Source: Homoserinibacter sp. GY 40078 (GTDB lineage Bacteria > Actinomycetota > Actinomycetes > Actinomycetales > Microbacteriaceae). From it: DNA of 64,000 nt. The stretch lies in the NCBI RefSeq assembly GCF_008017545.1, contig NZ_VRTZ01000001.1, positions 640,081 through 704,080 of the forward strand, given 5' to 3'. How positions within the stretch are numbered: position 1 is the stretch's first letter; every line of letters begins with the position of its first letter. Below the pieces are notes generated by a model. That model was not told where the DNA came from, did no database searches, and saw only the letters and a program-made list of their open reading frames with translations. Below, one piece after another: positions 1 through 64,000 of this stretch. Position numbers and translations under genes: made by a program.

Positions 1-1
1 G

Positions 2-1144
2 ATCACGACCTATCGCTCGGACGCCTACGACGGCACCACCCGCAAGCCCGTCGTCGCGTTCGGCGACAGCCTCGAGGGCGACCTGCTGCGGCGCGACTTC
101 ACCGTCAACGCGATGGCGCTGCGGCTTCCCGCGAAGGTGCTCGTCGATCCTTCGGGCGGGCTCGAGGATCTGCTCGGGAAGCGCCTGCGCACGCCCATCG
201 AGCCGGAGGTGTCGTTCGGCGACGATCCGCTGCGGATGCTGCGGGGCGCGAGGTTCACGGCGCAGCTGGGGTTCACGCTCGACGAGGCGGCGACGGCGGC
301 CATCGGGGCGATGGCCGATCGCATCGGCATCGTCTCGGCGGAGCGGATCGGCGATGAGCTCGGAAAGATGCTGCTCACCGCGAACCCCGTGCCCGGCCTC
401 CGTGTGCTGGTCGACACGGGCCTCGCGGAGCTCGTACTGCCCGAGCTTCCGGCGCTCCGCCTCGAGATCGACGAGCACGCGCACCACAAGGACGTCTACG
501 AGCACAGCCTCACGGTGCTGGAGCAGGCGATCGCACTCGAGGCGTCGCGGGGCCACGCTCCCGACCTCGTGCTCCGCTACGCGGCGCTTCTGCACGACAT
601 CGGCAAGCCTGCGACGCGCAAGATCGAGCCGGGCGGTGCGGTCACCTTCCACCACCACGACGTTCTCGGGGCGAAGCTCGCCACCAAGCGGTTGCGCGAG
701 CTGCGGGTCGACGGCGAGACGATCAAGGCGGTCGCGCAGCTGGTCCGGCTCCACTTGCGCTTCTTCGGTTACGCCGACACCTCGTGGACGGACGCCGCCG
801 TGCGTCGGTACGTGCGCGACGCGGGCGAGCAGCTCGAGCGCCTGCACATCCTGTCGCGCGCGGACGTGACGACGCGCAACCAGCGCAAGGCGACCCGCCT
901 GCAGCGCGCGTACGACGGACTGGAGGATCGGATCGCGACGCTCGCCGAAGAGGAGGAGCTGGCCGCGATCCGGCCCGACCTCGACGGCGAGCAGATCATG
1001 GCGATCCTCGGCATCCGGCCAGGGCCCGCGGTGGGCGAGGCATACCGGTTCTTGCTGGAGCTGCGTCTCGACGAGGGCCCGCTCGACGCCTCCGATGCGG
1101 AGGCGCGCCTGCGCTCCTGGTGGGCGGATCGCGACTCCGTGTAG
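2..1144 (+). CDS. CCA-adding tRNA nucleotidyltransferase, 5'-truncated by the window edge
   Basis: Adds or repairs the 3' CCA end of tRNAs from CTP and ATP. The frame is open from base 2, so the N-terminus with the first catalytic residues lies outside the window. The visible part begins just before the pol-beta-family motif [11 protein letters not shown] (about base 90), which is typical of class II CCA enzymes, followed by the head/neck domain and an HD phosphohydrolase domain ([11 protein letters not shown], near base 590) found in many bacterial versions. It ends with TAG before rpsF. The one tRNA gene in the window (44210-44280) does not encode CCA, consistent with need for this enzyme. 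In actinobacteria this gene usually lies close to oriC. Confidence 0.93.
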
Positions 1145-1245
1145 GATGTGCAGGTTGCCCAGGCGCTCACGCGCCGCGGGCAGATGCATTCAACCCTCCT
1201 GCTGCAGAAGTCCTGCAGCCGTTCCAGACCAGAGGAGGTGGGTCA

Positions 1246-1635
1246 ATGACGCATCAGTACGAGTTGATGGTAATTCTCGATCCCGAGATCGATGAGCGTA
1301 CCGTCGCACCCAGCCTGGACAAGTTCCTCGGCGTGATCACCGGCGACGGTGGCACCATCGAGAACGTCGACATCTGGGGTCGTCGCCGCCTGGCGTACGA
1401 GATCAAGAAGAAGTCCGAGGGCATCTACGCCGTCGTGAACTTCACCGCGACGAGCGCCGCCACCCAGGAGCTCGACCGCCAGCTGAAGCTTTCCGAGGCC
1501 GTGCTGCGCACCAAGGTGCTGCGCGCGGAGGAGGCCGTGGCGCGCGTCGCCGCGCACGCCGCCGCCGAGGAGAAGAAGGCTGCGCGCGCCGCCGCGAAGC
1601 CGGCTGCCAAGCCGACCGCCAAGGACGCCGAGTAG
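1246..1635 (+). CDS. rpsF: 30S ribosomal protein S6
   Basis: Binds 16S rRNA together with S18 in the small-subunit platform. 129 residues. The N-terminus [17 protein letters not shown] and the central [17 protein letters not shown] are classic S6 signatures. An alanine/lysine-rich tail (about residues 105-129) extends past the usual roughly 100-residue core, as in many actinobacteria. The start is fixed by a strong Shine-Dalgarno GAGGAGG at 1232-1238, 7 bases before ATG. A longer in-frame extension upstream overlaps the preceding gene and is not credible. First gene of rpsF-ssb-rpsR-rplI; ssb starts 3 bases after its stop. Confidence 0.98.
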
Positions 1636-1638
1636 CTC

Positions 1639-2127
1639 ATGGCCGGCGAAACGATCATCACGGTCGTGGGCAACCTCACGGCGGACCCGGAGCTGCGCTA
1701 CACGCAGTCCGGACTCGCGGTCGCGAACTTTACGATCGCGTCGACGCCGCGCACCTTCGATCGCGCGACGAACGACTGGAAGGACGGCGAGGCCCTGTTC
1801 CTCCGCGCGTCCTGCTGGCGTGAGTTCGCGGAGCACGTCGCCGGCTCGCTGACGAAGGGCAGCCGCGTCATCGCGACCGGCCGACTCAAGCAGCGCTCCT
1901 ACGACGACCGCGACGGCAACAAGCGCACCGCGATCGAGCTCGAGGTCGATGAGATCGGCCCGAGCCTCCGGTACGCGACCGCCCAGGTGACTCGCACCTC
2001 CGGCGGCGGTGGAGGCGGGCGCTCGCAGAGCGCCGTCGCAGAAGAGCCGTGGGCGGCCTCTGGCCCCTCCGACTCCAACGACGTGTGGAACGCCCCCGGC
2101 ACCTACTCCGACGAGACCCCGTTCTGA
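1639..2127 (+). CDS. ssb: single-stranded DNA-binding protein
   Basis: Coats single-stranded DNA in replication and repair. 162 residues: an OB-fold of about 110 residues beginning [20 protein letters not shown], a glycine-rich linker around residues 118-130, and the acidic C-terminal tip ending DETPF that recruits partner proteins. It starts 3 bases after rpsF, so it is probably translationally coupled. The order rpsF-ssb-rpsR-rplI is conserved in bacteria, so this is the housekeeping SSB rather than a mobile-element paralogue. Confidence 0.98.
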
Positions 2128-2168
2128 GCCCCCGGGCCGGAACCTAAGAACCCAGAAGGAAATCAGCT

Positions 2169-2429
2169 ATGGCTGGAAAGAGCAGCGGCGGTCAGGACCG
2201 CCGCAAGCGGGGCAAGGGCGGAAAGAACGCCGCCCCCGCGAAGTCGATCAAGGTCGGCGTCATCGACTACAAGGATGTCGCCACCCTGCGCAAGTTCATC
2301 TCGGAGCGCGGCAAGATCCGCGCCCGCCGCATCACCGGTGTCTCCGTGCAGGAGCAGCGCCTCATCGCCCGCGCCGTGAAGAACGCGCGTGAGATGGCGC
2401 TCCTCCCGTACGCGGGCTCGGGCCGTTAA
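2169..2429 (+). CDS. rpsR: 30S ribosomal protein S18, zinc-independent form
   Basis: Partner of S6 in the 30S platform. 86 residues with the hallmark [19 protein letters not shown] and [12 protein letters not shown] segments. It has no cysteine at all, so it is the zinc-free (C-) form, matching the cysteine-poor L28, L33 and S14 encoded at 18290-19007. A Shine-Dalgarno AGAAGGAAA lies just upstream. Start ATG at 2169 gives the expected length. Confidence 0.97.
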
Positions 2430-2439
2430 GGAGGCCGAC

Positions 2440-2892
2440 ATGTCGAAGCTCATCCTCACCTCAGAGGTGACCGGACTCGGTTCGGCCGGCGACGTCGTCG
2501 ACGTCAAGAACGGCTACGCCCGCAACTACCTGATCCCGCAGGGGTTCGCTGTCGCGTGGACGCGCGGCGGCGAGAAGCAGGTCGAGCAGATCAAGGCCGC
2601 TCGTGCGGCCCGCGAGCTCGCCACCCTCGAGGACGCCCAGGCGCTGAAGGCCAAGCTCGAGGAGGCGCCCGTGCGCCTCAGCGTGAAGGCCGGCCGCGAG
2701 GGTCGTCTGTTCGGATCGGTCAAGCCGGCGGATGTCGTCGCGGCTGTCGAGGCCGCAGGCCTCGGGTCGCTCGACAAGCAGACCGTCGAGCTCTCCACCC
2801 CGGTGAAGTCGACCGGCCGCTTCGAGGCGACTGCTCGCCTGCGCCAGGACGTCGTCGCCGTCCTCCAGCTGGAGGTCGTCGCGGCCAAGTAG
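2440..2892 (+). CDS. rplI: 50S ribosomal protein L9
   Basis: Binds 23S rRNA near the L1 stalk base. 150 residues, the normal length, in two lobes: the N-terminal RNA-binding domain with [19 protein letters not shown], a long connecting helix (about residues 41-75), and a C-terminal domain with [12 protein letters not shown]. An upstream in-frame ATG would overlap rpsR; the ATG at 2440, 9 bases after the AAGGAGG at 2428-2434, gives the canonical MSKLILT start. Last gene of the block, followed by a strong terminator. Confidence 0.97.
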
Positions 2893-2901
2893 GCCCGAAT
2901 T

Positions 2902-2946
2902 CCAGGTAACGGCGTGCCCCTTCGGGGGTGCGCCGTTACTGGTTTT
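2902..2946 (+). terminator. Rho-independent terminator of the rpsF-ssb-rpsR-rplI operon
   Basis: A 15-bp stem (GTAACGGCGTGCCCC paired with GGGGTGCGCCGTTAC, two G-T wobbles) closes a TTCG tetraloop and is followed by GGTTTTTCG, a five-T run. It starts about 12 bases after the rplI stop. Confidence 0.93.
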
Positions 2947-2967
2947 TCGAAGCCGGTGTCAAGAGAT

Positions 2968-3165
2968 TTGTCCACACTCGTTCGGGGGGTACGGCAAGCT
3001 TCAACCCCAACTGTAGACATGTTTCTACACACAGGGTGTGAGCGGGAAAATCCCTGATCACAAGGCGGTTGGGGCGAATCTTGAAGAAGTTCTCCACCGA
3101 GCCTTCCACAGATTCCCCACATCGCCTCCGGCGTTTCCCGCCGACATTCCACATAGTTATCCACA
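2968..3165 (+). promoter_or_regulatory. Cluster of DnaA-box-like nonamers in the rplI-dnaB spacer
   Basis: This 429-base spacer (2893-3321) has no credible gene and is visibly more AT-rich than its surroundings. It holds a perfect actinobacterial DnaA box TTGTCCACA (2968-2976) and a perfect TTATCCACA (3157-3165), with near matches TTCTACACA (3023-3031), TTCTCCACC (3090-3098) and TTCCCCACA (3113-3121), all on the + strand. A TGTAGA-N6-TCTACA inverted repeat lies at 3012-3029. The likely role is DnaA-responsive control of dnaB or a DnaA-titrating site. DnaA binding is inferred from the motif only. Confidence 0.5.
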
Positions 3166-3321
3166 GGTGGGTTTGAACCTGCTTCGGGGGGTGCCTAGCT
3201 TGGCATCCGGTGCCTCCGGGGGAGGGGCCACCCGACCGCCACACAACAGATCGCGGCAGCGCGGTGAGCCTGCTCACGATGTCGGATGCGGCACGTAGTT
3301 TCGACCTCGGAAGGGAGCACC

Positions 3322-4698
3322 GTGTCGATCGCCCATCTCGGTCTGGCGCCGGAATCGGATGCGCCGCGCGACGGCTGGCAGGGTGAGCGGACGCCTCCGC
3401 ACGACCTCCTCGCCGAGCAGAGCGCCATCGGCGGAATGCTGCTCAGCAAGGACGCCGTGGCCGACGTCATCGAGACGGTGCGTGGGGTCGATTTCTACAT
3501 CCCCAAGCACGAGGTGATCTTCGACGCGATCCTCACGCTCTACTCCCACGGCGAGCCGACCGATGTGATCGCCGTCACCGACGAGCTCACGAAGTCCGGC
3601 ACGCTGCAACGCGCGGGCGGCCCCGAGTACCTCCACACGCTCACCGGCGTCGTGCCCACCGCCGCGAACGCCGGCTACTACGCCTCGATCGTCGCCGAGA
3701 AGGCGGTGCTGCGCCGTCTCGTCGAGGCCGGTACCCGCATCGTGCAGATGGGCTACGCGAGCGAGGGTGAGGTCACCGACCTCGTCAACAACGCGCAAGC
3801 CGAGATCTACGGCGTGGCGGGTGGCGCGGATGCCGAGGACTACGTGCCGCTGCTCCAGGCGATCGAGGCGGCCACCGAGGAGATCGAGCACGCGAGCGGC
3901 CGCGACGGCCAGATGGTGGGCGTTCCCACCGGCTTCGCCGAGCTCGACGGCATGACGAACGGCCTGCACCCGGGGCAGCTGATCCTCATCGCCGCGCGTC
4001 CCGCGCTCGGAAAGTCCACGCTCGCTCTCGATTTCGCACGCGCGGCGGCGATCGGCAACGGCCTGCCGACGATCTTCTTCTCGCTCGAGATGGGGCGCAG
4101 CGAGATCGCGATGCGCCTGCTCTCCGCAGAGTCGAGCATCTTCCTGCAGAAGCTGCGCAAGGGCGACGTGCGTTCCGACGACTGGACTCTCCTCGCCTCC
4201 ACTCGTGGTCGCATCGCCGATGCACCGCTGTACATCGACGACAGCCCCAACATGACCCTCGTCGAGATCCGCGCGAAGTGCCGTCGGCTCAAGCAGCGCG
4301 CCGGGCTCAAGCTCGTCGTCATCGACTACCTGCAGCTCATGACCTCGGGAAAGCGCGTCGAGAGCCGCCAGCAGGAGGTGTCGGAGTTCTCTCGTGCGCT
4401 GAAGCTTCTCGCGAAGGAGCTGCAGGTGCCGGTGATCGCCCTGTCGCAGCTGAACCGTGGTCCGGAGCAGCGGGTCGACAAGAAGCCGGCCCTCTCAGAC
4501 CTCCGTGAGTCCGGATCGCTCGAGCAGGACGCCGACATGGTGGTTCTCCTGCATCGCGAGAGCGCCTATGAGAAAGAGAGCTCGCGCCCCGGTGAGGCCG
4601 ACCTCATCATCGCGAAGCACCGCAACGGGCCGACCGGCACGGTGACGGTCGCGTTCCAGGGCGCCTTCTCGCGCTTCGCCGACATGGCGCCCGTCTGA
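3322..4698 (+). CDS. dnaB: Replicative DNA helicase DnaB
   Basis: Hexameric 5'-3' helicase of the replisome. 458 residues from GTG 3322: an N-terminal DnaB domain (PHDLLAEQSAIGGMLLSKDA, about residues 18-120), a linker, then a RecA-like domain with Walker A AARPALGKST, Walker B VVIDYLQLM and the ESGSLEQDADMV motif. No intein is present, unlike many actinobacterial DnaBs. GTG 3322 is chosen over an upstream in-frame ATG at 3286 because GGAAGGGAG lies directly before it and the protein then starts like its homologues. It is separated from rplI by the DnaA-box spacer. Confidence 0.97.
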   Translation: MSIAHLGLAPESDAPRDGWQGERTPPHDLLAEQSAIGGMLLSKDAVADVIETVRGVDFYIPKHEVIFDAILTLYSHGEPTDVIAVTDELTKSGTLQRAGGPEYLHTLTGVVPTAANAGYYASIVAEKAVLRRLVEAGTRIVQMGYASEGEVTDLVNNAQAEIYGVAGGADAEDYVPLLQAIEAATEEIEHASGRDGQMVGVPTGFAELDGMTNGLHPGQLILIAARPALGKSTLALDFARAAAIGNGLPTIFFSLEMGRSEIAMRLLSAESSIFLQKLRKGDVRSDDWTLLASTRGRIADAPLYIDDSPNMTLVEIRAKCRRLKQRAGLKLVVIDYLQLMTSGKRVESRQQEVSEFSRALKLLAKELQVPVIALSQLNRGPEQRVDKKPALSDLRESGSLEQDADMVVLLHRESAYEKESSRPGEADLIIAKHRNGPTGTVTVAFQGAFSRFADMAPV

Positions 4699-4753
4699 TC
4701 CGCGCCGCCCCCTGGCCGACTGGCCGCGCCGATGCTCGGATAGCGTGGGAGCG

Positions 4754-5311
4754 ATGACCTCGACGCTCGACCTGCGCCCCGCCCTCACCGCTCCCGAGCT
4801 GCTCGCCGATCCGGTGCGCTCCGCGCTCGCGGCGCTCGACCCGGCGCTCGCCGCAGCCATCCGCGTTGCCGCGATCGACGGCGAACTCGCCGACACCGCG
4901 GCATTCTGCGCCGCCTACGGTGTCGCACCGCAGGCCTCCGCGAACTGCATCATCGTGCAGGGACGGCGCGGGGAGACCACGAGCTACGCCGCATGCGTCG
5001 TGCTCGCCACCACCCGCGCCGATGTGAACGGCACGGTCCGCCGCCTGCTCGATGCGCGGAAGGCGAGCTTCGCGCCGATGGACGAAGCCGTCGTGCTCAC
5101 CGGCATGGAGTACGGCGGCATCACTCCGCTCGGACTGCCCGAGGGGTGGCGCATCCTCGTCGACCGGCGCGTGGTCGACGTACCGGATGCGATCGTCGGG
5201 GCCGGCATCCGCGCGGCCAAGATCGCCCTCCCGGGTGCCGTGCTCGCACAGCTACCGGGGGCCGAGGTGATCGACGGGCTCGCGACTCCCGTCGACGCTG
5301 TCAAGGGGTGA
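4754..5311 (+). CDS. YbaK/EbsC-type aminoacyl-tRNA deacylase domain protein
   Basis: 185 residues belonging by eye to the YbaK/ProX superfamily, which hydrolyses mischarged aminoacyl-tRNAs such as Cys-tRNA(Pro). Supporting segments are ANCIIVQGRRGETTSYAACV, the DARKASFAPMDEAV region with its Lys, and the GITPLGLPEGW loop. The substrate cannot be named. Start ATG 4754 fits a leaderless promoter (TAGCGT ends 7 bases upstream); a GTG 9 bases upstream lies inside that -10 and is rejected. It stands alone between dnaB and the epimerase gene. Confidence 0.75.
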   Translation: MTSTLDLRPALTAPELLADPVRSALAALDPALAAAIRVAAIDGELADTAAFCAAYGVAPQASANCIIVQGRRGETTSYAACVVLATTRADVNGTVRRLLDARKASFAPMDEAVVLTGMEYGGITPLGLPEGWRILVDRRVVDVPDAIVGAGIRAAKIALPGAVLAQLPGAEVIDGLATPVDAVKG

Positions 5312-5343
5312 CGGCCGTCGCGCCGCTGACGTAGCGTGATCGC

Positions 5344-6234
5344 ATGCTCATCGTCATCGGCGGCGGCTCGGGGATGATCGGACGGGCGCTCGCCGAGCGC
5401 CTCCGTGACCGCGGCGACCGCGTCGTCACGCTCGTGCGTCGGACCCCGGCGGGCGCCGACGAGATCGGCTGGGATCCGGCATCCGGGTACCTCGATCCTC
5501 AGGCGCTTGCGGGCGCGGATGCCGTGATCAATCTGTCGGGGGCGAGCCTCGCGAAGCTTCCCTGGACGCGCGCGTACCGCACCGAGATCCTCCACTCGCG
5601 CGTGAGTGCGACCACGGCAATCACGGGTGCGCTGCACGAGAGGGCGCGCATCGGCGAGCCCGTTGCGGTTCTCGTGAGCGCCTCGGCCGTCGGCGTCTAC
5701 GGATCGCGGCCGGGCGAGCAGCTCACCGAGGCGTCGGCCCCCGGCGGCGGGTTCCTCGCGGAGGTCGTGCGGGCCTGGGAGGGCGCGGCGCGTGCCGCAC
5801 CCGAGGCCACTCGCGTCGTGCTCGCACGCACCGGACTCGTCATCGGCCCGGAGGGCGCCACCGCGCCCGTGCGGACGCTGGCCCGGTTCGGTCTCGCAGG
5901 CCCCCTCGGCAGCGGCCGGCAGCACTGGCCGTGGGTCAGCCTCCACGACGAGGCGGCAGCCCTCGTGCACCTCATCGACTCGGAGCTCGACGGCCCGGTC
6001 AACATCGTCGGGCCGCACGCCGCCACTGCGGGCGAGGTCATCCGCGCGGTGGCGCACCACGAGCACCGGCCGTACTGGCTTCCGGCGCCCGCGTTCGCGA
6101 TCACGGCCGCCCTCGGAACGGCCGGACGCGAGTTGCTGCTCGCCGATCAGCGAGTGATACCTGCGGCGCTCGCCGCCGACGGGTTCGCGTTCCGGCACGA
6201 CAACGTCGACGCCGCGGTGGACGACCTCGACTGA
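5344..6234 (+). CDS. TIGR01777-type SDR epimerase family protein (YfcH/SDR39U1-like)
   Basis: 296 residues with an N-terminal Rossmann motif (GGGSGMIGRALAERL, about residues 6-20) and the SASAVGVYGSRPGEQLTEAS region containing the family's YG element. Members are predicted NAD(P)-dependent nucleotide-sugar epimerases of unknown substrate. The C-terminal part (WVSLHDEAAALVHLIDS, then GPVNIVGP) matches the usual DUF1731-containing architecture. The start is leaderless: TAGCGT ends 6 bases before ATG. Confidence 0.85.
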   Translation: MLIVIGGGSGMIGRALAERLRDRGDRVVTLVRRTPAGADEIGWDPASGYLDPQALAGADAVINLSGASLAKLPWTRAYRTEILHSRVSATTAITGALHERARIGEPVAVLVSASAVGVYGSRPGEQLTEASAPGGGFLAEVVRAWEGAARAAPEATRVVLARTGLVIGPEGATAPVRTLARFGLAGPLGSGRQHWPWVSLHDEAAALVHLIDSELDGPVNIVGPHAATAGEVIRAVAHHEHRPYWLPAPAFAITAALGTAGRELLLADQRVIPAALAADGFAFRHDNVDAAVDDLD

Positions 6235-6273
6235 CCCGGTGGCCCCCTGGTCACCGCGACGTAGGATGGGCGG

Positions 6274-6900
6274 GTGCCCACCGATGCTTCGCCTGCCCTC
6301 GGAGCACCGGACAACTGGGTCGCCCCGCTCGCTCGCGCTGTCCCCGCTCTCGTGCTCGGCCTCGTGATCACCTTCAGCCAGGATCACACGGCCTCCTTCG
6401 GCCTCCTCGCTTTCGGGATCTTCGCCGTGTTCACGGCCGCCGTGCTCCTCGCGAGCGGACTTCGCGCCGACCGTGCCATCCGCGGACCCGTGCTCACCCA
6501 GGGCATCGTGACCGCCGTGGCGGGCATCGCCGCGCTGCTTGTGCCCAGCGCCGAGCACGGATACGTCGTGCTGATCGTGAGCGGATGGGCGCTCGTCACG
6601 GGCGCTCTCGAGACCGTGAACGGTCTACGGTTCCGTCGCGTCCGCGCCGCAGCCCGCGACTGGCTCCTCACGGGTGCGCTCACGCTCGCCCTCGGTCTGG
6701 TGTTCCTCCTCGTGCCGAGCGGCTTCGCCGAGGACTACAGCGTGGAAGACGGCGACCGGGTGATCTCGGGTGTCGTCACGGCCGATGTGATGCTCGTGGG
6801 TCTGCTCGGCGCATGGGCCGTACTCGTCGGCGTGCAACTCGCTATCGCGACGATCAGCCTCCGCTCGCCGCGGACCGCACCCCAGAAGGCGGAAGCATGA
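6274..6900 (+). CDS. DUF308/HdeD-like multi-pass membrane protein
   Basis: 208 residues with about six hydrophobic segments (for example ALVLGLVITF, LLAFGIFAVFTAAVLLASG and LTLALGLVFLLVP). The pattern of paired helices, and the alternation of a short loop with a conserved SGWALVTGALE-type helix, resembles the HdeD/DUF308 family, whose biochemical role is unclear. GTG start 6274 lies 6 bases after a TAGGAT -10, so it is probably leaderless. It overlaps the next small membrane protein by 4 bases (ATGA). Confidence 0.65.
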   Translation: MPTDASPALGAPDNWVAPLARAVPALVLGLVITFSQDHTASFGLLAFGIFAVFTAAVLLASGLRADRAIRGPVLTQGIVTAVAGIAALLVPSAEHGYVVLIVSGWALVTGALETVNGLRFRRVRAAARDWLLTGALTLALGLVFLLVPSGFAEDYSVEDGDRVISGVVTADVMLVGLLGAWAVLVGVQLAIATISLRSPRTAPQKAEA

Positions 6901-7211
6901 CCGAGGACGCGATGAACGACACTCCCGCCCCCCGCACCCCGAGCTGGCGAGAGCGCCTGCGGCCCGTGGAGCTGCTCGTCCTGGCGGGAATCTTCGGCGT
7001 CTTCGTCGGGGTGTTCGTCTTCATGGGCACACGGGAGTGGGGTCTCGCGCTCATCATGGCCGCCGTCGCGTTCATCGCGTCGCTCGTGATTCTCGCCATG
7101 CTGCTGATCGCGGCGAATCCGTCGTACGAGCAGGACCGCGTTGATCCGGTCGATCCCGACGCGCCCTCAGGCGGCGCGGGGTCGGTGCACCGTGATCCTC
7201 ACGGGCACTGA
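6897..7211 (+). CDS. Small two-TM membrane protein, hypothetical
   Basis: 104 residues with two hydrophobic helices, roughly residues 24-44 (VELLVLAGIFGVFVGVFVFM) and 48-72, a charged N-terminus and an acidic/proline C-terminal tail. No family is recognised beyond a resemblance to short actinobacterial ABC-transporter-like or amino-acid-transporter-like leaders. Its start overlaps the stop of the DUF308 protein (ATGA), so the two are probably co-expressed and may work together in the membrane. Confidence 0.7.
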   Translation: MTEDAMNDTPAPRTPSWRERLRPVELLVLAGIFGVFVGVFVFMGTREWGLALIMAAVAFIASLVILAMLLIAANPSYEQDRVDPVDPDAPSGGAGSVHRDPHGH

Positions 7212-7253
7212 TCGCGCAGTTCCGTCCCTTCCCGCCGACCTGGCGGTGCCTGC

Positions 7254-8639
7254 TCAGCTGTCGAGGTAGTCGACGAGAGCGGAGGCGAGTCCCGTGTAGT
7301 TCGCTGGCGTGAGCGCGAGCAGTCGCTGCTTCGCGTCGTCGCCGATGTCGAGCCCCTCGATGAACGCAGCGAGGTCGGCTTGCGTCGCACGCTTGCCGCG
7401 CGTGAGCTCCTTGAGCAGCGCGTACGGGTCGGCGATCGACGAGCGACCCGCGGTGACCTCCGCGCGGATCACGGTCTGGATCGCCTCACCGAGCACCTCC
7501 CAGTTGCCGTCGAGGTCGTCGGCGAGCGCTGTCGGATTCACGGCGATCTCACCGAGCCCCCGGGTGAGGTTGTCGAGCGCGAGCACCGAGTGGCCGAGGG
7601 CCACGCCGATGTTGCGCTGGGTGGTGGAGTCGGTGAGGTCGCGCTGCAGGCGGCTCGTGACGAGGGTCGAGGCGAGCGAGTCGAGCAGCGCGCTCGAGAG
7701 CTCGAGGTTCGCCTCGGCGTTCTCGAAGCGGATCGGGTTGATCTTGTGGGGCATCGTCGACGACCCCGTCGCCCCCGCCTGCGGGATCTGCGTGAGGTAT
7801 CCCATCGAGATGTAGGTCCACACGTCGGTTGCGAGGTTGTGGAGGATGCGGTTCGCGTGGCTGATGCGACCGAACAGCTCCGCCTGGCCGTCGTGCGACT
7901 CGATCTGGGTGGTCAGCGGATTCCAGGTGAGCCCGAGGCCGGTCACGAACTCGCGCGAGAGGGTCGGCCAGTCGGCGTCCGGATCGGCGGAGACGTGCGC
8001 CGAGAAGGTGCCGGTTGCTCCGGAGAACTTTCCGGGGAACTCGACCGCCTCGATGCGCGTGAGCTGCCGCTGCAGACGGTGCACCACGACGGCGATCTCC
8101 TTGCCGAAGGTGGTGGGAGTCGCCGGCTGACCGTGCGTGTGCGCGAGCATCGGCTGGTCGCGCTGGGCGATGGCGAGAGCGCGCAGAGCCTCGATGACGC
8201 CGCGCAGACGGGGCAGCCACACCTCGTGGAGGGCGGCGCGCAGGGTGATCCCGTAGGAGAGGTTGTTGATGTCCTCGCTCGTGCAGGCGAAGTGCGTGAG
8301 CTCGGCGAGCGGCGTGAGGCCCAGGTCGGCGAGCTGTCGGCGCACGAGGTATTCGACCGCCTTCACGTCGTGGCGGGTGGTGGCCTCGACGGTCGCGAGT
8401 TCATCGATCTCGGCCTGGCCGAACTCGGCCGCCCAGCTGCGCAACGCCCGTGCCTGCTCGGCACTCGGCACCTCGGCGCCGAACATGCCGCGCTCCGCGA
8501 GGAAGAGCAGCCACTCGACCTCGACGTGCACCCGCGCCTTGTTGAGGCCGGCTTCGGAGAGGAACTCTCCCAGGCCCTCGACCGCCGCGCGGTAGCGCCC
8601 GTCGAGCGGGCTGATCGGCTGCGGGGGAAGCGGACTCAT
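7254..8639 (-). CDS. purB: Adenylosuccinate lyase
   Basis: Cleaves adenylosuccinate and SAICAR in purine synthesis, releasing fumarate. 461 residues. The fumarase/aspartase superfamily signature GSSTMPHKINPI is intact, the N-terminus PISPLDGRYRAAV is typical of PurB, and the catalytic-base region includes the AHTHGQPATPTTFGKE segment. The open frame continues upstream, but the ATG at 8639 overlaps the preceding phosphatase gene stop by 4 bases (ATGA) and gives a normal PurB start. The long open frame on the opposite strand is a GC-rich shadow. Confidence 0.97.
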   Translation of the reverse strand: MSPLPPQPISPLDGRYRAAVEGLGEFLSEAGLNKARVHVEVEWLLFLAERGMFGAEVPSAEQARALRSWAAEFGQAEIDELATVEATTRHDVKAVEYLVRRQLADLGLTPLAELTHFACTSEDINNLSYGITLRAALHEVWLPRLRGVIEALRALAIAQRDQPMLAHTHGQPATPTTFGKEIAVVVHRLQRQLTRIEAVEFPGKFSGATGTFSAHVSADPDADWPTLSREFVTGLGLTWNPLTTQIESHDGQAELFGRISHANRILHNLATDVWTYISMGYLTQIPQAGATGSSTMPHKINPIRFENAEANLELSSALLDSLASTLVTSRLQRDLTDSTTQRNIGVALGHSVLALDNLTRGLGEIAVNPTALADDLDGNWEVLGEAIQTVIRAEVTAGRSSIADPYALLKELTRGKRATQADLAAFIEGLDIGDDAKQRLLALTPANYTGLASALVDYLDS

Positions 8640-9160
8640 GAGACTCCCTGTCGGATCGCGGGTTCGAGCTGCCGGAAGAGCGCGCGTCCTGCGCGCTCGA
8701 TGACCCCGAGCACCGTGTCGAACATCGCAGCGTCCGAATAGTACGGGTCCGGCACATCCATCGTGCCTGATGATTCCGGGTCGAAGCTCATCAGGAGCTG
8801 CACTTTGCTCTGATCCGCTTCGGTCGGCGCCCACTCGCGCAGCACCCGCTCGTGCCCTCGGTCGAAGGCGACGACGAGGTCGAGGTCGGGGAACCAGGCC
8901 GGATCGAACTGGCGGGCGCGGTGCGCGCGGCCGTCGTATCCGTGAGATTCGAGTGCGGCGATCGTGCGCGGGTCGGCGCGCTCGCCGACGTGCCAGTCGC
9001 CCGTGGCTGCGGAGGTGACCCGCACGCTGTTGCCGTAGCCGCCGGCCGTGACGATGCTGCGGAAGATCGCCTCCGCCATCGGGGAGCGGCAGATGTTGCC
9101 GGTGCAGACGAAACAGATGCGGAAGACGACCGGATCCGTGCCCGATGCGTCGAAGCTCAT
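8636..9160 (-). CDS. Low-molecular-weight protein-tyrosine phosphatase
   Basis: 174 residues. The P-loop CTGNICRS (Cys19, Arg25) follows the family pattern CX5R, and the catalytic Asp sits in VPDPYYSD near residue 128, as in LMW-PTPs. It dephosphorylates protein tyrosines; the partner kinase is not in the window. The start at 9160 is supported by a CACAAT -10-like hexamer 6 bases upstream (leaderless). A more distal in-frame start would add 11 unconserved residues. Its stop overlaps the purB start. Confidence 0.92.
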   Translation of the reverse strand: MSFDASGTDPVVFRICFVCTGNICRSPMAEAIFRSIVTAGGYGNSVRVTSAATGDWHVGERADPRTIAALESHGYDGRAHRARQFDPAWFPDLDLVVAFDRGHERVLREWAPTEADQSKVQLLMSFDPESSGTMDVPDPYYSDAAMFDTVLGVIERAGRALFRQLEPAIRQGVS

Positions 9161-9301
9161 GCGCCCATTGTGGCCGCTCCGCCGCTCCTCCACACCCGCG
9201 GATTCGCGATGCCCTCGTCAGATCGGGCGATCGATCGCGAGCGCGCGCGGGATCGGCGGGAGGCTGGCTTCTCCGTGAAAGCCACAGACAGGAGGAGCCA
9301 C

Positions 9302-9550
9302 GTGTCCGACGTCCCCCCGATCGAGATCGAGCGGCTGCGCGGTCGTGTGGCCGAGCTGCACGCCATCGCGGTCGAGCTGTCGGCGCGCGCCGCCCGCGTT
9401 CCCCGTGTCGGTCCGGAGGCGTGGCGCGGGCCCGCGTACGAGTCGTACCGCGCCGCGGTCGAGCGTCTCGCGTGCGGTCTCGGTGAAGCCGCGCACCGAG
9501 TCGTCGAGGTCGAGCGGCTCGCGTGGGCCGAGCTGCAGCATGTCCTCTGA
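9302..9550 (+). CDS. Short helical WXG-like protein
   Basis: 82 residues, almost entirely predicted helix: a first amphipathic helix (about residues 5-32), a turn holding W-R-G (residues 41-43, in the order expected of WXG100 proteins), then a second helix. GTG start 9302 follows AGGAGG at 9291-9296. It overlaps the downstream hydrolase gene by 11 bases, so the two are probably translated together. WXG membership is inferred from size and the W-x-G turn. No ESX/T7SS core gene (EccC-like ATPase) is in the window. Confidence 0.6.
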   Translation: MSDVPPIEIERLRGRVAELHAIAVELSARAARVPRVGPEAWRGPAYESYRAAVERLACGLGEAAHRVVEVERLAWAELQHVL

Positions 9551-10955
9551 TCCGGCCGGCGCCGATTCGCATCTCGTGGTGCGGGGCGCCGGGGAGGTCA
9601 TGGTCGCGACCGATGCGCTGCTCGCGCACCTCCCGGAGCTCTCCTCGCTCGCCGACGCCCTCGACATCGCCGGCCATCGCCTCGCGATCCTCGCGCTCGA
9701 CGGCCCGGGCCAGGCACTCCGCCGACCGATCGAGCGGGCCGCGGAGGTCGCCGTCGCGTCGGCGGACGAGGCGCGTCGCCTGCGCGCCGCGGTGATCGTC
9801 GCGGAGGCCGGATACGCGTCAGCGGAGCGCGCCGCATCGACCGCGCAGGATGCGGCGTCCGCGTGGACCGCGGGCCTCGTCGCGGCGGGCCTCGTGGCCG
9901 TGCTCCCGTGGGCCGCCCTCGGCGCCTGGTACGCGTGGGTGACGGCCTCCGGAGACGCCGACCGCAAGCAGGAGGCGGCCGGTCAGTACCTGCTCGATCA
10001 CCCGGAGCTCGTGACGAGCCCTGAGTTCTGCGCACTCGTGCGGCGGGTGGTCTCCAACTCGGACGATGCCGCGCTGGCCCTCGCGGGGATGCCCGCGCCG
10101 CTCCGGATGCTCCTCGGCGAGCGGGGTCTCGGGATCCTCGGTGTCGACACGAGCGCAGCGGCGGTGATGTCCATGGGGGCGGGGGCAGGCGTCTTCGCCG
10201 AGACCCCCGTACGTGTCGAGCGCGCTACTTCGCGCGGAGGCGGTGCGCCCCGTAGCGCCGAGGATCGCCTCGCCCGCATCCCGGACGACGAGCACGTCCG
10301 CATCGAGAGGTATGCAGCGCCCGGCGTCCCCGACCGCTTCGTCGTCTACGTCGCACCGACCCGCACCTTCTCGCCGATCGCCGACGGCGACCCGTGGGAC
10401 CTCACAAGCAACCTCGCGGGTGTGGCGGGGCTCCCTGCGGGGTCGCTCCGCGCGACCGAACTCGCCATGCGAGATGCCGGGATCGACGCGCGCTCCGAGG
10501 TGGTGTTCGTGGGCTACTCGCAGGGTGCGCTCGTTGCCGACCGGATCGCCGCGTCAGGTCGGTGGAACGCCGTCGGCCTCGAGACCTTCGGCGATCCGGG
10601 CGGCGGGGTCGCGCTTCCCGAGGGAATCCGGGGTCTCTCGGTGCAGCACACGGATGACCTCGTCGTGGCGGTCGGGGGGCCGCCGGCGGAGAACGACCGC
10701 ACGATCGTCGAGCGTCGTGCCTTCTCTGCGGGTGCCGAGATTCCCGCCGGGCTTCCGGTGCCCGCCCACCAGCGCGAGAACTATGCCCAGACGGCGCGGC
10801 TCATCGATGCCGCGAGGTCGCCGAGCGTGCGGGCGGAGCTCGACGCCCTCGACGAGTTCGTTCAGGACCGCGTGCGCCGCGAGGGCTCGAGCGTGACCGT
10901 CTCGGGTTACCGAGCCGAGCGGATCACCGGCGCTTCGTCAGCGGCCGGAAGATGA
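9540..10955 (+). CDS. Large alpha/beta-hydrolase domain protein with helical N-terminus
   Basis: 471 residues. Residues 1-100 are Ala-rich and helical. A hydrophobic stretch (about 106-130, AGLVAAGLVAVLPWAALGAW) could be a membrane segment. The C-terminal half carries a nucleophile elbow GYSQGAL with Ser327 and a late PAHQRENY with His410, which together suggest a lipase/DUF1023-type alpha/beta hydrolase. Substrate unknown. It overlaps the WXG-like gene by 11 bases, which suggests a two-gene module resembling T7-type secreted hydrolases. Its 3' end overlaps the convergent membrane protein gene by 32 bases. Confidence 0.7.
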   Translation: MSSDPAGADSHLVVRGAGEVMVATDALLAHLPELSSLADALDIAGHRLAILALDGPGQALRRPIERAAEVAVASADEARRLRAAVIVAEAGYASAERAASTAQDAASAWTAGLVAAGLVAVLPWAALGAWYAWVTASGDADRKQEAAGQYLLDHPELVTSPEFCALVRRVVSNSDDAALALAGMPAPLRMLLGERGLGILGVDTSAAAVMSMGAGAGVFAETPVRVERATSRGGGAPRSAEDRLARIPDDEHVRIERYAAPGVPDRFVVYVAPTRTFSPIADGDPWDLTSNLAGVAGLPAGSLRATELAMRDAGIDARSEVVFVGYSQGALVADRIAASGRWNAVGLETFGDPGGGVALPEGIRGLSVQHTDDLVVAVGGPPAENDRTIVERRAFSAGAEIPAGLPVPAHQRENYAQTARLIDAARSPSVRAELDALDEFVQDRVRREGSSVTVSGYRAERITGASSAAGR

Positions 10956-11349
10956 TCCCGATGAGCCAGGCGATCACGCCGAGCACGAGCGCGCCGAGGA
11001 CACCCCACCAGAACCCCTCGACCGACAGGCCGAATCCGATGAGCGTCGAGATCCAGGCGACCAGCAGATACAGCAGCCCGTTCACGATGAGCGAGATGAG
11101 ACCGAGGGTCAGGATGTACAGCGGGAACGCGACGATGCGGATCACCGTGCCGACGATGCCGTTCACGATGCCGAAGATGAGCGCGACCAGCAGGTACGTC
11201 CACACGAGCGGCCACGAGATGGTGGACTGGTCGGCCGCGGCCGCATCCGCCGCGGCGTCCCAGGAGTTCATCTCCACGTGGGGCGTGAGGATGAACACCG
11301 AGAGCCAGAGGGCGAATGCGTTGATGAGGGTGCGCAGCAGGAATCGCAT
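10924..11349 (-). CDS. Phage-holin-family-IV-like 4-TM membrane protein
   Basis: 141 residues with an N-terminal helix (LLRTLINAFALWLSVFI) and three further strong TM segments, including the conserved VTYLL/ALIFGIVNGIVG and LPLYILTLGL-like pattern of the actinobacterial mycobacterial 4-TMS phage-holin superfamily. Chromosomal members are of unknown function. Start ATG 11349 is preferred over an upstream in-frame codon because the N-terminus MRFLLRT then begins the first TM helix, as in relatives. Confidence 0.72.
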   Translation of the reverse strand: MRFLLRTLINAFALWLSVFILTPHVEMNSWDAAADAAAADQSTISWPLVWTYLLVALIFGIVNGIVGTVIRIVAFPLYILTLGLISLIVNGLLYLLVAWISTLIGFGLSVEGFWWGVLGALVLGVIAWLIGIIFRPLTKRR

Positions 11350-11408
11350 GCCAGCATCATCCCAGCGGCCCGCCGCATCCGCCACGTCCGCCGCTTTAGG
11401 CTGTCGAC

Positions 11409-12464
11409 ATGCCCGTGACCCTCCGCCCCGAGATCGCCGCCCTCGAGCCGTACCGACAGGGGCGAGCCGCTCCGCGCGAGGCCTTCAAGCTCTCCTCCAA
11501 CGAGAGCCCGTTCCCGACGCTGCCCGAGGTCACCGCCGCGATCGCCGAGTCGACGATCGGCCGCTACCCCGACGGCGCGGCGACCGCCCTGCGGGTGCGC
11601 CTTGCCGAGCGCCTCGGCGTCACGGTCGACGAGGTCCACGTCGGAGCGGGGTCCGTCTCGATCCTTCACCAGCTCGCCCAGGCGACCTCGGGCCCGGGCG
11701 ACGAGATCCTCTACGCCTGGCGCTCGTTCGAGGCCTACCCGGGCATCGTGACGGTCACGGGAGCGACGAGCGTGACCGTCCCCGGCCGCCCCGACGGATC
11801 GCACGACCTGCTCGCGATGGCCGATGCCGTCACCGACCGCACTCGGCTCATCCTCGTCTGCACCCCCAACAACCCGACGAGCGCCGTCGTCACCGCATCC
11901 GAGTTCGAGGCGTTCATGGAACGCGTTCCGCAGACCGTGCTCGTCGTCCTCGACGAGGCCTACCGCGAGTTCGTGACCGACCCGGCCGCGGTCGACGGGC
12001 TGCCGCTGCTCGAGCGGTACCCGAACCTCGTGGTGCTGCGCACCTTCTCGAAGGCGTACGGACTCGCGGGGCTGCGCGTCGGCTACGCCGCCGGCCCTTC
12101 CTACGTGCTCGACGCTGCACGCAGCACGGCGATCGCGCTCTCGGTCACCGAGCCCGCGCAGCGGGCCGCCCTCGCCGCGCTCGACCACGAGGACGACTAC
12201 CGGGCGCAGGTCGCGGAGCTCGTGGAGCGTCGGGAGCGCATCCGCGACGCGCTTCGCGCCCAGGGCTGGACCATCCCCGAGCCCCAAGGCAACTTCGTCT
12301 GGTTGCCGACCGGCCAGGCGACTGCCGCCGCCGCGACGGTGCTCGAGGAGCACGGGATCGTCGCGCGCGTGTTCGCCCCGGAGGGCATCCGCGTCACCGT
12401 CGGCGAGGAGGAGTCTGTGGATCAGCTCCTACGAGCCACGGAACGCATTGTGCAGACCCTCTGA
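11409..12464 (+). CDS. HisC-type PLP aminotransferase (histidinol-phosphate or aromatic amino acid)
   Basis: 351 residues, fold type I class I/II aminotransferase. The PLP lysine lies in [16 protein letters not shown], with [10 protein letters not shown] and VLDEAYREF upstream. The family includes histidinol-phosphate aminotransferase (hisC) and aromatic transaminase (pat). A solitary copy outside a his operon and next to a 2-oxoacid dehydrogenase operon makes an aromatic or branched-chain role plausible, but substrate cannot be assigned. Leaderless start: TAGGCT ends 6 bases before ATG. Confidence 0.82.
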
Positions 12465-12499
12465 GTTCTGGGGAATACGCCCGGGCTAGGGTTGTCCCT

Positions 12500-13618
12500 A
12501 TGTCTTACACCGAGGCGACGATCCAGTTGCTCTCGCCGCAGGGGGCTCTCGTCGAGAACGACGCGACGGCACCGTATCTGCCGCACCTGGCCGCTCTCGA
12601 CGATGAGCGGCTGCGCGACTTCCACCGGCAGATGGTCGTGATGCGTCGATTCGACATCGAGGCGGGCAACCTGCAGCGCCAGGGTCAGCTGGGTCTGTGG
12701 ATTCCGAGCCTCGGCCAGGAGGCCGCCCAGGTCGGCTCCGCGTACGCCGCTCGCCCCCAGGACCACATCTTCCCCTCGTACCGCGAGCACGTCGTGGGCC
12801 GCATCCGCGGTCTCGACCTCATGAAGATCATCGAGATGCTCCGCGGCAACTCCCACGGCGGATGGGTTCCCGCCGAGACCGGCAACTTCCACCTCTTCAC
12901 CCTTGTGATCGGGTCGCAGACGCTGCATGCGACCGGGTACGCGATGGGCGTGGCGCTCGACGGCAAGAGCGGCACCGGCGACCCCACGACGGACACCGCG
13001 GTGCTCGTGTACTTCGGCGACGGCGCCACGAGCCAGGGGGACGTCAGCGAGTCGTTCGTCTTCGCGTCGAGCTACCGCACCCCCCAGGTCTTCTTCCTCC
13101 AGAACAACCACTGGGCGATCTCGGTGCCGGTCGAGCGGCAGTCGCGCAGCCCGCTCTACCTGCGCTCCACCGGCTTCGGCATCCCCTCGGTGCAGATCGA
13201 CGGCAACGACGTGCTCGCGAGCTACGCCGTGACCGCCGCCGGGCTCGAGGCCGCGCGCTCGGGCGCAGGTCCCTGCTTTATCGAGGCGCTGACCTACCGG
13301 ATGGGCGCGCACACTTCGAGCGACGATCCGACGAAGTACCGCGAGGACGAGGAGATGCGCTTCTGGAGCGAGCGCGACCCGATCAGTCGGTTCGAGGCCT
13401 ACCTGCGCGCACGCGGCGAGGGCGAGGAGTTCTTCCAGGACGTCGCGACCGAGGCCGAGGATCTCGCGGCCGACGTCCGTCGCCGGACGTCTGAACTCGA
13501 GCCCCCGACGTCGTCGAAGGTGTTCAGCAACGTCTACACCGACCCGCATCCGCTCGTGGAGCAGCAGGCCGCGTGGTACGCGGCGTACGAGGCGGGCTTC
13601 GAAGGAGGCGACGCATGA
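12500..13618 (+). CDS. 2-oxoacid dehydrogenase complex E1 component, alpha subunit
   Basis: 372 residues. The thiamine-diphosphate motif GDGATSQGD is followed about 30 residues on by the NN needed for Mg2+/TPP binding. The HATGYAMGVALDGKSG and GAHTSSDDPTKYR segments are typical of alpha-type E1 (PDHA/BkdA). Together with the E1-beta and E2 genes it forms a complex that decarboxylates a 2-oxoacid and transfers the acyl group to lipoate. No E3 gene is present here. Branched-chain oxoacid is the best guess because many actinobacteria have homodimeric AceE for pyruvate. Start ATG 12500 lies 7 bases after a TAGGGT -10; stop overlaps the next start. Confidence 0.88.
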   Translation: MSYTEATIQLLSPQGALVENDATAPYLPHLAALDDERLRDFHRQMVVMRRFDIEAGNLQRQGQLGLWIPSLGQEAAQVGSAYAARPQDHIFPSYREHVVGRIRGLDLMKIIEMLRGNSHGGWVPAETGNFHLFTLVIGSQTLHATGYAMGVALDGKSGTGDPTTDTAVLVYFGDGATSQGDVSESFVFASSYRTPQVFFLQNNHWAISVPVERQSRSPLYLRSTGFGIPSVQIDGNDVLASYAVTAAGLEAARSGAGPCFIEALTYRMGAHTSSDDPTKYREDEEMRFWSERDPISRFEAYLRARGEGEEFFQDVATEAEDLAADVRRRTSELEPPTSSKVFSNVYTDPHPLVEQQAAWYAAYEAGFEGGDA

Positions 13619-14595
13619 CCGAGCGGATGCTTCCGATGTCGAAGGCCATCAACGAGGGCCTCCGCCGGGCGATGGCTGACGACGACCGCGTGATCCTGAT
13701 GGGCGAGGACATCGGCACTCTCGGCGGCGTGTTCCGCGTGACCGAGGGGCTGAAGACCGAGTTCGGCGAGAACCGCGTGCTCGACACGCCTCTCGCCGAG
13801 TCGGGCATCGTCGGCACGGCGATCGGCCTCGCGATGCGCGGTTACCGCCCCGTCTGCGAGATCCAGTTCGAGGGGTTCATCTTCCCCGGCTTCGACCAGA
13901 TCACGTCGCAGCTGGCGAAGCTCACCTACCGGCACGAGGGCTCGCAGTCGTTCCCCGTGGTGATCCGGGTGCCCTACGGCGGTCACATCGGAGCCGTCGA
14001 GCACCACCAGGAGAGCCCGGAGACGTACTTCGCGCACACGGCGGGCCTGCGGGTCGTGAGCCCCGCGACCTCCAACGACGCGTTCTGGATGATCCAGCAG
14101 GCGATCGCCTCCAACGACCCCGTGCTGTTCTTCGAACCGAAGAGCCGCTACTGGCACAAGGGAGAGGTGGCCGACGACGGCGTTCCCGTGCCGATGCACC
14201 AGAGCCGCGTGGTCCGCACCGGATCGCAGGTGACGCTCGTCGGTCACGGCGCGATGCTCGCGCAACTGATGCAGGTCGCCGACGTGGCCGAGTCGGAGGG
14301 CACGAGCGTCGAGGTCATCGACCTGCGCTCGATCTCGCCGATCGACTACGGCCCGATCCTGGAGTCGGTGCAGAAGACCGGACATCTCGTGATCGCGCAG
14401 GAGGCGCCCGGCAATGTGTCGGTCGGCTCCGAGATCGCGGCGACGATCGCCGAGCGCGCCTTCTATTCGCTCGAAGCGCCCGTACTGCGGGTCTCCGGGT
14501 TCGACACGCCCTTCCCGCCCGCGAAGCTCGAGGGCGACTACCTCCCCGACGTCGACCGGATCCTCGAAGCGGTCGACCGTTCACTCGCCTACTGA
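13615..14595 (+). CDS. 2-oxoacid dehydrogenase complex E1 component, beta subunit
   Basis: 326 residues, the expected length for an E1-beta. It begins [20 protein letters not shown] and carries VILMGEDIG, the [21 protein letters not shown] region and the C-terminal [13 protein letters not shown] typical of BkdB/PdhB. It pairs with the alpha subunit to form the TPP site at the subunit interface. ATG 13615 overlaps the alpha-subunit stop (ATGA), with GAAGGAGGC just upstream. Confidence 0.92.
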
Positions 14596-14618
14596 CCCCG
14601 ATCCGTGAGGAGCCTCGC

Positions 14619-15965
14619 GTGGCCCATGCAGAATTCCCGCTGCCCGACGTCGGCGAAGGTCTCACCGAGGCCGAGATCGTCTCGTGGAAGGTGCAGCCGG
14701 GCGACTCCGTCCAGGTGAACCAGGTACTCGTCGAGATCGAGACGGCGAAGTCGCTCGTCGAGCTCCCGAGTCCTTTCGCGGGCACCGTGACCGAACTGCT
14801 CGCGGAGGAGGGCGCGACCGTCGAGGTCGGCAGCCCGATCATCCGGGTCGATTCCTCCGGCGGTTCCATCGAGCTGCAGGCGCCGGCGAACGACTCCGAG
14901 GGGCTCGGAGCGGTCTCCGACCTCTCTCACGCCCCGCAGTCCGACGACGAGGGCTCCGGTGCGGTGCTCGTCGGGTACGGCTCGAAGGGCGGGCACTCCG
15001 CGAGCCGCCGTCGCCGTCCGGGACCCGCGGTCGCGACGGCGGAGGCCGACGCCGCGGCACCCGCGCCCGCACGGACGGCCCCGCGCCCCAGCCGCGAATC
15101 CGCGACTCCTGTGCTCGCGAAGCCGCCGATCCGCAAGCTCGCGAAGGATCTCGGGGTCGACCTGCAGCAGGTCTCGGCGACGGGACCCGGTGGCGAGGTG
15201 CTGCGCGAAGACGTCATCCGCCAGGCCGAGCAGGCGAGCGTGTTCCGCAACATCCAGACGCCGGCGTGGCCGTCGGAGCGCGAGGAGCGCGTGCCCGTGA
15301 AGGGTGTGCGCAAGGCGACAGCTCAGGCGATGGTCGCCTCCGCGTTCACGGCGCCGCACGTCTCGGTGTTCACCGACGTGAACGCCACGCGGACCATGGA
15401 GTACGTCAAGCGCCTCAAGTCGTCGCCTGACTTCGCCGGAGTGCGGGTGAGCCCGCTGCTCGTGATGGCGAAGGCGATCATCTGGGCCGTGCGCCGCAAC
15501 CCGACGGTCAACTCGTCGTGGACGGATGAGGAGATCATCATCCGCCACTACGTGAACCTCGGGATCGCGGCGGCGACCCCGCGCGGACTCATCGTGCCCA
15601 ACGTGAAGGACGCGCAGGATCTCAGCATGCTGGAGCTCGCGCAGTCCCTCGAGCAGCTGACCCTGACCGCTCGGGAGGGCAAGACCCAGCCGGCCGCGAT
15701 GTCGGGCGGCACCATCACGATCACGAACCTCGGCTCGTTCGGGATGGACACCGGCACGCCGATCCTGAACCCGGGCGAGGTGGCGATCGTCGCGCTCGGC
15801 GCGATCAAGCAGAAGCCGTGGGTCGTCGACGGCGAGGTGCGCCCCGCGTACGTCACGACCGTGGGGGCGAGCTTCGACCACCGCGTGGTCGACGGGGATG
15901 TCGCGAGCCGGTTCACGGCGGATGTCGCGAGCGTGCTCGAGGAGCCGGCGCTCCTGCTCGACTGA
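14619..15965 (+). CDS. Dihydrolipoyllysine acyltransferase (E2) of the 2-oxoacid dehydrogenase
   Basis: 448 residues in the usual E2 order: one lipoyl domain (residues 1-77; lipoylation lysine in [14 protein letters not shown]), a linker rich in Ala/Pro/Arg, a peripheral subunit-binding domain ([20 protein letters not shown], about 168-205), then the catalytic domain ending with [10 protein letters not shown], which contains the active-site His and Asp. A single lipoyl domain is normal for BkdC-type E2. GTG start with GAGGAG upstream, 23 bases after the E1-beta stop. Tail of the three-gene operon. Confidence 0.93.
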
Positions 15966-16003
15966 GGCGAGTCCCGGATCGGCCGGGCGCGCGCTGCGCT
16001 GCG

Positions 16004-16020
16004 CTGAGAACGGTTCTCAG
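16004..16020. promoter_or_regulatory. Zur operator (7-1-7 palindrome) upstream of the zinc transporter operon
   Basis: CTGAGAACGGTTCTCAG is a perfect 17-bp palindrome around a central G. It matches the actinobacterial Zur-box layout TGAAAATGATTTTCA at its outer TGA/TCA and the inner AA/TT. It immediately precedes the TAGGGT -10 box (16022-16027), so repressor binding would block the promoter. The zur gene is the third gene of the same operon. The regulator identity is inferred. Confidence 0.8.
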
Positions 16021-16033
16021 GTAGGGTGTGCGG

Positions 16034-16837
16034 GTGACGGATCCGGTGCTCAGCGTGCGCGGCGCGCGCCTCGCTCTCGGCGCGCGCACCCTGTGGACCG
16101 ACCTCGACCTCGACGTCGCGCCCGGTGAGTTCGTCGCCGTGCTCGGCGCGAACGGATCGGGGAAGACGAGCCTGCTGCGCGCGATCCTCGGCGAGCACCG
16201 CCTGAGCGACGGCGGCATCCTCGTCGACGGGCGGCCTGCACGGCGCGGGGACCGCCGCATCGGATACATCCCGCAGCAGCGCGGTCAGGATCCGGCCCTG
16301 CGCATCCGCGGTCGCGACCTCGTCGGGCTGGGCGTCGACGGACACCGTTGGGGGCTCCCGCTCCCGGGGCGCGAGCGCCGCGCGCGCATCGACGTGCTCC
16401 TCGCATCCGTCGGCGGAAGCCACTACGCCAACGCACCGGTCGCGCTCCTCTCGGGCGGCGAACAGCAGCGGCTGCGGGTGGCGCAGGCGCTCGCGGGCGA
16501 TCCGCTGCTGATGCTGTGCGACGAGCCGCTCGCCTCGCTCGACCTCCGGGCGCAGCGGGTCGTGAGCGAGCTCATCGATCGGCACCGACGCGAGCGCGGA
16601 TTCGGCGTGATGTTCGTCACTCACGACGTGAACCCCATCCTCGGCATGGTCGACCGCGTGCTCTACCTCGCGGGCGGGCGGTTCCGCATCGGCACGCCCG
16701 ACGAGGTGCTGCGCAGCGAGGTGCTGAGCGAGCTGTACCAGGCCGAGGTCGACGTCGTCCGCACCCGTGGCCGGGTCGTGATCGTGGGTGCACCCGACCA
16801 CACACACCACGAGCACGAGCTCGAGGTGGACGCATGA
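16034..16837 (+). CDS. znuC: Zinc/manganese ABC transporter ATP-binding protein (ZnuC-like)
   Basis: 267 residues. Walker A GANGSGKT (38-45), the ABC signature LSGGEQQR, Walker B MLCDEPLASLD and a His switch MFVTHDVN. The C-terminal tail ends in HTHHEHELEVDA, a His-rich stretch suited to metal sensing or binding. Start GTG 16034 lies 6 bases after the TAGGGT -10; the GTG at 16028 falls directly after the -10 and is less likely. No substrate-binding protein (ZnuA) gene is present in the cluster. It overlaps znuB by 4 bases (ATGA). Confidence 0.85.
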   Translation: MTDPVLSVRGARLALGARTLWTDLDLDVAPGEFVAVLGANGSGKTSLLRAILGEHRLSDGGILVDGRPARRGDRRIGYIPQQRGQDPALRIRGRDLVGLGVDGHRWGLPLPGRERRARIDVLLASVGGSHYANAPVALLSGGEQQRLRVAQALAGDPLLMLCDEPLASLDLRAQRVVSELIDRHRRERGFGVMFVTHDVNPILGMVDRVLYLAGGRFRIGTPDEVLRSEVLSELYQAEVDVVRTRGRVVIVGAPDHTHHEHELEVDA

Positions 16838-17703
16838 GCGACTGGTGGAGCGCTCTCTTCGACTTCCGCGACTACGGGGAGCTCCTCGCGCTCCTGCACA
16901 ACTCGATCCTCGCGGGGGCCGTGCTCGGCATCGCGGGTGGCCTCATCGGCGTCTTCGTCATGACGCGCGATCTCGCATTCGCCGTGCACGGCATCAGCGA
17001 GCTCTCGTTCGCGGGCGCCGCCGCGGGGCTCCTGCTCGGCATCGGAGTCGTGGAGGGCTCGATCCTGGGCTCGCTCGTCGCGGCGCTGCTGATCGGCCTG
17101 CTCGGCTCGCGCGCTCGAGAACGCAATTCGATCACCGCGGTGCTGATGCCCTTCGGCCTGGGGCTCGGGATTCTGTGCCTCGCGCTGTATCCGGGGCGCG
17201 CGACCACGAAGTTCGGCCTGCTGACCGGGCAGATCGTCGCGGTGGACGACCCGCGGTTGTCGGCGCTCGCGATCGTCTCGGCGATCGTCGTGATCGGGCT
17301 CCTCGTGATGTGGCGCCCGCTGACCTTCGCGAGCCTCGATGCCGAAGTGGCGGCCGCGCGCGGCGTTCCGGTGCGCGGCATCTCGATCGCCTTCATGCTG
17401 CTGCTGGGGCTCGCTGTCGCGGCGAGCATCCAGATCGTCGGAGCCCTGCTCGTGCTGTCGATCCTCGTGACCCCCGCCGCTGCCGCCCTGCGGATCTCGA
17501 GCTCGCAACTGTGGGTGCCGGTGCTGTCGATGCTGTTCGCGGTGACCTCGCTCGTGGGCGGAATCATGCTCGCGCTCGGGTCGAGCGTGCCGATCAGCCC
17601 GTACGTGACCACCATCTCGTTCGTCATCTATCTCGTATGCCGCCTCGCTGGTCGGCGGGTGCGCGACCGACGTACCCTGGTGGCGTCGGAAAGGGCGGTG
17701 TGA
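16834..17703 (+). CDS. znuB: Zinc/manganese ABC transporter permease (ZnuB-like)
   Basis: 289 residues with eight or nine hydrophobic segments; the ABC-3 family features HGISELSFAGAAAGLLLG and the SILVTPAAAALRI segment are present. It pairs with the ZnuC-like ATPase, with which it overlaps by 4 bases. The Zur box upstream and the Zur gene downstream indicate zinc rather than manganese, though specificity is not proven by the sequence. Confidence 0.85.
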   Translation: MSDWWSALFDFRDYGELLALLHNSILAGAVLGIAGGLIGVFVMTRDLAFAVHGISELSFAGAAAGLLLGIGVVEGSILGSLVAALLIGLLGSRARERNSITAVLMPFGLGLGILCLALYPGRATTKFGLLTGQIVAVDDPRLSALAIVSAIVVIGLLVMWRPLTFASLDAEVAAARGVPVRGISIAFMLLLGLAVAASIQIVGALLVLSILVTPAAAALRISSSQLWVPVLSMLFAVTSLVGGIMLALGSSVPISPYVTTISFVIYLVCRLAGRRVRDRRTLVASERAV

Positions 17704-17705
17704 CG

Positions 17706-18101
17706 ATGAAGCGGAACACCTGGCAGCGCGAGGCGGTGCGGGATGCGCTCGGGCGCACCGAGGGGTTCGTCTCGGCGCAGGCGCTGCACGCGTCCCTGCG
17801 CGGCACCGGCTCGGAGGTGGGGCTCGCCACCGTGTACCGGGCGCTCGCCGATCTCGCCTCCGAGGGCGAGGCCGACTCGCTGCAGCAAGAGGGTGAGAGC
17901 CTCTACCGCGCCTGCACGCCCGGGAGTCACCACCACCACCTGATCTGCCGCAACTGCGGGCGCACCGTCGAGATCTCCGCGGATCCGGTGGAGGCGTGGG
18001 CGCGCCAGGTCGCCGCGCAGAACGGCTTCACGGCCCCGGAGCACGTGGTCGACGTGTTCGGACTCTGCCCGGAGTGCACCGCGGCGGCATCCGCGCGCTG
18101 A
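17706..18101 (+). CDS. zur: Fur-family regulator, probably Zur
   Basis: 131 residues, the size of Fur/Zur. The N-terminus is a winged helix (WQREAVRDALGRTEGFVSAQ through ATVYRALADLASEGEADSL). The metal-binding half has the HHHH cluster followed by CRNCG and CPEC, the latter pair giving the structural zinc site. Role: zinc-dependent repressor of the preceding transporter genes and probably autoregulated through the Zur box, since it is the third gene, 2 bases after znuB. Confidence 0.87.
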   Translation: MKRNTWQREAVRDALGRTEGFVSAQALHASLRGTGSEVGLATVYRALADLASEGEADSLQQEGESLYRACTPGSHHHHLICRNCGRTVEISADPVEAWARQVAAQNGFTAPEHVVDVFGLCPECTAAASAR

Positions 18102-18143
18102 TCCGCTCCGCGCCCGCGGGTGGCGGATATTGCGGGGCTCGGG

Positions 18144-18289
18144 TAGCATCGGAGGGTTGCGCAGCAATGCGCTTCCTTGTGCGCCGTCGCGATTCTCGGA
18201 TTCCGGTCCGGGATCATCTCGATCTGGTGCGCCGACAAGTGACCTTGGGTGGGGCGTTCGCCCCACGGTAGCCGCAAAGGAAAGAAACC
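18144..18289 (+). promoter_or_regulatory. Promoter and structured 5' leader of rpmB-rpmG-rpsN
   Basis: A -10-like TAGCAT (18144-18149) starts a leader of about 130 bases. It holds a hairpin GCGCA-GCAA-TGCGC (18159-18172) and a stronger one GTGGGGC-GTTC-GCCCCAC (18249-18266), followed by the Shine-Dalgarno region AAAGGAAAG just before rpmB. No Zur box was found here. The length and hairpins are compatible with autogenous control by a ribosomal protein, but this is inference. Confidence 0.5.
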
Positions 18290-18526
18290 ATGGCAGCTGT
18301 GTGCCAGGTGACCGGAGCCACTCCCGGCTTCGGACACAACATCTCGCACTCGCACCGCCGGACGAAGCGCCGCTTCGACCCGAACGTGCAGAAGAAGAAG
18401 TACTACGTCCCGTCCCTCAAGCGCACCGTGACTCTCACGCTGTCCGCCAAGGGCATCAAGGTGATCGATGCGCGCGGTATCGAGGCCGTCGTCGCCGACC
18501 TCATCGCGCGAGGGGAGAAGATCTGA
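18290..18526 (+). CDS. rpmB: 50S ribosomal protein L28, cysteine-poor form
   Basis: 78 residues with the L28 signature [20 protein letters not shown] and [15 protein letters not shown]. Only one cysteine is present and no CXXC pair, so this is the zinc-independent (C-) type. It is first of rpmB-rpmG-rpsN, encoding three ribosomal proteins that are zinc-bound in many bacteria. Sits directly downstream of zur. Confidence 0.96.
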
Positions 18527-18527
18527 G

Positions 18528-18698
18528 ATGGCCAAGAAGGCTCAGGACGTCCGTCCCATCATCAAGCTCCGCTCGACCGCCGGCACCGGGTACACCTACG
18601 TGACCCGCAAGAACCGCCGGAACGACCCCGACCGTCTCGTGCTCAAGAAGTACGACCCCATCGTGCGCAAGCACGTCGAGTTCCGCGAGGAGCGCTAA
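18528..18698 (+). CDS. rpmG: 50S ribosomal protein L33, cysteine-free form
   Basis: 56 residues, [20 protein letters not shown] through [16 protein letters not shown], the standard L33 ending. There are no cysteines, so it is a C- paralogue that needs no zinc. ATG begins one base after the rpmB stop codon, and rpsN starts 3 bases after its own stop. Confidence 0.96.
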
Positions 18699-18701
18699 GA
18701 C

Positions 18702-19007
18702 ATGGCCAAGAAGAGCAAGATCGCCAAGAACGAGCAGCGGAAGGTCATCGTCGAGCGCTACGCCGCGAAGCGTGCCGAGCTGAAGAAGGCGCTCGTCGAC
18801 CCCAACTCCACCGACGAGCAGCGTGAGGCCGCCCGCGTCGGCCTCCAGAAGCTGCCCCGTGACGCGTCGCCCATCCGCGTGCGCGGCCGCGACGCGATCG
18901 ACGGCCGCCCCCGCGGTGTGCTGTCGGAGTACGGCATCTCGCGTGTCCGCTTCCGCGACATGGCGCACCGGGGCGAGCTGCCCGGTGTCACCAAGTCGAG
19001 CTGGTAA
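18702..19007 (+). CDS. rpsN: 30S ribosomal protein S14, long cysteine-free form
   Basis: 101 residues, the long (non-zinc) S14 type, starting [14 protein letters not shown] and ending [24 protein letters not shown]. The short zinc form has about 61 residues and CXXC pairs, none of which occur. Last gene of the rpmB-rpmG-rpsN unit. Confidence 0.96.
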
Positions 19008-19027
19008 GCAGACCGCATCACACGTCC

Positions 19028-19054
19028 GAGGGGGCGTCGGCCACGTGCCGGCGC
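19028..19054 (+). terminator. Hairpin after rpsN
   Basis: A GC-rich stem GAGGGGGCG/T-CGGC pairs with GCCG-GCGCCCCCTC around a CACGT loop, beginning 21 bases after the rpsN stop. No strong T run follows (GTCGTGTCTCGTG), so it may act as an imperfect terminator or as an mRNA-stabilising structure. The remaining spacer to hup (19055-19268) shows no credible gene. Confidence 0.6.
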
Positions 19055-19268
19055 CCCCTCGTCGTGTCTCGTGGAGCACCCGGGGTCTTGATCGGATCGC
19101 CCAACCCTCAACCAGAGGATGAGCGACACCGCCCCGGAAAAGCCCGGAATGTCGGGGATCCCTGGTAGTTTCGACCACGGTTCAGGGGTAGACAGCCTCG
19201 GGGCCGCACCCCGCAGCACCCTCGGGAGCTGCACCGACAATCAGTAAGACCGTCCGAGGAGGACACCC

Positions 19269-19553
19269 ATGGCTGACACCCTCAACAAGAGCGACCTCGT
19301 CGCGGCCATCGCCGCCGAGACCGGCGAGAGCCAGGCGACCGTCGGCAAGGTCGTCGACGCGTTCTTCTCCGTCGTCGCCTCGCAGGTCGGCGGCGGCACG
19401 AAGGTCAGCATCCCCGGCTGGCTCTCCTTCGAGAAGACCCACCGTGCCGCTCGCGCGGGCCGCAACCCCGCGACCGGTGAGACCATCCAGATCGCCGCGT
19501 CGAACGGCGTCAAGGTCTCGGCGGGCAGCAAGCTCAAGGCTGCCGTCAAGTAA
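19269..19553 (+). CDS. hup: HU-family nucleoid protein
   Basis: 94 residues, histone-like HU: the N-terminal MADTLNKSDLVAAIAAETG helix pair, IPGWLSFEKTHRAARAGRNP (beta-arm with the conserved GRNP motif), and the C-terminal FEKT/SAGSKLKAAVK. It lacks the long Ala/Lys/Pro tail of mycobacterial HU. Strong Shine-Dalgarno GAGGAGG 7 bases upstream of ATG. Confidence 0.95.
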   Translation: MADTLNKSDLVAAIAAETGESQATVGKVVDAFFSVVASQVGGGTKVSIPGWLSFEKTHRAARAGRNPATGETIQIAASNGVKVSAGSKLKAAVK

Positions 19554-19568
19554 GGCTTCGACTGCGAG

Positions 19569-19605
19569 AAGGGCGCTGGCTGCGATGCCGGCGCCCTTCC
19601 TGTTT
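19569..19605 (+). terminator. Rho-independent terminator after hup
   Basis: A 12-bp stem (AAGGGCGCTGGC with GCCGGCGCCCTT, one G-T wobble) encloses a TGCGAT loop and is followed by CCTGTTT. It overlaps an ATG at 19585 that is in frame with the next gene, which argues against using that ATG. Confidence 0.85.
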
Positions 19606-19617
19606 AAGCTGGACTCC

Positions 19618-21186
19618 GTGCGGCGCTTCGAGCGGGTCATGGTACCCGCGGTTCTCGTTATCGCCGCCGTGGCGGCCGGGGGCATCGCGCTCGTCGTGTG
19701 GGGAGATCCCGCCGAGCTCGGCCCCGCGATCCCCGCGCTGCTCGTGCAGCTCGCGGCGGGTAGCTGCATCGCCGCCCTCCTCCTGACGACGACCGCGTCG
19801 GATGCGGACACGGCAGGGAGCCGCCTGCTCTCGGCGGGCTCCGCCGCGGCGATGACGCTCGCGGCTCTCGCGGGGGCCGCGACAGCGTTCGGCAGCGCGG
19901 CGGCGGACGTTCTGGCGGCGCACGAGGCCGGCGACGCCGCATCCGATCTGGACCCGGTCTCCTTCCTCCTCGGCGATCCGCTGGGACGAGCCTGGGCGAT
20001 CACTGCGCTCGTGGGCGTCGCCGCCACGATCGCGTCGGTGCTGGTCCGCGGCCCCGGGGGGTCGCGCATCCTCGCCGCGGTGGTGTGTGCGGGCCTGCTT
20101 CCGCTCGCCGCCGCCTCGTCGGAGCCCGGAACAGCACACCACGAGATCGTCGTGATCACCTTCTGGATGATCGCCCCCGCGGTCGCGGGCGGTCTCATCG
20201 GCATCGCAGGCGTCAGGTGGCACGGTGTGCGCGCCGCTCTCGCCGCGGCCGTCCTCGGAATCTGGGTAGGCGCGAGCCCGGCGCTGCTCGCGCTCCTGGC
20301 CCCCGAGCTGCCCGCGCGCGACCGCGACGGCGTGACACCCGCCGAGTACCTGACCGGGCGACCGCTCCCTCCGGCACCCGCAGTGCTCGACCTTCTGACG
20401 TCGTGGCAGTTCGAGGTGTTCGGGCTGGCGACGGCGGCGCTGCTGCTCGGCGGCGGGATCCGCCGCGGCGTTCACCGCGGGCCGAGTTTCCGTCTGGTCT
20501 GCGGCGTCGCCGCACTCGCGCTGCTCGTGTGGGCGACGAGTGGTGCTCCGGGCGTGTACGCGACGACCCTCGTCTCGGCGCGACTCGTCCAGCTCGCGCT
20601 GCTCGCGCTGCTCGTGCCCGCCCTGCTCGTCGTCGCGTCGCCGCCCACGAGCGCCCCGCGGTCCCGAGCGATGCGGTTCCTCACGCATCCGCTTGTGGCG
20701 GCCACCGTATGGGGAGGGGTGCTCGTGCTCGCGGTCCGAACCGATCTCCTTCTGCCCGCGGCGGCGAATCCGGCGATGTGGATGGTGTCCACAACATCGC
20801 TCGTCGGATCGGGCCTGCTGCTGTGCGTGAGCCTTCGCGCCCCCGGGCCTCGTCGCCGCCGGCTCGTGGCGGCACTCGCCGCCCTGCTCGCCCTCGGCAT
20901 CGCGGTGGGCGTCCTCGTGCCGCTGATCGTCGGGGACGGCCTGCTGCATCCGGAGTGGTTCGCGGCGATGGGCCGCACCTGGGGGTGGACGGCGGTCGAC
21001 GACCAGCGGTTCGGCGCGGGCATCGCGCTCGTGATTCTCGGCGCACCGCTCCTGGTGTTGGCGGCGGTCTCCCTCGCCCGGGCCGTGCGGACGCGCGGCG
21101 AGGCACCGCGACCGCGGGCGCCTCGAGCCTCGCGCCCGGAGACCCCGAGCGCCTACGACGAGCTGCTCGCGCGCCGCGGCCGCTGA
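19618..21186 (+). CDS. CtaG/CopD-like membrane protein lacking the usual CtaG histidines
   Basis: 522 residues with about 12 TM helices. The domain order (CopD-like first half, CtaG-like second half with a large central loop) matches the fused copper-import/oxidase-assembly protein encoded at 34516-36558. However, the second half reads TTLVSARLVQLALLALLVPA where the other copy has FGVHMIVHMGLNMLAP, and further His positions are also lost. It is therefore a diverged paralogue that may no longer bind copper. GTG 19618 is chosen: a TAAGCT -10 ends 7 bases before it, and an earlier ATG at 19585 is inside the hup terminator. Confidence 0.6.
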   Translation: MRRFERVMVPAVLVIAAVAAGGIALVVWGDPAELGPAIPALLVQLAAGSCIAALLLTTTASDADTAGSRLLSAGSAAAMTLAALAGAATAFGSAAADVLAAHEAGDAASDLDPVSFLLGDPLGRAWAITALVGVAATIASVLVRGPGGSRILAAVVCAGLLPLAAASSEPGTAHHEIVVITFWMIAPAVAGGLIGIAGVRWHGVRAALAAAVLGIWVGASPALLALLAPELPARDRDGVTPAEYLTGRPLPPAPAVLDLLTSWQFEVFGLATAALLLGGGIRRGVHRGPSFRLVCGVAALALLVWATSGAPGVYATTLVSARLVQLALLALLVPALLVVASPPTSAPRSRAMRFLTHPLVAATVWGGVLVLAVRTDLLLPAAANPAMWMVSTTSLVGSGLLLCVSLRAPGPRRRRLVAALAALLALGIAVGVLVPLIVGDGLLHPEWFAAMGRTWGWTAVDDQRFGAGIALVILGAPLLVLAAVSLARAVRTRGEAPRPRAPRASRPETPSAYDELLARRGR

Positions 21187-21196
21187 CCCGGGCCGG

Positions 21197-22135
21197 TCAG
21201 GGCGTGGGTTCGAGCACGACGGTGGCGTCGTCGAACGCCACGAGGTAGCTCGCTTCGAACTCGACATCCTTCTCGAGTGTCGAGACGCTCCCGTCGAACA
21301 GCGACTGCACTTCGACCGAGAGGTGGGCGACGCCCGTGGTCGCCGGGATCGCCCATACGCCGAGCTGATCGGAGGGTGCGAGGCGGGCCGCCGGCATCTC
21401 GGAGATGGTCCAGAGCGGAGGCGACACCACGCGGTTCTCGATCGCGTAGCCGAACGGGCAGCCGGTGGGGAACAGCACCTCCTGTGAGACGCAACTGGAG
21501 AGGTTCGCCTCGAGCCCCTCCTGCGCCGCGGTCTCGAACGCATCCGACGGCACCACGTCGATCCGCGCGGTGAGCTCGCCGCCGAGCGCGACCGCATCCA
21601 CGGGATCCGCCGTCAGGAACGTGGAGGTGTGCGCGAGTCGATACGACGCCGGGCTCAGCACGGCGAAGGTGGCGCTGCCGCTCGAGGGGAGGTCGATCCA
21701 CACCTCGCCGACCGTCACGCGGCGGTCGCCCGTCGCCTCGACCGTCAGCGGGGAGACAGGGCTGCGGGCGAACCCCCACTCGGGGAAGAACCCGAAGCGC
21801 GTGCCGACCCGCTCGATGACGAAGGTCGTCGAGATATCGCCGCTCGCATCCGCCACATCGACCCGATGGGTGCCGCCGATCTCGGTGTCGCCGACAACTG
21901 CGAACGTCGTCTCACCGAGCGCATCCGGGTCGAGCAGGGTGCGGTCGGCGCCGGACGCGACGGACACGCCAGGGAGCGCGAGCACCTCATCCACGTGGCC
22001 GAGGGCCAGGGCATCCAGGTAGTCGTCGACGAACGCGGATGCTGAGAACACGGTCGCGTTGGCGATCGCGATCCCGCCGACGATCGTCGCGCCGACGAGC
22101 GCGATCGCACCCACCCAGCCGACGACAATCCGCAT
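21197..22135 (-). CDS. N-terminally anchored or secreted protein of unknown function
   Basis: 312 residues. A single N-terminal hydrophobic segment (IVVGWVGAIALVGATIVGGIA) anchors or secretes it; the rest is soluble. A SAFVDDYLDALALGHVDEVL helix after the anchor resembles the start of NTF2-like/DUF4878-like accessory domains, followed by beta-rich sequence with two cysteines (SSCVSQEVLFPTGCPFG) that could be disulphide-bonded. No family is assigned. Start ATG 22135 with CAGAAT 7 bases upstream suits a leaderless transcript; the preceding 73 codons in frame are a shadow. Convergent with the preceding gene. Confidence 0.65.
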   Translation of the reverse strand: MRIVVGWVGAIALVGATIVGGIAIANATVFSASAFVDDYLDALALGHVDEVLALPGVSVASGADRTLLDPDALGETTFAVVGDTEIGGTHRVDVADASGDISTTFVIERVGTRFGFFPEWGFARSPVSPLTVEATGDRRVTVGEVWIDLPSSGSATFAVLSPASYRLAHTSTFLTADPVDAVALGGELTARIDVVPSDAFETAAQEGLEANLSSCVSQEVLFPTGCPFGYAIENRVVSPPLWTISEMPAARLAPSDQLGVWAIPATTGVAHLSVEVQSLFDGSVSTLEKDVEFEASYLVAFDDATVVLEPTP

Positions 22136-22194
22136 GCTGCACATTCTGCCGTGCCCGCCCGGACGCCCCCGGTGTGCTGGGCTAGCCTGTCGAG

Positions 22195-23487
22195 GTGCCG
22201 CGCTCCGACCTCGCCCCCGAACAGCGGGCGGTCTTCGAGGCGATCGAGACGACGCGCGAGCACATCTTCGTGACGGGTCGTGCGGGCACCGGCAAGTCGA
22301 CGCTGTTGGAGTACCTCGCCTGGAACACCTCGAAGCAGCTCGTGGTGTGCGCACCGACCGGCGTCGCGGCGCTCAACGTGGGCGGGCAGACCATCCACTC
22401 CCTGTTCCGGCTGCCGATCGGCGTCATCGCCGATCACGAGATCGAGCAGTCGGCCGAGCTCAAGAAGCTGCTGAACGCGATCGAGACGCTCGTGGTCGAC
22501 GAGGTGTCGATGGTCAATGCCGACCTGCTCGACGCGATGGACCGCAGCCTCCGGCAGGCGCGGCAGAAGCCGAACGAACCGTTCGGCGGCGTACAGGTGG
22601 TGCTCTTCGGAGATCCGTTCCAACTCGCACCCGTGCCGGGCGACGGCGACGAGCGTGCTTACTTCGCCGACCGCTACCGCTCGATGTGGTTCTTCGACGC
22701 GCTCGTCTGGCAGGAGGCCGACCTCGTGATCTACGAGCTCGGCACGATCCACAGGCAGCACGAGCTCGAGTTCAAGCAGCTGCTCAACGCCGTGCGGCAC
22801 GGCATGGTGACCGCCGAGATGGCGGGACGGTTGAACACGGTGGGCGCGCGTCCCGCGCCGGATGACGGCACCATCACGTTGGCGACGACCAACGCATCCG
22901 TCACCCGGATCAACCAGACGGCCCTCGCGCGCCTCCCCGGGCGCACCAAGTCGGCGGTCGCGGATGTGAACGGCGACTTCGGCGGTCGCACGTTCCCCGC
23001 CGACGAGCGGCTCGAGTTGAAGGTCGGAGCTCGGGTGATGTTCCTGCGCAACGACGCCGGAGGCGAGGGTCGCTGGGTCAACGGCACGCTCGGCGAGGTC
23101 ATCCGCATCGCCGACAACGTGACCGTCGAGGTCGACGGGGAGTGGCACGAGGTGAGCCCGGTCACCTGGGAGCGCTACCGCTACAGCTATTCGCCGGTGA
23201 CGAAGCAGCTCACCAAGGATGTCGTCGCCGAGTTCACGCAGTTCCCGTTGCGGCTCGCCTGGGCGGTGACGATCCACAAGTCGCAGGGGTCGAGTTACGA
23301 CCGCGCGATCGTCGACCTCGGTCCGCGCAGTTTCGCCCCCGGCCAGACCTACGTGGCGCTCAGCCGGCTCACGGCGCTCGACGGCCTGTATCTGACGCGG
23401 CCGCTGCGCCCGAGCGACATCATCGTCGACGAGAACGTGCGCCGATTCATGTCGGGCGCGCGGCCCATCCCGGCCGTCAAGGCCTAG
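22195..23487 (+). CDS. PIF1-like/RecD-type ATP-dependent DNA helicase
   Basis: 430 residues, SF1B superfamily. Walker A GRAGTGKST (28-36), motif II VVDEVSM, and the late AVTIHKSQGSSYDRAIVDL and YVALSRLTALDGL that mark the PIF1/RecD2 C-terminal helicase lobe. PIF1-type enzymes unwind G-quadruplexes and D-loops. No zinc finger or 1A extension is seen. Leaderless GTG start (TAGCCT ends 6 bases upstream). The IS481 element lies directly at its stop codon, with the TAG inside the target-site duplication, so the coding sequence is intact. Confidence 0.85.
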   Translation: MPRSDLAPEQRAVFEAIETTREHIFVTGRAGTGKSTLLEYLAWNTSKQLVVCAPTGVAALNVGGQTIHSLFRLPIGVIADHEIEQSAELKKLLNAIETLVVDEVSMVNADLLDAMDRSLRQARQKPNEPFGGVQVVLFGDPFQLAPVPGDGDERAYFADRYRSMWFFDALVWQEADLVIYELGTIHRQHELEFKQLLNAVRHGMVTAEMAGRLNTVGARPAPDDGTITLATTNASVTRINQTALARLPGRTKSAVADVNGDFGGRTFPADERLELKVGARVMFLRNDAGGEGRWVNGTLGEVIRIADNVTVEVDGEWHEVSPVTWERYRYSYSPVTKQLTKDVVAEFTQFPLRLAWAVTIHKSQGSSYDRAIVDLGPRSFAPGQTYVALSRLTALDGLYLTRPLRPSDIIVDENVRRFMSGARPIPAVKA

Positions 23488-23497
23488 ATGTACTCGG

Positions 23498-24478
23498 TCA
23501 CTTCGTTGGTGACACTCGGCTGATCGGGGGTTGGCCTCCGCAGGCGGTGTGTGGTCGAGCGTAGTTGTAGTGCTGCAGCCAGGGTTCGAGTGCGTCGGCG
23601 CGGTCCTGGTTCGAGGTGAAGGGCTGGTGGTAGGCCCAGCCTTCTTGGAGCGTGCGGTTGAAGCGTTCGGCTTTGCCGTTCTGCCATGGCGAGTGCGGCC
23701 GGGTCAGCCGGTGTTTCGCGCCGAGGGCGTTCAGGACCTCGCGAAAGTCTCGGGAGAGGCGGTAGTTCATCGCGTTGTCGGTCATGACTTCCCGGACCGT
23801 GATGCCATGGTCGGCGAAGAACGCGGCCGCCTCGGCGAGGAACGCCGCGCAGGTCGGACCTTGCTCGTTCGGCAGGATGCGGGCGAAGGCGAGCCGCGAG
23901 TGATCGTCGACGGCGACATGGACGTAGTCGAACCCGATCCGGGCCTTGCGCTTCTCATGAGTGCGGTTGTGGTTGATCACGGCCGGGCCGTCAAGGCGCC
24001 AGCCGCCGCTGTCCGGGATCCGGCCGAGTTTCTTCACGTCGATATGGATCAGCTCTCCGGGCGTCTCCCGCTCATAGCGGCGGTTCGTGCGGCGCGAGGC
24101 CCGGATGCGGATCCCGGTGACCGGGTCGAGCTCGCGCAGGGCCGGCAGCCCGGCCCGGGCGATGATCCGCGACGCGGTCGACGGGCTCACCCCGACCCGC
24201 CGAGCCAGCTCGTCCCGACCGAGCCGCTCGCTCCGGCGCAACTTGAGCAGCCGGGCCGTGACCGCCGGGGAGGTCGTGGCCGGGTGCGCGCGATGCCGCG
24301 AGGAGCGATCAACCAGTCCCGCGGCGCCGAGTCTCCGGAACCGGGAAACCCAGCGATGCGCGCACTGCCGCGAGACACCCATCTCCTTCGCGACATGCGA
24401 AACCGGACGCCCCGACAGGACACGCTCAACCAAGATCAGTCGACCAGCCGGAGCCAGCCGCGCCCTAACGTGAGACAT
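23498..24478 (-). CDS. IS481-family transposase
   Basis: 326 residues, full length. An N-terminal HTH (EMGVSRQCAHRWVSRFRRLG, about 32-52) and a second HTH-like segment (RVGVSPSTASRIIARAG), then a DDE rve-type integrase core: first Asp in HIDVKKLG, second Asp in MTDNAMNYR, Glu in GKAERFNRTLQEG. The frame is unbroken, so the enzyme may be active. The stop codon TCA (23498-23500 on the + strand) is inside the left inverted repeat. Confidence 0.95.
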   Translation of the reverse strand: MSHVRARLAPAGRLILVERVLSGRPVSHVAKEMGVSRQCAHRWVSRFRRLGAAGLVDRSSRHRAHPATTSPAVTARLLKLRRSERLGRDELARRVGVSPSTASRIIARAGLPALRELDPVTGIRIRASRRTNRRYERETPGELIHIDVKKLGRIPDSGGWRLDGPAVINHNRTHEKRKARIGFDYVHVAVDDHSRLAFARILPNEQGPTCAAFLAEAAAFFADHGITVREVMTDNAMNYRLSRDFREVLNALGAKHRLTRPHSPWQNGKAERFNRTLQEGWAYHQPFTSNQDRADALEPWLQHYNYARPHTACGGQPPISRVSPTK

Positions 24479-24480
24479 AG

Positions 24481-24530
24481 AGAAGGCCTTCCTTCGAGTG
24501 ACGTAGACACCACTCGAATGGAGGCCTTCT
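24481..24530. repeat. Inverted repeat inside the IS element, upstream of the transposase
   Basis: 20-base arms (AGAAGGCCTTCCTTCGAGTG and CACTCGAATGGAGGCCTTCT, two mismatches) flank a 10-base loop between the transposase start (24478) and the right terminal repeat. In the RNA it would form a strong hairpin in the transposase leader, which could block read-through or hide the ribosome site. Function is inferred. Confidence 0.8.
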
Positions 24531-24584
24531 CCTCACTCCACTGTCACCAACGATCTGACCGAGTACACCTAGACGCTGCTTCGC

Positions 24585-25232
24585 TCAGGCGGCCGTCTTC
24601 GCCCGCGCGAGGTCCTCGAAGAGCTCGGTGTTGAAGCGGTAGGCGAGCAGCACCTCGTCGATCACCCGCTCGCGCTCCGCGTCGTCCCAGGCGACCCGGT
24701 CGAGTTCGTCGCGGTAGGTCTCCTTGAACTCCTGCGGGCTCGCGATCTCGTCGAAGAGGTAGAAGCCGACGCCGTTGGTCTCGAATCCGAAGTGGCGCTG
24801 CATGACCTTGCGGATGAACTGGCCGCCCGAGAGGTCGCCGAGGTACCGCGTGTAGTGGTGCGCGACGAATCCGCCCGCCCACCGTTCGGCGGCGACATGA
24901 CGGATGCGGTCGACGTAGGCGACGGTCGTGGGGAGCGGCGTGATCTGCTCGCGCCAGTCGTCGCCGAGCAGGAACTCCAGATCGGCTTCGAGCGCGGGCA
25001 GGCGCGTGAGTCGAGGGGTCGCGAAGTGCTCCACCACGGCGTCGCCCGCGAACACCGTCTCCGCTGCTTCGAGCGCCGCGTAGATGAAGTAATGCTGGGC
25101 GACGAGCGCGATGTAGTCGTCGCGCGTGCCCTCGCCCTTCATCAGATCGGTCATGAACCCGGCGCCCTCACTGTCGGAGTGGCTCGACCAGGTGCGCTCG
25201 CGCAGCGCCTGCGAGAAGGGGATGACAGACAC
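24585..25232 (-). CDS. hmuO: Heme oxygenase (HmuO/HO-1 type)
   Basis: 215 residues; opens heme to biliverdin, CO and Fe2+. The proximal heme ligand His18 lies in RTWSSHSDSEGAGF, and the distal helix has YLGDLSGGQFI as in bacterial HmuO. GTG start 25232 is fixed by AGAGGAG just upstream and by the VSVIPFSQALRERT N-terminus; the open frame extends farther upstream without conservation. It lies next to a DUF2470 protein, a domain often linked to heme use, but apart from it by a DUF4383 gene. The stop is 12 bases from the right TSD of the IS element. Confidence 0.93.
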   Translation of the reverse strand: MSVIPFSQALRERTWSSHSDSEGAGFMTDLMKGEGTRDDYIALVAQHYFIYAALEAAETVFAGDAVVEHFATPRLTRLPALEADLEFLLGDDWREQITPLPTTVAYVDRIRHVAAERWAGGFVAHHYTRYLGDLSGGQFIRKVMQRHFGFETNGVGFYLFDEIASPQEFKETYRDELDRVAWDDAERERVIDEVLLAYRFNTELFEDLARAKTAA

Positions 25233-25247
25233 GGGGACTCCTCTAGG

Positions 25248-25261
25248 TAAGGGTTCCCTTA
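25248..25261. promoter_or_regulatory. Candidate iron operator upstream of hmuO
   Basis: TAAGGG-TT-CCCTTA is a palindrome with 6-bp arms in the 88-base spacer before the heme oxygenase gene, next to the flanking TAGG and GCTTA bases. Its layout resembles actinobacterial DtxR/IdeR iron boxes (19-bp TTAGGTTAG-like palindrome) although the core differs. Regulator inferred: an iron-dependent repressor of DtxR type. Confidence 0.5.
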
Positions 25262-25320
25262 GCTTATGCCTGACTGAAGGTCGGTGGAACCCCCGCGGCC
25301 TGATCCGGTGAGTGGTCCGC

Positions 25321-25713
25321 TCAGCGCTCTGTCGCGCGTGCCGCGCCGAGCCCCGTCGCGAGAAGTGCCGTGGATGCGGCGAAGTGCAGCACATTGTCGG
25401 CACCGTTGAGGGCGATGAGGTTGGCCGGAGTGCCGACCGCGAACAACCCGAAGAAGCCGATGCCGAGGAGCAGGCCCCCGGCCACGACGTTCGCCGTGCG
25501 AGCGAGGCGGTCGCCCCGCCAAGCCGCGAAGAGCAGGACGAGCCCCAGCACGAGATGAAGGGAGCCGAGCAGCACGTTCGTGCTCAGCTGCCAGAGCAGC
25601 ACGGCTCCGGTGTTCGCCTCGATCCCCGCGGTCGCCGACACCGCGATCCCCGCGCCGCCCACGAGGACGAAGATCGAGCCCGTGGCGAGGGCGGCGATGC
25701 GATTCGGCGACAT
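25321..25713 (-). CDS. DUF4383 4-TM membrane protein
   Basis: 130 residues with four predicted TM helices; the pattern HLVLGLVLLFAAWRG and IALNGADNVLHFAASTALL (conserved ADN-LH) is typical of actinobacterial DUF4383. Function unknown. It starts 6 bases after the DUF2470 gene's stop, so the pair is co-transcribed, and it lies between that gene and hmuO. Confidence 0.8.
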   Translation of the reverse strand: MSPNRIAALATGSIFVLVGGAGIAVSATAGIEANTGAVLLWQLSTNVLLGSLHLVLGLVLLFAAWRGDRLARTANVVAGGLLLGIGFFGLFAVGTPANLIALNGADNVLHFAASTALLATGLGAARATER

Positions 25714-25719
25714 CGCCGT

Positions 25720-26019
25720 TCAGGAGTGCGGTCGCGGCTCGACGCCGAGGCGGTCGCACGCCTCGTCGTAGAGGAGGACGATCTCGGCGCGAATCTCGGG
25801 GCGCAGGCTCAGCTCACGCGACCACGGGATCCGCAGCTCGCCGGGCACACCCGTGGTCGTGTAGCTCCAGGTTCCGCCCCGGTGATCGAGATCGACCATC
25901 GTGGCCGTCGTGGGCTCGATGCCTGCGAAGGCGCGCACGATGAGCAGATTGTCGTCGGTGTGGTCGTCGTTCATGTGCGACAGCACCGCCTGGACCACCT
26001 CGGGGGAGAAGACGCTCAC
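25720..26019 (-). CDS. DUF2470-domain protein (heme-utilisation-type)
   Basis: 99 residues. The segment VQAVLSHMNDDHTDDNLLIV is the recognisable DUF2470/HugZ C-terminal motif (MNxDH); the domain occurs in proteins linked to heme iron release. As a stand-alone domain next to a heme oxygenase gene, a role in heme handling is likely but unproven. GTG start: a TAGCGT -10 (26026-26031 on the minus strand) lies 6 bases upstream, so leaderless. Confidence 0.82.
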   Translation of the reverse strand: MSVFSPEVVQAVLSHMNDDHTDDNLLIVRAFAGIEPTTATMVDLDHRGGTWSYTTTGVPGELRIPWSRELSLRPEIRAEIVLLYDEACDRLGVEPRPHS

Positions 26020-26054
26020 GCGTCCACGCTAGACCACGCCCCGCGGCCCCACGC

Positions 26055-27563
26055 TCAGCTCGAGAAGTCGACGGCGAGCTGCGCCAGTAGGCGTGCCCCA
26101 TATCCGGTGGCACCCGCCGAGCGCCACGCGTCGTCGACCGGCGACTGCATGGTGCCGGCGATGTCGAGGTGCGCCCACGGGCGCCCATCCACGAAGTGTT
26201 CGAGGAACAGCGCTGCCGTGGTGGCTCCCGCATAGGGGCCGCCGAGGTTCGAGATGTCGGCCACCGCCGAGTCGAGCTGTGAGCGATAGGCACGCTCGAG
26301 CGGCAGCCTCCACGCCGACTCGCCCGTCGTCGCGGATGCCGACTCGACGGCTGCGAGCAGCGCGTCGTCGTTGCCGAACAGCGCGGCGGTGCGGGTGCCG
26401 AGCGCCATGAGCGACGCTCCCGTGAGCGTCGCGATGTCGACGATCGCATCCGGTTCCCACTCGCTCGCGAGCACGAGCGCATCCATCATCGCGAGGCGCC
26501 CCTCGGCATCCGTGTTCTTCACCTCGACGGTCGTGCCGTCGCGTGCCGTGAGCACGTCGCCCAGCTTGTAGGCGGATCCGGAGGGCATGTTGTCGGTGCA
26601 CATGAGCCAGGCGGTGGTCTCGGATGCCGACCCCAGCTCGTCGAGCGCCGTGAAGGCCCCCAGGATCGCACCTGCGCCACCCATGTCCATCTTCATGAGC
26701 AGATGCATCGGATCCGAGGGCTTCAACGAGATGCCGCCCGAGTCGTAGGTGAGGCCCTTGCCCACGAGGGCGAGTCGTCGGCCGCCCTCGCGGCCGGCAT
26801 GGCGCAGGCGCACCATCACCGGCTCCTCCTCGCTGCCGGCGTTCACGCCGAGGATGCCGCCGCAGCGCAGCTCGAGGAGCTGCTCGCGCCCGAAGAGCTC
26901 GACCTCGAAGCCGAATCGCGCGCCGAGTTCTACCGCGACCCGCCCGATGTCGGATGCGGTGAGGTGACCGGGCGGGGTGTTGGCGAGGTCGCGCGCCACG
27001 GAGGCGGCATGCACCGTCGCTCGCGCACGCGCGACGCCCGCGGCGAGGGCGGCGGGGTCGGCCCCCTCGACGGTGATGCTGACCGCATCGAGCGGCGGCT
27101 CGGCGGTCGTGGTCTTGAGCGGACGGTAGCGGTAGCGCGCGAGCACCACACCCTCGGCGAGGGCCTGGCCCGCCGCGGCGTCGTCCACGGGCCCGCTCGT
27201 CGTGAGTTCGAGCGACACACGCCGCAGCGAAGCCGTCGCCCGGGCGAACGCGGCCGCGATGTCGCGGAGCGCGTCGGGTGTGAGCGCCTCCGGGTCGCCG
27301 ATCCCTACGGCGACGAGCGCGGGCCCGGATGCGGTGGGGATCACGAGGGTCTGACCGGGTCGGGCGCCGAAGCCGGCGCGCGTGAGGGCGGCGCGATCGA
27401 AGCCGAGCCCCTCCGCGACATCGCCCGACGAAGCGACCGTGATGCCGATCGCCTCCGTGTCGTCGGGGGTGCTCGACGAGACTTCGAGCGCATCGATCCA
27501 CGCGACCGAGGGGACCGCCGTGAATCCGGGGGTCAGCAGTTCTCCGGGCGAGCGAGCGACCAT
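26055..27563 (-). CDS. pepA: Leucyl aminopeptidase (M17 family)
   Basis: 502 residues. The M17 signature NTDAEGRL and the metal-binding LVGKGLTYDSGGISLK are intact, so it should be an active dizinc/manganese aminopeptidase releasing N-terminal residues. The N-terminal regulatory domain (about 1-160) is also present. ATG 27563 overlaps the stop of the MFS transporter gene (ATGA), so it is translated as the second gene of that unit. The long upstream open frame is a shadow. Confidence 0.94.
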   Translation of the reverse strand: MVARSPGELLTPGFTAVPSVAWIDALEVSSSTPDDTEAIGITVASSGDVAEGLGFDRAALTRAGFGARPGQTLVIPTASGPALVAVGIGDPEALTPDALRDIAAAFARATASLRRVSLELTTSGPVDDAAAGQALAEGVVLARYRYRPLKTTTAEPPLDAVSITVEGADPAALAAGVARARATVHAASVARDLANTPPGHLTASDIGRVAVELGARFGFEVELFGREQLLELRCGGILGVNAGSEEEPVMVRLRHAGREGGRRLALVGKGLTYDSGGISLKPSDPMHLLMKMDMGGAGAILGAFTALDELGSASETTAWLMCTDNMPSGSAYKLGDVLTARDGTTVEVKNTDAEGRLAMMDALVLASEWEPDAIVDIATLTGASLMALGTRTAALFGNDDALLAAVESASATTGESAWRLPLERAYRSQLDSAVADISNLGGPYAGATTAALFLEHFVDGRPWAHLDIAGTMQSPVDDAWRSAGATGYGARLLAQLAVDFSS

Positions 27564-29209
27564 CAGACCTCCACCTCCTCGGGTTCGAGGATCGCATCCG
27601 GATCGTCCGGCTCCACCTGCTCGGGCAGTTCGTCCATGCCCTTGTCGGGCATGCGCGTCGCAGGCACGATCGCCAGCAGCGCGAGCACCGCGAGGGCGAG
27701 CAGCGACAGCTGCAGCGCACGCAGGCGCGCCTCCTCGTTGATCCGCACCGCCTCGGCGAGCTCCTCGCCGCTTGCACCGGTGTCGGCGAGCGTCTGCTCG
27801 AGCTGGTCGTTGGTGATGAAGTTGATGTTGTCGAGGTTCACCTGCTCGACGACCGCCGGGGTGAGCACGGGGCTCTCGTCGACCTTCGAGACGACGAGCC
27901 CGCCGAGCACGCTCACCGCGAAGACGCTGATCACGGCGATGCCGACGGAGCCCGACAGGTTGTGCACGAGGCCGCGCCAGGCGCCGACGTCGCCCGCGAG
28001 CTCCTTGGGGGCGCGCGACAGGAGCGTGTTGAACACGAGCGCGACGATGGAGCCCTGCCCGAGGCCGAGCAGGATGAGCCCGACGACGATGAGCGCCTGC
28101 CCCCACGAGTTCTGGATGCTGAACGCCAGCAGCGTCAGCGCTCCGGCCACGACCACGAAGCCCGCCGTGCCGATGTGCCGGGGGCGGAAGCGCCCGTAGA
28201 GGGTCGCGATGAACGTCGAGGCGAGGAAGATCGAGAGCGTGTACGGGATGATCGAGAAGCTCGTCTCGATGCCCGTGAGCCCCTGCACCACCTGCATGTA
28301 GAGGGGGATGACGAAGTTCGCGGCGGTGCCGACGAACAGCATGATCGCCATGCAGGCCGTGATCATGAGCTCGCGGTTCGAGCGCAGCACCCGCAGGTCG
28401 AAGATGCGGGCGCGCTTCGCCTCCTGGCGCCTGCGGATCCAGACGAAGAACACCTGACCGCCGACGAGGCCGAGCACCACGAGCACCGGTGCGGGGGAGA
28501 GCCCGAGGATCGAGAACGGGGCGCCGTCCGTGGCCATCACGAGGCCCCACGGCTCGAGGCCCGAGCACCCGAAGCTCAGGAGGATGATCGACACCGCGGC
28601 GATGACCGCACCGGTCCAGTCGATCTGCAGCAGCGGCTGCGACGGCACCTTCTTGAGCGTGAAGCTCAGCAGCAGGTTGACCACCGCGAGTCCGACCATC
28701 ATCGCGAATGACCAGCGCCATCCGATCGTCGTCGCGAACGAGCCCGCCACGAGCAGCGCGAGCACTCCCGCGGCGGGGATCGCGGCGGCGAGCAGGCCGA
28801 TCGCCACCCCCTGCTGGCTGCCGCGGTAGTTCGTGGCGATGAACACGGTGAGGGCGGGCGCGATGAGCGCGATGACCGACCCGGAGGCCGCCTGCGAGAC
28901 GAACAGCACCGTGCCGTTGGGGGCGAGGGCGATCCCGAGCATGGCGAGGCCGTGGATCACGAGAGCGATCTGGAACACGCCCTTGCTGCCGAAGCGCGCT
29001 CCGACCTTGGCCCCGAGCAGGATGAACGCCGCCATCGAGAAGGTCCCCGCGGTGATCGCCGTTCCGACGCTCGTCGCCGCGATGCCGAGGTCGGTGGTGA
29101 TGCCTGCCATCGACACGGTCAGGGCGTTGACCGCGAACGACGCCTGGATCTGCGTCAATACGACGATCACGAGCGGCAGCCAGGACGTCTTCTGGGTGGT
29201 GGTGGTCAC
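27563..29209 (-). CDS. MFS multidrug-type transporter, DHA2 family (14-TM)
   Basis: 548 residues with about 14 TM segments. The N-terminus VTTTTQKTSWLPLVIVVLTQ then NALTVSMAGITTDLG, and the SRAPKELAGDVGAWRGLVHN motif in the later half, fit a drug:H+ antiporter of the DHA2 subfamily. Substrate unknown. The C-terminal acidic tail follows the last helix. GTG start 29209; upstream gene is on the other strand. Confidence 0.8.
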   Translation of the reverse strand: MTTTTQKTSWLPLVIVVLTQIQASFAVNALTVSMAGITTDLGIAATSVGTAITAGTFSMAAFILLGAKVGARFGSKGVFQIALVIHGLAMLGIALAPNGTVLFVSQAASGSVIALIAPALTVFIATNYRGSQQGVAIGLLAAAIPAAGVLALLVAGSFATTIGWRWSFAMMVGLAVVNLLLSFTLKKVPSQPLLQIDWTGAVIAAVSIILLSFGCSGLEPWGLVMATDGAPFSILGLSPAPVLVVLGLVGGQVFFVWIRRRQEAKRARIFDLRVLRSNRELMITACMAIMLFVGTAANFVIPLYMQVVQGLTGIETSFSIIPYTLSIFLASTFIATLYGRFRPRHIGTAGFVVVAGALTLLAFSIQNSWGQALIVVGLILLGLGQGSIVALVFNTLLSRAPKELAGDVGAWRGLVHNLSGSVGIAVISVFAVSVLGGLVVSKVDESPVLTPAVVEQVNLDNINFITNDQLEQTLADTGASGEELAEAVRINEEARLRALQLSLLALAVLALLAIVPATRMPDKGMDELPEQVEPDDPDAILEPEEVEV

Positions 29210-29317
29210 TCCGTGCTCCTTATGCGAAACACCGCGTCGTCAACCTCTGACCGCGTGGTGAGGCTCAGTCTGTCGCACGTATGGCTACAACGGAACACCT
29301 CCGATAACGTCAGGGGC

Positions 29318-30877
29318 ATGTCCGAATCCGCGACAACGCTCGTGATCCTCGGACTCGCCGTGCTGGCCTTCATCTCGGGCCGTATTCCGACCGGGATCGT
29401 GGCGCTCGGGGTCGCTCTCGCACTCGCGGCGACCGGCATCCTTGAGCTGCCGCAGGCGTTCGCGGGCTTCGCCGATCCCTCGGTGGTGCTCATCGCGGCG
29501 CTGTTCGTCGTGGCGGAGGGCCTCGACGCCTCCGGGCTCACCGCCTGGACGGGCCGGCTGCTCGTCCGACGCGGCGGTGGCAACCCGGTCGTGCTGACCG
29601 TGTTCGTCATGCTCGTCGTCGCGCTCCTCTCGGCACTCATCACGCCGAATGGCGCGGTCGCCGCGCTGCTGCCCGTGGTCGTCGTCATCGCACGCCGCAT
29701 CGAGGTGCCGCCCGCACTCCTGCTGCTCCCCCTCGCCTTCGGCGCGCATGCGGGTGCACTGCTCACGCTCACGGGGAGCCCCGTCAACGTGATCGTCTCG
29801 GAGTTCGCGGCGGATGCCGCGGGCCACGGCTTCGGATTCTTCGAGTTCACGATCGTCGGCGCACCGCTGCTCGTGGGCAGCATCCTCATCGCGGCGCTGT
29901 TCGGGCGACGACTCATCCCCGCGCGGAGCCCGGCGACGATGTCGCGCGACCTGACCGAACATCCGAGCGTGCTGTTGCGCGAGTACCCGGCCGCGGCGAG
30001 CGCCGAGGTCGACCGCGAGGCGGGCGTCGCGGAGGTACTCGTGGCCCCGCGGTCGGGTCTCATCGGCGAGCGCGTCTTTCCGGGGATGGTCACCGACAGC
30101 GGCGAGCTCGTGATCGTGGCCGTCTCGCGGGGAGGCGAGCAGCTGCCCGCGGGCGAGGTGGTGCTTCGCGCGGGCGACGTGCTGCTGCTGCAGGGATCGT
30201 GGGATGCGCTCGACCGCAACGTCGTCGATCCCGACGTGCTCGTGGTCGACGCGCCGGATGCAGTGCGTCGGCAGGCGGCGCCGCTCGGCTGGCGCGCTGG
30301 GGTGGCGATCGCGATCCTCGCGGCGATGGTCGTGCTGCTCGCGACAGGTCTTCTGCCGCCCGCCGTCACGGGTCTGCTCGCGGCGATCGCGATGGTGCTG
30401 ACCGGCGTCGTGCCGGTCACTCGCGCGCACCGGGCGATCAGCTGGTCGACGATCCTGCTGGTCGCCGGAATGATCCCGATGTCGACGGCGATCACCGAAA
30501 CGGGCACGGCGGCGACCATCGCGACGGCGCTCGTGGATGCCCTCGGCTCCGCCGGCCCCACGGTGGTGCTGCTCGCCCTGTGTGTGGTGGCGCTGATCTT
30601 CGGGCAGCTGATCTCGAACACGGCGACCGTGCTGATCCTCGCGCCGATCTCGGTCTCGGTCGCGACGACGCTCGGGCTCTCGCCGCTGCCGTTCCTCATG
30701 GGCGTCGGCGTGGTGTGCGCGGCTGCGTTCCTCACGCCCGTCGCGACACCCGCGAACTTCATGGTGAAGGATCCCGCGGGGCTGCGGTTCGGCGACTACT
30801 GGAAGCTCGGGCTTCCGCTCATGGCGCTCTTCCTCGCCGTGGCCGTGCTGCTCGTACCGCTCGTCTGGCCGTTCTGA
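29318..30877 (+). CDS. SLC13/DASS-type ion transporter with central TrkA-C domain
   Basis: 519 residues. Divalent-anion:sodium symporter fold in two halves with the ITPNGAVAALLPV and ISNTATVLILAPIS motifs (re-entrant SNT). A cytosolic TrkA_C-like domain (about residues 220-310, VLVAPRSGLIGERVFP) divides them, an arrangement common in bacterial sulfate or small-molecule carriers of the SAC1 type. Substrate unknown. Leaderless: TAACGT ends 7 bases before ATG. Confidence 0.78.
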   Translation: MSESATTLVILGLAVLAFISGRIPTGIVALGVALALAATGILELPQAFAGFADPSVVLIAALFVVAEGLDASGLTAWTGRLLVRRGGGNPVVLTVFVMLVVALLSALITPNGAVAALLPVVVVIARRIEVPPALLLLPLAFGAHAGALLTLTGSPVNVIVSEFAADAAGHGFGFFEFTIVGAPLLVGSILIAALFGRRLIPARSPATMSRDLTEHPSVLLREYPAAASAEVDREAGVAEVLVAPRSGLIGERVFPGMVTDSGELVIVAVSRGGEQLPAGEVVLRAGDVLLLQGSWDALDRNVVDPDVLVVDAPDAVRRQAAPLGWRAGVAIAILAAMVVLLATGLLPPAVTGLLAAIAMVLTGVVPVTRAHRAISWSTILLVAGMIPMSTAITETGTAATIATALVDALGSAGPTVVLLALCVVALIFGQLISNTATVLILAPISVSVATTLGLSPLPFLMGVGVVCAAAFLTPVATPANFMVKDPAGLRFGDYWKLGLPLMALFLAVAVLLVPLVWPF

Positions 30878-30884
30878 CCCGGCG

Positions 30885-32299
30885 TCAGCCGAGATCCGCG
30901 AGCACGGTGCGGGCCACGTTCCATCCGCCCATCCCGTGGGATCCGCCCGCGGGCAGCGCCGACGACGAGCACACGTAGACGCCCGGGATCGGCAGGCGCC
31001 ACGGCGCGAGCGAGATGCGGGGGCGCGACAGCATCTGCCGCCAGTCGGCCGAACCGCCGCCGATGTCGCCTCCGACGAGGTTGGCGTTCCACGCCTCGAG
31101 CGCGGCAGGCGGCATGACGTGACGGGCGAGCACGCGCTCGCGGAATCCGGGGGCGGCGGCCTCGATGCGCGACTCGATCGCATCCGTCATGTCGTGGCTC
31201 GAACCGTTCGGCACGTGGCAGTACGCCCACAGGGTGTGCCGGCCGGCGGGTGCGCGCGTGGGGTCGGCGGCGGTCGCCTGCACGGCGATCACGAAGGGAT
31301 CGTCGGGGTGCCCGCCCCGGGCGACTCGGCGTTCCGACTCCGCGATGGAGCGCGATGACGCGCCGAGATGGACCGTACCGACGCCTGCAAGGCGTTCGTC
31401 GCGCCAGGGGACGGGTGCGTCGAGCGCCCAGTCGACCTTGAACACGCCGGGGGCGTAGCGCCACCGGTCGAGGCGCCGACGGAAGCCGGAGGGCAGTGTG
31501 TCGCCCGCAATCTGGACGATCTGGCGGGGCGTGAGGTCGAGCAGCACGGCTCGCGCCTCGGGCAGCTCGTCGAGCGAACGCACGCGGTGACCGGTGCGCA
31601 CCTCGCCGCCGAGACTGCGGATGTGCGTGACGAGCGCATCCGCGACCGACTGCGATCCGCCGACCGCGACCGGCCAACCCACCCCGTGGGCGAGCGCCGC
31701 CAGGAACACCCCGAACACGGAGGTCAGCGGGGCCCCGAGCGGCAGGGTCGAGTGGGCCGCGAGGCCGGCGAAGAGCGCACGAGTCGGCTCGTCGCGGAAC
31801 ACGAGGCGGTTTGTGAAAGTGGCCGGAGCGGAGCCGTGCAGCCCGACCGCGAGCAGCTCGCGCAGGGCGTGGGGCGGCATCGCGGTGGGGTCGAGCACCG
31901 ATGCGGCGACGCGTTCCCAGTGCGCGCCGAGCCATCCCGGCCCGCGCAGCCAGGCGCGTCCGTCACGCCCCAGCTCCTCCGCGGTCTGTGCGGCCGAGCG
32001 ATGCAGCAGCGTCGCGCCGCCCGCATGCACATGGCCGAGTGGCGTCTCCGGATGGGCGAACCGCAGTCCCTCCCGGTCGAGCCCGATCGCGCGGAAGGCG
32101 GGCGACCCGGCGGCGAGTGGCAGCACGGTCGCGCCGATGTCGTGCCGGAAGCCGGGCAGCGTGACCTCTTCGGTGCGGAGCGCACCGCCCGGAACGTCCG
32201 CCGCCTCGAGCACGAGCACCGACATGCCGGCCTCGGCGAGCGCAGCCGCCGCGACGAGCCCGTTCGGGCCCGCACCCACGACGACCGCGTCGAGCTCGG

Positions 32300-32303
<4 letters not shown>
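30885..32303 (-). CDS. Phytoene-desaturase-like FAD oxidoreductase
   Basis: 472 residues of the COG1233 family (CrtI-like). An N-terminal FAD Rossmann motif VVVGAGPNGLVAAAALAEAG, the GGALRTEEVTLPGFRHDIGA region and a C-terminal ALPAGGSHGMGGWNVARTVL (FAD-proximal GG) are present. Such proteins include retinol-saturase-type and PYROXD2-like oxidases; substrate unknown. Start GTG 32303 overlaps the copA stop by 4 bases (GTGA), making it the fourth gene of the copZ-ctaG-copA unit. It is distinct from CrtI (48898-50454). Confidence 0.8.
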
Positions 32304-34515
<2,212 letters not shown>

Positions 34516-34519
<4 letters not shown>

Positions 34520-36558
34520 CGTTCGCCTCCCGGGGCGCTTCCCACGCCCGCGGCGCCGCGGCGTTCCGCGAGCTTGGCGAGCATGTCGTTGTAGGCGTCG
34601 AACTCGTCGTCGAGTCCACGATCGAGGTGGCGGTCGGTGCGCGTGGCCTCCCGCTGATCCTGCCGGGCCCACTGGATGCCGAGCGCGATGACGACGATCA
34701 GCAGCGGCAGCTCGCCGCCCGCCCACGCGACGCCGCCGCCCAGATACTGCGACGCCATCAGGTCGTCGGCCCACGGCTGGTCGAGCGAGAGGTAGTAGTT
34801 CTCGGCGATCGGCGTCGTGGCGGTCATGAGGGCGATGCCGAAGAAGGCATGGAACGGCATCGCGGCGAGCACGAGGCCGAGCTTGCCGAGCGGCGGGAGC
34901 GGACGCGGGGGCCGGTCGACGCCGATCACGAGCCAGTAGAAGAGGTACCCGACGATCAGGAAGTGCAGGTTCATGAGCTGGTGCGCCCAGTGGTACCGCA
35001 CGGCGTCCTCGAAGATCGAGGAGAAGTACAGGCCGTAGTACGAGCCGATGAAGAGCACGAACACGACGAGCGGATTGGTGAGCACGCGCAGCAGCGGCCA
35101 GTGCATGACCCGCACGATCCACTCGTGCATGCCGTCGGCCGCCGGCGCACGGCGCGGGGTCGTGGCCCGCAGCAACAGAGTCACGACACCGCCGAGCGAG
35201 AGCAGCACCGGGGCGAGCATGTTGAGCCCCATGTGCACGATCATGTGGACCCCGAAATCGGAGCCCGAGTACATGCCGAATCCGGAGCTCGTCGCCACGA
35301 CCACGACGATCCATCCGAGCACCCACGAGATCGTGCGACCGAGGGGCCAGCGCACGCCCTTGCCCCGAGCCGACCGGAGGGCGACCAGGTAGACCGTGAT
35401 CCCCGCGGTCGCGATGACCGCGAACAGGATGTTGAGACGCCAGCCGCCGACGAGCGTCGCGAAGCTCGGGGCGTCCGGTAGCTCGAACCCCAGGAAGACC
35501 TGGCTGATGCTCGTGGGCACGAAGTACTGCGGCGGCGGGATGCGCGTCATCACCACGGTCAGCGCCACGAACGCGGATGCCAGCACAGCGCCCGCGGCAA
35601 GCGCCCGGCCGATCCGGCGGTCGGTGAGGCGGCCACGGCGCCACGCGACGGCGCACGCTGCGGCGATCCCGCCCGCCACCACGTCGACCGCGAGGCGGAG
35701 CGCGATCAGCAGCCCCGTCGGAGTCGCCGCGAATTCGCCGCCCACGAGCTTGAAGCCGGCGAGCACGAGTTCCGACGCGATGATGAGCGGGAAGGCGACC
35801 GCGAGCACCGCACCCGCGCGCCCGAGCGTCTCGGGTCGGAGCAGGCGACCGGTCGCGCGACGGATCGCCAGCACGACCGCGACCCCATACGCGACGGTCC
35901 CCGAGACGGCCAGCAGCACGCCGGCATCCGACCCGAAGTCGTGGCCCGGGCCGACGAGGATCTGCCCGACCACGATGGGTGCGAGCAGGGCGATGGCCGA
36001 CGCCCAGAGGGCGATGAGCAGCGTGCGCCAGCGCGAGGCGAACGCGATCACGCCGAACGCCAGGAACCCGGCCGCCGCCGTGATGATCCATGCCTGCGGC
36101 AGGTAAGCGGCCTCCACGAGGAAGCCGAGACCGCCGGGCTCGAGGAGTCGCGCGAGCGGCTGACCGTTCGCATCCGCCGCGTCGACGGCGACGAGCACGG
36201 TGGCCGTGAGCGCCCAGACGAGCGAGGAGATACGGGCGATGCGCCATTCCGGCTCGGCGGCGAGGGGGAGTCGGGAGGGACGCGGGCGGGCGAGTAGGAA
36301 CAGCAGCGCGACGAGGCTGCCGATGGTGAGCATCGAGGCGAGCTCGACCACGACGCGCAGGCCGGTGGAGAGCACGGAGATCTCGAGTCCCGGGTATCCG
36401 CGGAAGATCGCGTCGTAGGGGGTGGTGCCGAGCGCGACGACGGTCGCGAGGGGGACGCCCAGAGCGATGACGGCGGCGGCGATGCCGACCGTCAGCGGAA
36501 CGGCCACCGGTCTGCGGCCGGTGGCGTGGTCGTAGGCGGGCAGCTCGGTGGTCGTCAC
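34516..36558 (-). CDS. ctaG: CopD-CtaG fused copper import / cytochrome oxidase assembly protein
   Basis: 680 residues, about 13-15 TM. The first half is CopD-like (FLVEAAYLPQAWIITAAAGF, GHDFGSDAGVLLA); the second is caa3_CtaG with the His-rich elements FGVHMIVHMGLNMLAP, HWAHQLMNLHFLIVGYLFYW and AMPFHAFFGIALMTATTPI. It is expected to deliver or take up copper for oxidase assembly. GTG 36558 overlaps the copZ stop by 4 bases, so copZ-ctaG-copA are coupled. A histidine-poor paralogue lies at 19618-21186. Confidence 0.88.
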
Positions 36559-36761
36559 GGGCGGATGCTGTAGCCCGCGTCGTCGACGGCGGCGGAGACG
36601 GCCGCCTCGTCCAGCACGCCCTCGAAGTCGATCGACGCGGTCTCGGTGAGGAGGTCGACGCTCACGCCGGTCACGCCCGGTACACCCTGAATCGCACCGG
36701 CGACGGCGGCACGGCAGTGGCTGCAGCTCATCCCGTCGACGTGGCGTTCGATCGTGGGCAT
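36555..36761 (-). CDS. copZ: Copper chaperone CopZ-like HMA protein
   Basis: 68 residues, one HMA domain, MPTIERHVDGMSCSHCRAAV with the Cu-binding CSHC at about 13-16 and the ferredoxin-like fold signature GVPGVTGVSVDLLTETA. It passes Cu(I) to CopA, encoded two genes downstream. First gene of the unit; GAGGAG lies before ATG 36761. The promoter's -10 coincides with the operator at 36811-36823. Confidence 0.92.
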   Translation of the reverse strand: MPTIERHVDGMSCSHCRAAVAGAIQGVPGVTGVSVDLLTETASIDFEGVLDEAAVSAAVDDAGYSIRP

Positions 36762-36807
36762 TGGGGTCTCCTCACGGGTGGCGCCGCGGGTTCCGGCGCG
36801 ACCCCTA

Positions 36808-36823
36808 ATTCTACATCCGGTAG
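36808..36823 (-). promoter_or_regulatory. copZ operator-promoter, BlaI-type (site 1)
   Basis: Read in the direction of copZ: CTAC-CGGAT-GTAGAAT. The inverted repeat CTAC/GTAG has a 5-base spacer and its downstream half merges into a -10 box TAGAAT (+ strand 36808-36813). The TSS would lie near 36800, 40 bases before the copZ start. Repressor proposed: the BlaI-family protein at 39903-40274. Inferred from four matching sites. Confidence 0.72.
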
Positions 36824-36852
36824 TCGAGGCGCCCGCTGGATGGTAGCTTCTT

Positions 36853-36868
36853 CTACGTTCAGTAGAGA
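36853..36868 (+). promoter_or_regulatory. Operator upstream of the DUF5134 gene (site 2)
   Basis: CTAC-GTTCA-GTAG (36853-36865) runs into TAGAGA (36863-36868), a weak -10, before the ATG at 36893. Same orientation and spacing relative to transcription as the copZ, ycnI and blaI sites, in the shared divergent copZ/DUF5134 intergenic region. Confidence 0.68.
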
Positions 36869-36892
36869 CGGCGTTCGGGAGGCGGAGGCTCG

Positions 36893-37450
36893 ATGCTCCA
36901 CGATCCCGCCGTGGCCTGGGTGTTCACCGTGATCTTCGGGGCGACCGGCGTCTACTCGGTCGTGCTGACGATCATTGACCGCCGCCTCATCGAGCGGGTC
37001 ATGCACGGCCTGCACATCCTGATGTCGCTCGCCATGATCGCGATGGCTTGGGCGCTGTCGGTGCCGACTCTCCCGCAGGTGCTCGTGTTCTCGATCGGGG
37101 CGCTCTACTGCGCGGCGATCTGGGTGCGCTCCTTGCTGCGCGGAGGCACGGGTATCGCCGAGCATCCGCCGTGGATGCTCGGCTATCACGCGCTCATGAT
37201 GCTCGCCATGGTCTGGATGGTCGCGCCTGGCACGGCGGGCCAGCATGTGACCCTTCCGGCGGCGCTCGCCGCGACCGGCGCGCTGGGTGCCGCGGGGCTC
37301 TACGCGGGGGTGGCGGTCGCGGTGGCGGATGCGGCGGTGTGCCTTGTGCGTCGTCCGCCGCGTACGGCGTTGCACGTCTCCGACGACGTCTCCACCGCCG
37401 CGATGGGTATCGGTATGGGTGCGATGACCCTGGCGATGGCGTTTGCGTGA
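36893..37450 (+). CDS. DUF5134 multi-pass membrane protein
   Basis: 185 residues with five or six TM helices and the HGLHILMSLAMIAMAW plus CAAIWVRSLLRGG segments of actinobacterial DUF5134. Several Met and His residues lie in or beside the helices (LMSLAMIAMA; GYHALMMLAMVWM), which could coordinate Cu(I). Divergent from copZ and carrying its own copper-type operator; function unknown but copper-linked by context. Confidence 0.78.
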   Translation: MLHDPAVAWVFTVIFGATGVYSVVLTIIDRRLIERVMHGLHILMSLAMIAMAWALSVPTLPQVLVFSIGALYCAAIWVRSLLRGGTGIAEHPPWMLGYHALMMLAMVWMVAPGTAGQHVTLPAALAATGALGAAGLYAGVAVAVADAAVCLVRRPPRTALHVSDDVSTAAMGIGMGAMTLAMAFA

Positions 37451-37466
37451 CCGCCGATGCAGTACT

Positions 37467-37482
37467 CTACTGAATGTAGAAC
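37467..37482 (+). promoter_or_regulatory. Operator upstream of ycnI-copCD (site 3)
   Basis: CTAC-TGAAT-GTAG (37467-37479) merging into TAGAAC (37477-37482) about 40 bases before the ycnI start. On the complementary strand the core reads CTACATTCAGTAG, which shares ATTCA/GTTCA centres with sites 2 and 4. Confidence 0.7.
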
Positions 37483-37522
37483 TACGGGGTCCCGCCCCGC
37501 GACCGAGAGGATCCTGCCCCGC

Positions 37523-38245
37523 ATGACGAAGTCCCGCTTCGCCGCCGCATCCGGTGCCGCCGTTCTGGGCGCTGCCGCGCTCACGCTGCTGGCCGCCCCG
37601 GCGGCGTTCGCCCACACGACCGTCGAGGCCACCAGCACAGCCGCTGGCTCGTACACCGTGCTCACCTTCGCCTCCGGACACAGCTGCGACGGTTCGCCCA
37701 CGACATCGTTCACCATCGACCTGCCGGACGGCATCAACGCCGCGAGCCCCGAGATCCTGGCCGGATGGAAGGTCGAGAAGGTCATGGAGACACTCGACAC
37801 CCCCATCACCGACAGTCACGGCAACGAGCTCACCGAGCGCGTCAGCCAGATCGTCTACACCGCCGACACTCCGTTCCCCGAGGGATTCCGGGTCTCGTTC
37901 GACGTCTCGCTGCAGCTGCCCGAGGACGCCGCCGGCGAGACGCTCTACTTCCCGACCGTGCAGCAGTGCGAGGAGGGGTCGAACGACTGGATCGAGATCC
38001 CCGCCGACGGACAGGACGACGAGGAGCTCGCGAGCCCCGCGCCGGCGTTGGAGGTCACGGAGGCGGTCGACGACGAGCACGGACACGGCGACGCCGCCGA
38101 GACCGAGCACGCGGAGGGCGAGCACGCCGACGAGGTATCCGACTCCTCGCCCGCCCTCGCGGTCGGCATTGCGGGTCTCGCGGTCGGGGCACTCGGTCTG
38201 GTAGTCGCCCTCGTCGCCCTGCTGCGGAGGCGTCCCGCGGCGTGA
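37523..38245 (+). CDS. YcnI-family copper-associated secreted protein (DUF1775)
   Basis: 240 residues. A signal peptide ends APAAFA (about residue 30), leaving His as the mature N-terminus, the known Cu(II) site of DUF1775 proteins. Then a beta-sandwich, an acidic/His-rich linker (DEHGHGDAAETEHAEGEHAD, about 186-208) and a C-terminal TM helix plus Arg tail. Often found with copC-copD. Its stop overlaps the copCD start (GTGA). Confidence 0.85.
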   Translation: MTKSRFAAASGAAVLGAAALTLLAAPAAFAHTTVEATSTAAGSYTVLTFASGHSCDGSPTTSFTIDLPDGINAASPEILAGWKVEKVMETLDTPITDSHGNELTERVSQIVYTADTPFPEGFRVSFDVSLQLPEDAAGETLYFPTVQQCEEGSNDWIEIPADGQDDEELASPAPALEVTEAVDDEHGHGDAAETEHAEGEHADEVSDSSPALAVGIAGLAVGALGLVVALVALLRRRPAA

Positions 38246-39858
38246 CCTCCGGCATACGCGTCTCGAGATGGCGAGCAGGGCGACTCCTGCTCGCCATCTC
38301 GGCGTGTCTGCTCGCGGTCCTGCTGCCGGCGGCACCCGCATCGGCCCATGCCGACTTCCTGGGCTCCGACCCGGAGGACGGCGCCGCCCTCGAGGTCGCG
38401 CCCGTCGAGGCGACCCTGCGCTTCAGCGAAGACGTCACGGTCGCCGCGGGTGGCATCCGCCTGTTCCGCGTCGCGGCCGACCCCGTGCCGCTCGTGACGA
38501 CCTCGCGCGACGGCGTCGTGACGGTCGAACTGCCCGAGCTCGCCGACGACGCCCGGTACGTGATCGCGTGGGAAGTCGTCTCGGTCGACAGCCACCCGAT
38601 CGCCGGCACCATCTCGTTCAGCGTCGGCGACCCTCCGCCTGGAGCCGGACCCGTCGTGCCGGATGTGGGCGGAGCTGCGACGGTGCGCACCGCCGTGCTC
38701 GGCACCGCATCCGCCCTGCAATACGCGGCAGCGCTGCTCGTGTCGGGCCTGCTGTTCTTCGAGGCGGCGGCCCTTCGTCGGCGGATCGGCACGCGCGCGT
38801 CGCGCGTCGTCGTGCTCTCGGGCGCCGCGCTCGCCGCCGTCGCGGGGGCTGTCGTGACGGTCGCCGCGGAACTCACCTGGCAGAGCCTCGTCAGTGCCGC
38901 GCTGCTCGTGGTCTCGGCGGTGCTCGTCGTGGTCACGGTCGGTCGCCCGCGCGCGATCGTGCCACTCACGGTCTCGCTGCTCGCCCTCGTCGCTCCGGTG
39001 CTCCTCGGGCACAGCGCCACGACCGAGCCGCGCGCGCTCGTGGTCGTGAGCGACCTCGTGCACCTCGCGGCGGGCGCGGTGTGGTTCGGCGGGATCATCG
39101 GCATGCTGCTCTTCTTGATCCAGGCGTCCAGATCGGAGCGCGACCGATCCGCCGCGGACGCGGTCTCGACGGCGCAGGTCGTCGCGCGCTTTTCGGGATA
39201 CGCCGCCGTCGCGGTCGGCGCGCTGATCGTGTCGGGAACCGTCATGGCCGTGGCGATCCTCGGAGGTTGGGCCCCCCTCGTCGAGACGGTCTACGGGCTC
39301 CTCCTCCTCATGAAGCTCGGCGTGGTGGCGATCGCGCTCGGCGTCGCGGGCTGGAATCGCGTCCGTCTGGTGCCGGTCGTCCGCGCCCGCCCCACGGCGG
39401 CGGCCGCGTGGCGCCTCATGCGCGCCCAGCTGCTGCGCGAGGCGGCCGTGGTGCTCGTCGTGCTCGCCGCGACCGGGTTCCTCACGAGCCAGAGTCCGGA
39501 TGCGGTGCGCGGCGGGAGTGCGGCGGCCACGCCCGCGTCGTCGGAGGTCGCGGCGTCGGCGGATGGAGTCGAACTGTCGGGGGAGGCGCTGCAGGGCGAC
39601 GACATCACGGTGCTCGTGTTCACGCTCGTCGATGACGACGGTGCGCCGATCGAGCCTGTCGAGCCGCCGACCGTGAACTCCCGGCTCCCGAGCGAGGATC
39701 TCGGACCGTTCACCGTCGAGGCGGAACCGACGGGTGTGCCGGGCGAGTTCCGTGCCGAGGCGCGCACCCCCTACCCGGGCGAGTGGCGGATCACCGTGGG
39801 CGTCCGGCTCACGACCTTCGACCAACGGACGCTGCTGGTCGAGACGACCGTCCCCTGA
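38242..39858 (+). CDS. CopC-CopD fusion with C-terminal beta domain
   Basis: 538 residues. After a signal peptide ending APASA, mature CopC begins HADFLGSDPEDG (N-terminal His as Cu ligand) with VDSHPIAGTISFSV as the second site. The CopD part, about residues 150-430, has eight TM helices (LVHLAAGAVWFGGIIGML). A final roughly 95-residue region ending PYPGEWRITVGVRLTTFDQ resembles a FixH/YtkA-like beta-sandwich. Predicted to import copper across the membrane. Coupled to ycnI by a GTGA overlap. Confidence 0.87.
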   Translation: MTSGIRVSRWRAGRLLLAISACLLAVLLPAAPASAHADFLGSDPEDGAALEVAPVEATLRFSEDVTVAAGGIRLFRVAADPVPLVTTSRDGVVTVELPELADDARYVIAWEVVSVDSHPIAGTISFSVGDPPPGAGPVVPDVGGAATVRTAVLGTASALQYAAALLVSGLLFFEAAALRRRIGTRASRVVVLSGAALAAVAGAVVTVAAELTWQSLVSAALLVVSAVLVVVTVGRPRAIVPLTVSLLALVAPVLLGHSATTEPRALVVVSDLVHLAAGAVWFGGIIGMLLFLIQASRSERDRSAADAVSTAQVVARFSGYAAVAVGALIVSGTVMAVAILGGWAPLVETVYGLLLLMKLGVVAIALGVAGWNRVRLVPVVRARPTAAAAWRLMRAQLLREAAVVLVVLAATGFLTSQSPDAVRGGSAAATPASSEVAASADGVELSGEALQGDDITVLVFTLVDDDGAPIEPVEPPTVNSRLPSEDLGPFTVEAEPTGVPGEFRAEARTPYPGEWRITVGVRLTTFDQRTLLVETTVP

Positions 39859-39867
39859 CCCCACATT

Positions 39868-39883
39868 CGACATTCCGTAGAAT
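39868..39883 (+). promoter_or_regulatory. Operator upstream of blaI-M56 (site 4)
   Basis: CGAC-ATTCC-GTAGAAT (39868-39883) has a one-base-degraded upstream half-site and a -10 TAGAAT (39878-39883). The regulator gene starts 20 bases later, indicating autoregulation. The weaker half-site suits a promoter that must stay partly active. Confidence 0.65.
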
Positions 39884-39902
39884 CGACCCCCAGGAGGTAC
39901 TC

Positions 39903-40274
39903 ATGGCCGGCATCCGGACGCGCGCGAAGGGCGAGCTCGAGGGTGAGATCCTGCGCGTGCTGCGCAGCCACGAGGCCCCGGCGAGTGCCGCGGAAATCCA
40001 GGATGCGGTGCCCGGCATCCGCCCCGCGCTCACGACCGTGCTGACCGCTCTCGAGCGGCTGGTCGAGAAGGGCGAGGTGCTGCGCTTCGCGGAGTCGCCC
40101 CGCCGGGTGCGCTTCCAGGCCGCCCTCAGCGAGGTCGAGAACGCGAGCGAACTGATGCGCGGTGCGCTGGTCGGCGTCGACCGCCGTGCGGCGCTGCTGC
40201 AGTTCGCGGGCGACCTCGCAGACGACGATGTGGCTTTCCTTCGCGACGCCCTGACCCGACGGGGGAAGCGCTGA
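39903..40274 (+). CDS. BlaI/MecI/CopY-family repressor
   Basis: 123 residues, BlaI-type winged helix: GELEGEILRVLRSHEAPASA, EIQDAVPGIRPALTTVLTALERLVEKGEVLR (helix-turn-helix and wing). A C-terminal dimerisation helix ends in the DDDVAFLRDALTRRG segment. It lacks the CXCXXXXCXC metal motif of CopY, so copper sensing would have to come from the partner M56 protease rather than from metal binding. AGGAGG lies just before ATG. The proposed target is CTAC-N5-GTAG sites upstream of copper genes. Confidence 0.85.
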   Translation: MAGIRTRAKGELEGEILRVLRSHEAPASAAEIQDAVPGIRPALTTVLTALERLVEKGEVLRFAESPRRVRFQAALSEVENASELMRGALVGVDRRAALLQFAGDLADDDVAFLRDALTRRGKR

Positions 40275-40275
40275 G

Positions 40276-41106
40276 GTGATCATCGCGCTGGCGCTCGTGG
40301 GCCTGACCGTTGCGACGGTCTGGCTCGCTCCGCGTCTGCTGACCCTCGGTCACTGGCAGGTGCGCTTCCCGCGGCTGGCGCTCGCGGCATGGCATGCCGC
40401 GCTGCTTGCGGGGGTGGCGGCACTCGTCGCGAGCGTCGTGGTGTCGGTGCTCGTGGCGGTCGGCGCGGCCGGTGCCTCCGGGGCGACGGCCGGGACCGAG
40501 GGGATCGTGGCGACGGTCGCCGGGTGGACGGCTCTGCTCGTGGTGGGCGCGCTTGCCGCGCTCGTCGCCTCGCGTCATGAGCTGCTCGTCGATATGCAGG
40601 AGTCGGAGCGCGACGCGGTACTGGCGGCACCGCACGAGGTGCTCGCCACGGAAGGGCGCACAGAGCTGATCGTGTCGTCGATCGATCGGCCGTTCGCGTG
40701 CGCCGTGCCGGGCCGGTCGCGGGCCATCGTGGTGTCCGCGGGGTTGCAGCGGCTGCTTTCGCCCGCCCAGCTCGGTGCCGTGATCGAGCACGAGCGCGCG
40801 CATCTTGTCGGCCGGCATGCGCTCGCGGTGCGCCTCGCCGACCTGAACGCCGCGTGCCTTCCGGGCCTGCGCGCCCCGCGAGAGCTGCGCCGCACGACCC
40901 GCCTGCTGCTGGAACTCATCGCCGACGACCATGCCGCGCGCCGTGCGGGTGCCGCGCATCTCGCGAACGCTCTCGTGCGTATCGCCGAGGTCGAGACCAA
41001 CCCGGCGGCGGAGTTGCGCGCGGCGCGGCTCGAGGGCCGACGGTGGCGTCCCGCCCGAGCGGCATCCCGATCGAGCGTGTTGCGCGCCGCCGTCGGCGCC
41101 CGCTGA
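40276..41106 (+). CDS. M56-family membrane metallopeptidase (BlaR1-type protease domain only)
   Basis: 276 residues, four hydrophobic segments and a zinc protease site HERAH in AVIEHERAHLVGRHA. It is the protease half of BlaR1; the roughly 260-residue penicillin-sensing domain is absent, as in many actinobacterial BlaI-partnered M56 genes. It would cleave the repressor encoded immediately upstream when copper or another signal is perceived. GTG start, one base after the blaI-like gene's stop codon. Confidence 0.85.
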   Translation: MIIALALVGLTVATVWLAPRLLTLGHWQVRFPRLALAAWHAALLAGVAALVASVVVSVLVAVGAAGASGATAGTEGIVATVAGWTALLVVGALAALVASRHELLVDMQESERDAVLAAPHEVLATEGRTELIVSSIDRPFACAVPGRSRAIVVSAGLQRLLSPAQLGAVIEHERAHLVGRHALAVRLADLNAACLPGLRAPRELRRTTRLLLELIADDHAARRAGAAHLANALVRIAEVETNPAAELRAARLEGRRWRPARAASRSSVLRAAVGAR

Positions 41107-41112
41107 GCCGAC

Positions 41113-41838
41113 TCAGCCGATCGAGGCGATCGCCGCGTGGATCGCAGCGAGGGTGGCCTCCGGATGCGACACCATCGAGACGTGTGACCCCGCCACCTCG
41201 CTGATGGTGGCGCCCGCCCGCTCGGCCATTCGGCGCTGGACGTCGATCGGGATCACGAGGTCGTCGGTGCCGAGCACCGCCCAACTCGGGATGCTCTTCC
41301 ATGCAGGCGGCCCTGATGGCGAGACGTTCGCGACGAACGAGATGGGTCGCTGCGTCGCGGCGATCAGCGTCCGGTCCGACTCCGGGAGGTCTTGCGCGAA
41401 CGCGTTGTGGACGGTCGCGGGCTTGAGGTACGCGTCGGCGGCACCTTCTGGCGCGCCGGGGTAGCCCGCGATGTCGAACACGGTGGTCGGGTCGGCGACG
41501 GCGAGTGCCGAGCTCGATCCGTCGAGGATTCCGGCGACGGTGTCGCCTTCGTCGGGGATGAACGCGTCGACGTAGACGAGTGCGCGCACGTCGCCCGCGT
41601 GTCCGGCGTTCGTGATGACGACGCCTCCGTAGGAGTGGCCGACGAGAACGACGGGTCCGCTGGTGCGCTGCGCCAGGAACGACGCGACGTAGGCGGAGTC
41701 GGAGTCGACCGAGCGCAGCTCGTTGGCCGGGGCGAGGACGGTGTAGCCCTCGTCGTGTAGGGGCGGGACAATCGCGTTCCAGCTGGACGCGTCGGCCCAG
41801 GCTCCGTGAACGAGGACGATCGTGGGTGTTTCCGACAT
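41113..41838 (-). CDS. Alpha/beta-fold hydrolase (EstC/esterase-like)
   Basis: 241 residues. Oxyanion HGAWADASSW, nucleophile elbow GHSYGGVV (Ser about 84) and a late GSHVSMVSHPEA with the catalytic His. This is the common small esterase family that often lacks a known substrate. Its stop lies 6 bases from the M56 stop; convergent. Likely unrelated to copper. Confidence 0.87.
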   Translation of the reverse strand: MSETPTIVLVHGAWADASSWNAIVPPLHDEGYTVLAPANELRSVDSDSAYVASFLAQRTSGPVVLVGHSYGGVVITNAGHAGDVRALVYVDAFIPDEGDTVAGILDGSSSALAVADPTTVFDIAGYPGAPEGAADAYLKPATVHNAFAQDLPESDRTLIAATQRPISFVANVSPSGPPAWKSIPSWAVLGTDDLVIPIDVQRRMAERAGATISEVAGSHVSMVSHPEATLAAIHAAIASIG

Positions 41839-41971
41839 GGTGGTTCCCTTCCGTCGCGTGCCGTGTGTTCGGGGGTGATGCGAGGAGTGGTGCCGGGCGT
41901 CGTAGAGGGCGCTCTGCCGCTCACATTAGGACTGAGCGAGGCTCGGCACCAGAGGGGTCGTGGGGAGAGGT

Positions 41972-42011
41972 CGGCCCCGCCCGCGCCGGGTGATGGGCGC
42001 GGACGGGGCCG
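41972..42011. terminator. Strong hairpin between the hydrolase and surface-protein genes
   Basis: 17-base arms (TCGGCCCCGCCCGCGCC and GGCGCGGACGGGGCCGG, one mismatch and one wobble) around a GGGTGAT loop, followed on the + strand by TTTCTCG. It terminates transcription leaving the surface-protein gene on the minus strand, although that strand has no clear T run. Confidence 0.65.
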
Positions 42012-42029
42012 GTTTCTCGAGGCGGGAGC

Positions 42030-44069
42030 TCAGGCGTCGCGCTCCTGTCGGCGGCGCGCGATCGCGCGCGCGGCGAGCACACCTCCGACGAGGAGCAGAG
42101 CACTGGCGACGGCGAGCCCCATCGAGATCTCTGCACCGCTTGCGGCGAGGTCGGTGTCGCCCGCGGGCGTGAGCGGCGTTGCGGGGTCGGCCGGCGTCCG
42201 ATCGGGCGACGGCGCGGTGTCGTTCCCGGTTATGTCGGCGGCGGATGCCAGGTGGTTGCGATCGCCGGTGTACCGGATCGCGAACGCCACGTCGTCCCGC
42301 GCGCGCAGCGTTTCGGGCACGTCCCACGTGAAGCGGCCGTCGTCGAGTGCCGCTGTGCCGACGGGCTCGCCATCCACGTCGATCGTCACCTCGCCGGTGG
42401 GGACGGTTCCGTGTGCGCCGCTCACGGTGCCGCTGAGCGAGTCGCCCGCGGCGGTGTCGTCGACCCGCACCCGTGTGGGTGCCGCGACGACGGTGAGTAT
42501 GGACGCCGTGCTGGTCGCCTCGACGTCGCGGTCCAGCCGGTCGCGCAGGTTCGTGACGTGGATCGCGTACTCACCCACCGGCAGTAGGGCCGGGGCGGGT
42601 GCGCGGACCAGCGTCGCATCCGAACCGATCGGCGCCCCCGGCAGCTTGTCTCCGTCGACAGAGAAGGTCGCCGAGCCACCGGCGAGATCGACGGTGCCGG
42701 GGGTGAGCCGCGCCGTCAGTTCGGCCGACTGGCCGTATTCGATCTCGTGCGCGTCGATGCTCGCGGCGGCCGGAATCACGGCCGGGGCGAAGAGATGCGC
42801 GGCTCCCACGGTGCGGGACGCGTTGACGAGCACTCGATCGCCGCTCGCGTGGATGCCCTGACCGTAGATCTGCTGCCCGAGGCCCGGGGCGCTCGTCGCG
42901 TCCGCGGTTCGCAGCGTCTGAGCGTGCGGGAAAGTCATGCGGTTGTTCTCGTCGCCCGCGGAGGTCGTGTCGATCGTCGACAGCTCGGCGAGCTGCACTT
43001 CACCCTCTCCCGTGGCGAGGTCCTTTCCGGAGATGAACAGAGTGCCGCCCTCGATCTCGATCGAGTATCCGAACGAGAGGGTCTTGGTGGCGGGGACGAT
43101 CTTGGCGCCCACCTGCTGCAGCTGGGCGTCGAGCACGTAGACCGCTCCTTGGGTGGTCCTGCCGGCCTCGACCTCGGCGATCGTGCAGCCGACTTCCGGC
43201 TGATCCGCGGCGTAGTCGATCTCGATCGGCGAGCCGACGTAGAGCAGCTCGCCTTCGAACTCGAGCGACATGCCGAACGCGGGCCCGCCGCTGCCGGAGG
43301 TGAGGCACACCTTCGGGTCGGTGTCGGGCTGCGAGGTGAAGAGCGGGTCGTCGCCGGAGGCGAGGTCCCAGAGGTAGACGCCGCCGATCTGCACGCCGCC
43401 GTTGAACCGGTTCTGCACGGCGCTCACGGCGACGCGGTCGCCGTCGATGGCCACCGATTGCCCGGTGATGCTGCTGACGATCGGCTCCGGCGGGATGAGC
43501 GCGTCCCATTCGCCCGAGGAGAGATCGACGACGAACGCGAAACCTGCCGCGAAACGTCCGTTGACATCCGCGTTCGGTACGCCGATCACCAGCCGCTCGT
43601 CGTCGTACGCGAGAGCCTCACCGAAGTTCTTGAACTCGCTCGTCTGGGCGATATCCGGCGGGGTGAGGGTTGCCGTGAGCGGCCACTTCCCGGCTGCCGC
43701 ACGCTCGTAGACATGCACCGTGGCCCCCTGCGGCGAGCCGACGAAGAGCCGATCCCCGTCGTCGTCGAGGGTCAGAGCGGTGCCGAAGCCCTTGCCCGTG
43801 ACGGGTGCGGTGATCGTCGTGGTGAGCCAGTCGTCGCGCCCCGGGCCCACGTGTTCCATGACGTCGACCGAGGTGCCGCGCACGCGGGTCGAGGCGGCGA
43901 CATCGCCGGCGAGATCGATCGCGTACCCAGCGTTCTTGCCGTCGGGCGGGGCGAAGCTCACCGCCTCCTCGTAGTCGGGTGCACCCGCCGCATGGGCGGG
44001 TGAGACGGAGGCCGCGACGAGCCCGAGAGCGAGAAGCGAGCAGGCAGAGATGTTCCAGAGCCGTGGCAT
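42030..44069 (-). CDS. Cell-wall-anchored surface protein with beta-propeller and Ig-like repeats
   Basis: 679 residues. Signal peptide (LLALGLVAASVSPAHA, cut after about residue 27), then a roughly 380-residue FG-GAP-like propeller region with repeats such as FGTALTLDDDGDRLFVGSPQ and FGYSIEIEGGTLFISGKD. Two Ig-like/Big_3 domains follow (IDAHEIEYGQSAELTARLTP; then TRVRVDDTAAGDSLSGTVS). It ends with DTDLAASGAEISMG, a TM helix and RRRQERDA: a sorting signal of the LAxTG class with S replacing T. The N-terminal extension to 44168 is not needed. Probably extracellular adhesin-like; ligand unknown. Confidence 0.75.
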   Translation of the reverse strand: MPRLWNISACSLLALGLVAASVSPAHAAGAPDYEEAVSFAPPDGKNAGYAIDLAGDVAASTRVRGTSVDVMEHVGPGRDDWLTTTITAPVTGKGFGTALTLDDDGDRLFVGSPQGATVHVYERAAAGKWPLTATLTPPDIAQTSEFKNFGEALAYDDERLVIGVPNADVNGRFAAGFAFVVDLSSGEWDALIPPEPIVSSITGQSVAIDGDRVAVSAVQNRFNGGVQIGGVYLWDLASGDDPLFTSQPDTDPKVCLTSGSGGPAFGMSLEFEGELLYVGSPIEIDYAADQPEVGCTIAEVEAGRTTQGAVYVLDAQLQQVGAKIVPATKTLSFGYSIEIEGGTLFISGKDLATGEGEVQLAELSTIDTTSAGDENNRMTFPHAQTLRTADATSAPGLGQQIYGQGIHASGDRVLVNASRTVGAAHLFAPAVIPAAASIDAHEIEYGQSAELTARLTPGTVDLAGGSATFSVDGDKLPGAPIGSDATLVRAPAPALLPVGEYAIHVTNLRDRLDRDVEATSTASILTVVAAPTRVRVDDTAAGDSLSGTVSGAHGTVPTGEVTIDVDGEPVGTAALDDGRFTWDVPETLRARDDVAFAIRYTGDRNHLASAADITGNDTAPSPDRTPADPATPLTPAGDTDLAASGAEISMGLAVASALLLVGGVLAARAIARRRQERDA

Positions 44070-44209
44070 GAGTTGAGACCTTGAGTCGAGGGACGGATCT
44101 CGGGAACATGCCCACCCTAGCCCAGGAAAGGGGCCAAGTGGACACTCAAGTAAGCCGTCACACCGCATCGGCTTGGCGGCGACAAACGGAGCCGGAGAAG
44201 AATCGACGG

Positions 44210-44280
44210 AGGGGCTGACGGGAATCGAACCCGCGCTGTCTGCTTGGGAAGCAGAAGTTCTGCCATTGAACTACAGCCCC
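44210..44280 (-). tRNA. tRNA-Gly (anticodon CCC)
   Basis: On the minus strand: acceptor GGGGCTG pairs with CAGCCCC, D arm GTTC/GAAC, anticodon stem TCTGC/GCAGA with a 7-base loop TTCCCAA (anticodon CCC), and T arm CGGGTTCGATTCCCG. The 3' CCA is not encoded (next bases TCCG). Decodes GGG and is a low-copy glycine isoacceptor. Confidence 0.95.
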
Positions 44281-44307
44281 GCAGCCGCGAACGGCTACCG
44301 GTAGAGC

Positions 44308-44964
44308 TTATAGGAGGCGCTCGACGGCGTCGCGCCGGAAGCCGCGGATCGCGAGCCACAGCCCGAGCGACAGCTCCCAGATGGTGATCGGTAGGGCGGC
44401 CACTGCCGCGAGCGGCGAGGTCTGGCCGAAGACGCCGAAGAGGGTCGCCCCTGCGGAGGTGGCGAGCAGCGGGATGCCGATGATGCCGATGAGCGGGATG
44501 GCGCGCGGCACAAGGCGGCCGCGTAGAAGCGCGGGCGCGAGGCAGAGCGCGTTGATCGCGGGCAGGAACCCCGGGCCGATGAGGAACGACCAGGTGTGCA
44601 CGCCAACGAGCGCCTGTGCGAGGGGGTCGGCGGCATCCGTGCCGGTCGCGCGCATCCCCGAGAGGGTGAGCACGGCGATCACGCCGACCGCGATGATCCC
44701 GGCCTCGAGCGTGCGCGAGGCGACGAATCCGAGAGCGGCCGGTTCGCTCACGCGTCGCACGACGGGTGCCAACACGACCGCCGTTCCGATGCACGAGACG
44801 GCGAGCAGCACCTCGAGCACCGCCGACCATTGGGCCGCAAAGGCAGAGGGCTCCGCCGCCCCCGCGAGCAGCGGCGCGTTGAGCAGGGCCGCCGGGATAG
44901 AGGTGGCGAAGGTGGCGAGGTAGAGGAGGCCGGCGGCGAGCGAGAGGCGGCGGTGCGGGATCAC
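44308..44964 (-). CDS. DUF4386 membrane protein
   Basis: 218 residues with six or seven TM helices and the LYLATFATSIPAALL, AVLEVLLAVSCIGTAVVL and FLIGPGFLPAINALCLAP segments typical of DUF4386. Function unknown. It is divergent from the TetR gene at 45052 and its promoter carries two matching operators, so it is the likely regulated target. Confidence 0.82.
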   Translation of the reverse strand: MIPHRRLSLAAGLLYLATFATSIPAALLNAPLLAGAAEPSAFAAQWSAVLEVLLAVSCIGTAVVLAPVVRRVSEPAALGFVASRTLEAGIIAVGVIAVLTLSGMRATGTDAADPLAQALVGVHTWSFLIGPGFLPAINALCLAPALLRGRLVPRAIPLIGIIGIPLLATSAGATLFGVFGQTSPLAAVAALPITIWELSLGLWLAIRGFRRDAVERLL

Positions 44965-44985
44965 GGGAGTCCTTTCCGGGAGCTA

Positions 44986-45002
44986 GGTGTACGGCGTACA
45001 CC
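44986..45002. promoter_or_regulatory. TetR operator 1 in the DUF4386-tetR spacer
   Basis: GGTGTACGGCGTACACC, a 17-bp palindrome with 7-bp arms GGTGTAC/GTACACC around 3 bases. It is nearer the DUF4386 start and shares its arms exactly with operator 2. Confidence 0.88.
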
Positions 45003-45019
45003 GGTCGATCAGAACCTAT

Positions 45020-45036
45020 GGTGTACGCTGTACACC
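45020..45036. promoter_or_regulatory. TetR operator 2 in the DUF4386-tetR spacer
   Basis: GGTGTACGCTGTACACC, identical arms to operator 1. Their centres are 34 bp apart. It covers a TACGCT -10-like hexamer for the tetR promoter, so binding would repress both genes. Confidence 0.88.
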
Positions 45037-45051
45037 TGTCAAGATGGCGAG

Positions 45052-45735
45052 GTGACGACCACGGCCGGGACCCAGCGGATCCCCCTCGACCGCGACCGCG
45101 TGCTCGCGGCCGCCGTGGATCTCGCCGACCACGAAGGCCTCGACGCGATCAGCATGCGGGGACTCGCCGCCGGACTCGGCGTCGTGCCGATGGCGCTGTA
45201 CAAGCACGTCGCCGACAAGGACGACCTGATCGACGGCATGGTCGACACCGTCGTCACCGCGTACGCGGCCACCGATCCCGCGCTCACCGGCGCGGATGCC
45301 GTGAGATCACGCATCCTCGCCGCACGCCGGGCGCTCGTCGAGCATCCGTGGATGCGCCGCGCCATCGAGACCCGCACCCGTCGCACACCCGCCGTGCTCG
45401 CGCACATGGACGATGTCGCGGGCGCCTTCCTCGCCGCCGGCTACTCGGTCGACCTCACCCATCACGCCATGCACGCGCTCGGCCACCGCATCTGGGGCTT
45501 CAGCCCGGAAGCCTTCGAGGAGCCGCCGCGCACGCCCCCCACGCCCGCCGAGCAGGAGGCGACGCTCCGCGTGATGAGCGAGCGATACCCCCACATCACG
45601 GCGATCGCCCTCGATACCGCGACGCGCAACCCGTCCGGCGCGTGCGATGAGCAGGACGAGTTCGAGTTCACCCTCGATCTGCTTCTCGACGCGTTCGCCC
45701 GGCTGCGGGATGCGGGCTGGGCGTCTCACCCGTAG
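45052..45735 (+). CDS. TetR/AcrR-family repressor with TetR_C-type ligand domain
   Basis: 227 residues. An N-terminal HTH ([40 protein letters not shown]) and a C-terminal ligand domain that is helical and resembles the tetracycline-repressor class ([31 protein letters not shown]). GTG 45052 starts just after the second operator. The twin palindromes upstream make autoregulation and control of the divergent DUF4386 gene likely; the inducer is unknown. Confidence 0.87.
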
Positions 45736-45754
45736 CGCCCGATACGCTCGTCGC

Positions 45755-46360
45755 ATGCTGCTGAGCGATCGCGACATCACCGCCGAACTCGACGCCGGCC
45801 GGATCGGGCTCGAACCGCTCGACCGCGACATGATCCAGCCGTCGAGCATCGACGTGCGCCTCGACCGCTACTTCCGGCTCTTCGACAACCACAAGTACCC
45901 CTTCATCGATCCCGCCGAAGAGCAGCCGGAGCTCACGCGCCTCATCGAGACGAAGCCGGGCGAGCCGTTCATCCTGCACCCCGGCGAGTTCGTGCTCGGG
46001 TCGACTTACGAACTCGTCACGCTGCCCGACGACGTCGCGGCGCGGCTGGAGGGCAAGAGCTCGCTCGGGCGTCTCGGACTCCTCACGCACTCGACCGCCG
46101 GATTCGTCGACCCCGGCTTCTCGGGGCACGTCACCCTCGAGCTCTCGAACGTCGCCACGCTGCCCATCAAGCTGTGGCCGGGCATGAAGATCGGCCAGCT
46201 CTGCTTCTTCCGCACGAGCTCCCCGGTGATCAACGCCTACGGATCGGGCGCCTACGCGAACCGCTACCAGGGCCAGCGCGGGCCGACCGCCTCGCGCTCG
46301 TGGCAGAACTTCCACCGCACCGACGTCACGGCGACGACCGCGGGCGCTCCCGGGGAGTAA
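45755..46360 (+). CDS. dcd: dCTP deaminase, probably bifunctional (dUMP-forming)
   Basis: 201 residues. The nucleotide-binding loop [20 protein letters not shown] and [15 protein letters not shown] are diagnostic. The HSTAG context is the form found in actinobacterial Dcd enzymes that deaminate dCTP and hydrolyse the product to dUMP. Leaderless: TACGCT ends 6 bases before ATG. Convergent with idi. Confidence 0.94.
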
Positions 46361-46372
46361 CGCGGATCGCGC

Positions 46373-46909
46373 TCAGGAGGGCCAGGCGGCCAGCTGCAGC
46401 GCGAGCCACGGGCTGAACGCGAACGGAGCGGCGGCGACCGCCATCCGCACCGAGCTCGGATCGGCCCACACCCACTCCGACACCTCGTCGCGCGACGGCT
46501 GCGGGTCGGTGTCGACGATCGCACGGAACACGGGGCAGATCTCGTTCTCGACGATGCCGTTCGAGTCGACCGCGCGGTAGCGGAAGTGCGGCAGCACGAT
46601 CTCGACATCGCGCACGGGAACGCCGAGTTCCTCGCCTGCGCGGCGCGTGAGAGCGGCGATCGCGGTCTCGCCCGGGGTGGGATGCCCGCAGAACGCGTTG
46701 GTCCAGACGCCGGCGAAGGTCTCCTTCGTGAGGGCGCGGCGCGTGATCAGCATCCGACCCTGCGGGCTGTAGACGTGACACGAGAAGGCGAAGTGCAGAG
46801 GGGTGTCTGCCGTGTGCACGGTGGCCTTCGGAGCAGTGCCGACGGGCTTGCCGTCGTCGCCGAGCAGCAGCACGAGCTCCGTGGCTTCGGGAGTACCTGG
46901 GAGCGACAT
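46373..46909 (-). CDS. idi: Isopentenyl-diphosphate delta-isomerase, type I
   Basis: 178 residues, Nudix-fold type I IDI. The active-site Cys in NAFCGHP, then the metal/Glu segment GIVENEICPVF. Interconverts IPP and DMAPP, feeding the divergent carotenoid operon. Starts are 19 bases apart, so the two promoters overlap. Confidence 0.95.
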   Translation of the reverse strand: MSLPGTPEATELVLLLGDDGKPVGTAPKATVHTADTPLHFAFSCHVYSPQGRMLITRRALTKETFAGVWTNAFCGHPTPGETAIAALTRRAGEELGVPVRDVEIVLPHFRYRAVDSNGIVENEICPVFRAIVDTDPQPSRDEVSEWVWADPSSVRMAVAAAPFAFSPWLALQLAAWPS

Positions 46910-46928
46910 GAGCCGGTAGCCTGCCTAG

Positions 46929-47996
46929 ATGGATGCGGCCGAACTGGCCTCCTCCGCTGCGACGCGGGGAGCCCAAGTGGACGCCGTGCTGGGGCGTTTT
47001 TTCAGCCTAGCCAAGAAGCGCGCGGAGCCGCACGGCCGCGAGTACGTCGAACTCTGGGATCAGATCGAGGCCGCGACCACCGGCGGCAAGCGGTTCCGCC
47101 CGCGGATGGTGATGGCCGCCTACTCGGCTCTCGGCGGGCGCGACCTCGACGCGGCGGCGAACGTGGGCGCCGCATTCGAGCTGCTGCACACGGCGCTCAT
47201 CGTGCACGACGACGTCATCGACGGCGACTTCGTGCGCCGGGGCGCACCCAACATCTCCGGTGCCGCCCGTGACCTCGCGCGGTCGCGGGGCGCGAGCGAG
47301 GAGGCTGCCGAGCACCGTGGTCTGAGCGCCGCCGTCATCGCGGGCGACCTCGCGCTCACCGGCGCGTTCCGCCTCATCGAGCGTTCGGGGGCCGACCTCG
47401 ACACCCGAGCCCGGCTGCACGAGGTGATGGATGAGGCGCTGTTCGCGAGCGCCGCCGGCGAGCTCATCGACGTCGACTTCTCGTGGGTTCCCGAGGTCCC
47501 GCGGGTGGACGACATCCTCGTGATGGAGCGCCTGAAGACAGCGGTCTACTCGTTCGAGTGCCCGCTGCAGGCCGGGGCGATCCTCGCGGGAGCCGGCGAC
47601 GAGCTCGTTGCGACGCTCGCCGACTTCGGCCGCGACATCGGCACCGCCTACCAGCTCGTGGACGACGTGCTCGGGGTCTTCGGCACTCCGGAGACCGGCA
47701 AGTCGACGCTCGGCGACCTGCGCGAGGGCAAGCGCACCGTGCTCATCGCATACGCCACCTCCGCGCCTGGCTGGAGCGAGGTGGAGCACCTCTTCGGCGA
47801 CCCCTGCCTCGACGAGGACGGTGCCGCGCTGCTTCGCGCGCACCTGGAGGAGTCCGGAGCGCGTTCGTTCGCCGACGGCCTCGCCCGCTACTACGCCAAC
47901 CGCGCACTCGCCCGACTCGTCGAGCCCCACGTGGGGGCTGCGCTGCGCGCCGAACTGCACCCGGTGGCCGACGCGGTGCTCCGGCGCGGCCGATGA
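46929..47996 (+). CDS. crtE: Geranylgeranyl diphosphate synthase
   Basis: 355 residues, class I polyprenyl synthase. First Asp-rich motif HDDVIDGD, second QLVDDVLGVFGTPETGKS. It builds C20 GGPP from IPP and DMAPP. Leaderless ATG: TAGCCT ends 6 bases upstream. First of crtE-B-I-Ye-Yf-Eb; crtB starts inside its stop by a 4-base overlap. Confidence 0.93.
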   Translation: MDAAELASSAATRGAQVDAVLGRFFSLAKKRAEPHGREYVELWDQIEAATTGGKRFRPRMVMAAYSALGGRDLDAAANVGAAFELLHTALIVHDDVIDGDFVRRGAPNISGAARDLARSRGASEEAAEHRGLSAAVIAGDLALTGAFRLIERSGADLDTRARLHEVMDEALFASAAGELIDVDFSWVPEVPRVDDILVMERLKTAVYSFECPLQAGAILAGAGDELVATLADFGRDIGTAYQLVDDVLGVFGTPETGKSTLGDLREGKRTVLIAYATSAPGWSEVEHLFGDPCLDEDGAALLRAHLEESGARSFADGLARYYANRALARLVEPHVGAALRAELHPVADAVLRRGR

Positions 47997-48901
47997 AGCA
48001 CACGGGGGAGAAGGGAGCCGCCATCGCGCGGCTCGGGCTCTACGACAGCGTCGCGAGCGAGGCATCCGCCCTCGTGATCCGCCGCTACTCCACCTCGTTC
48101 GGGCTCGCGTCGCGTCTGCTCGACGAAAGCTGCCGCCGCGCGATCGAAGAGGTCTACGCGCTCGTGCGGGTGGCCGACGAGATCGTCGACGGGGGCGCCA
48201 CGGAGGCGGGGCTCGACACCGCGGCGGCGGGGCGGCTCCTCGACGCGTTCGAGGCCGAGACCGAGCGGGCCCTGGTGGAGGGCTACTCGGCGAACCTCGT
48301 CGTGCACGCCTTCGCCACGGTCGCCCGTCGTGCGGGCTTCGGGGCCGAGCTCACCCGCCCGTTCTTCGCCTCGATGCGCGCCGACCTGCACGAGGTCGAG
48401 CACGACCCCGAGAGCTTCGCTCGCTACGTGTACGGTTCGGCGGAGGTCGTGGGCCTCATGTGTCTGCGGGTGTTCCTCATCGATCACCCCCGCAGCGCCG
48501 ACGAGCTCGCCCGGCTCGAGCGCGGCGCCTGCGCCCTCGGCGCGGCGTTCCAGAAGGTGAACTTCCTCCGCGACCTCGCGGCGGATGCGTTCCAGCTCGG
48601 GCGCAGCTACTTCCCCGGGGTCGACGCGCAGAGCTTCGACGAGGCGGTCAAGCTGCGGCTCGTGGACGACATCGATGACGACCTCGCCGCCGCACGCGCG
48701 ACCCTGCCGCTGCTGCCCGTCGGCTCCCGCCGCGCGGTGGCGCTCGCCGAAGGCCTCTTCGCCGAGCTGAACGCACGCATCCGCCGCACGCCGGCGAACG
48801 AACTGCTCAGCACGCGCATCCGCGTGCCGGATCCGGTGAAGCTGCGGATCGCCGCGGGCGTGGTGGTGCGCCGCGGTATGCCGAAGAGGGGGAGACCGTG
48901 A
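47993..48901 (+). CDS. crtB: Phytoene synthase
   Basis: 302 residues. Asp motifs RVADEIVDGG and NFLRDLAADA. Condenses two GGPP to 15-cis-phytoene. The Start ATG overlaps the crtE stop (ATGA) and the gene overlaps crtI by 4 bases (GTGA). Confidence 0.95.
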   Translation: MKHTGEKGAAIARLGLYDSVASEASALVIRRYSTSFGLASRLLDESCRRAIEEVYALVRVADEIVDGGATEAGLDTAAAGRLLDAFEAETERALVEGYSANLVVHAFATVARRAGFGAELTRPFFASMRADLHEVEHDPESFARYVYGSAEVVGLMCLRVFLIDHPRSADELARLERGACALGAAFQKVNFLRDLAADAFQLGRSYFPGVDAQSFDEAVKLRLVDDIDDDLAAARATLPLLPVGSRRAVALAEGLFAELNARIRRTPANELLSTRIRVPDPVKLRIAAGVVVRRGMPKRGRP

Positions 48902-50454
48902 CCCGCACGATCGTCATCGGCGGAGGCATCGCGGGCCTCGCAACCGCCGCGCTGCTCTCCCGCGAAGGCCATGAGGTGCTGTTGCTCGAGAAGAACGAGG
49001 CGCTCGGAGGCCGTGCGGGCTCGTGGGAGCACGACGGCTTCCGCTTCGACACGGGACCCTCGTGGTACCTCATGCCCGAGGTGTTCGAGCACTTCTTCCG
49101 CCTGTGCGGAACGACCGCGACCGAGCAGTACGAGCTCGTCACCCTCGACCCGGGCTACCGCGTCTACGCCGAGGGCGTCGAGGAGCCGCTCGACATCGCC
49201 GCGAGCCGTGACGAGAACCTCGCCCTCTTCGAGCGGGTGGAGCCCGGGTCCGGCGAGCGGATGCGTGGATACCTGGATCGCGCACAGGAGATCTACGAAC
49301 TGGCCCTCGCGCACTTCCTGTACTCCACCTTCCAGCGGTTCGGTCCCGTGTTCTCGGGGCGCGTGCTCCGGCGCGGCGGGCGCCTCGGTCGCCTGCTTCT
49401 CGAACCGCTCGACCGCCTGGCGGGCCGTACGGTGCGCGACCCGCGTCTGCGGCAGGTGCTCGGCTACCCCGCGGTGTTCCTCGGGGCGTCACCGTCGCTC
49501 GCGCCGAGCATGTACTCGCTCATGAGCCACCTCGACCTCGTCGACGGGGTGCGGTATCCGATGGGCGGTTTCACCCAGGTGATCGCCGCTATGGAGCGGG
49601 TGGCGCGATCGGGTGGCGCGCAGCTGCGCACGGACGCCGAGGTCACCGCGATCCGGGTGCAGGAGGGTCGCGCTGTGGGCGTCGAGCTCGCCGACGGCGA
49701 GTTCCTGCCCGCCGACCTCGTCGTCTCGGCGGCCGACCTGCACCACACCGAGACCGTGCTGCTGCAGCATCCGGTCGACCGCACGTACCCGGAGTCGTAT
49801 TGGGAGCGCCGCACCCCCGGGCCGAGCGCCCTGCTGCTGCTGCTCGGCGTGCGGGGTGAGGTGCCCGAGCTCGCGCACCACACGCTCCTCTTCGCGCGCG
49901 ACTGGGAGCAGAACTTCGACGCGATCTTCGGCGACGAACAGCGGGTGCCCGCCACCCCCTCGCTCTACGTGTGCGCGCCGAGCGGACTCGACGCATCCGT
50001 CGCGCCCTCCGGCGACACCAACCTGTTCGTGCTCGTGCCGCTGCCCGCCGACCCCCGTCTCGGGCACGGCAACGTGGATGGCGATGGCGATGCCGCGGTC
50101 GAGGCGCTCGCGGATCGTGTGATCGCCCAGATCGCCGACTGGACCGGCGCGCACGACCTCGCCGAACGCATCGTCGTGCGCCGCACGATCGCGCCGGCGG
50201 ACTTCCGCGACGACCTGAACTCCTGGCGCGGAACCGCCCTCGGGCCGGCGCACACCTTGCGCCAGTCGGCCTTCTTCCGCGGCCGCAACGCGAGCCGCCG
50301 CGTCGAGGGTCTGCTCTACGCAGGCGGATCGACGATCCCGGGCATCGGCCTGCCGATGTGCCTCATCAGCGCCGAACTCGTCGTGAAGCGACTGCGCGGT
50401 GACACGAGCGCGGGTCCGCTGCCCGAACCCGACCGTGCCGGGGCGGAGTCGTGA
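48898..50454 (+). CDS. crtI: Phytoene desaturase
   Basis: 518 residues. FAD Rossmann GGGIAGLATAALLSREGHEV at the start, the NEALGGRAGSWEHDG segment and the C-terminal YAGGSTIPGIGLPMCLISAE signature. Converts phytoene to lycopene by four desaturations. GTG start overlapping crtB. Confidence 0.95.
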   Translation: MTRTIVIGGGIAGLATAALLSREGHEVLLLEKNEALGGRAGSWEHDGFRFDTGPSWYLMPEVFEHFFRLCGTTATEQYELVTLDPGYRVYAEGVEEPLDIAASRDENLALFERVEPGSGERMRGYLDRAQEIYELALAHFLYSTFQRFGPVFSGRVLRRGGRLGRLLLEPLDRLAGRTVRDPRLRQVLGYPAVFLGASPSLAPSMYSLMSHLDLVDGVRYPMGGFTQVIAAMERVARSGGAQLRTDAEVTAIRVQEGRAVGVELADGEFLPADLVVSAADLHHTETVLLQHPVDRTYPESYWERRTPGPSALLLLLGVRGEVPELAHHTLLFARDWEQNFDAIFGDEQRVPATPSLYVCAPSGLDASVAPSGDTNLFVLVPLPADPRLGHGNVDGDGDAAVEALADRVIAQIADWTGAHDLAERIVVRRTIAPADFRDDLNSWRGTALGPAHTLRQSAFFRGRNASRRVEGLLYAGGSTIPGIGLPMCLISAELVVKRLRGDTSAGPLPEPDRAGAES

Positions 50455-50789
50455 ACTGGCTCTACCTGCTGGCGCTCGTCGTCTCGATCGGCGGCATGGT
50501 CGTGCTCGACCTGCGGTTCCGGCTCTTCTTCGCGGTGGCGCCGCTGCGGGCCGCAGTCGTGCTCGTCGTGGGCGTTGCCTTCTTTCTCGCCTGGGATGCG
50601 GTGGGCATCGGGGCGGGCATCTTCTTCCGCGGCGCCCCCGAGTTGCTCATCGGGGTCGAGCTCGCGCCCGAGCTGCCGCTCGAGGAGCTCTTCTTCCTCA
50701 CCCTGCTCTGCTACCTGACGATGAACCTCGTAACCGGGCTGCCGCGGATCGTCGGCGCCGTCCGCACGCGCCGGGAGGTGGCGCGATGA
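50451..50789 (+). CDS. crtYe: Lycopene cyclase subunit (CrtYe-like)
   Basis: 112 residues, three TM helices with the PxEE motif PLEELFFLTL characteristic of heterodimeric actinobacterial carotenoid cyclases. Acts with CrtYf after C50 elongation, giving epsilon rings in decaprenoxanthin-type pigments (beta or gamma possible). GTGA overlap with crtI; ATGA overlap with the next gene. Confidence 0.85.
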   Translation: MNWLYLLALVVSIGGMVVLDLRFRLFFAVAPLRAAVVLVVGVAFFLAWDAVGIGAGIFFRGAPELLIGVELAPELPLEELFFLTLLCYLTMNLVTGLPRIVGAVRTRREVAR

Positions 50790-51121
50790 CCTATCTCGTC
50801 GTGAACGCCGTGTTCCTCGGCGCGGTCGCCCTGCTGGCCCTCGTGGCCGTGCTCGTGCGCCGTGCCCCGCGCTGGCGCTGGGTGGGGCTCACGCTCGCGG
50901 TGCTGCTCGTGCTCACGGCGGTGTTCGACAACGTCCTCGTGGCGGTCGGGATCGTCGGATACGACCCCGGCGAGATCTCCGGCATCCGCATCGGCGTCGC
51001 GCCGGTCGAGGACTTCGCGTACACGGTCGCCGCGGCCGTGCTGCTGCCGACGGTGTGGGCCCTGCTCGCGCCGGGGGGTCCGGGCCCGGGCCGGGATCGG
51101 GACGAGGGGGCCGCCTCGTGA
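50786..51121 (+). CDS. crtYf: Lycopene cyclase subunit (CrtYf-like)
   Basis: 111 residues, three TM helices, PVEDFAYTV as the PxE(E/D) motif, plus a short charged tail. Forms the heterodimeric cyclase with the preceding gene. Starts and ends with 4-base overlaps. The ring type produced cannot be decided from the sequence. Confidence 0.85.
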   Translation: MTYLVVNAVFLGAVALLALVAVLVRRAPRWRWVGLTLAVLLVLTAVFDNVLVAVGIVGYDPGEISGIRIGVAPVEDFAYTVAAAVLLPTVWALLAPGGPGPGRDRDEGAAS

Positions 51122-51990
51122 TCCGCGCGCTGTTCGTCGCGAGCCGACCCGTCAGCTGGGTGAACACCGCCTACCCGTTCGCCGCCGCCTACGTGCTCGC
51201 CGCGGGTCAACTGGACGCGACGCTCGTGGTCGGCACGATCTTCTTCCTCATCCCGTACAACCTGCTGATGTACGGCATCAACGACGTGTTCGACTACGAG
51301 TCCGACCTCCGGAATCCGCGCAAAGGCGGAGTGGAGGGGGCGCTGCTGCGGCCGAGCTACCATCGCGCCACGATCGTCGCGGCGATCGTCTCGTGCGTGC
51401 CGTTCGTCGTCTACCTCGCGATCGTGGGGTGGTGGTCGGGTACCGTCTGGCTCGCGGTGAGCCTCGCCGCGGTCGTGGCGTACTCGGCACCGGTGCTGAG
51501 GTTCAAGGAGCGCCCGTTCCTCGACTCGGTCACCTCGAGCACGCACTTCGTGAGCCCCGCGATCGTCGGTCTCGCGATCGCCGACGTCGCCTGGACACCG
51601 CAGCTCCTCGCCGTGATCGCGGCGTTCTTCCTCTGGGGCATGGCATCGCACGCCTTCGGCGCGGTGCAGGACGTGCTGGCCGACCGCGAGGCCGGCATCG
51701 GCTCGGTCGCCACCGTGATCGGTGCCCGGGCGACCGTTCGCCTGAGCCTCGTGCTCTACCTCGCGGCGGGCGCGCTGCTCCTGCTCGCCCCGTGGCCCGG
51801 TCAGCTCGCCGCCGCGCTCGCGCTGCCGTATGCCGCGAACGTCGCGCCCTGGTGGTCGGTTGCCGACGCGGATGCGGAATCCGCCAATCGCGGCTGGCGC
51901 CGGTTCCTCTGGATCAACTACGTCACCGGCTTCCTGGTGACGATGGTGCTCATCGCCTGGGCGTTCCTCGGCGCAACCCCGGCCCCCTAG
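51118..51990 (+). CDS. crtEb: Lycopene elongase (UbiA-type prenyltransferase)
   Basis: 290 residues, UbiA fold with nine TM helices. First Asp-rich motif NDVFDYESD and the second in QDVLADREAGIGS. Adds dimethylallyl units to lycopene giving the C50 intermediate flavuxanthin in related bacteria. Last gene of the operon; GTG start overlaps crtYf. Confidence 0.9.
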   Translation: MIRALFVASRPVSWVNTAYPFAAAYVLAAGQLDATLVVGTIFFLIPYNLLMYGINDVFDYESDLRNPRKGGVEGALLRPSYHRATIVAAIVSCVPFVVYLAIVGWWSGTVWLAVSLAAVVAYSAPVLRFKERPFLDSVTSSTHFVSPAIVGLAIADVAWTPQLLAVIAAFFLWGMASHAFGAVQDVLADREAGIGSVATVIGARATVRLSLVLYLAAGALLLLAPWPGQLAAALALPYAANVAPWWSVADADAESANRGWRRFLWINYVTGFLVTMVLIAWAFLGATPAP

Positions 51991-52000
51991 GATCTTGCGC

Positions 52001-53089
52001 ATGACTCCCGAACTGCCCGTCGGAACTCTGGTCGACGCCGAGGACGGGGTCGCGGCCGAGTTGCTCGCCGACCGTTTCAACCGACACACCTTCTGGTGCG
52101 GTCAGTCCGGATCCGGCAAGACCTATGCGCTCGGGGTGGCGCTCGAGCAGCTGCTGCTCGCGACCCGCCTGCCGATCGTCGTGTTCGACCCGAACTCCGA
52201 CTTCGTGCACCTCGGTCAGGTGCGCGACGATGCGCCCGCGGAGGTGGCGAAGGCTTTCGCCGAGCGGGACATCCGAGTGTTCCGCTCGGGTGACGCGGAG
52301 GGCGACTCGCTGCACGTGCGCTTCGTGGATATGGACCGCCGCGCCCGTGCCGCAGCGCTGCGCATCGATCCGCTCCACGACCGCGCCGAGTACAACGCGA
52401 GCCTGCACTGGGATACGCCCGGCGACCCGAAGTCGATGGGTGAGGTCGTGGCCCAGCTGCGCGCCGGCGACGACCCCGTGATGCGTGACCTGGCGCTCCG
52501 GCTCGACAATCTCGGCGTGCTCGACTGGCCGCTGTGGGCGTGGGGTGGCCGCGCCGCGACCGACGAGATCGACGACGAACCGGATGCGACCGTGCTCGAC
52601 CTCGGCGGGTTCGCCGTCGCGGACGAGCTGCGTGCGGCGGCGCTCGCGGTGCTCGACCACCTGTGGGAGAAGCGCGAAGAGCGACGCCCCCGCCTGCTCG
52701 TGATCGACGAGGCCCACAACCTGTGCCCGCCCGTCCCCGACACACCGCTCGCGGAGGCGCTCACCGAGCGGATCGTGCAGATCGCCGCCGAGGGGCGCAA
52801 GTACGGGCTGTGGCTGCTGATCTCGACGCAGCGCCCGTCGAAGGTGCACCCCAACGTGCTCACCCAGTGCGACAACCTCACCCTCATGCGCATGAACGCG
52901 CCCCGCGACCTCGCCGAGTTGGGTGACGTGTTCGGCTTCGCGCCGCCGTCACTGCTCGAGCGCGTCCCTGGTTTCGCCAAGGGTCAGGCGCTGATGGCGG
53001 GTGGCTTCATCGCCCAGCCGTCGGTCGTGCAGATGGGCGCCCGCCTCACCCGTGAGGGCGGATCGGACGTCGCCGTCCCCCTCCGCTGA
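52001..53089 (+). CDS. HerA/VirB4-like P-loop ATPase (DUF87)
   Basis: 362 residues. Walker A GQSGSGKTYAL near residue 30, Walker B RLLVIDEAHNLCP, and the STQRPSKVHPNVLTQCDN sensor motif. This is the HerA-type translocase/helicase family; no NurA partner is nearby. Role could be DNA translocation in repair or defence. Leaderless start: TAGGAT ends 7 bases before ATG; the longer in-frame start 6 bases upstream is inside this spacer. Confidence 0.83.
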   Translation: MTPELPVGTLVDAEDGVAAELLADRFNRHTFWCGQSGSGKTYALGVALEQLLLATRLPIVVFDPNSDFVHLGQVRDDAPAEVAKAFAERDIRVFRSGDAEGDSLHVRFVDMDRRARAAALRIDPLHDRAEYNASLHWDTPGDPKSMGEVVAQLRAGDDPVMRDLALRLDNLGVLDWPLWAWGGRAATDEIDDEPDATVLDLGGFAVADELRAAALAVLDHLWEKREERRPRLLVIDEAHNLCPPVPDTPLAEALTERIVQIAAEGRKYGLWLLISTQRPSKVHPNVLTQCDNLTLMRMNAPRDLAELGDVFGFAPPSLLERVPGFAKGQALMAGGFIAQPSVVQMGARLTREGGSDVAVPLR

Positions 53090-53199
53090 CCCTGCCGCTG
53101 GTCTCAGGCGGGCTGGCTGCCGCGGCGGCCAGCTTCGCCCCCTTCGCTGCACCCCGCCCCGCGCGCCCTGGCTCGCCCCCGCTCTCCGCGACTTCCGTT

Positions 53200-53283
53200 T
53201 CAGAAATGCAGGAGTTCCTTCCGGTGACACCAGCCGGCACCCATCTACAGCTCCGGCGGGGAAGATCTCCTGCATTTCTGACA
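53200..53283. repeat. Intergenic inverted-repeat unit A
   Basis: Arm TCAGAAATGCAGGAG (53200-53214) and its complement ATCTCCTGCATTTCTGACA (53265-53283) enclose about 50 bases. Unit B (53362-53448) has the same arms. The spacer between the convergent HerA-like and UMF1 genes (53090-53497) contains no credible gene. Confidence 0.85.
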
Positions 53284-53361
53284 AGCGTTCGGGGCCCAGC
53301 CGCCGGAGATGCCGAGCGGTGGGAGGCGCGCGACGATGCTGACCTCCCGTACGCGCTCAGG

Positions 53362-53448
53362 TTGAGAAATGCAGGAGATGTTGGGTGAGGGCCCCGCTGG
53401 GGGCTGAACCGCCGGTCTTCGGCCGGAGAATCTCCTGCATTTCTGACA
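53362..53448. repeat. Intergenic inverted-repeat unit B
   Basis: Arms TTGAGAAATGCAGGAGAT (53362-53379) and ATCTCCTGCATTTCTGACA (53430-53448) enclose a GC-rich loop that has its own hairpin (CCGCCGGTCTTCGGCCGG). The arms match unit A at 14 or more positions, while the loops differ. Confidence 0.85.
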
Positions 53449-53497
53449 GGGACCGAGGCGACGGCGGGTGCGGCAACCGAGACGGACGCGGGCAGGG

Positions 53498-54898
53498 TCA
53501 GGAGGCGGACTGGCGGGGGACCAGCAGCATCAGCATGAAGCCGACCAGCAGGATCAGCACGATGCCGAGGATGCCCCACGCGGTCGAGCCGAAGAGGGCG
53601 ATCGCCCCCGACCACGCCAACGGCGAGAGGAAGCTCGCCGCTCGACCGGTCGTGGCGTAGAGGCCGAAGATCTCGCCCTCGCGACCGGCGGGGGTGACGC
53701 GCGCGAGGAATGAGCGGCTGGCGGCCTGGGCCGGCCCCACGAACATGCAGAGGACGAGTCCGAACACCCAGAAGATCACGTCGCCGGCGTCGCGGGCGAT
53801 GAACACCACGAGTCCGGCCACGACGAGCCCCCCGAGCGAGGTGAGGATCACGGCGCGCGGCCCGAACCGGTCGTCGAAGCGCCCCGCGATGATCGTCGAC
53901 ACCCCGGCGACGAGGTTCGCGGCGACACCGAACAGGATCACCATCGTCGGGTCGAAGCCGAACACCGTCGCCGCGATGATCGCCCCGAAGGTGAAGACTC
54001 CCGCGAGCCCGTCGCGGAACACGGCGCTCGCGAGCAGGAACCAGAACGTCGGACGCGCCTCGCGATACAGGCGCGCGATGTCGCGCACCAGCACCCCGTA
54101 GCTGGCGAAGAACCCGACCCGCGGGCGCCCGGCGGCGGGCGGCGCCTCGGGCACGTTGAGAAGGATCGGGATCGAGAAGATCACCATCCACACCGCGCAA
54201 CCCAGCGCGACGACGCGGATGTTGAGGCCCGCATCGGTGGGCAGCCCGAACCAGTCGGCCTGGTCCATGACGATCACGATCGTGAGCGCGACGATGCCGC
54301 CGAGGTATCCGAAGCCCCATCCGAGGCCCGAGATGCGGCCGACCGACTTCGGGGTGGAGACCTGCACGAGCATCGCGTTGTAGTTGACGCCCGCGATCTC
54401 GCTCACGACCGATCCGAAGCCGATGAGGGCGGCGCCCCACCAGAAGAAGGCGTAGTCCGCCTCGATGAAGAACAGGAGTGCGGTCGTGACGATGAGCACC
54501 GCGGTCGACCACGCGAGCCACAGCTTGCGCCGACCGCTGGCGTCCGCACGCTGACCCAGCACGGGGGCGAGCAGCGCGATGAGCAGCCCGGCGGCGCCGA
54601 CGGCCCAGCCGAGGCCGGAGGTGAGGAGCGCGTTCTCGCCGCTCGCATCCGGCTCGACGCCAGCGGGGAGGAAGTAGTCGCTCGTCAGGTACACCGAGAA
54701 GACGAACGTCAGGATCACCGTGTTGAAGGGCTGCGTCGCCCAGTCCCACAGTGCCCACGAGAACACCTGCTTGCGGGGGATGGTGCGCCCCTCCTGCAGG
54801 TCGAGTCCCATCGCGGCGATCGCACCGGTGTTGGCGGCGGCGGGCGGTGTGGGTGTGGACGCCGCGCGCGCGGCTTCGTTGCCGGTCGGGTCACTCAT
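53498..54898 (-). CDS. UMF1/Atg22-family MFS transporter
   Basis: 466 residues, about 12 TM. Recognised by SWALWDWATQPFNTVILTFVFS near the start and GVNYNAMLVQVSTPKSVGRIS, typical of UMF1 transporters related to yeast vacuolar Atg22. Substrate unknown (amino-acid efflux is suggested for the eukaryotic relative). ATG 54898 is used: the longer in-frame extension to 54976 is unconserved. Confidence 0.85.
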   Translation of the reverse strand: MSDPTGNEAARAASTPTPPAAANTGAIAAMGLDLQEGRTIPRKQVFSWALWDWATQPFNTVILTFVFSVYLTSDYFLPAGVEPDASGENALLTSGLGWAVGAAGLLIALLAPVLGQRADASGRRKLWLAWSTAVLIVTTALLFFIEADYAFFWWGAALIGFGSVVSEIAGVNYNAMLVQVSTPKSVGRISGLGWGFGYLGGIVALTIVIVMDQADWFGLPTDAGLNIRVVALGCAVWMVIFSIPILLNVPEAPPAAGRPRVGFFASYGVLVRDIARLYREARPTFWFLLASAVFRDGLAGVFTFGAIIAATVFGFDPTMVILFGVAANLVAGVSTIIAGRFDDRFGPRAVILTSLGGLVVAGLVVFIARDAGDVIFWVFGLVLCMFVGPAQAASRSFLARVTPAGREGEIFGLYATTGRAASFLSPLAWSGAIALFGSTAWGILGIVLILLVGFMLMLLVPRQSAS

Positions 54899-54977
54899 GC
54901 GGGAAACGCTACTGCGCAACGGTGAACAGCAGGGGACGTGATCACCGATCGTGGTGTGCGGGAGTCGCTCGGCCACG

Positions 54978-55028
54978 TAAGTGGGCTATCTGGCGCACTT
55001 AATTTGCCACAGAACGCGCTTAAGTGCG
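54978..55028. promoter_or_regulatory. Inverted repeat upstream of the bacteriocin gene
   Basis: CGCACTTAA (54994-55002) and TTAAGTGCG (55020-55028) are perfect inverted arms with a 17-base spacer; a third TAAGTG box lies at 54978-54983. They lie about 65-115 bases before the bacteriocin ATG and could be a regulator site. Role inferred. The rest of the spacer 54899-55092 shows no gene. Confidence 0.5.
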
Positions 55029-55092
55029 GGCTTGGCGTGTCACCGTGGCGTCACGCAGCGCTCGTGGGGGCGCGGAGAGAACGAGGTCTGCC

Positions 55093-55401
55093 ATGAGAGG
55101 TCGCATTCGGGCGGGGATCGCCGCGATCGTCGCCGCTGGTCTGGTCGCAGGCGGCGCGGTCGCCGCGCACGCCACCACGGAGTACGTGGGCGGGGGCAAG
55201 TGGTCGTACGGCGTCTACGAGCCGGCCAACACCGTCTACGTGTATTCGAACTACTACCACCCGTCGAAGAAGCACCGCTCGACCGTGCAGGTGCACAACG
55301 GCACCCAGTACCGGTCGAAGGACGCTCCCGCCGGCAAGACGGCAGAGATCGAGAGGGCGACGAGCTATGGCGGCAACAAGGCATGGTGGTACGCGTACTG
55401 A
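55093..55401 (+). CDS. Lactococcin-972-family bacteriocin precursor
   Basis: 102 residues. Signal peptide of about 27 residues ending GGAVAAHA, then a 75-residue mature peptide starting TTEYVGGGKWSYGVY with VYVYSNYYHPSKKHRSTVQV, a Gly/Lys/Tyr-rich, cysteine-free pattern of the lactococcin 972 family, which inhibits septum formation by binding lipid II. ATG 55093 is chosen because it gives a normal signal peptide. The following genes form a plausible immunity/export module. Confidence 0.85.
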   Translation: MRGRIRAGIAAIVAAGLVAGGAVAAHATTEYVGGGKWSYGVYEPANTVYVYSNYYHPSKKHRSTVQVHNGTQYRSKDAPAGKTAEIERATSYGGNKAWWYAY

Positions 55402-55417
55402 TCCGGCCGCAGAACCG

Positions 55418-56056
55418 ATGATCGAGAACAGGTTCAGGATCGCGATGTCCGCGGCGGTCGCCCTTGTGGCGGTCGCCCTCGCGGGCTGCTCGAGTGGCGG
55501 ATTCGTCCCAGCCAGCGGAGAGGGCACCGCCGGTGCCACCGCACCCATGCCCGAGTTCGCCGGCCCGCACGCGGCCGAGTTCATCGAGGCCTGGCAGGAG
55601 ACGGACTCGGACTTCGTGCGCGCCGTGCTGGCCGACGAGGTGATCTCCGACCAGGAGTGGGCGGAGGTGACGACGCGCATCGACGCGTGCTTCGCTCGCA
55701 ACGGGGTGGAGTTCCTCGGTTTCGAACCGGAGGGCGGGTACGGAGTCGGCCCGTCTGGTCATGACGGCGATGAGATGCAGGAGATCTTCGCCGGCTGCGA
55801 GCTCGAGTCGGGTGAGGTGCCGATCAGCAGGATCCGCAACTCCGTCCTCACCAACCCCGAGGGGCTGGACTTCGACGAGCTGATCGTCGAGTGCCTGGTC
55901 GATCGCGAGGTGGTGCCTCCCGGCTACACGGTCGACGACTTCCGCCGCGACGAGCCCTCACCTGAGTCCGTGCCGTACCTCGATCCCGTCGGGGGCAGGG
56001 AAGCGTACAGAGAGTGCTACAACGACCCGCTCGACCTCCTGGAGGACGCCGAATGA
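55418..56056 (+). CDS. Lipoprotein of unknown function in the bacteriocin cluster
   Basis: 212 residues. Signal peptide with lipobox LAGCSSGG (Cys at about 23). The remainder is soluble with several cysteines (DACFARNG, AGCELESGE, ECLVDREVV, ECYNDPLDL), so possibly disulphide-bonded outside the cell. No family assigned. Starts 16 bases after the bacteriocin stop and overlaps the next gene (ATGA), so it is probably an immunity or accessory protein. Confidence 0.72.
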   Translation: MIENRFRIAMSAAVALVAVALAGCSSGGFVPASGEGTAGATAPMPEFAGPHAAEFIEAWQETDSDFVRAVLADEVISDQEWAEVTTRIDACFARNGVEFLGFEPEGGYGVGPSGHDGDEMQEIFAGCELESGEVPISRIRNSVLTNPEGLDFDELIVECLVDREVVPPGYTVDDFRRDEPSPESVPYLDPVGGREAYRECYNDPLDLLEDAE

Positions 56057-57084
56057 CCATCTCGAAGCCGACGCTCGTCGGGCTGATCGCCCTGCTCGCG
56101 TGGAGCTGCCTCGCGGTGGGCGCGACGGCGGCGATGGCCGTGGGCAGCGCGACGCCGGCCACGCTCGCACCCGCGGCCACCTCGGTCGAGGTTCCGGTGG
56201 GGGCAGAGCTGTTCTCGGACGAGCGCACGGTGAGCCTCACGGGCGAAGTCGCCCCGGAGCTGCCGCTCGCGATCACAGGCAGTGGTCGCGTCACGAGCTT
56301 CGACTGTGCGCCGGGCACGGTGTGGGCATCCGGATCCCGCGTGTTCCGGGTCGACGGCCGCGCAGTGCTCGCCGTCGCCACCCGCACGCCCCTCTGGCGC
56401 GACCTCCGCGTCGGCGACCGCGGAGCGGATGTGGCGGCACTGCAGAAGGAGCTTGCACGGCTCAAGGTTCGGGCGGGTCAGGGCGAGGTGCTCTCGAACG
56501 CGACCATCACCGCGGTCGAGAAGCTCCTCGGCGATCCGCCCGGATCGATGTCGACGATCGAGCTCGGGCGCGTGGTGTGGTTGCCGCGGGCGTCCACCGA
56601 ACTCGCGCGATGTGCGACCTTCACGGGAGCCTCGCTCGCTCCCGACGAACCCGTCGCGTTCGCCCGCCGACTTCCCGCACTCGACGAGCTCGAACTGCTC
56701 GGGGGAGCGGTCGACGGCGATCGTGTACTTCGCATCGGGGACGAGACACTGCCTCTCGGTGCCGACGGATCCCTGCCCGCGAAGGCGGCATCCGTCGTCG
56801 CGGCGAGCGGCGCCTACCGCGGTGCGCTCGCCGAGGGCGCCACCCGGTTCGAGGTGCAGGCGGTGGTTGCGCTCGCCGAACCCGTCGAGGTTGCCGCGGT
56901 GCCTCCCGCGGCGATCTACGCGCTGGACGGCGGATCCGGATGCGTGCTCGCCGACGGGAAGCCCGTCGCGCTGACCGTCGTCGGTTCGCAGCTCGGCCGC
57001 TCGTTCGTGACCTTCACGGACGCGGACGCCGCACCCCGCGTGGTGCTCGCGCCGGCCCCGACGGACGGGCCGCCGTGCCGGTGA
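56053..57084 (+). CDS. Peptidoglycan-binding-domain membrane protein (export adaptor-like)
   Basis: 343 residues. One N-terminal TM helix, then extracellular beta-rich sequence. A PG_binding_1-type segment LRVGDRGADVAALQKELARL starts near residue 119. The layout (TM anchor, peptidoglycan-binding domain, later beta-barrel-like part) resembles adaptor proteins of ABC exporters in actinobacterial bacteriocin clusters. Its stop overlaps the ATPase start (GTGA). Confidence 0.7.
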   Translation: MTISKPTLVGLIALLAWSCLAVGATAAMAVGSATPATLAPAATSVEVPVGAELFSDERTVSLTGEVAPELPLAITGSGRVTSFDCAPGTVWASGSRVFRVDGRAVLAVATRTPLWRDLRVGDRGADVAALQKELARLKVRAGQGEVLSNATITAVEKLLGDPPGSMSTIELGRVVWLPRASTELARCATFTGASLAPDEPVAFARRLPALDELELLGGAVDGDRVLRIGDETLPLGADGSLPAKAASVVAASGAYRGALAEGATRFEVQAVVALAEPVEVAAVPPAAIYALDGGSGCVLADGKPVALTVVGSQLGRSFVTFTDADAAPRVVLAPAPTDGPPCR

Positions 57085-57695
57085 CTCTCCACGCGGTCGG
57101 TCACCGTTTCGGCGACGGGCCGTGGCTCTTTCGTGAGCTCTCGACGCAGTTCGAGGAGGGACGTGTGTATGCGCTCACCGGCCCATCCGGATCGGGCAAG
57201 AGCACGTTGCTCGGCATCCTCGCCGGCTGGACACCACCTGCCGCGGGGGAGGTTGTGCGCGAATTCGCGGGGCGCACCGCTTGGGTGTTCCAGAATCCGC
57301 ACGGCTCCCCTCGGCGCACCGCACGCGACCTCGTCGCATACCCCTTCGTCGCCCGCGGCGCCGACGTGGCCGAGGCCGACGCGGCCGCTGCGGAGCTGCT
57401 CGACAGGTTCGGGCTCGGCCACCGCGCCCTGACCCCGTTTCGAGCCCTCTCGGGCGGCGAGTCGCAGCGACTCATGCTCGCCCGCGCGGCGGCGGTTGAG
57501 CCGGCGCTCCTGCTCGTCGACGAGCCGACCGCGCAGCTCGACCCCGCATCCGCCAGCACCGTCAACGCGGTGATCGGCGAACTCGCCGGACGCGGCGCGA
57601 TCGTCGTCGTCGCCACCCACGACCCCGCGACGCGCGAGGCCTGCACCGACCACCTCGACCTCGCCCGCCGTGGCGTCACGGCGGAGGTCGCGTGA
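57081..57695 (+). CDS. ABC transporter ATP-binding protein (bacteriocin export/immunity)
   Basis: 204 residues. Walker A GPSGSGKST, signature LSGGESQRLML, Walker B LLVDEPTAQLD, His switch ATHDPAT. A MacB-like small ATPase. GTG 57081 overlaps the preceding stop by 4 bases; an in-frame GTG at 57075 is less compatible with this coupling. Pairs with the next-encoded permease, which it overlaps by 4 bases. Confidence 0.87.
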   Translation: MTLHAVGHRFGDGPWLFRELSTQFEEGRVYALTGPSGSGKSTLLGILAGWTPPAAGEVVREFAGRTAWVFQNPHGSPRRTARDLVAYPFVARGADVAEADAAAAELLDRFGLGHRALTPFRALSGGESQRLMLARAAAVEPALLLVDEPTAQLDPASASTVNAVIGELAGRGAIVVVATHDPATREACTDHLDLARRGVTAEVA

Positions 57696-58744
57696 AGCTC
57701 GCGGCGATCGCGCGCGAGGTCGCGGCGGATGTGGCATCCGGCGCCGCGCGGGTCGTCACCTTCGCGCTGCTCGCGGCCCTCATCGCGGGCGGGCTCTCCC
57801 TCGTCGACGTCCTCGCGATCCGCGCACTCGTGGCGGAGGCGCGCGACTTCCGTGCGTCCGGAGCCGCGACCCTGATCCTCACCGCCGAGGGCCGCATCGA
57901 CGGCGATGCGTGCCGCGCGCTCGGCGCGATCGACGGCGTCGTCGCGGCCGGGGCGAGTCGACAGCGCCCAGAGGGGTTGTCGGCCGACGCCCTTCCGCAT
58001 GCTCCCATCACCGTCTACGAGACGACCCCCGGTTTCGGCGGCGTGCTCGACGCATCCGCGCCCGGTACCGCCGTGGCGGGCGAGGTGGCCGAGGCGATCG
58101 GTGCACGCGAGGGCGACAGGGTCTCGACGGCCGAGGGTCCGTTGTGGGTCGGCGGCATCGTGCCGCCCCAGGCCGAGGGGTCGCGCGCCGGACTCGGGTG
58201 GTCGGTGTTCCTCGAGACGACCGGACGAGCCCCCTTCGACGAGTGCTGGGTACTCGCGTGGCCTCCCTCCGACGTCGTGCGCGGTCTGCTGATGGCGACG
58301 GCCGAGCAGGGTCACGAGGCACCTCGGCTCGGGCAGCTGAACACGAGCCTCGGCAGCGGCTTCGACGGGACCGCGCAGCTCGAGGCGCGCATCACGTCCG
58401 CAGTGCCGGCTGTCGCCTTCGTCGCGCTCGCCGCGCTCGGTGTGGTGTCGGTCAGGCTGCGTCGCCTCGCGCTCGCCTCCGACCTCCACGCCGGGGCGCG
58501 CCGTCGAGATATCGCGGCGATTGTCCACGCGCAGGCGCTGTGCTGGCTCGCGCCCGCCCTGCTCCTGACCCTCGGCCTCACGGCTCTCGCCGTAGCCCCC
58601 GAGGCCTACGGCGACCGGATGGCGCTGCTCACGGTCGGCGCGCGGGTCGCCCTCGCCTCCCTCGCGGGCGGAATCACCGGCGTCGGCGCGGGCGTCGCCA
58701 CCATCCGCGAGCATCAACTGCTCCGCTACTTCCGGGACCGCTGA
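57692..58744 (+). CDS. ABC transporter permease (MacB/FtsX-like)
   Basis: 350 residues. An N-terminal helix (about 21-45), a large extracytoplasmic loop of roughly 190 residues, then three TM helices near the C-terminus: the FtsX/MacB layout. The conserved core is weak, so the substrate (bacteriocin export versus self-protection) cannot be decided. GTG start; last gene of the cluster, directly upstream of the dnaK operator. Confidence 0.75.
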
Positions 58745-58751
58745 CGCGGAG

Positions 58752-58770
58752 TTGAGTCAGCCCGACTCAA
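58752..58770. promoter_or_regulatory. HAIR operator 1 (HspR) upstream of dnaK
   Basis: TTGAGTCAGCCCGACTCAA matches the HspR-binding HAIR element TTGAGT-N7-ACTCAA exactly. It lies upstream of a -35 TTGACA (58776-58781). hspR is the fourth gene of this operon. Confidence 0.93.
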
Positions 58771-58803
58771 CTTTCTTGACAACCTCGAGCGGGCGATGCA
58801 AAC

Positions 58804-58822
58804 TTGACAGGTCCCGGCTCAA
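58804..58822. promoter_or_regulatory. HAIR operator 2 (weaker) upstream of dnaK
   Basis: TTGACAGGTCCCGGCTCAA has the same TTGA-N11-TCAA frame with imperfect inner bases. It overlaps the expected -10/+1 region that pairs with the TTGACA -35 at 58776. The two operators are 52 bp apart centre to centre. Confidence 0.7.
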
Positions 58823-58862
58823 TCCCGCGAGCCGATCAACGCTATCAAGGAGCAGTACACAC

Positions 58863-60722
<1,860 letters not shown>

Positions 60723-60727
60723 AGCCC

Positions 60728-61342
60728 ATGGCAGAGAACGACCGCGACGACGAGGAACCCAAGGTCCACGACAAGCGGCGGATCGACCCCGAGACGGGCG
60801 AGCCGCGGGAGCAGACCCCTGCTCCCGCGGCCGACGCCCCGGCCGACGACAAGGCGCCCGAGGGCGGTGACGACGGCCTGTCGGACGACGACCTCGCCTT
60901 GCTCGCCGACGCCGAGCGCGACCTCGTGGCCGAGTACCGCGAGATCGCGGCGCGGGCCCAGGCGGATCTCAAGAACTTCCGCACGCGCGTCGAGCGCGAC
61001 CGCGCCGCGAACCGCGAGGCCGTGATCGCTGAGGTGATCCGCTCGCTTCTCCCGGTGATCGACGACCTCGATCGGGCCGACGCTCACGGCGACCTCGTCG
61101 AGGGTGCACCGCTCATGCTCGTGTCTCAGAAGCTCCGGGCGGGATTCGAGCGGTACGGGCTGCGCCGTGTCGGCGAGGTCGGGGAGCCGTTCGACCCCAA
61201 CTTCCACGAGGCCGTCGTCCAGGTGCCCGAGGAGGGCGCCGAGGGCGAGACCGTCAAGGACATCATCCAGACCGGCTATGCGCTGGGCGACCGTCTCATC
61301 CGCGCCGCGAAGGTCGCGGTGAGCGTGCCCGCATCCGAATAA
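60728..61342 (+). CDS. grpE: Nucleotide exchange factor GrpE
   Basis: 204 residues. An acidic N-terminal extension of about 60 residues, then the long helix with RAQADLKNFRTRVERDR and the C-terminal beta domain GEPFDPNFHEAVVQVPEEGA. Promotes ADP release from DnaK. Starts 5 bases after the dnaK stop. Confidence 0.94.
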   Translation: MAENDRDDEEPKVHDKRRIDPETGEPREQTPAPAADAPADDKAPEGGDDGLSDDDLALLADAERDLVAEYREIAARAQADLKNFRTRVERDRAANREAVIAEVIRSLLPVIDDLDRADAHGDLVEGAPLMLVSQKLRAGFERYGLRRVGEVGEPFDPNFHEAVVQVPEEGAEGETVKDIIQTGYALGDRLIRAAKVAVSVPASE

Positions 61343-61357
61343 CCCGAGAGGGGTCCG

Positions 61358-62335
61358 ATGGCCAGTCAGGACTGGTTCGACAAGGACTTCTATGCCGTGC
61401 TCGGCGTCTCCAAGGACGTCTCCGAGGCGGAGCTGAAGAAGACGTACCGCAAGCTCGCGCGGCAGTATCACCCGGACTCCAACCCGGGTGATGCCGCCGC
61501 CGAGGCGCGCTTCAAGGAGATCAGCGAGGCGTACTCCGTGCTGTCCGATCCGTCGGAGCGTGCGGAGTACGACCAGGTGCGCGCGATGGGATCCGGTGCG
61601 CGGTTCACGAGCGGCGGCGCGGGCGGATTCGAGGACGTGTTCGGCGGCATGTTCGGAGCCGGCGGCGGACCCCGCACGCGCACGAGCTACAGCGCGGGCG
61701 GGTTCGAGGACCTGCTCGGCGGGATGTTCGGCAGCGGCGGGTTCGGCAACCCCACGGGCGGCTACCGCGGATACGGCGGCCCGGTCCGCGGCGGCGACAT
61801 CACCGCGACCACGACCCTCGACTTCGCGACGGCCATCCAGGGCGACACCGTGACGTTGCAGCTGCCCGGCGGGCGCTCGACGAAGGTGAAGATCCCCGCG
61901 GGAGTTGCCAACGGCCAGAAGATCAAGGTGCGGGGCAAGGGCCAGCCGAGCCCCGACGGAGGCGAGGCGGGCGACCTCGTGCTCACGGTCACGGTGCGGC
62001 CGCACCCGGTGTTCGAGCGCGACGGCCAGCATCTGCGTCTCGATGTGCCCGTGACCTTCGCCGAGGCTGCACTCGGCGCCACGATCGAGGTGCCGACCTT
62101 CGACGGTGACCCGGTGCGACTGCGCGTCGCGCCCGGCACCCCGAGCGGGCGGGTGCTGCGCGTGAAGGGCCGCGGCGTGAAGACGGCGAAGGGCACGGGT
62201 GACCTGCTCGCGACCGTGCAGGTCGCCGTGCCGAGTCACCTCTCCGCGGAGGCGAAGAGCCGCCTCGAGGAGTTCGCGGCGAGCCTGCCGGACGAGAACC
62301 CGCGCGCCGACCTCCTGGAGAAGGCGCGACGGTGA
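61358..62335 (+). CDS. dnaJ: DnaJ-type co-chaperone without zinc finger
   Basis: 325 residues. J-domain with the HPD motif in RQYHPDSNPGD, a G/F-rich region (about 85-150), then two C-terminal beta domains. The CXXCXGXG zinc-finger repeats of classical DnaJ are absent (no CXXC pairs at all), so it is a type II J-protein of the CbpA kind. Stimulates DnaK ATPase. Overlaps the hspR GTG start. Confidence 0.92.
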   Translation: MASQDWFDKDFYAVLGVSKDVSEAELKKTYRKLARQYHPDSNPGDAAAEARFKEISEAYSVLSDPSERAEYDQVRAMGSGARFTSGGAGGFEDVFGGMFGAGGGPRTRTSYSAGGFEDLLGGMFGSGGFGNPTGGYRGYGGPVRGGDITATTTLDFATAIQGDTVTLQLPGGRSTKVKIPAGVANGQKIKVRGKGQPSPDGGEAGDLVLTVTVRPHPVFERDGQHLRLDVPVTFAEAALGATIEVPTFDGDPVRLRVAPGTPSGRVLRVKGRGVKTAKGTGDLLATVQVAVPSHLSAEAKSRLEEFAASLPDENPRADLLEKARR

Positions 62336-62763
62336 TGGACGAGTCGACGCCGCTGTTCCCGATCGCCGTCGCGGCGGAGCTCGCGGCGATGCATCCGCAG
62401 ACGTTGCGGCAGTACGACCGTCTCGGGCTCGTCACCCCGCAGCGCACTGCGGGGAAGTCGCGTCGATACTCGATGCGCGACGTGGTTCAGCTGCGCGAGA
62501 TCGCGCGTCTCTCGGCCGAGGGTCTCAACCTCGAGGGCATCCGCCGGATCCTCGAGCTCGAGAACGAGGTCGCGACGCTCTCGACCCGCGTCCGGGAACT
62601 CGAGGCCGCGCTCGCCGACGAGCTGCTCAACCGACCGGGCCGTCGCGTGTTCGCGGCGGGTGCGGAGGGCGAGGTCGTCTCGCTCCGCGCCGGCACCCGT
62701 GTGCGCAAGCAGAACCAGATCGTCGTCTGGCGAGCGCTCGGCGACGGTCGCGACCGCACCTGA
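62332..62763 (+). CDS. hspR: HspR, MerR-type heat-shock repressor
   Basis: 143 residues. N-terminal MerR HTH (AAMHPQTLRQYDRLGLVTPQ, then RRYSMRDVVQLREI) followed by a coiled-coil helix (NEVATLSTRVRELEAALADE) and a C-terminal tail. Represses its own operon at the HAIR sites upstream of dnaK with DnaK as co-repressor in relatives. GTG 62332 overlaps the dnaJ stop by 4 bases; ATG 62335 is an alternative start. Confidence 0.94.
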   Translation: MMDESTPLFPIAVAAELAAMHPQTLRQYDRLGLVTPQRTAGKSRRYSMRDVVQLREIARLSAEGLNLEGIRRILELENEVATLSTRVRELEAALADELLNRPGRRVFAAGAEGEVVSLRAGTRVRKQNQIVVWRALGDGRDRT

Positions 62764-62818
62764 CGTCCGCCCGGCGCGGTGGCTCCGACTCGCCCCCCGG
62801 AACCGGGAGAATGCCCGC

Positions 62819-63514
62819 GTGACGAGGGATGACGCTCGCAGGATCCGCTGGGAGGAGCGCACGCGCGTTCCGTTCATCGCGCTCGCGTTCGTCTACCTCG
62901 CGGCATGGACGGTCGTCGCGATCGACGAGCGACGGGTCTCGGTGACGAGCCTTGTCGCGATCATCGTGCTACTGCTCGTCTGGCTGACCTTCATCGTCGA
63001 CTACATCGTGCGCCTCGCGCTTGCCGGCGACCGCGTCTCGTTCGTGGCCAAGAGCGTGCCGGACCTCGTCGCGGCCATCCTGCCCGCGTTGCGTCCCGTC
63101 GTGCAGCTGCGGTTTCTCGCGAGCGTGCCGTACTTCCGGCGTCGCACGGGCTCGGCGCAGCGCCTGCGGGTCGTCATCCTGATGGTCGCCTTCGCCGTCG
63201 TCTTCGTCTACTCGATGTCGCTGGCGGTGCTGGTCGCCGAGCGGGATGCGGATGGCGCGGTGATCCTCACGTTGCCGGACGCGCTCTGGTGGGCGTGCGT
63301 GACGCTCTTCACGGTGGGATACGGCGACCTCTACCCCGTGACCGTGATCGGTCGGCTCTGGACGATCCTGCTGATGATCGGAGGTGTCGGCATCATCGGT
63401 TCCACCTCCGCGCTCGTGGTCAGCTACCTGGGCGACCGCGTGAACCCGCCCCGAGACGACGAGACCGCGCACCCGGCCGGACCTGAGAGGCCGGACGCGG
63501 GCGCGCGGTCATAG
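62819..63514 (+). CDS. Voltage-gated-type potassium channel
   Basis: 231 residues. TM segments before the pore (about 21-45, 53-70), the selectivity filter TVGYGD and a final helix (ILLMIGGVGIIGSTSALVV). The filter motif is fully conserved. The N-terminal region lacks the full S4 arginine ladder, so voltage gating is uncertain. Possible leaderless start with GAGAAT 6 bases before GTG. Confidence 0.88.
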   Translation: MTRDDARRIRWEERTRVPFIALAFVYLAAWTVVAIDERRVSVTSLVAIIVLLLVWLTFIVDYIVRLALAGDRVSFVAKSVPDLVAAILPALRPVVQLRFLASVPYFRRRTGSAQRLRVVILMVAFAVVFVYSMSLAVLVAERDADGAVILTLPDALWWACVTLFTVGYGDLYPVTVIGRLWTILLMIGGVGIIGSTSALVVSYLGDRVNPPRDDETAHPAGPERPDAGARS

Positions 63515-63531
63515 TCGGACGGGCGCTCAGC

Positions 63532-63921
63532 TCAGGAGAGCGCCTTGGCCTTCAGCGACTCGAACTCCGCCTGGGAGATCGCGCCCGCGTCGAGCAGCGC
63601 CTTCGCCTTGGCGATCTCGTCGGTCGGGGTGGCCGTTCCAGCAACGTCGCGGATGTACTTCTCGGCGATCTGCGCCTGCGCGTCGGCCTGTCGCTGGCTG
63701 CGCTCCGCCATGCCCCGTCCGCGGGCGATCAGGTAGACGAGCGCCGTGAGGAAGGGCAGGAAGATGAGGAAGACGATCCAGAGTGCCTTCCACCAGCCGT
63801 TGAGCGTGTTGTCGCGGAACAGGTCGCCGATGATCGAGAAGATCGCGAACAGGTAGGCGATGAACGCGAAGATCCAGAACATCAGGAGGATCAGATCCCA
63901 GACGTTGTTGAGGAAAGACAT
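63532..63921 (-). CDS. PLDc_N/SHOCT-domain membrane protein
   Basis: 129 residues. Two TM helices near the N-terminus (LILLMFWIFAFIAYLFAIFS; WWKALWIVFLIFLPFLTALV) typical of PLDc_N, then a C-terminal SHOCT motif (KAKALLDAGAISQAEFESLK). SHOCT proteins can oligomerise; function unknown. ATG 63921 is chosen with GGAAAG-like sequence upstream on the minus strand; the in-frame extension to 63972 is unconserved. Convergent with the channel gene. The remaining 63922-64000 shows no gene. Confidence 0.88.
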   Translation of the reverse strand: MSFLNNVWDLILLMFWIFAFIAYLFAIFSIIGDLFRDNTLNGWWKALWIVFLIFLPFLTALVYLIARGRGMAERSQRQADAQAQIAEKYIRDVAGTATPTDEIAKAKALLDAGAISQAEFESLKAKALS

Positions 63922-64000
63922 CGTGGTGGTTCCTTTCTGGCGGCGGCCTCCCTGCGAGACGCCTTGGCCCATTTCTACACCCCGGAGGCGAACGCATCCA

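Follow-up and report, generated by a model that had tools for sequence, protein, structure and literature searches.

The window, the whole stretch of 64,000 nucleotides of Homoserinibacter sp. GY 40078 analysed here, harbours a copper gene locus composed of a copZ-ctaG-copA unit, a DUF5134 gene, a ycnI-copCD unit and a blaI-M56 gene pair (Table 1). The ATPase of the copZ unit matched the Pfam families E1-E2_ATPase, Hydrolase and HMA, scored above the cut-off of the Cu-translocating model TIGR01511 (500.7 bits vs. 397), and exhibits a CPC motif when its translation is read by eye; P1B ATPases such as this one are commonly labelled exporters. The CopZ-like protein reached 65.2 bits with the CopZ model NF047957, below the cut-off of 85.

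Table 1. Genes and putative operator-promoters of the copper locus (positions in the window).
Feature	Position	Strand	Basis
Copper-type P1B ATPase, CopA-like, N-terminal HMA domain, last gene of the copZ unit	32303..34492	-	
Large CtaG-domain membrane protein, 680 aa, CtaG domain at residues 389-633	34519..36558	-	Pfam Caa3_CtaG 2.7e-78
CopZ-like copper chaperone, first gene of the copZ unit	36555..36761	-	Pfam HMA 5e-13
Putative operator-promoter of copZ-ctaG-copA, CTACCGGATGTAGAAT	36808..36823	-	exact CTAC-N5-GTAG
Putative operator-promoter of the DUF5134 gene, CTACGTTCAGTAGAGA	36853..36868	+	exact CTAC-N5-GTAG
DUF5134 protein	36893..37450	+	Pfam DUF5134 3.4e-16
Putative operator-promoter of ycnI-copCD, CTACTGAATGTAGAAC	37467..37482	+	exact CTAC-N5-GTAG
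YcnI-like DUF1775 protein	37523..38245	+	Pfam DUF1775 4.9e-41
CopC-CopD fusion, YcnJ-like	38242..39858	+	Pfam CopC 6.2e-17, CopD 2.6e-16
Putative operator-promoter of blaI-M56, degenerate upstream half, CGACATTCCGTAGAAT	39868..39883	+	CGAC-N5-GTAG
BlaI-family repressor, 123 aa	39903..40274	+	Pfam Penicillinase_R 6.5e-11
M56-type membrane metalloprotease, 276 aa, HEXXH at residues 172-176	40276..41106	+	

The BlaI-like protein is the single match to the Penicillinase_R family in the whole genome (43 bits vs. a cut-off of 22.6, residues 10-118). Foldseek comparison of its structural model (pLDDT 77.8, pTM 0.58) with the PDB only identified M. tuberculosis Rv1846c as the nearest entry (2g9w, 30% identity, 3.8e-6), together with S. 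aureus BlaI (5.9e-5) and MecI (6.3e-5), MarR-type proteins trailing from 6.6e-4. The predicted fold of the repressor is that of BlaI/MecI. None of its 123 residues is a cysteine, and the earlier note was correct in stating that this regulator lacks the cysteine metal site of CopY, the CxC motif being absent.

That the partner encoded beside blaI is of the M56 type was also borne out, its predicted fold being nearest to BlaR1, with an HEXXH motif. Structure comparison of the protease model (pLDDT 89.5) with the PDB only placed five BlaR1 entries on top (best 8exs, Z 12.9, rmsd 5.4, 215 residues), M48 enzymes next (Z ≤10.3) and unrelated rows at Z ≤5.8, while plain Foldseek against the same database had no hit within E 0.001, with 8exs reaching E 0.019. 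The only Pfam family recovered at E 0.001 was Peptidase_M48 (1.3e-5, 25.5 bits vs. a cut-off of 20.3), and the modelled enzyme may be kin to M48. Residues H172, E173, H176, E213 and D217 are invariant in a 26-row protease alignment. The protein has about three hydrophobic stretches within its first 104 residues and stops at residue 276, right after the protease part, with no C-terminal sensor domain.

All four 16-mer palindromes by which the earlier note had linked the copper transcription units were found in the window sequence at the positions given there (36808-39883). Their common design, given as CTAC-N5-GTAG for each, holds for the copZ, DUF5134 and ycnI sites but not for the blaI site, which differs by one mismatch (CGAC-N5-GTAG). 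Likewise, a 3' half-site running into the -10 was found at two of the four, with a -10-like TAGNNT at the copZ and blaI sites (TAGAAT) but not at the other two (TAGAGA, TAGAAC). Among 31 oriented sites, 27 from relatives and 4 from the window, TAGNNT occurs 18 times on the downstream side and 8 times on the mirror side. Searching the window for CTACN5GTAGA with up to one mismatch returned 12 strand-matches, 8 of which are the four sites counted on both strands, against 2.32 expected (sd 1.75; 100 shuffles, largest count 8). Over the whole genome (2,976,585 bases, or 2.98 Mb), exact matches are restricted to the copper locus, with 5 strand-matches corresponding to three window sites vs. 44 for the reversed control pattern; allowing one mismatch yielded 721 matches per strand, too unspecific for use. 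The palindromic TAC/GTA sites are putative targets of the BlaI-like protein.

Comparisons across genomes tied the palindrome to the protease. Across a sample of 249 genomes from the family, TCTACN5GTAGA was detected in 130 of 140 genomes with an M56 homologue and in 14 of 109 without, a test that pools copper and non-copper M56 types as well as related genomes and therefore backs a BlaI-M56 operator rather than a link to copper. In a set of 37 genomes, CTACN5GTAGA occurred in all 29 with an M56 homologue, and the eight congeners had neither an exact site (0/8) nor an M56 homologue (0/8). A 100/98 branch divides the 40-row group that includes the window and its clade from the remaining 41 M56 rows; 13 Curtobacterium rows inside this branch lack both copper genes and sites in their neighbourhood. 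Alignments took 25 of the 26 named clade proteins for M56 (L116 omitted) and 22 of 26 for BlaI (L116, L118, L126 and L131 omitted).

Copper-gene homologues were identified in 21 of the 26 named loci of this type, and tblastn of the fetched stretch found none in the remaining 5. These loci contain 38 exact CTAC-N5-GTAG sites, compared with 2 and 3 for the N4 and N6 spacer controls, and 27 of the 38 lie at the starts of copper-gene homologues or blaI (DUF5134, 8; blaI, 5; CopCD, 5; CopZ, 4; CtaG, 4; YcnI, 1). Orthologous copper loci in a dozen named genera thus carry the sites, whose absence there would have spoken against the earlier proposal. An exact site is missing from 4 of the 26 loci, all of which have a site with one mismatch ahead of blaI or CopZ. 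In 5 of 26 loci the site preceding blaI is exact; 12 further blaI regions have a degenerate upstream half (6), a degenerate downstream half (1) or no site within one mismatch (5). Sites at blaI being this patchy in relatives, autoregulation is not general.

In relatives the site also adjoins PepSY_TM, Peripla_BP_2, ABC-3 transporter and CopC-like genes, and in one relative (G128) two sites lie between CopZ and a homologue of ScoE (E 2.9e-110 to 6dch). It is not confined to copper genes there, since other sites of G128 adjoin genes for a ketoacyl synthase III and for an Ig-domain protein. ScoE was found in 1 of the 249 genomes. A complete chalkophore cluster in G128 was rejected, Pfam showing glycosyltransferases beside ScoE, with ketoacyl synthase III and carrier-thioesterase genes farther away; from its sequence, the chalkophore-type content claimed for this relative is just the ScoE-type oxygenase. 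Such a cluster was also rejected for the window's genome, in which a ScoE homologue was not found at E 1e-40. The loci L092-L097 carry sites and no evident copper gene, and among the 11 sites left unassigned in the 26 loci, no target could be named for 3. That some sites in relatives adjoin genes lacking a copper link would fit a real circuit whose M56 protein senses a step downstream of copper, such as cytochrome oxidase failure or envelope stress, the copper genes being one output. This explanation draws further on the absence from the M56 protein of any part plainly binding copper, and on Cys194, located at the end of the helix after the HEXXH helix, which is type-specific (19 of 26 proteins of this M56 type vs. 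0 of 54 others) yet not universal. M. tuberculosis BlaI is also reported to regulate ATP synthase genes (PMC5874750, PMC7924339). However, most assigned sites across genera stand at copper-type genes, and we regard a downstream signal as improbable.

The palindromes might instead belong to CsoR or to an unseen factor, with blaI-M56 a mere neighbour. CsoR-family proteins are encoded in 37 of 37 genomes tested, including two in the window's genome, and the palindrome occurs in the 14 family genomes without a detected M56 homologue mentioned above. The earlier note had named a CsoR or CueR protein controlling these promoters from elsewhere as grounds for abandoning its proposal, and this genome does encode a CsoR whose Cys/His/Cys residues are of the copper type. 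It adjoins a CPH-motif ATPase, and this unit is preceded by a GC-rich palindrome of a different kind; a pattern search for ACCCC-N2..10-GGGGT gave no match in the window. CsoR control of the copper-locus promoters was rejected, since CsoR-family genes occur in all 37 genomes, the eight congeners without exact sites included, and the palindrome type that precedes CsoR's own unit was not found in the window by that pattern search. Sites and M56 homologues, moreover, largely co-occur, and ownership of the sites by another regulator is highly improbable. The CsoR/CPH-ATPase unit could handle excess copper in the window's genome.

Copper supply reads better than resistance as the role of the regulon, a reading that relies on gene content. 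It is suggested by the metallophore-uptake genes and, once, the ScoE-type gene lying by the sites in relatives, and by the separate CsoR-ATPase unit; the same importer, metallophore and ScoE-type neighbours, together with that unit, weaken copper resistance as the main role. The P1B ATPase of the copZ unit, of a kind commonly labelled exporter, counts against the supply reading. Mycobacterial isonitrile chalkophore genes are induced under copper starvation (PMC9600254), and the B. subtilis CopC-CopD protein YcnJ aids oxidase function at low copper (PMC13344008). The B. subtilis YcnK-YcnJI system shares CopC-CopD and YcnI supply genes with the window and differs in its regulator, the repressor YcnK, and the SigC/nrp chalkophore genes of M. 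tuberculosis share a chalkophore and a P-type ATPase with the systems discussed here and differ in being run by the sigma factor SigC.

Several BlaI-type systems resemble the one in the window. The staphylococcal BlaI-BlaR1 and MecI-MecR1 pairs have the same repressor fold, an HEXXH membrane protease, adjacent genes and palindromes at promoters; the window differs from them in lacking a penicillin-binding sensor domain and in having copper genes in place of beta-lactamase. Lactococcal, streptococcal and enterococcal CopY, which is not known to need a protease partner, is of the BlaI-type family and has palindromic TAC/GTA operators before copper genes. Identity with CopY was nonetheless rejected, as the repressor is cysteine-free (no CxC) and the spacing is wrong, the window sites being one base longer than the cop box, TACA-N2-TGTA, quoted as TACAxxTGTA in a passage of PMC5772342. 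Rv1846c, the best structural match of the repressor, is the BlaI of M. tuberculosis, which also targets beta-lactamase; copper genes are not among its targets in the reported passages.

Based on the sites, their confinement to the locus and conservation, the gene content, the predicted folds and the tie between sites and M56 homologues, we consider it fairly probable that the locus is a copper-supply regulon run by BlaI-M56, most likely on at low copper, beside the separate CsoR unit. A BlaI-type dimer would bind the four TCTACA-N3-TGTAGA-like palindromes, each on or next to the promoter -10, and repress copZ-ctaG-copA, DUF5134, ycnI-copCD and blaI-M56. The M56 protease, without the penicillin sensor of BlaR1, would signal copper status via its membrane or protease part and destroy or inactivate BlaI, releasing the four units together. 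YcnI and CopC-CopD would then take copper in at the cell surface, CopZ and the ATPase would pass it on, and CtaG would load the respiratory oxidase. We infer BlaI binding, proteolysis and copper as the signal; induction when copper is short is the likely direction.

The earlier note, describing BlaI-M56 pairs as known for beta-lactams, had left out a copper-controlled precedent, PetR-PetP of Synechocystis. PetR is a BlaI-type regulator degraded by the copper-activated BlaR1-type protease PetP (PMC7896320), and the two are described, in a passage of PMC13421787, as a copper-controlled regulator-protease pair. Here as there, a BlaI/CopY-type factor and an M56/BlaR1-type membrane protease are encoded together and the targets are copper-related, a likeness drawn from published descriptions of PetR-PetP. 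PetR-PetP switches between plastocyanin and cytochrome c6, PetR also activating petJ, whereas the window's system belongs to another phylum, would target its own genes as well as those for copper uptake, a chaperone, an ATPase and oxidase assembly, and possibly has the opposite sign. Were the sign that of PetRP, copper would activate M56, ample copper would lead to degradation of BlaI, and the genes would serve copper handling, oxidase loading or resistance in replete cells. PetP being itself copper-activated, contrary to the low-copper direction, is one argument for this; others are an operator at the -10, which suits a repressor relieved by copper, and the presence in the regulon of a copper-type P1B ATPase and CopZ, which are usually copper-inducible. 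Set against these are the importer, metallophore-uptake and ScoE-type genes at like sites in relatives and the separate CsoR/CPH-ATPase unit, with its own palindrome, that could serve excess copper, and we judge the PetRP sign rather unlikely. The low-copper direction, developed into a full actinobacterial starvation switch, is a tentative proposal that we hold as plausible, somewhat short of even: copper would hold M56 off, opposite to its effect on PetP, and shortage would lead to destruction of BlaI and turn on import, chaperoning and oxidase assembly, joined in some lineages by chalkophore-type and metallophore-uptake genes, and Cys194 is a candidate for one element of the copper sensor.

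To our knowledge, little is known of how actinobacteria sense copper shortage; regulators that respond to it include the sigma factor SigC in actinobacteria and the repressor YcnK in Bacillus. Among the matches listed in open-licence PMC text, there was no report of actinobacterial copper control by BlaI-M56. A copper-controlled pair of BlaI-type factor and protease is already known in cyanobacteria, and the arrangement described here appears to recur in related genera. If the proposal is true, a sensor-less BlaR1-type protease and a cysteine-free BlaI would run copper supply in about a dozen named genera, carrying proteolytic copper control beyond cyanobacteria into actinobacteria. The regulon would then be readable from sequence through its TCTACA-N3-TGTAGA sites, and the DUF5134, PepSY_TM, FecB-type and ScoE-type genes would become further candidates for copper uptake.

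All four operator sites proposed in the earlier note were located in the sequence where it had placed them, and three carry exactly the CTAC-N5-GTAG design it had assigned to all, but the blaI site reads CGAC-N5-GTAG. With up to one mismatch allowed, the 14-mer CTACN5GTAGA gave 12 strand-matches in the window versus 2.32 expected, a number reached by none of 100 window shuffles, and a 13-mer at the same tolerance occurred at 15 places in the window, four of them these sites. The genome-wide scan suggested in that note (2,976,585 bases, 3 contigs) returned five exact matches to the 14-mer, both strands counted, which are restricted to three of the four sites with none elsewhere, versus 44 for a reversed control pattern. 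The genome has a single Penicillinase_R match and a single homologue of the window's protease.

A pattern search of 37 genomes found CTACN5GTAGA in 29/29 picked because an M56 homologue is present, and in none of the other eight, which are congeners without M56 homologue at E 0.001; two of these congeners show a weak, partial Penicillinase_R match barely above the cut-off. Among 249 sampled genomes of the family, TCTACN5GTAGA occurred in 130 of the 140 in which an M56 homologue was detected (E up to 0.001) versus 14 of the 109 without one (Fisher p 4e-41, a rough guide given that the genomes are related). Since this count takes in a second M56 type, whose own blaI is likewise preceded by such sites but which has no detected copper neighbours, the 249-genome test ties the palindrome to BlaI-M56 pairs in general, with which it would belong. 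Loci of this second type (L064, L066, L067, L069, L072-L074) carry two to four TTCTAC-N5-GTAGAA-like sites in succession upstream of their own blaI or M56 gene. In another sampled genome, G112, the only TCTACN5GTAGA site lies, by eye, directly upstream of a clpX-like gene, with a clpP-like gene near and blaI-M56 not near.

From a scan of named genomes the best 80 loci were retained, and the 26 closest to the window (L109-L133 and L140) fall with it in a group of 40 rows that a 100/98 branch parts from 41 others. No copper genes or sites were seen near the 13 Curtobacterium rows of this group. Tblastn on the fetched stretches detected one or more homologues of CopA, CtaG, CopZ, DUF5134, YcnI or CopCD in 21 of the 26 loci and in 12 of the 54 others, the window's own proteins serving as queries, which favours near relatives. 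Exact CTAC-N5-GTAG occurs 38 times in the 26 loci; spacers of N4, N6 and N8 gave 2, 3 and 18 and the remaining spacers 0 to 5, the N8 count probably because many sites read CTACTAC. Exact site and copper homologue occur together in twelve named genera represented in the 26 loci, so that sites are not absent from orthologous copper loci, the case the earlier note had named as contradicting its regulon. Twenty-seven of the 38 sites lie near a homologue start, from 60 bases inside to 350 bases before it (DUF5134 8, blaI 5, CopCD 5, CopZ 4, CtaG 4, YcnI 1). By eye, four of the remaining 11 stand between DUF5134-like and PepSY_TM-like genes (L112, L114, L121, L132), a pairing across a shared BlaI-type site that suggests that both act in copper uptake. 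One each precedes a DUF5134-like (L124), FecB-like (L111), CopD-type (L133) and ketoacyl synthase III (L117) gene; for the last three no target gene could be named. Four of the 26 loci lack an exact site and carry a one-mismatch version before blaI (L109, L118, L127) or CopZ (L120).

In twelve inspected loci without an exact site at blaI, the upstream half is degenerate (CGAC, CCAC or GTAC) in six, as in the window, the downstream half in one, and nothing within one mismatch was found in five. Judging from these sites, autoregulation of blaI-M56 is not general among clade loci, and a site with a degenerate upstream half may be a weaker autoregulatory operator. The 31 oriented sites, of which named loci supply 27 and the window four, share the consensus tCTACAt..TGTAGAgtta. 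The proposal that the 3' half-site runs into the -10 holds for part of them, TAGNNT lying on the downstream side in 18/31 versus the mirror side in 8/31, a bias that fits a repressor covering the -10.

Pfam matches of the copper locus comprise a P-type ATPase with HMA, Caa3_CtaG, HMA (CopZ), DUF5134, DUF1775 (YcnI), CopC plus CopD, and Penicillinase_R (BlaI). BlaI contains no cysteine, which bears out the view that it lacks CopY's metal site; its model (pLDDT 77.8, pTM 0.58) is closest in a structure search to M. tuberculosis Rv1846c, then to BlaI and MecI. Peptidase_M48 is the protease's sole Pfam match. Its model (pLDDT 89.5) compares best with S. aureus BlaR1 (Z 12.9, rmsd 5.4, 215 residues), and because a Z near 13 can be background among helical proteins, the BlaR1 fold call leans also on HEXXH. 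M48 enzymes come second (Z 10.3 and lower), and plain Foldseek gave no match at E 0.001 (8exs at 0.019). The protease ends at residue 276, and BlaR1's penicillin sensor is thus missing. Histidines 172, 176 and 181 are invariant; among the other Cys, His and Met residues, Cys194 stands out (19/26 clade rows versus 0/54 others), with Cys142 at 15/26 versus 13/54. Cys194 is a candidate part of the sensor, as a lead only.

The nearest known system is PetR-PetP of Synechocystis, in which the BlaR1-type protease, activated by copper, is described as degrading the BlaI-type factor (PMC7896320, PMC13421787, PMC12292863). Copper use of a BlaI-M56 pair, regarded earlier as notable, is therefore not new in kind; no description of such a pair over actinobacterial copper import and oxidase-assembly genes was found among the open-licence literature matches listed. 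The operator of CopY has an N4 spacer, whereas N5 is common to the window's type and the second, non-copper M56 type. The copper locus of the window is unlike that of the genus. The congeners' best CtaG matches are 29-35% identical to the window's, and clade loci have matches of at least 540 residues at 44-58%; the locus was probably gained by the lineage of this genome or lost by its sisters.

In the relative G128, sites precede a CopC-like gene and a DUF5134-YcnI-CopCD unit (CopCD partly by eye), two paired ABC-3-type transporter genes, and a ketoacyl synthase III gene; another is flanked by a gene for an Ig-domain protein and one lacking any Pfam match, and a pair of sites separates CopZ-CtaG (partly by eye) from a TauD-type gene. 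The product of the TauD-type gene is homologous to ScoE (E 2.9e-110 to 6dch), an isonitrile-making enzyme, and is a single case, as ScoE was found in 1/249 family genomes. G064 has a site shared by neighbouring DUF5134 and PepSY_TM genes, placed between the two, a second in front of a Peripla_BP_2 gene, another with a FecCD gene some 1 kb beyond it, and one with no nameable target; stretches around further sites of other genomes (L092-L097) show no evident copper gene. Copper starvation is reported to induce mycobacterial isonitrile chalkophore genes (PMC9600254), and the CopC-CopD protein YcnJ of B. subtilis to support the oxidase at low copper, with a secondary role for YcnI (PMC13344008).

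Coordinates of features discussed in the text
Feature	Location	Source
Copper locus	32303-41106	window
ScoE-like isonitrile oxygenase gene, divergent from copZ, two BlaI-type sites between	L090:13502-14429	G128
Second copper unit, CPH-motif P-type ATPase then CsoR	G000:C2:184490-186746 (L086)	Homoserinibacter genome
TCTACN5GTAGA site upstream of clpX-like gene	L092:7002	G112

The ATPase of the second unit also has a histidine-rich N-terminal part, its CsoR carries the copper-type residues Cys and His-x3-Cys, and a GC-rich palindrome, TACCCC-AT-GGGGGTA, lies in front. CsoR binds palindromes of this kind. Given the uptake-type genes beside the sites in relatives and this separate CsoR unit, we take the BlaI-M56 set to serve copper supply and the CsoR set copper efflux. 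The BlaI-M56 set would then be on at copper shortage, a direction that is opposite in sign to PetP and follows from the supply reading, not from data.
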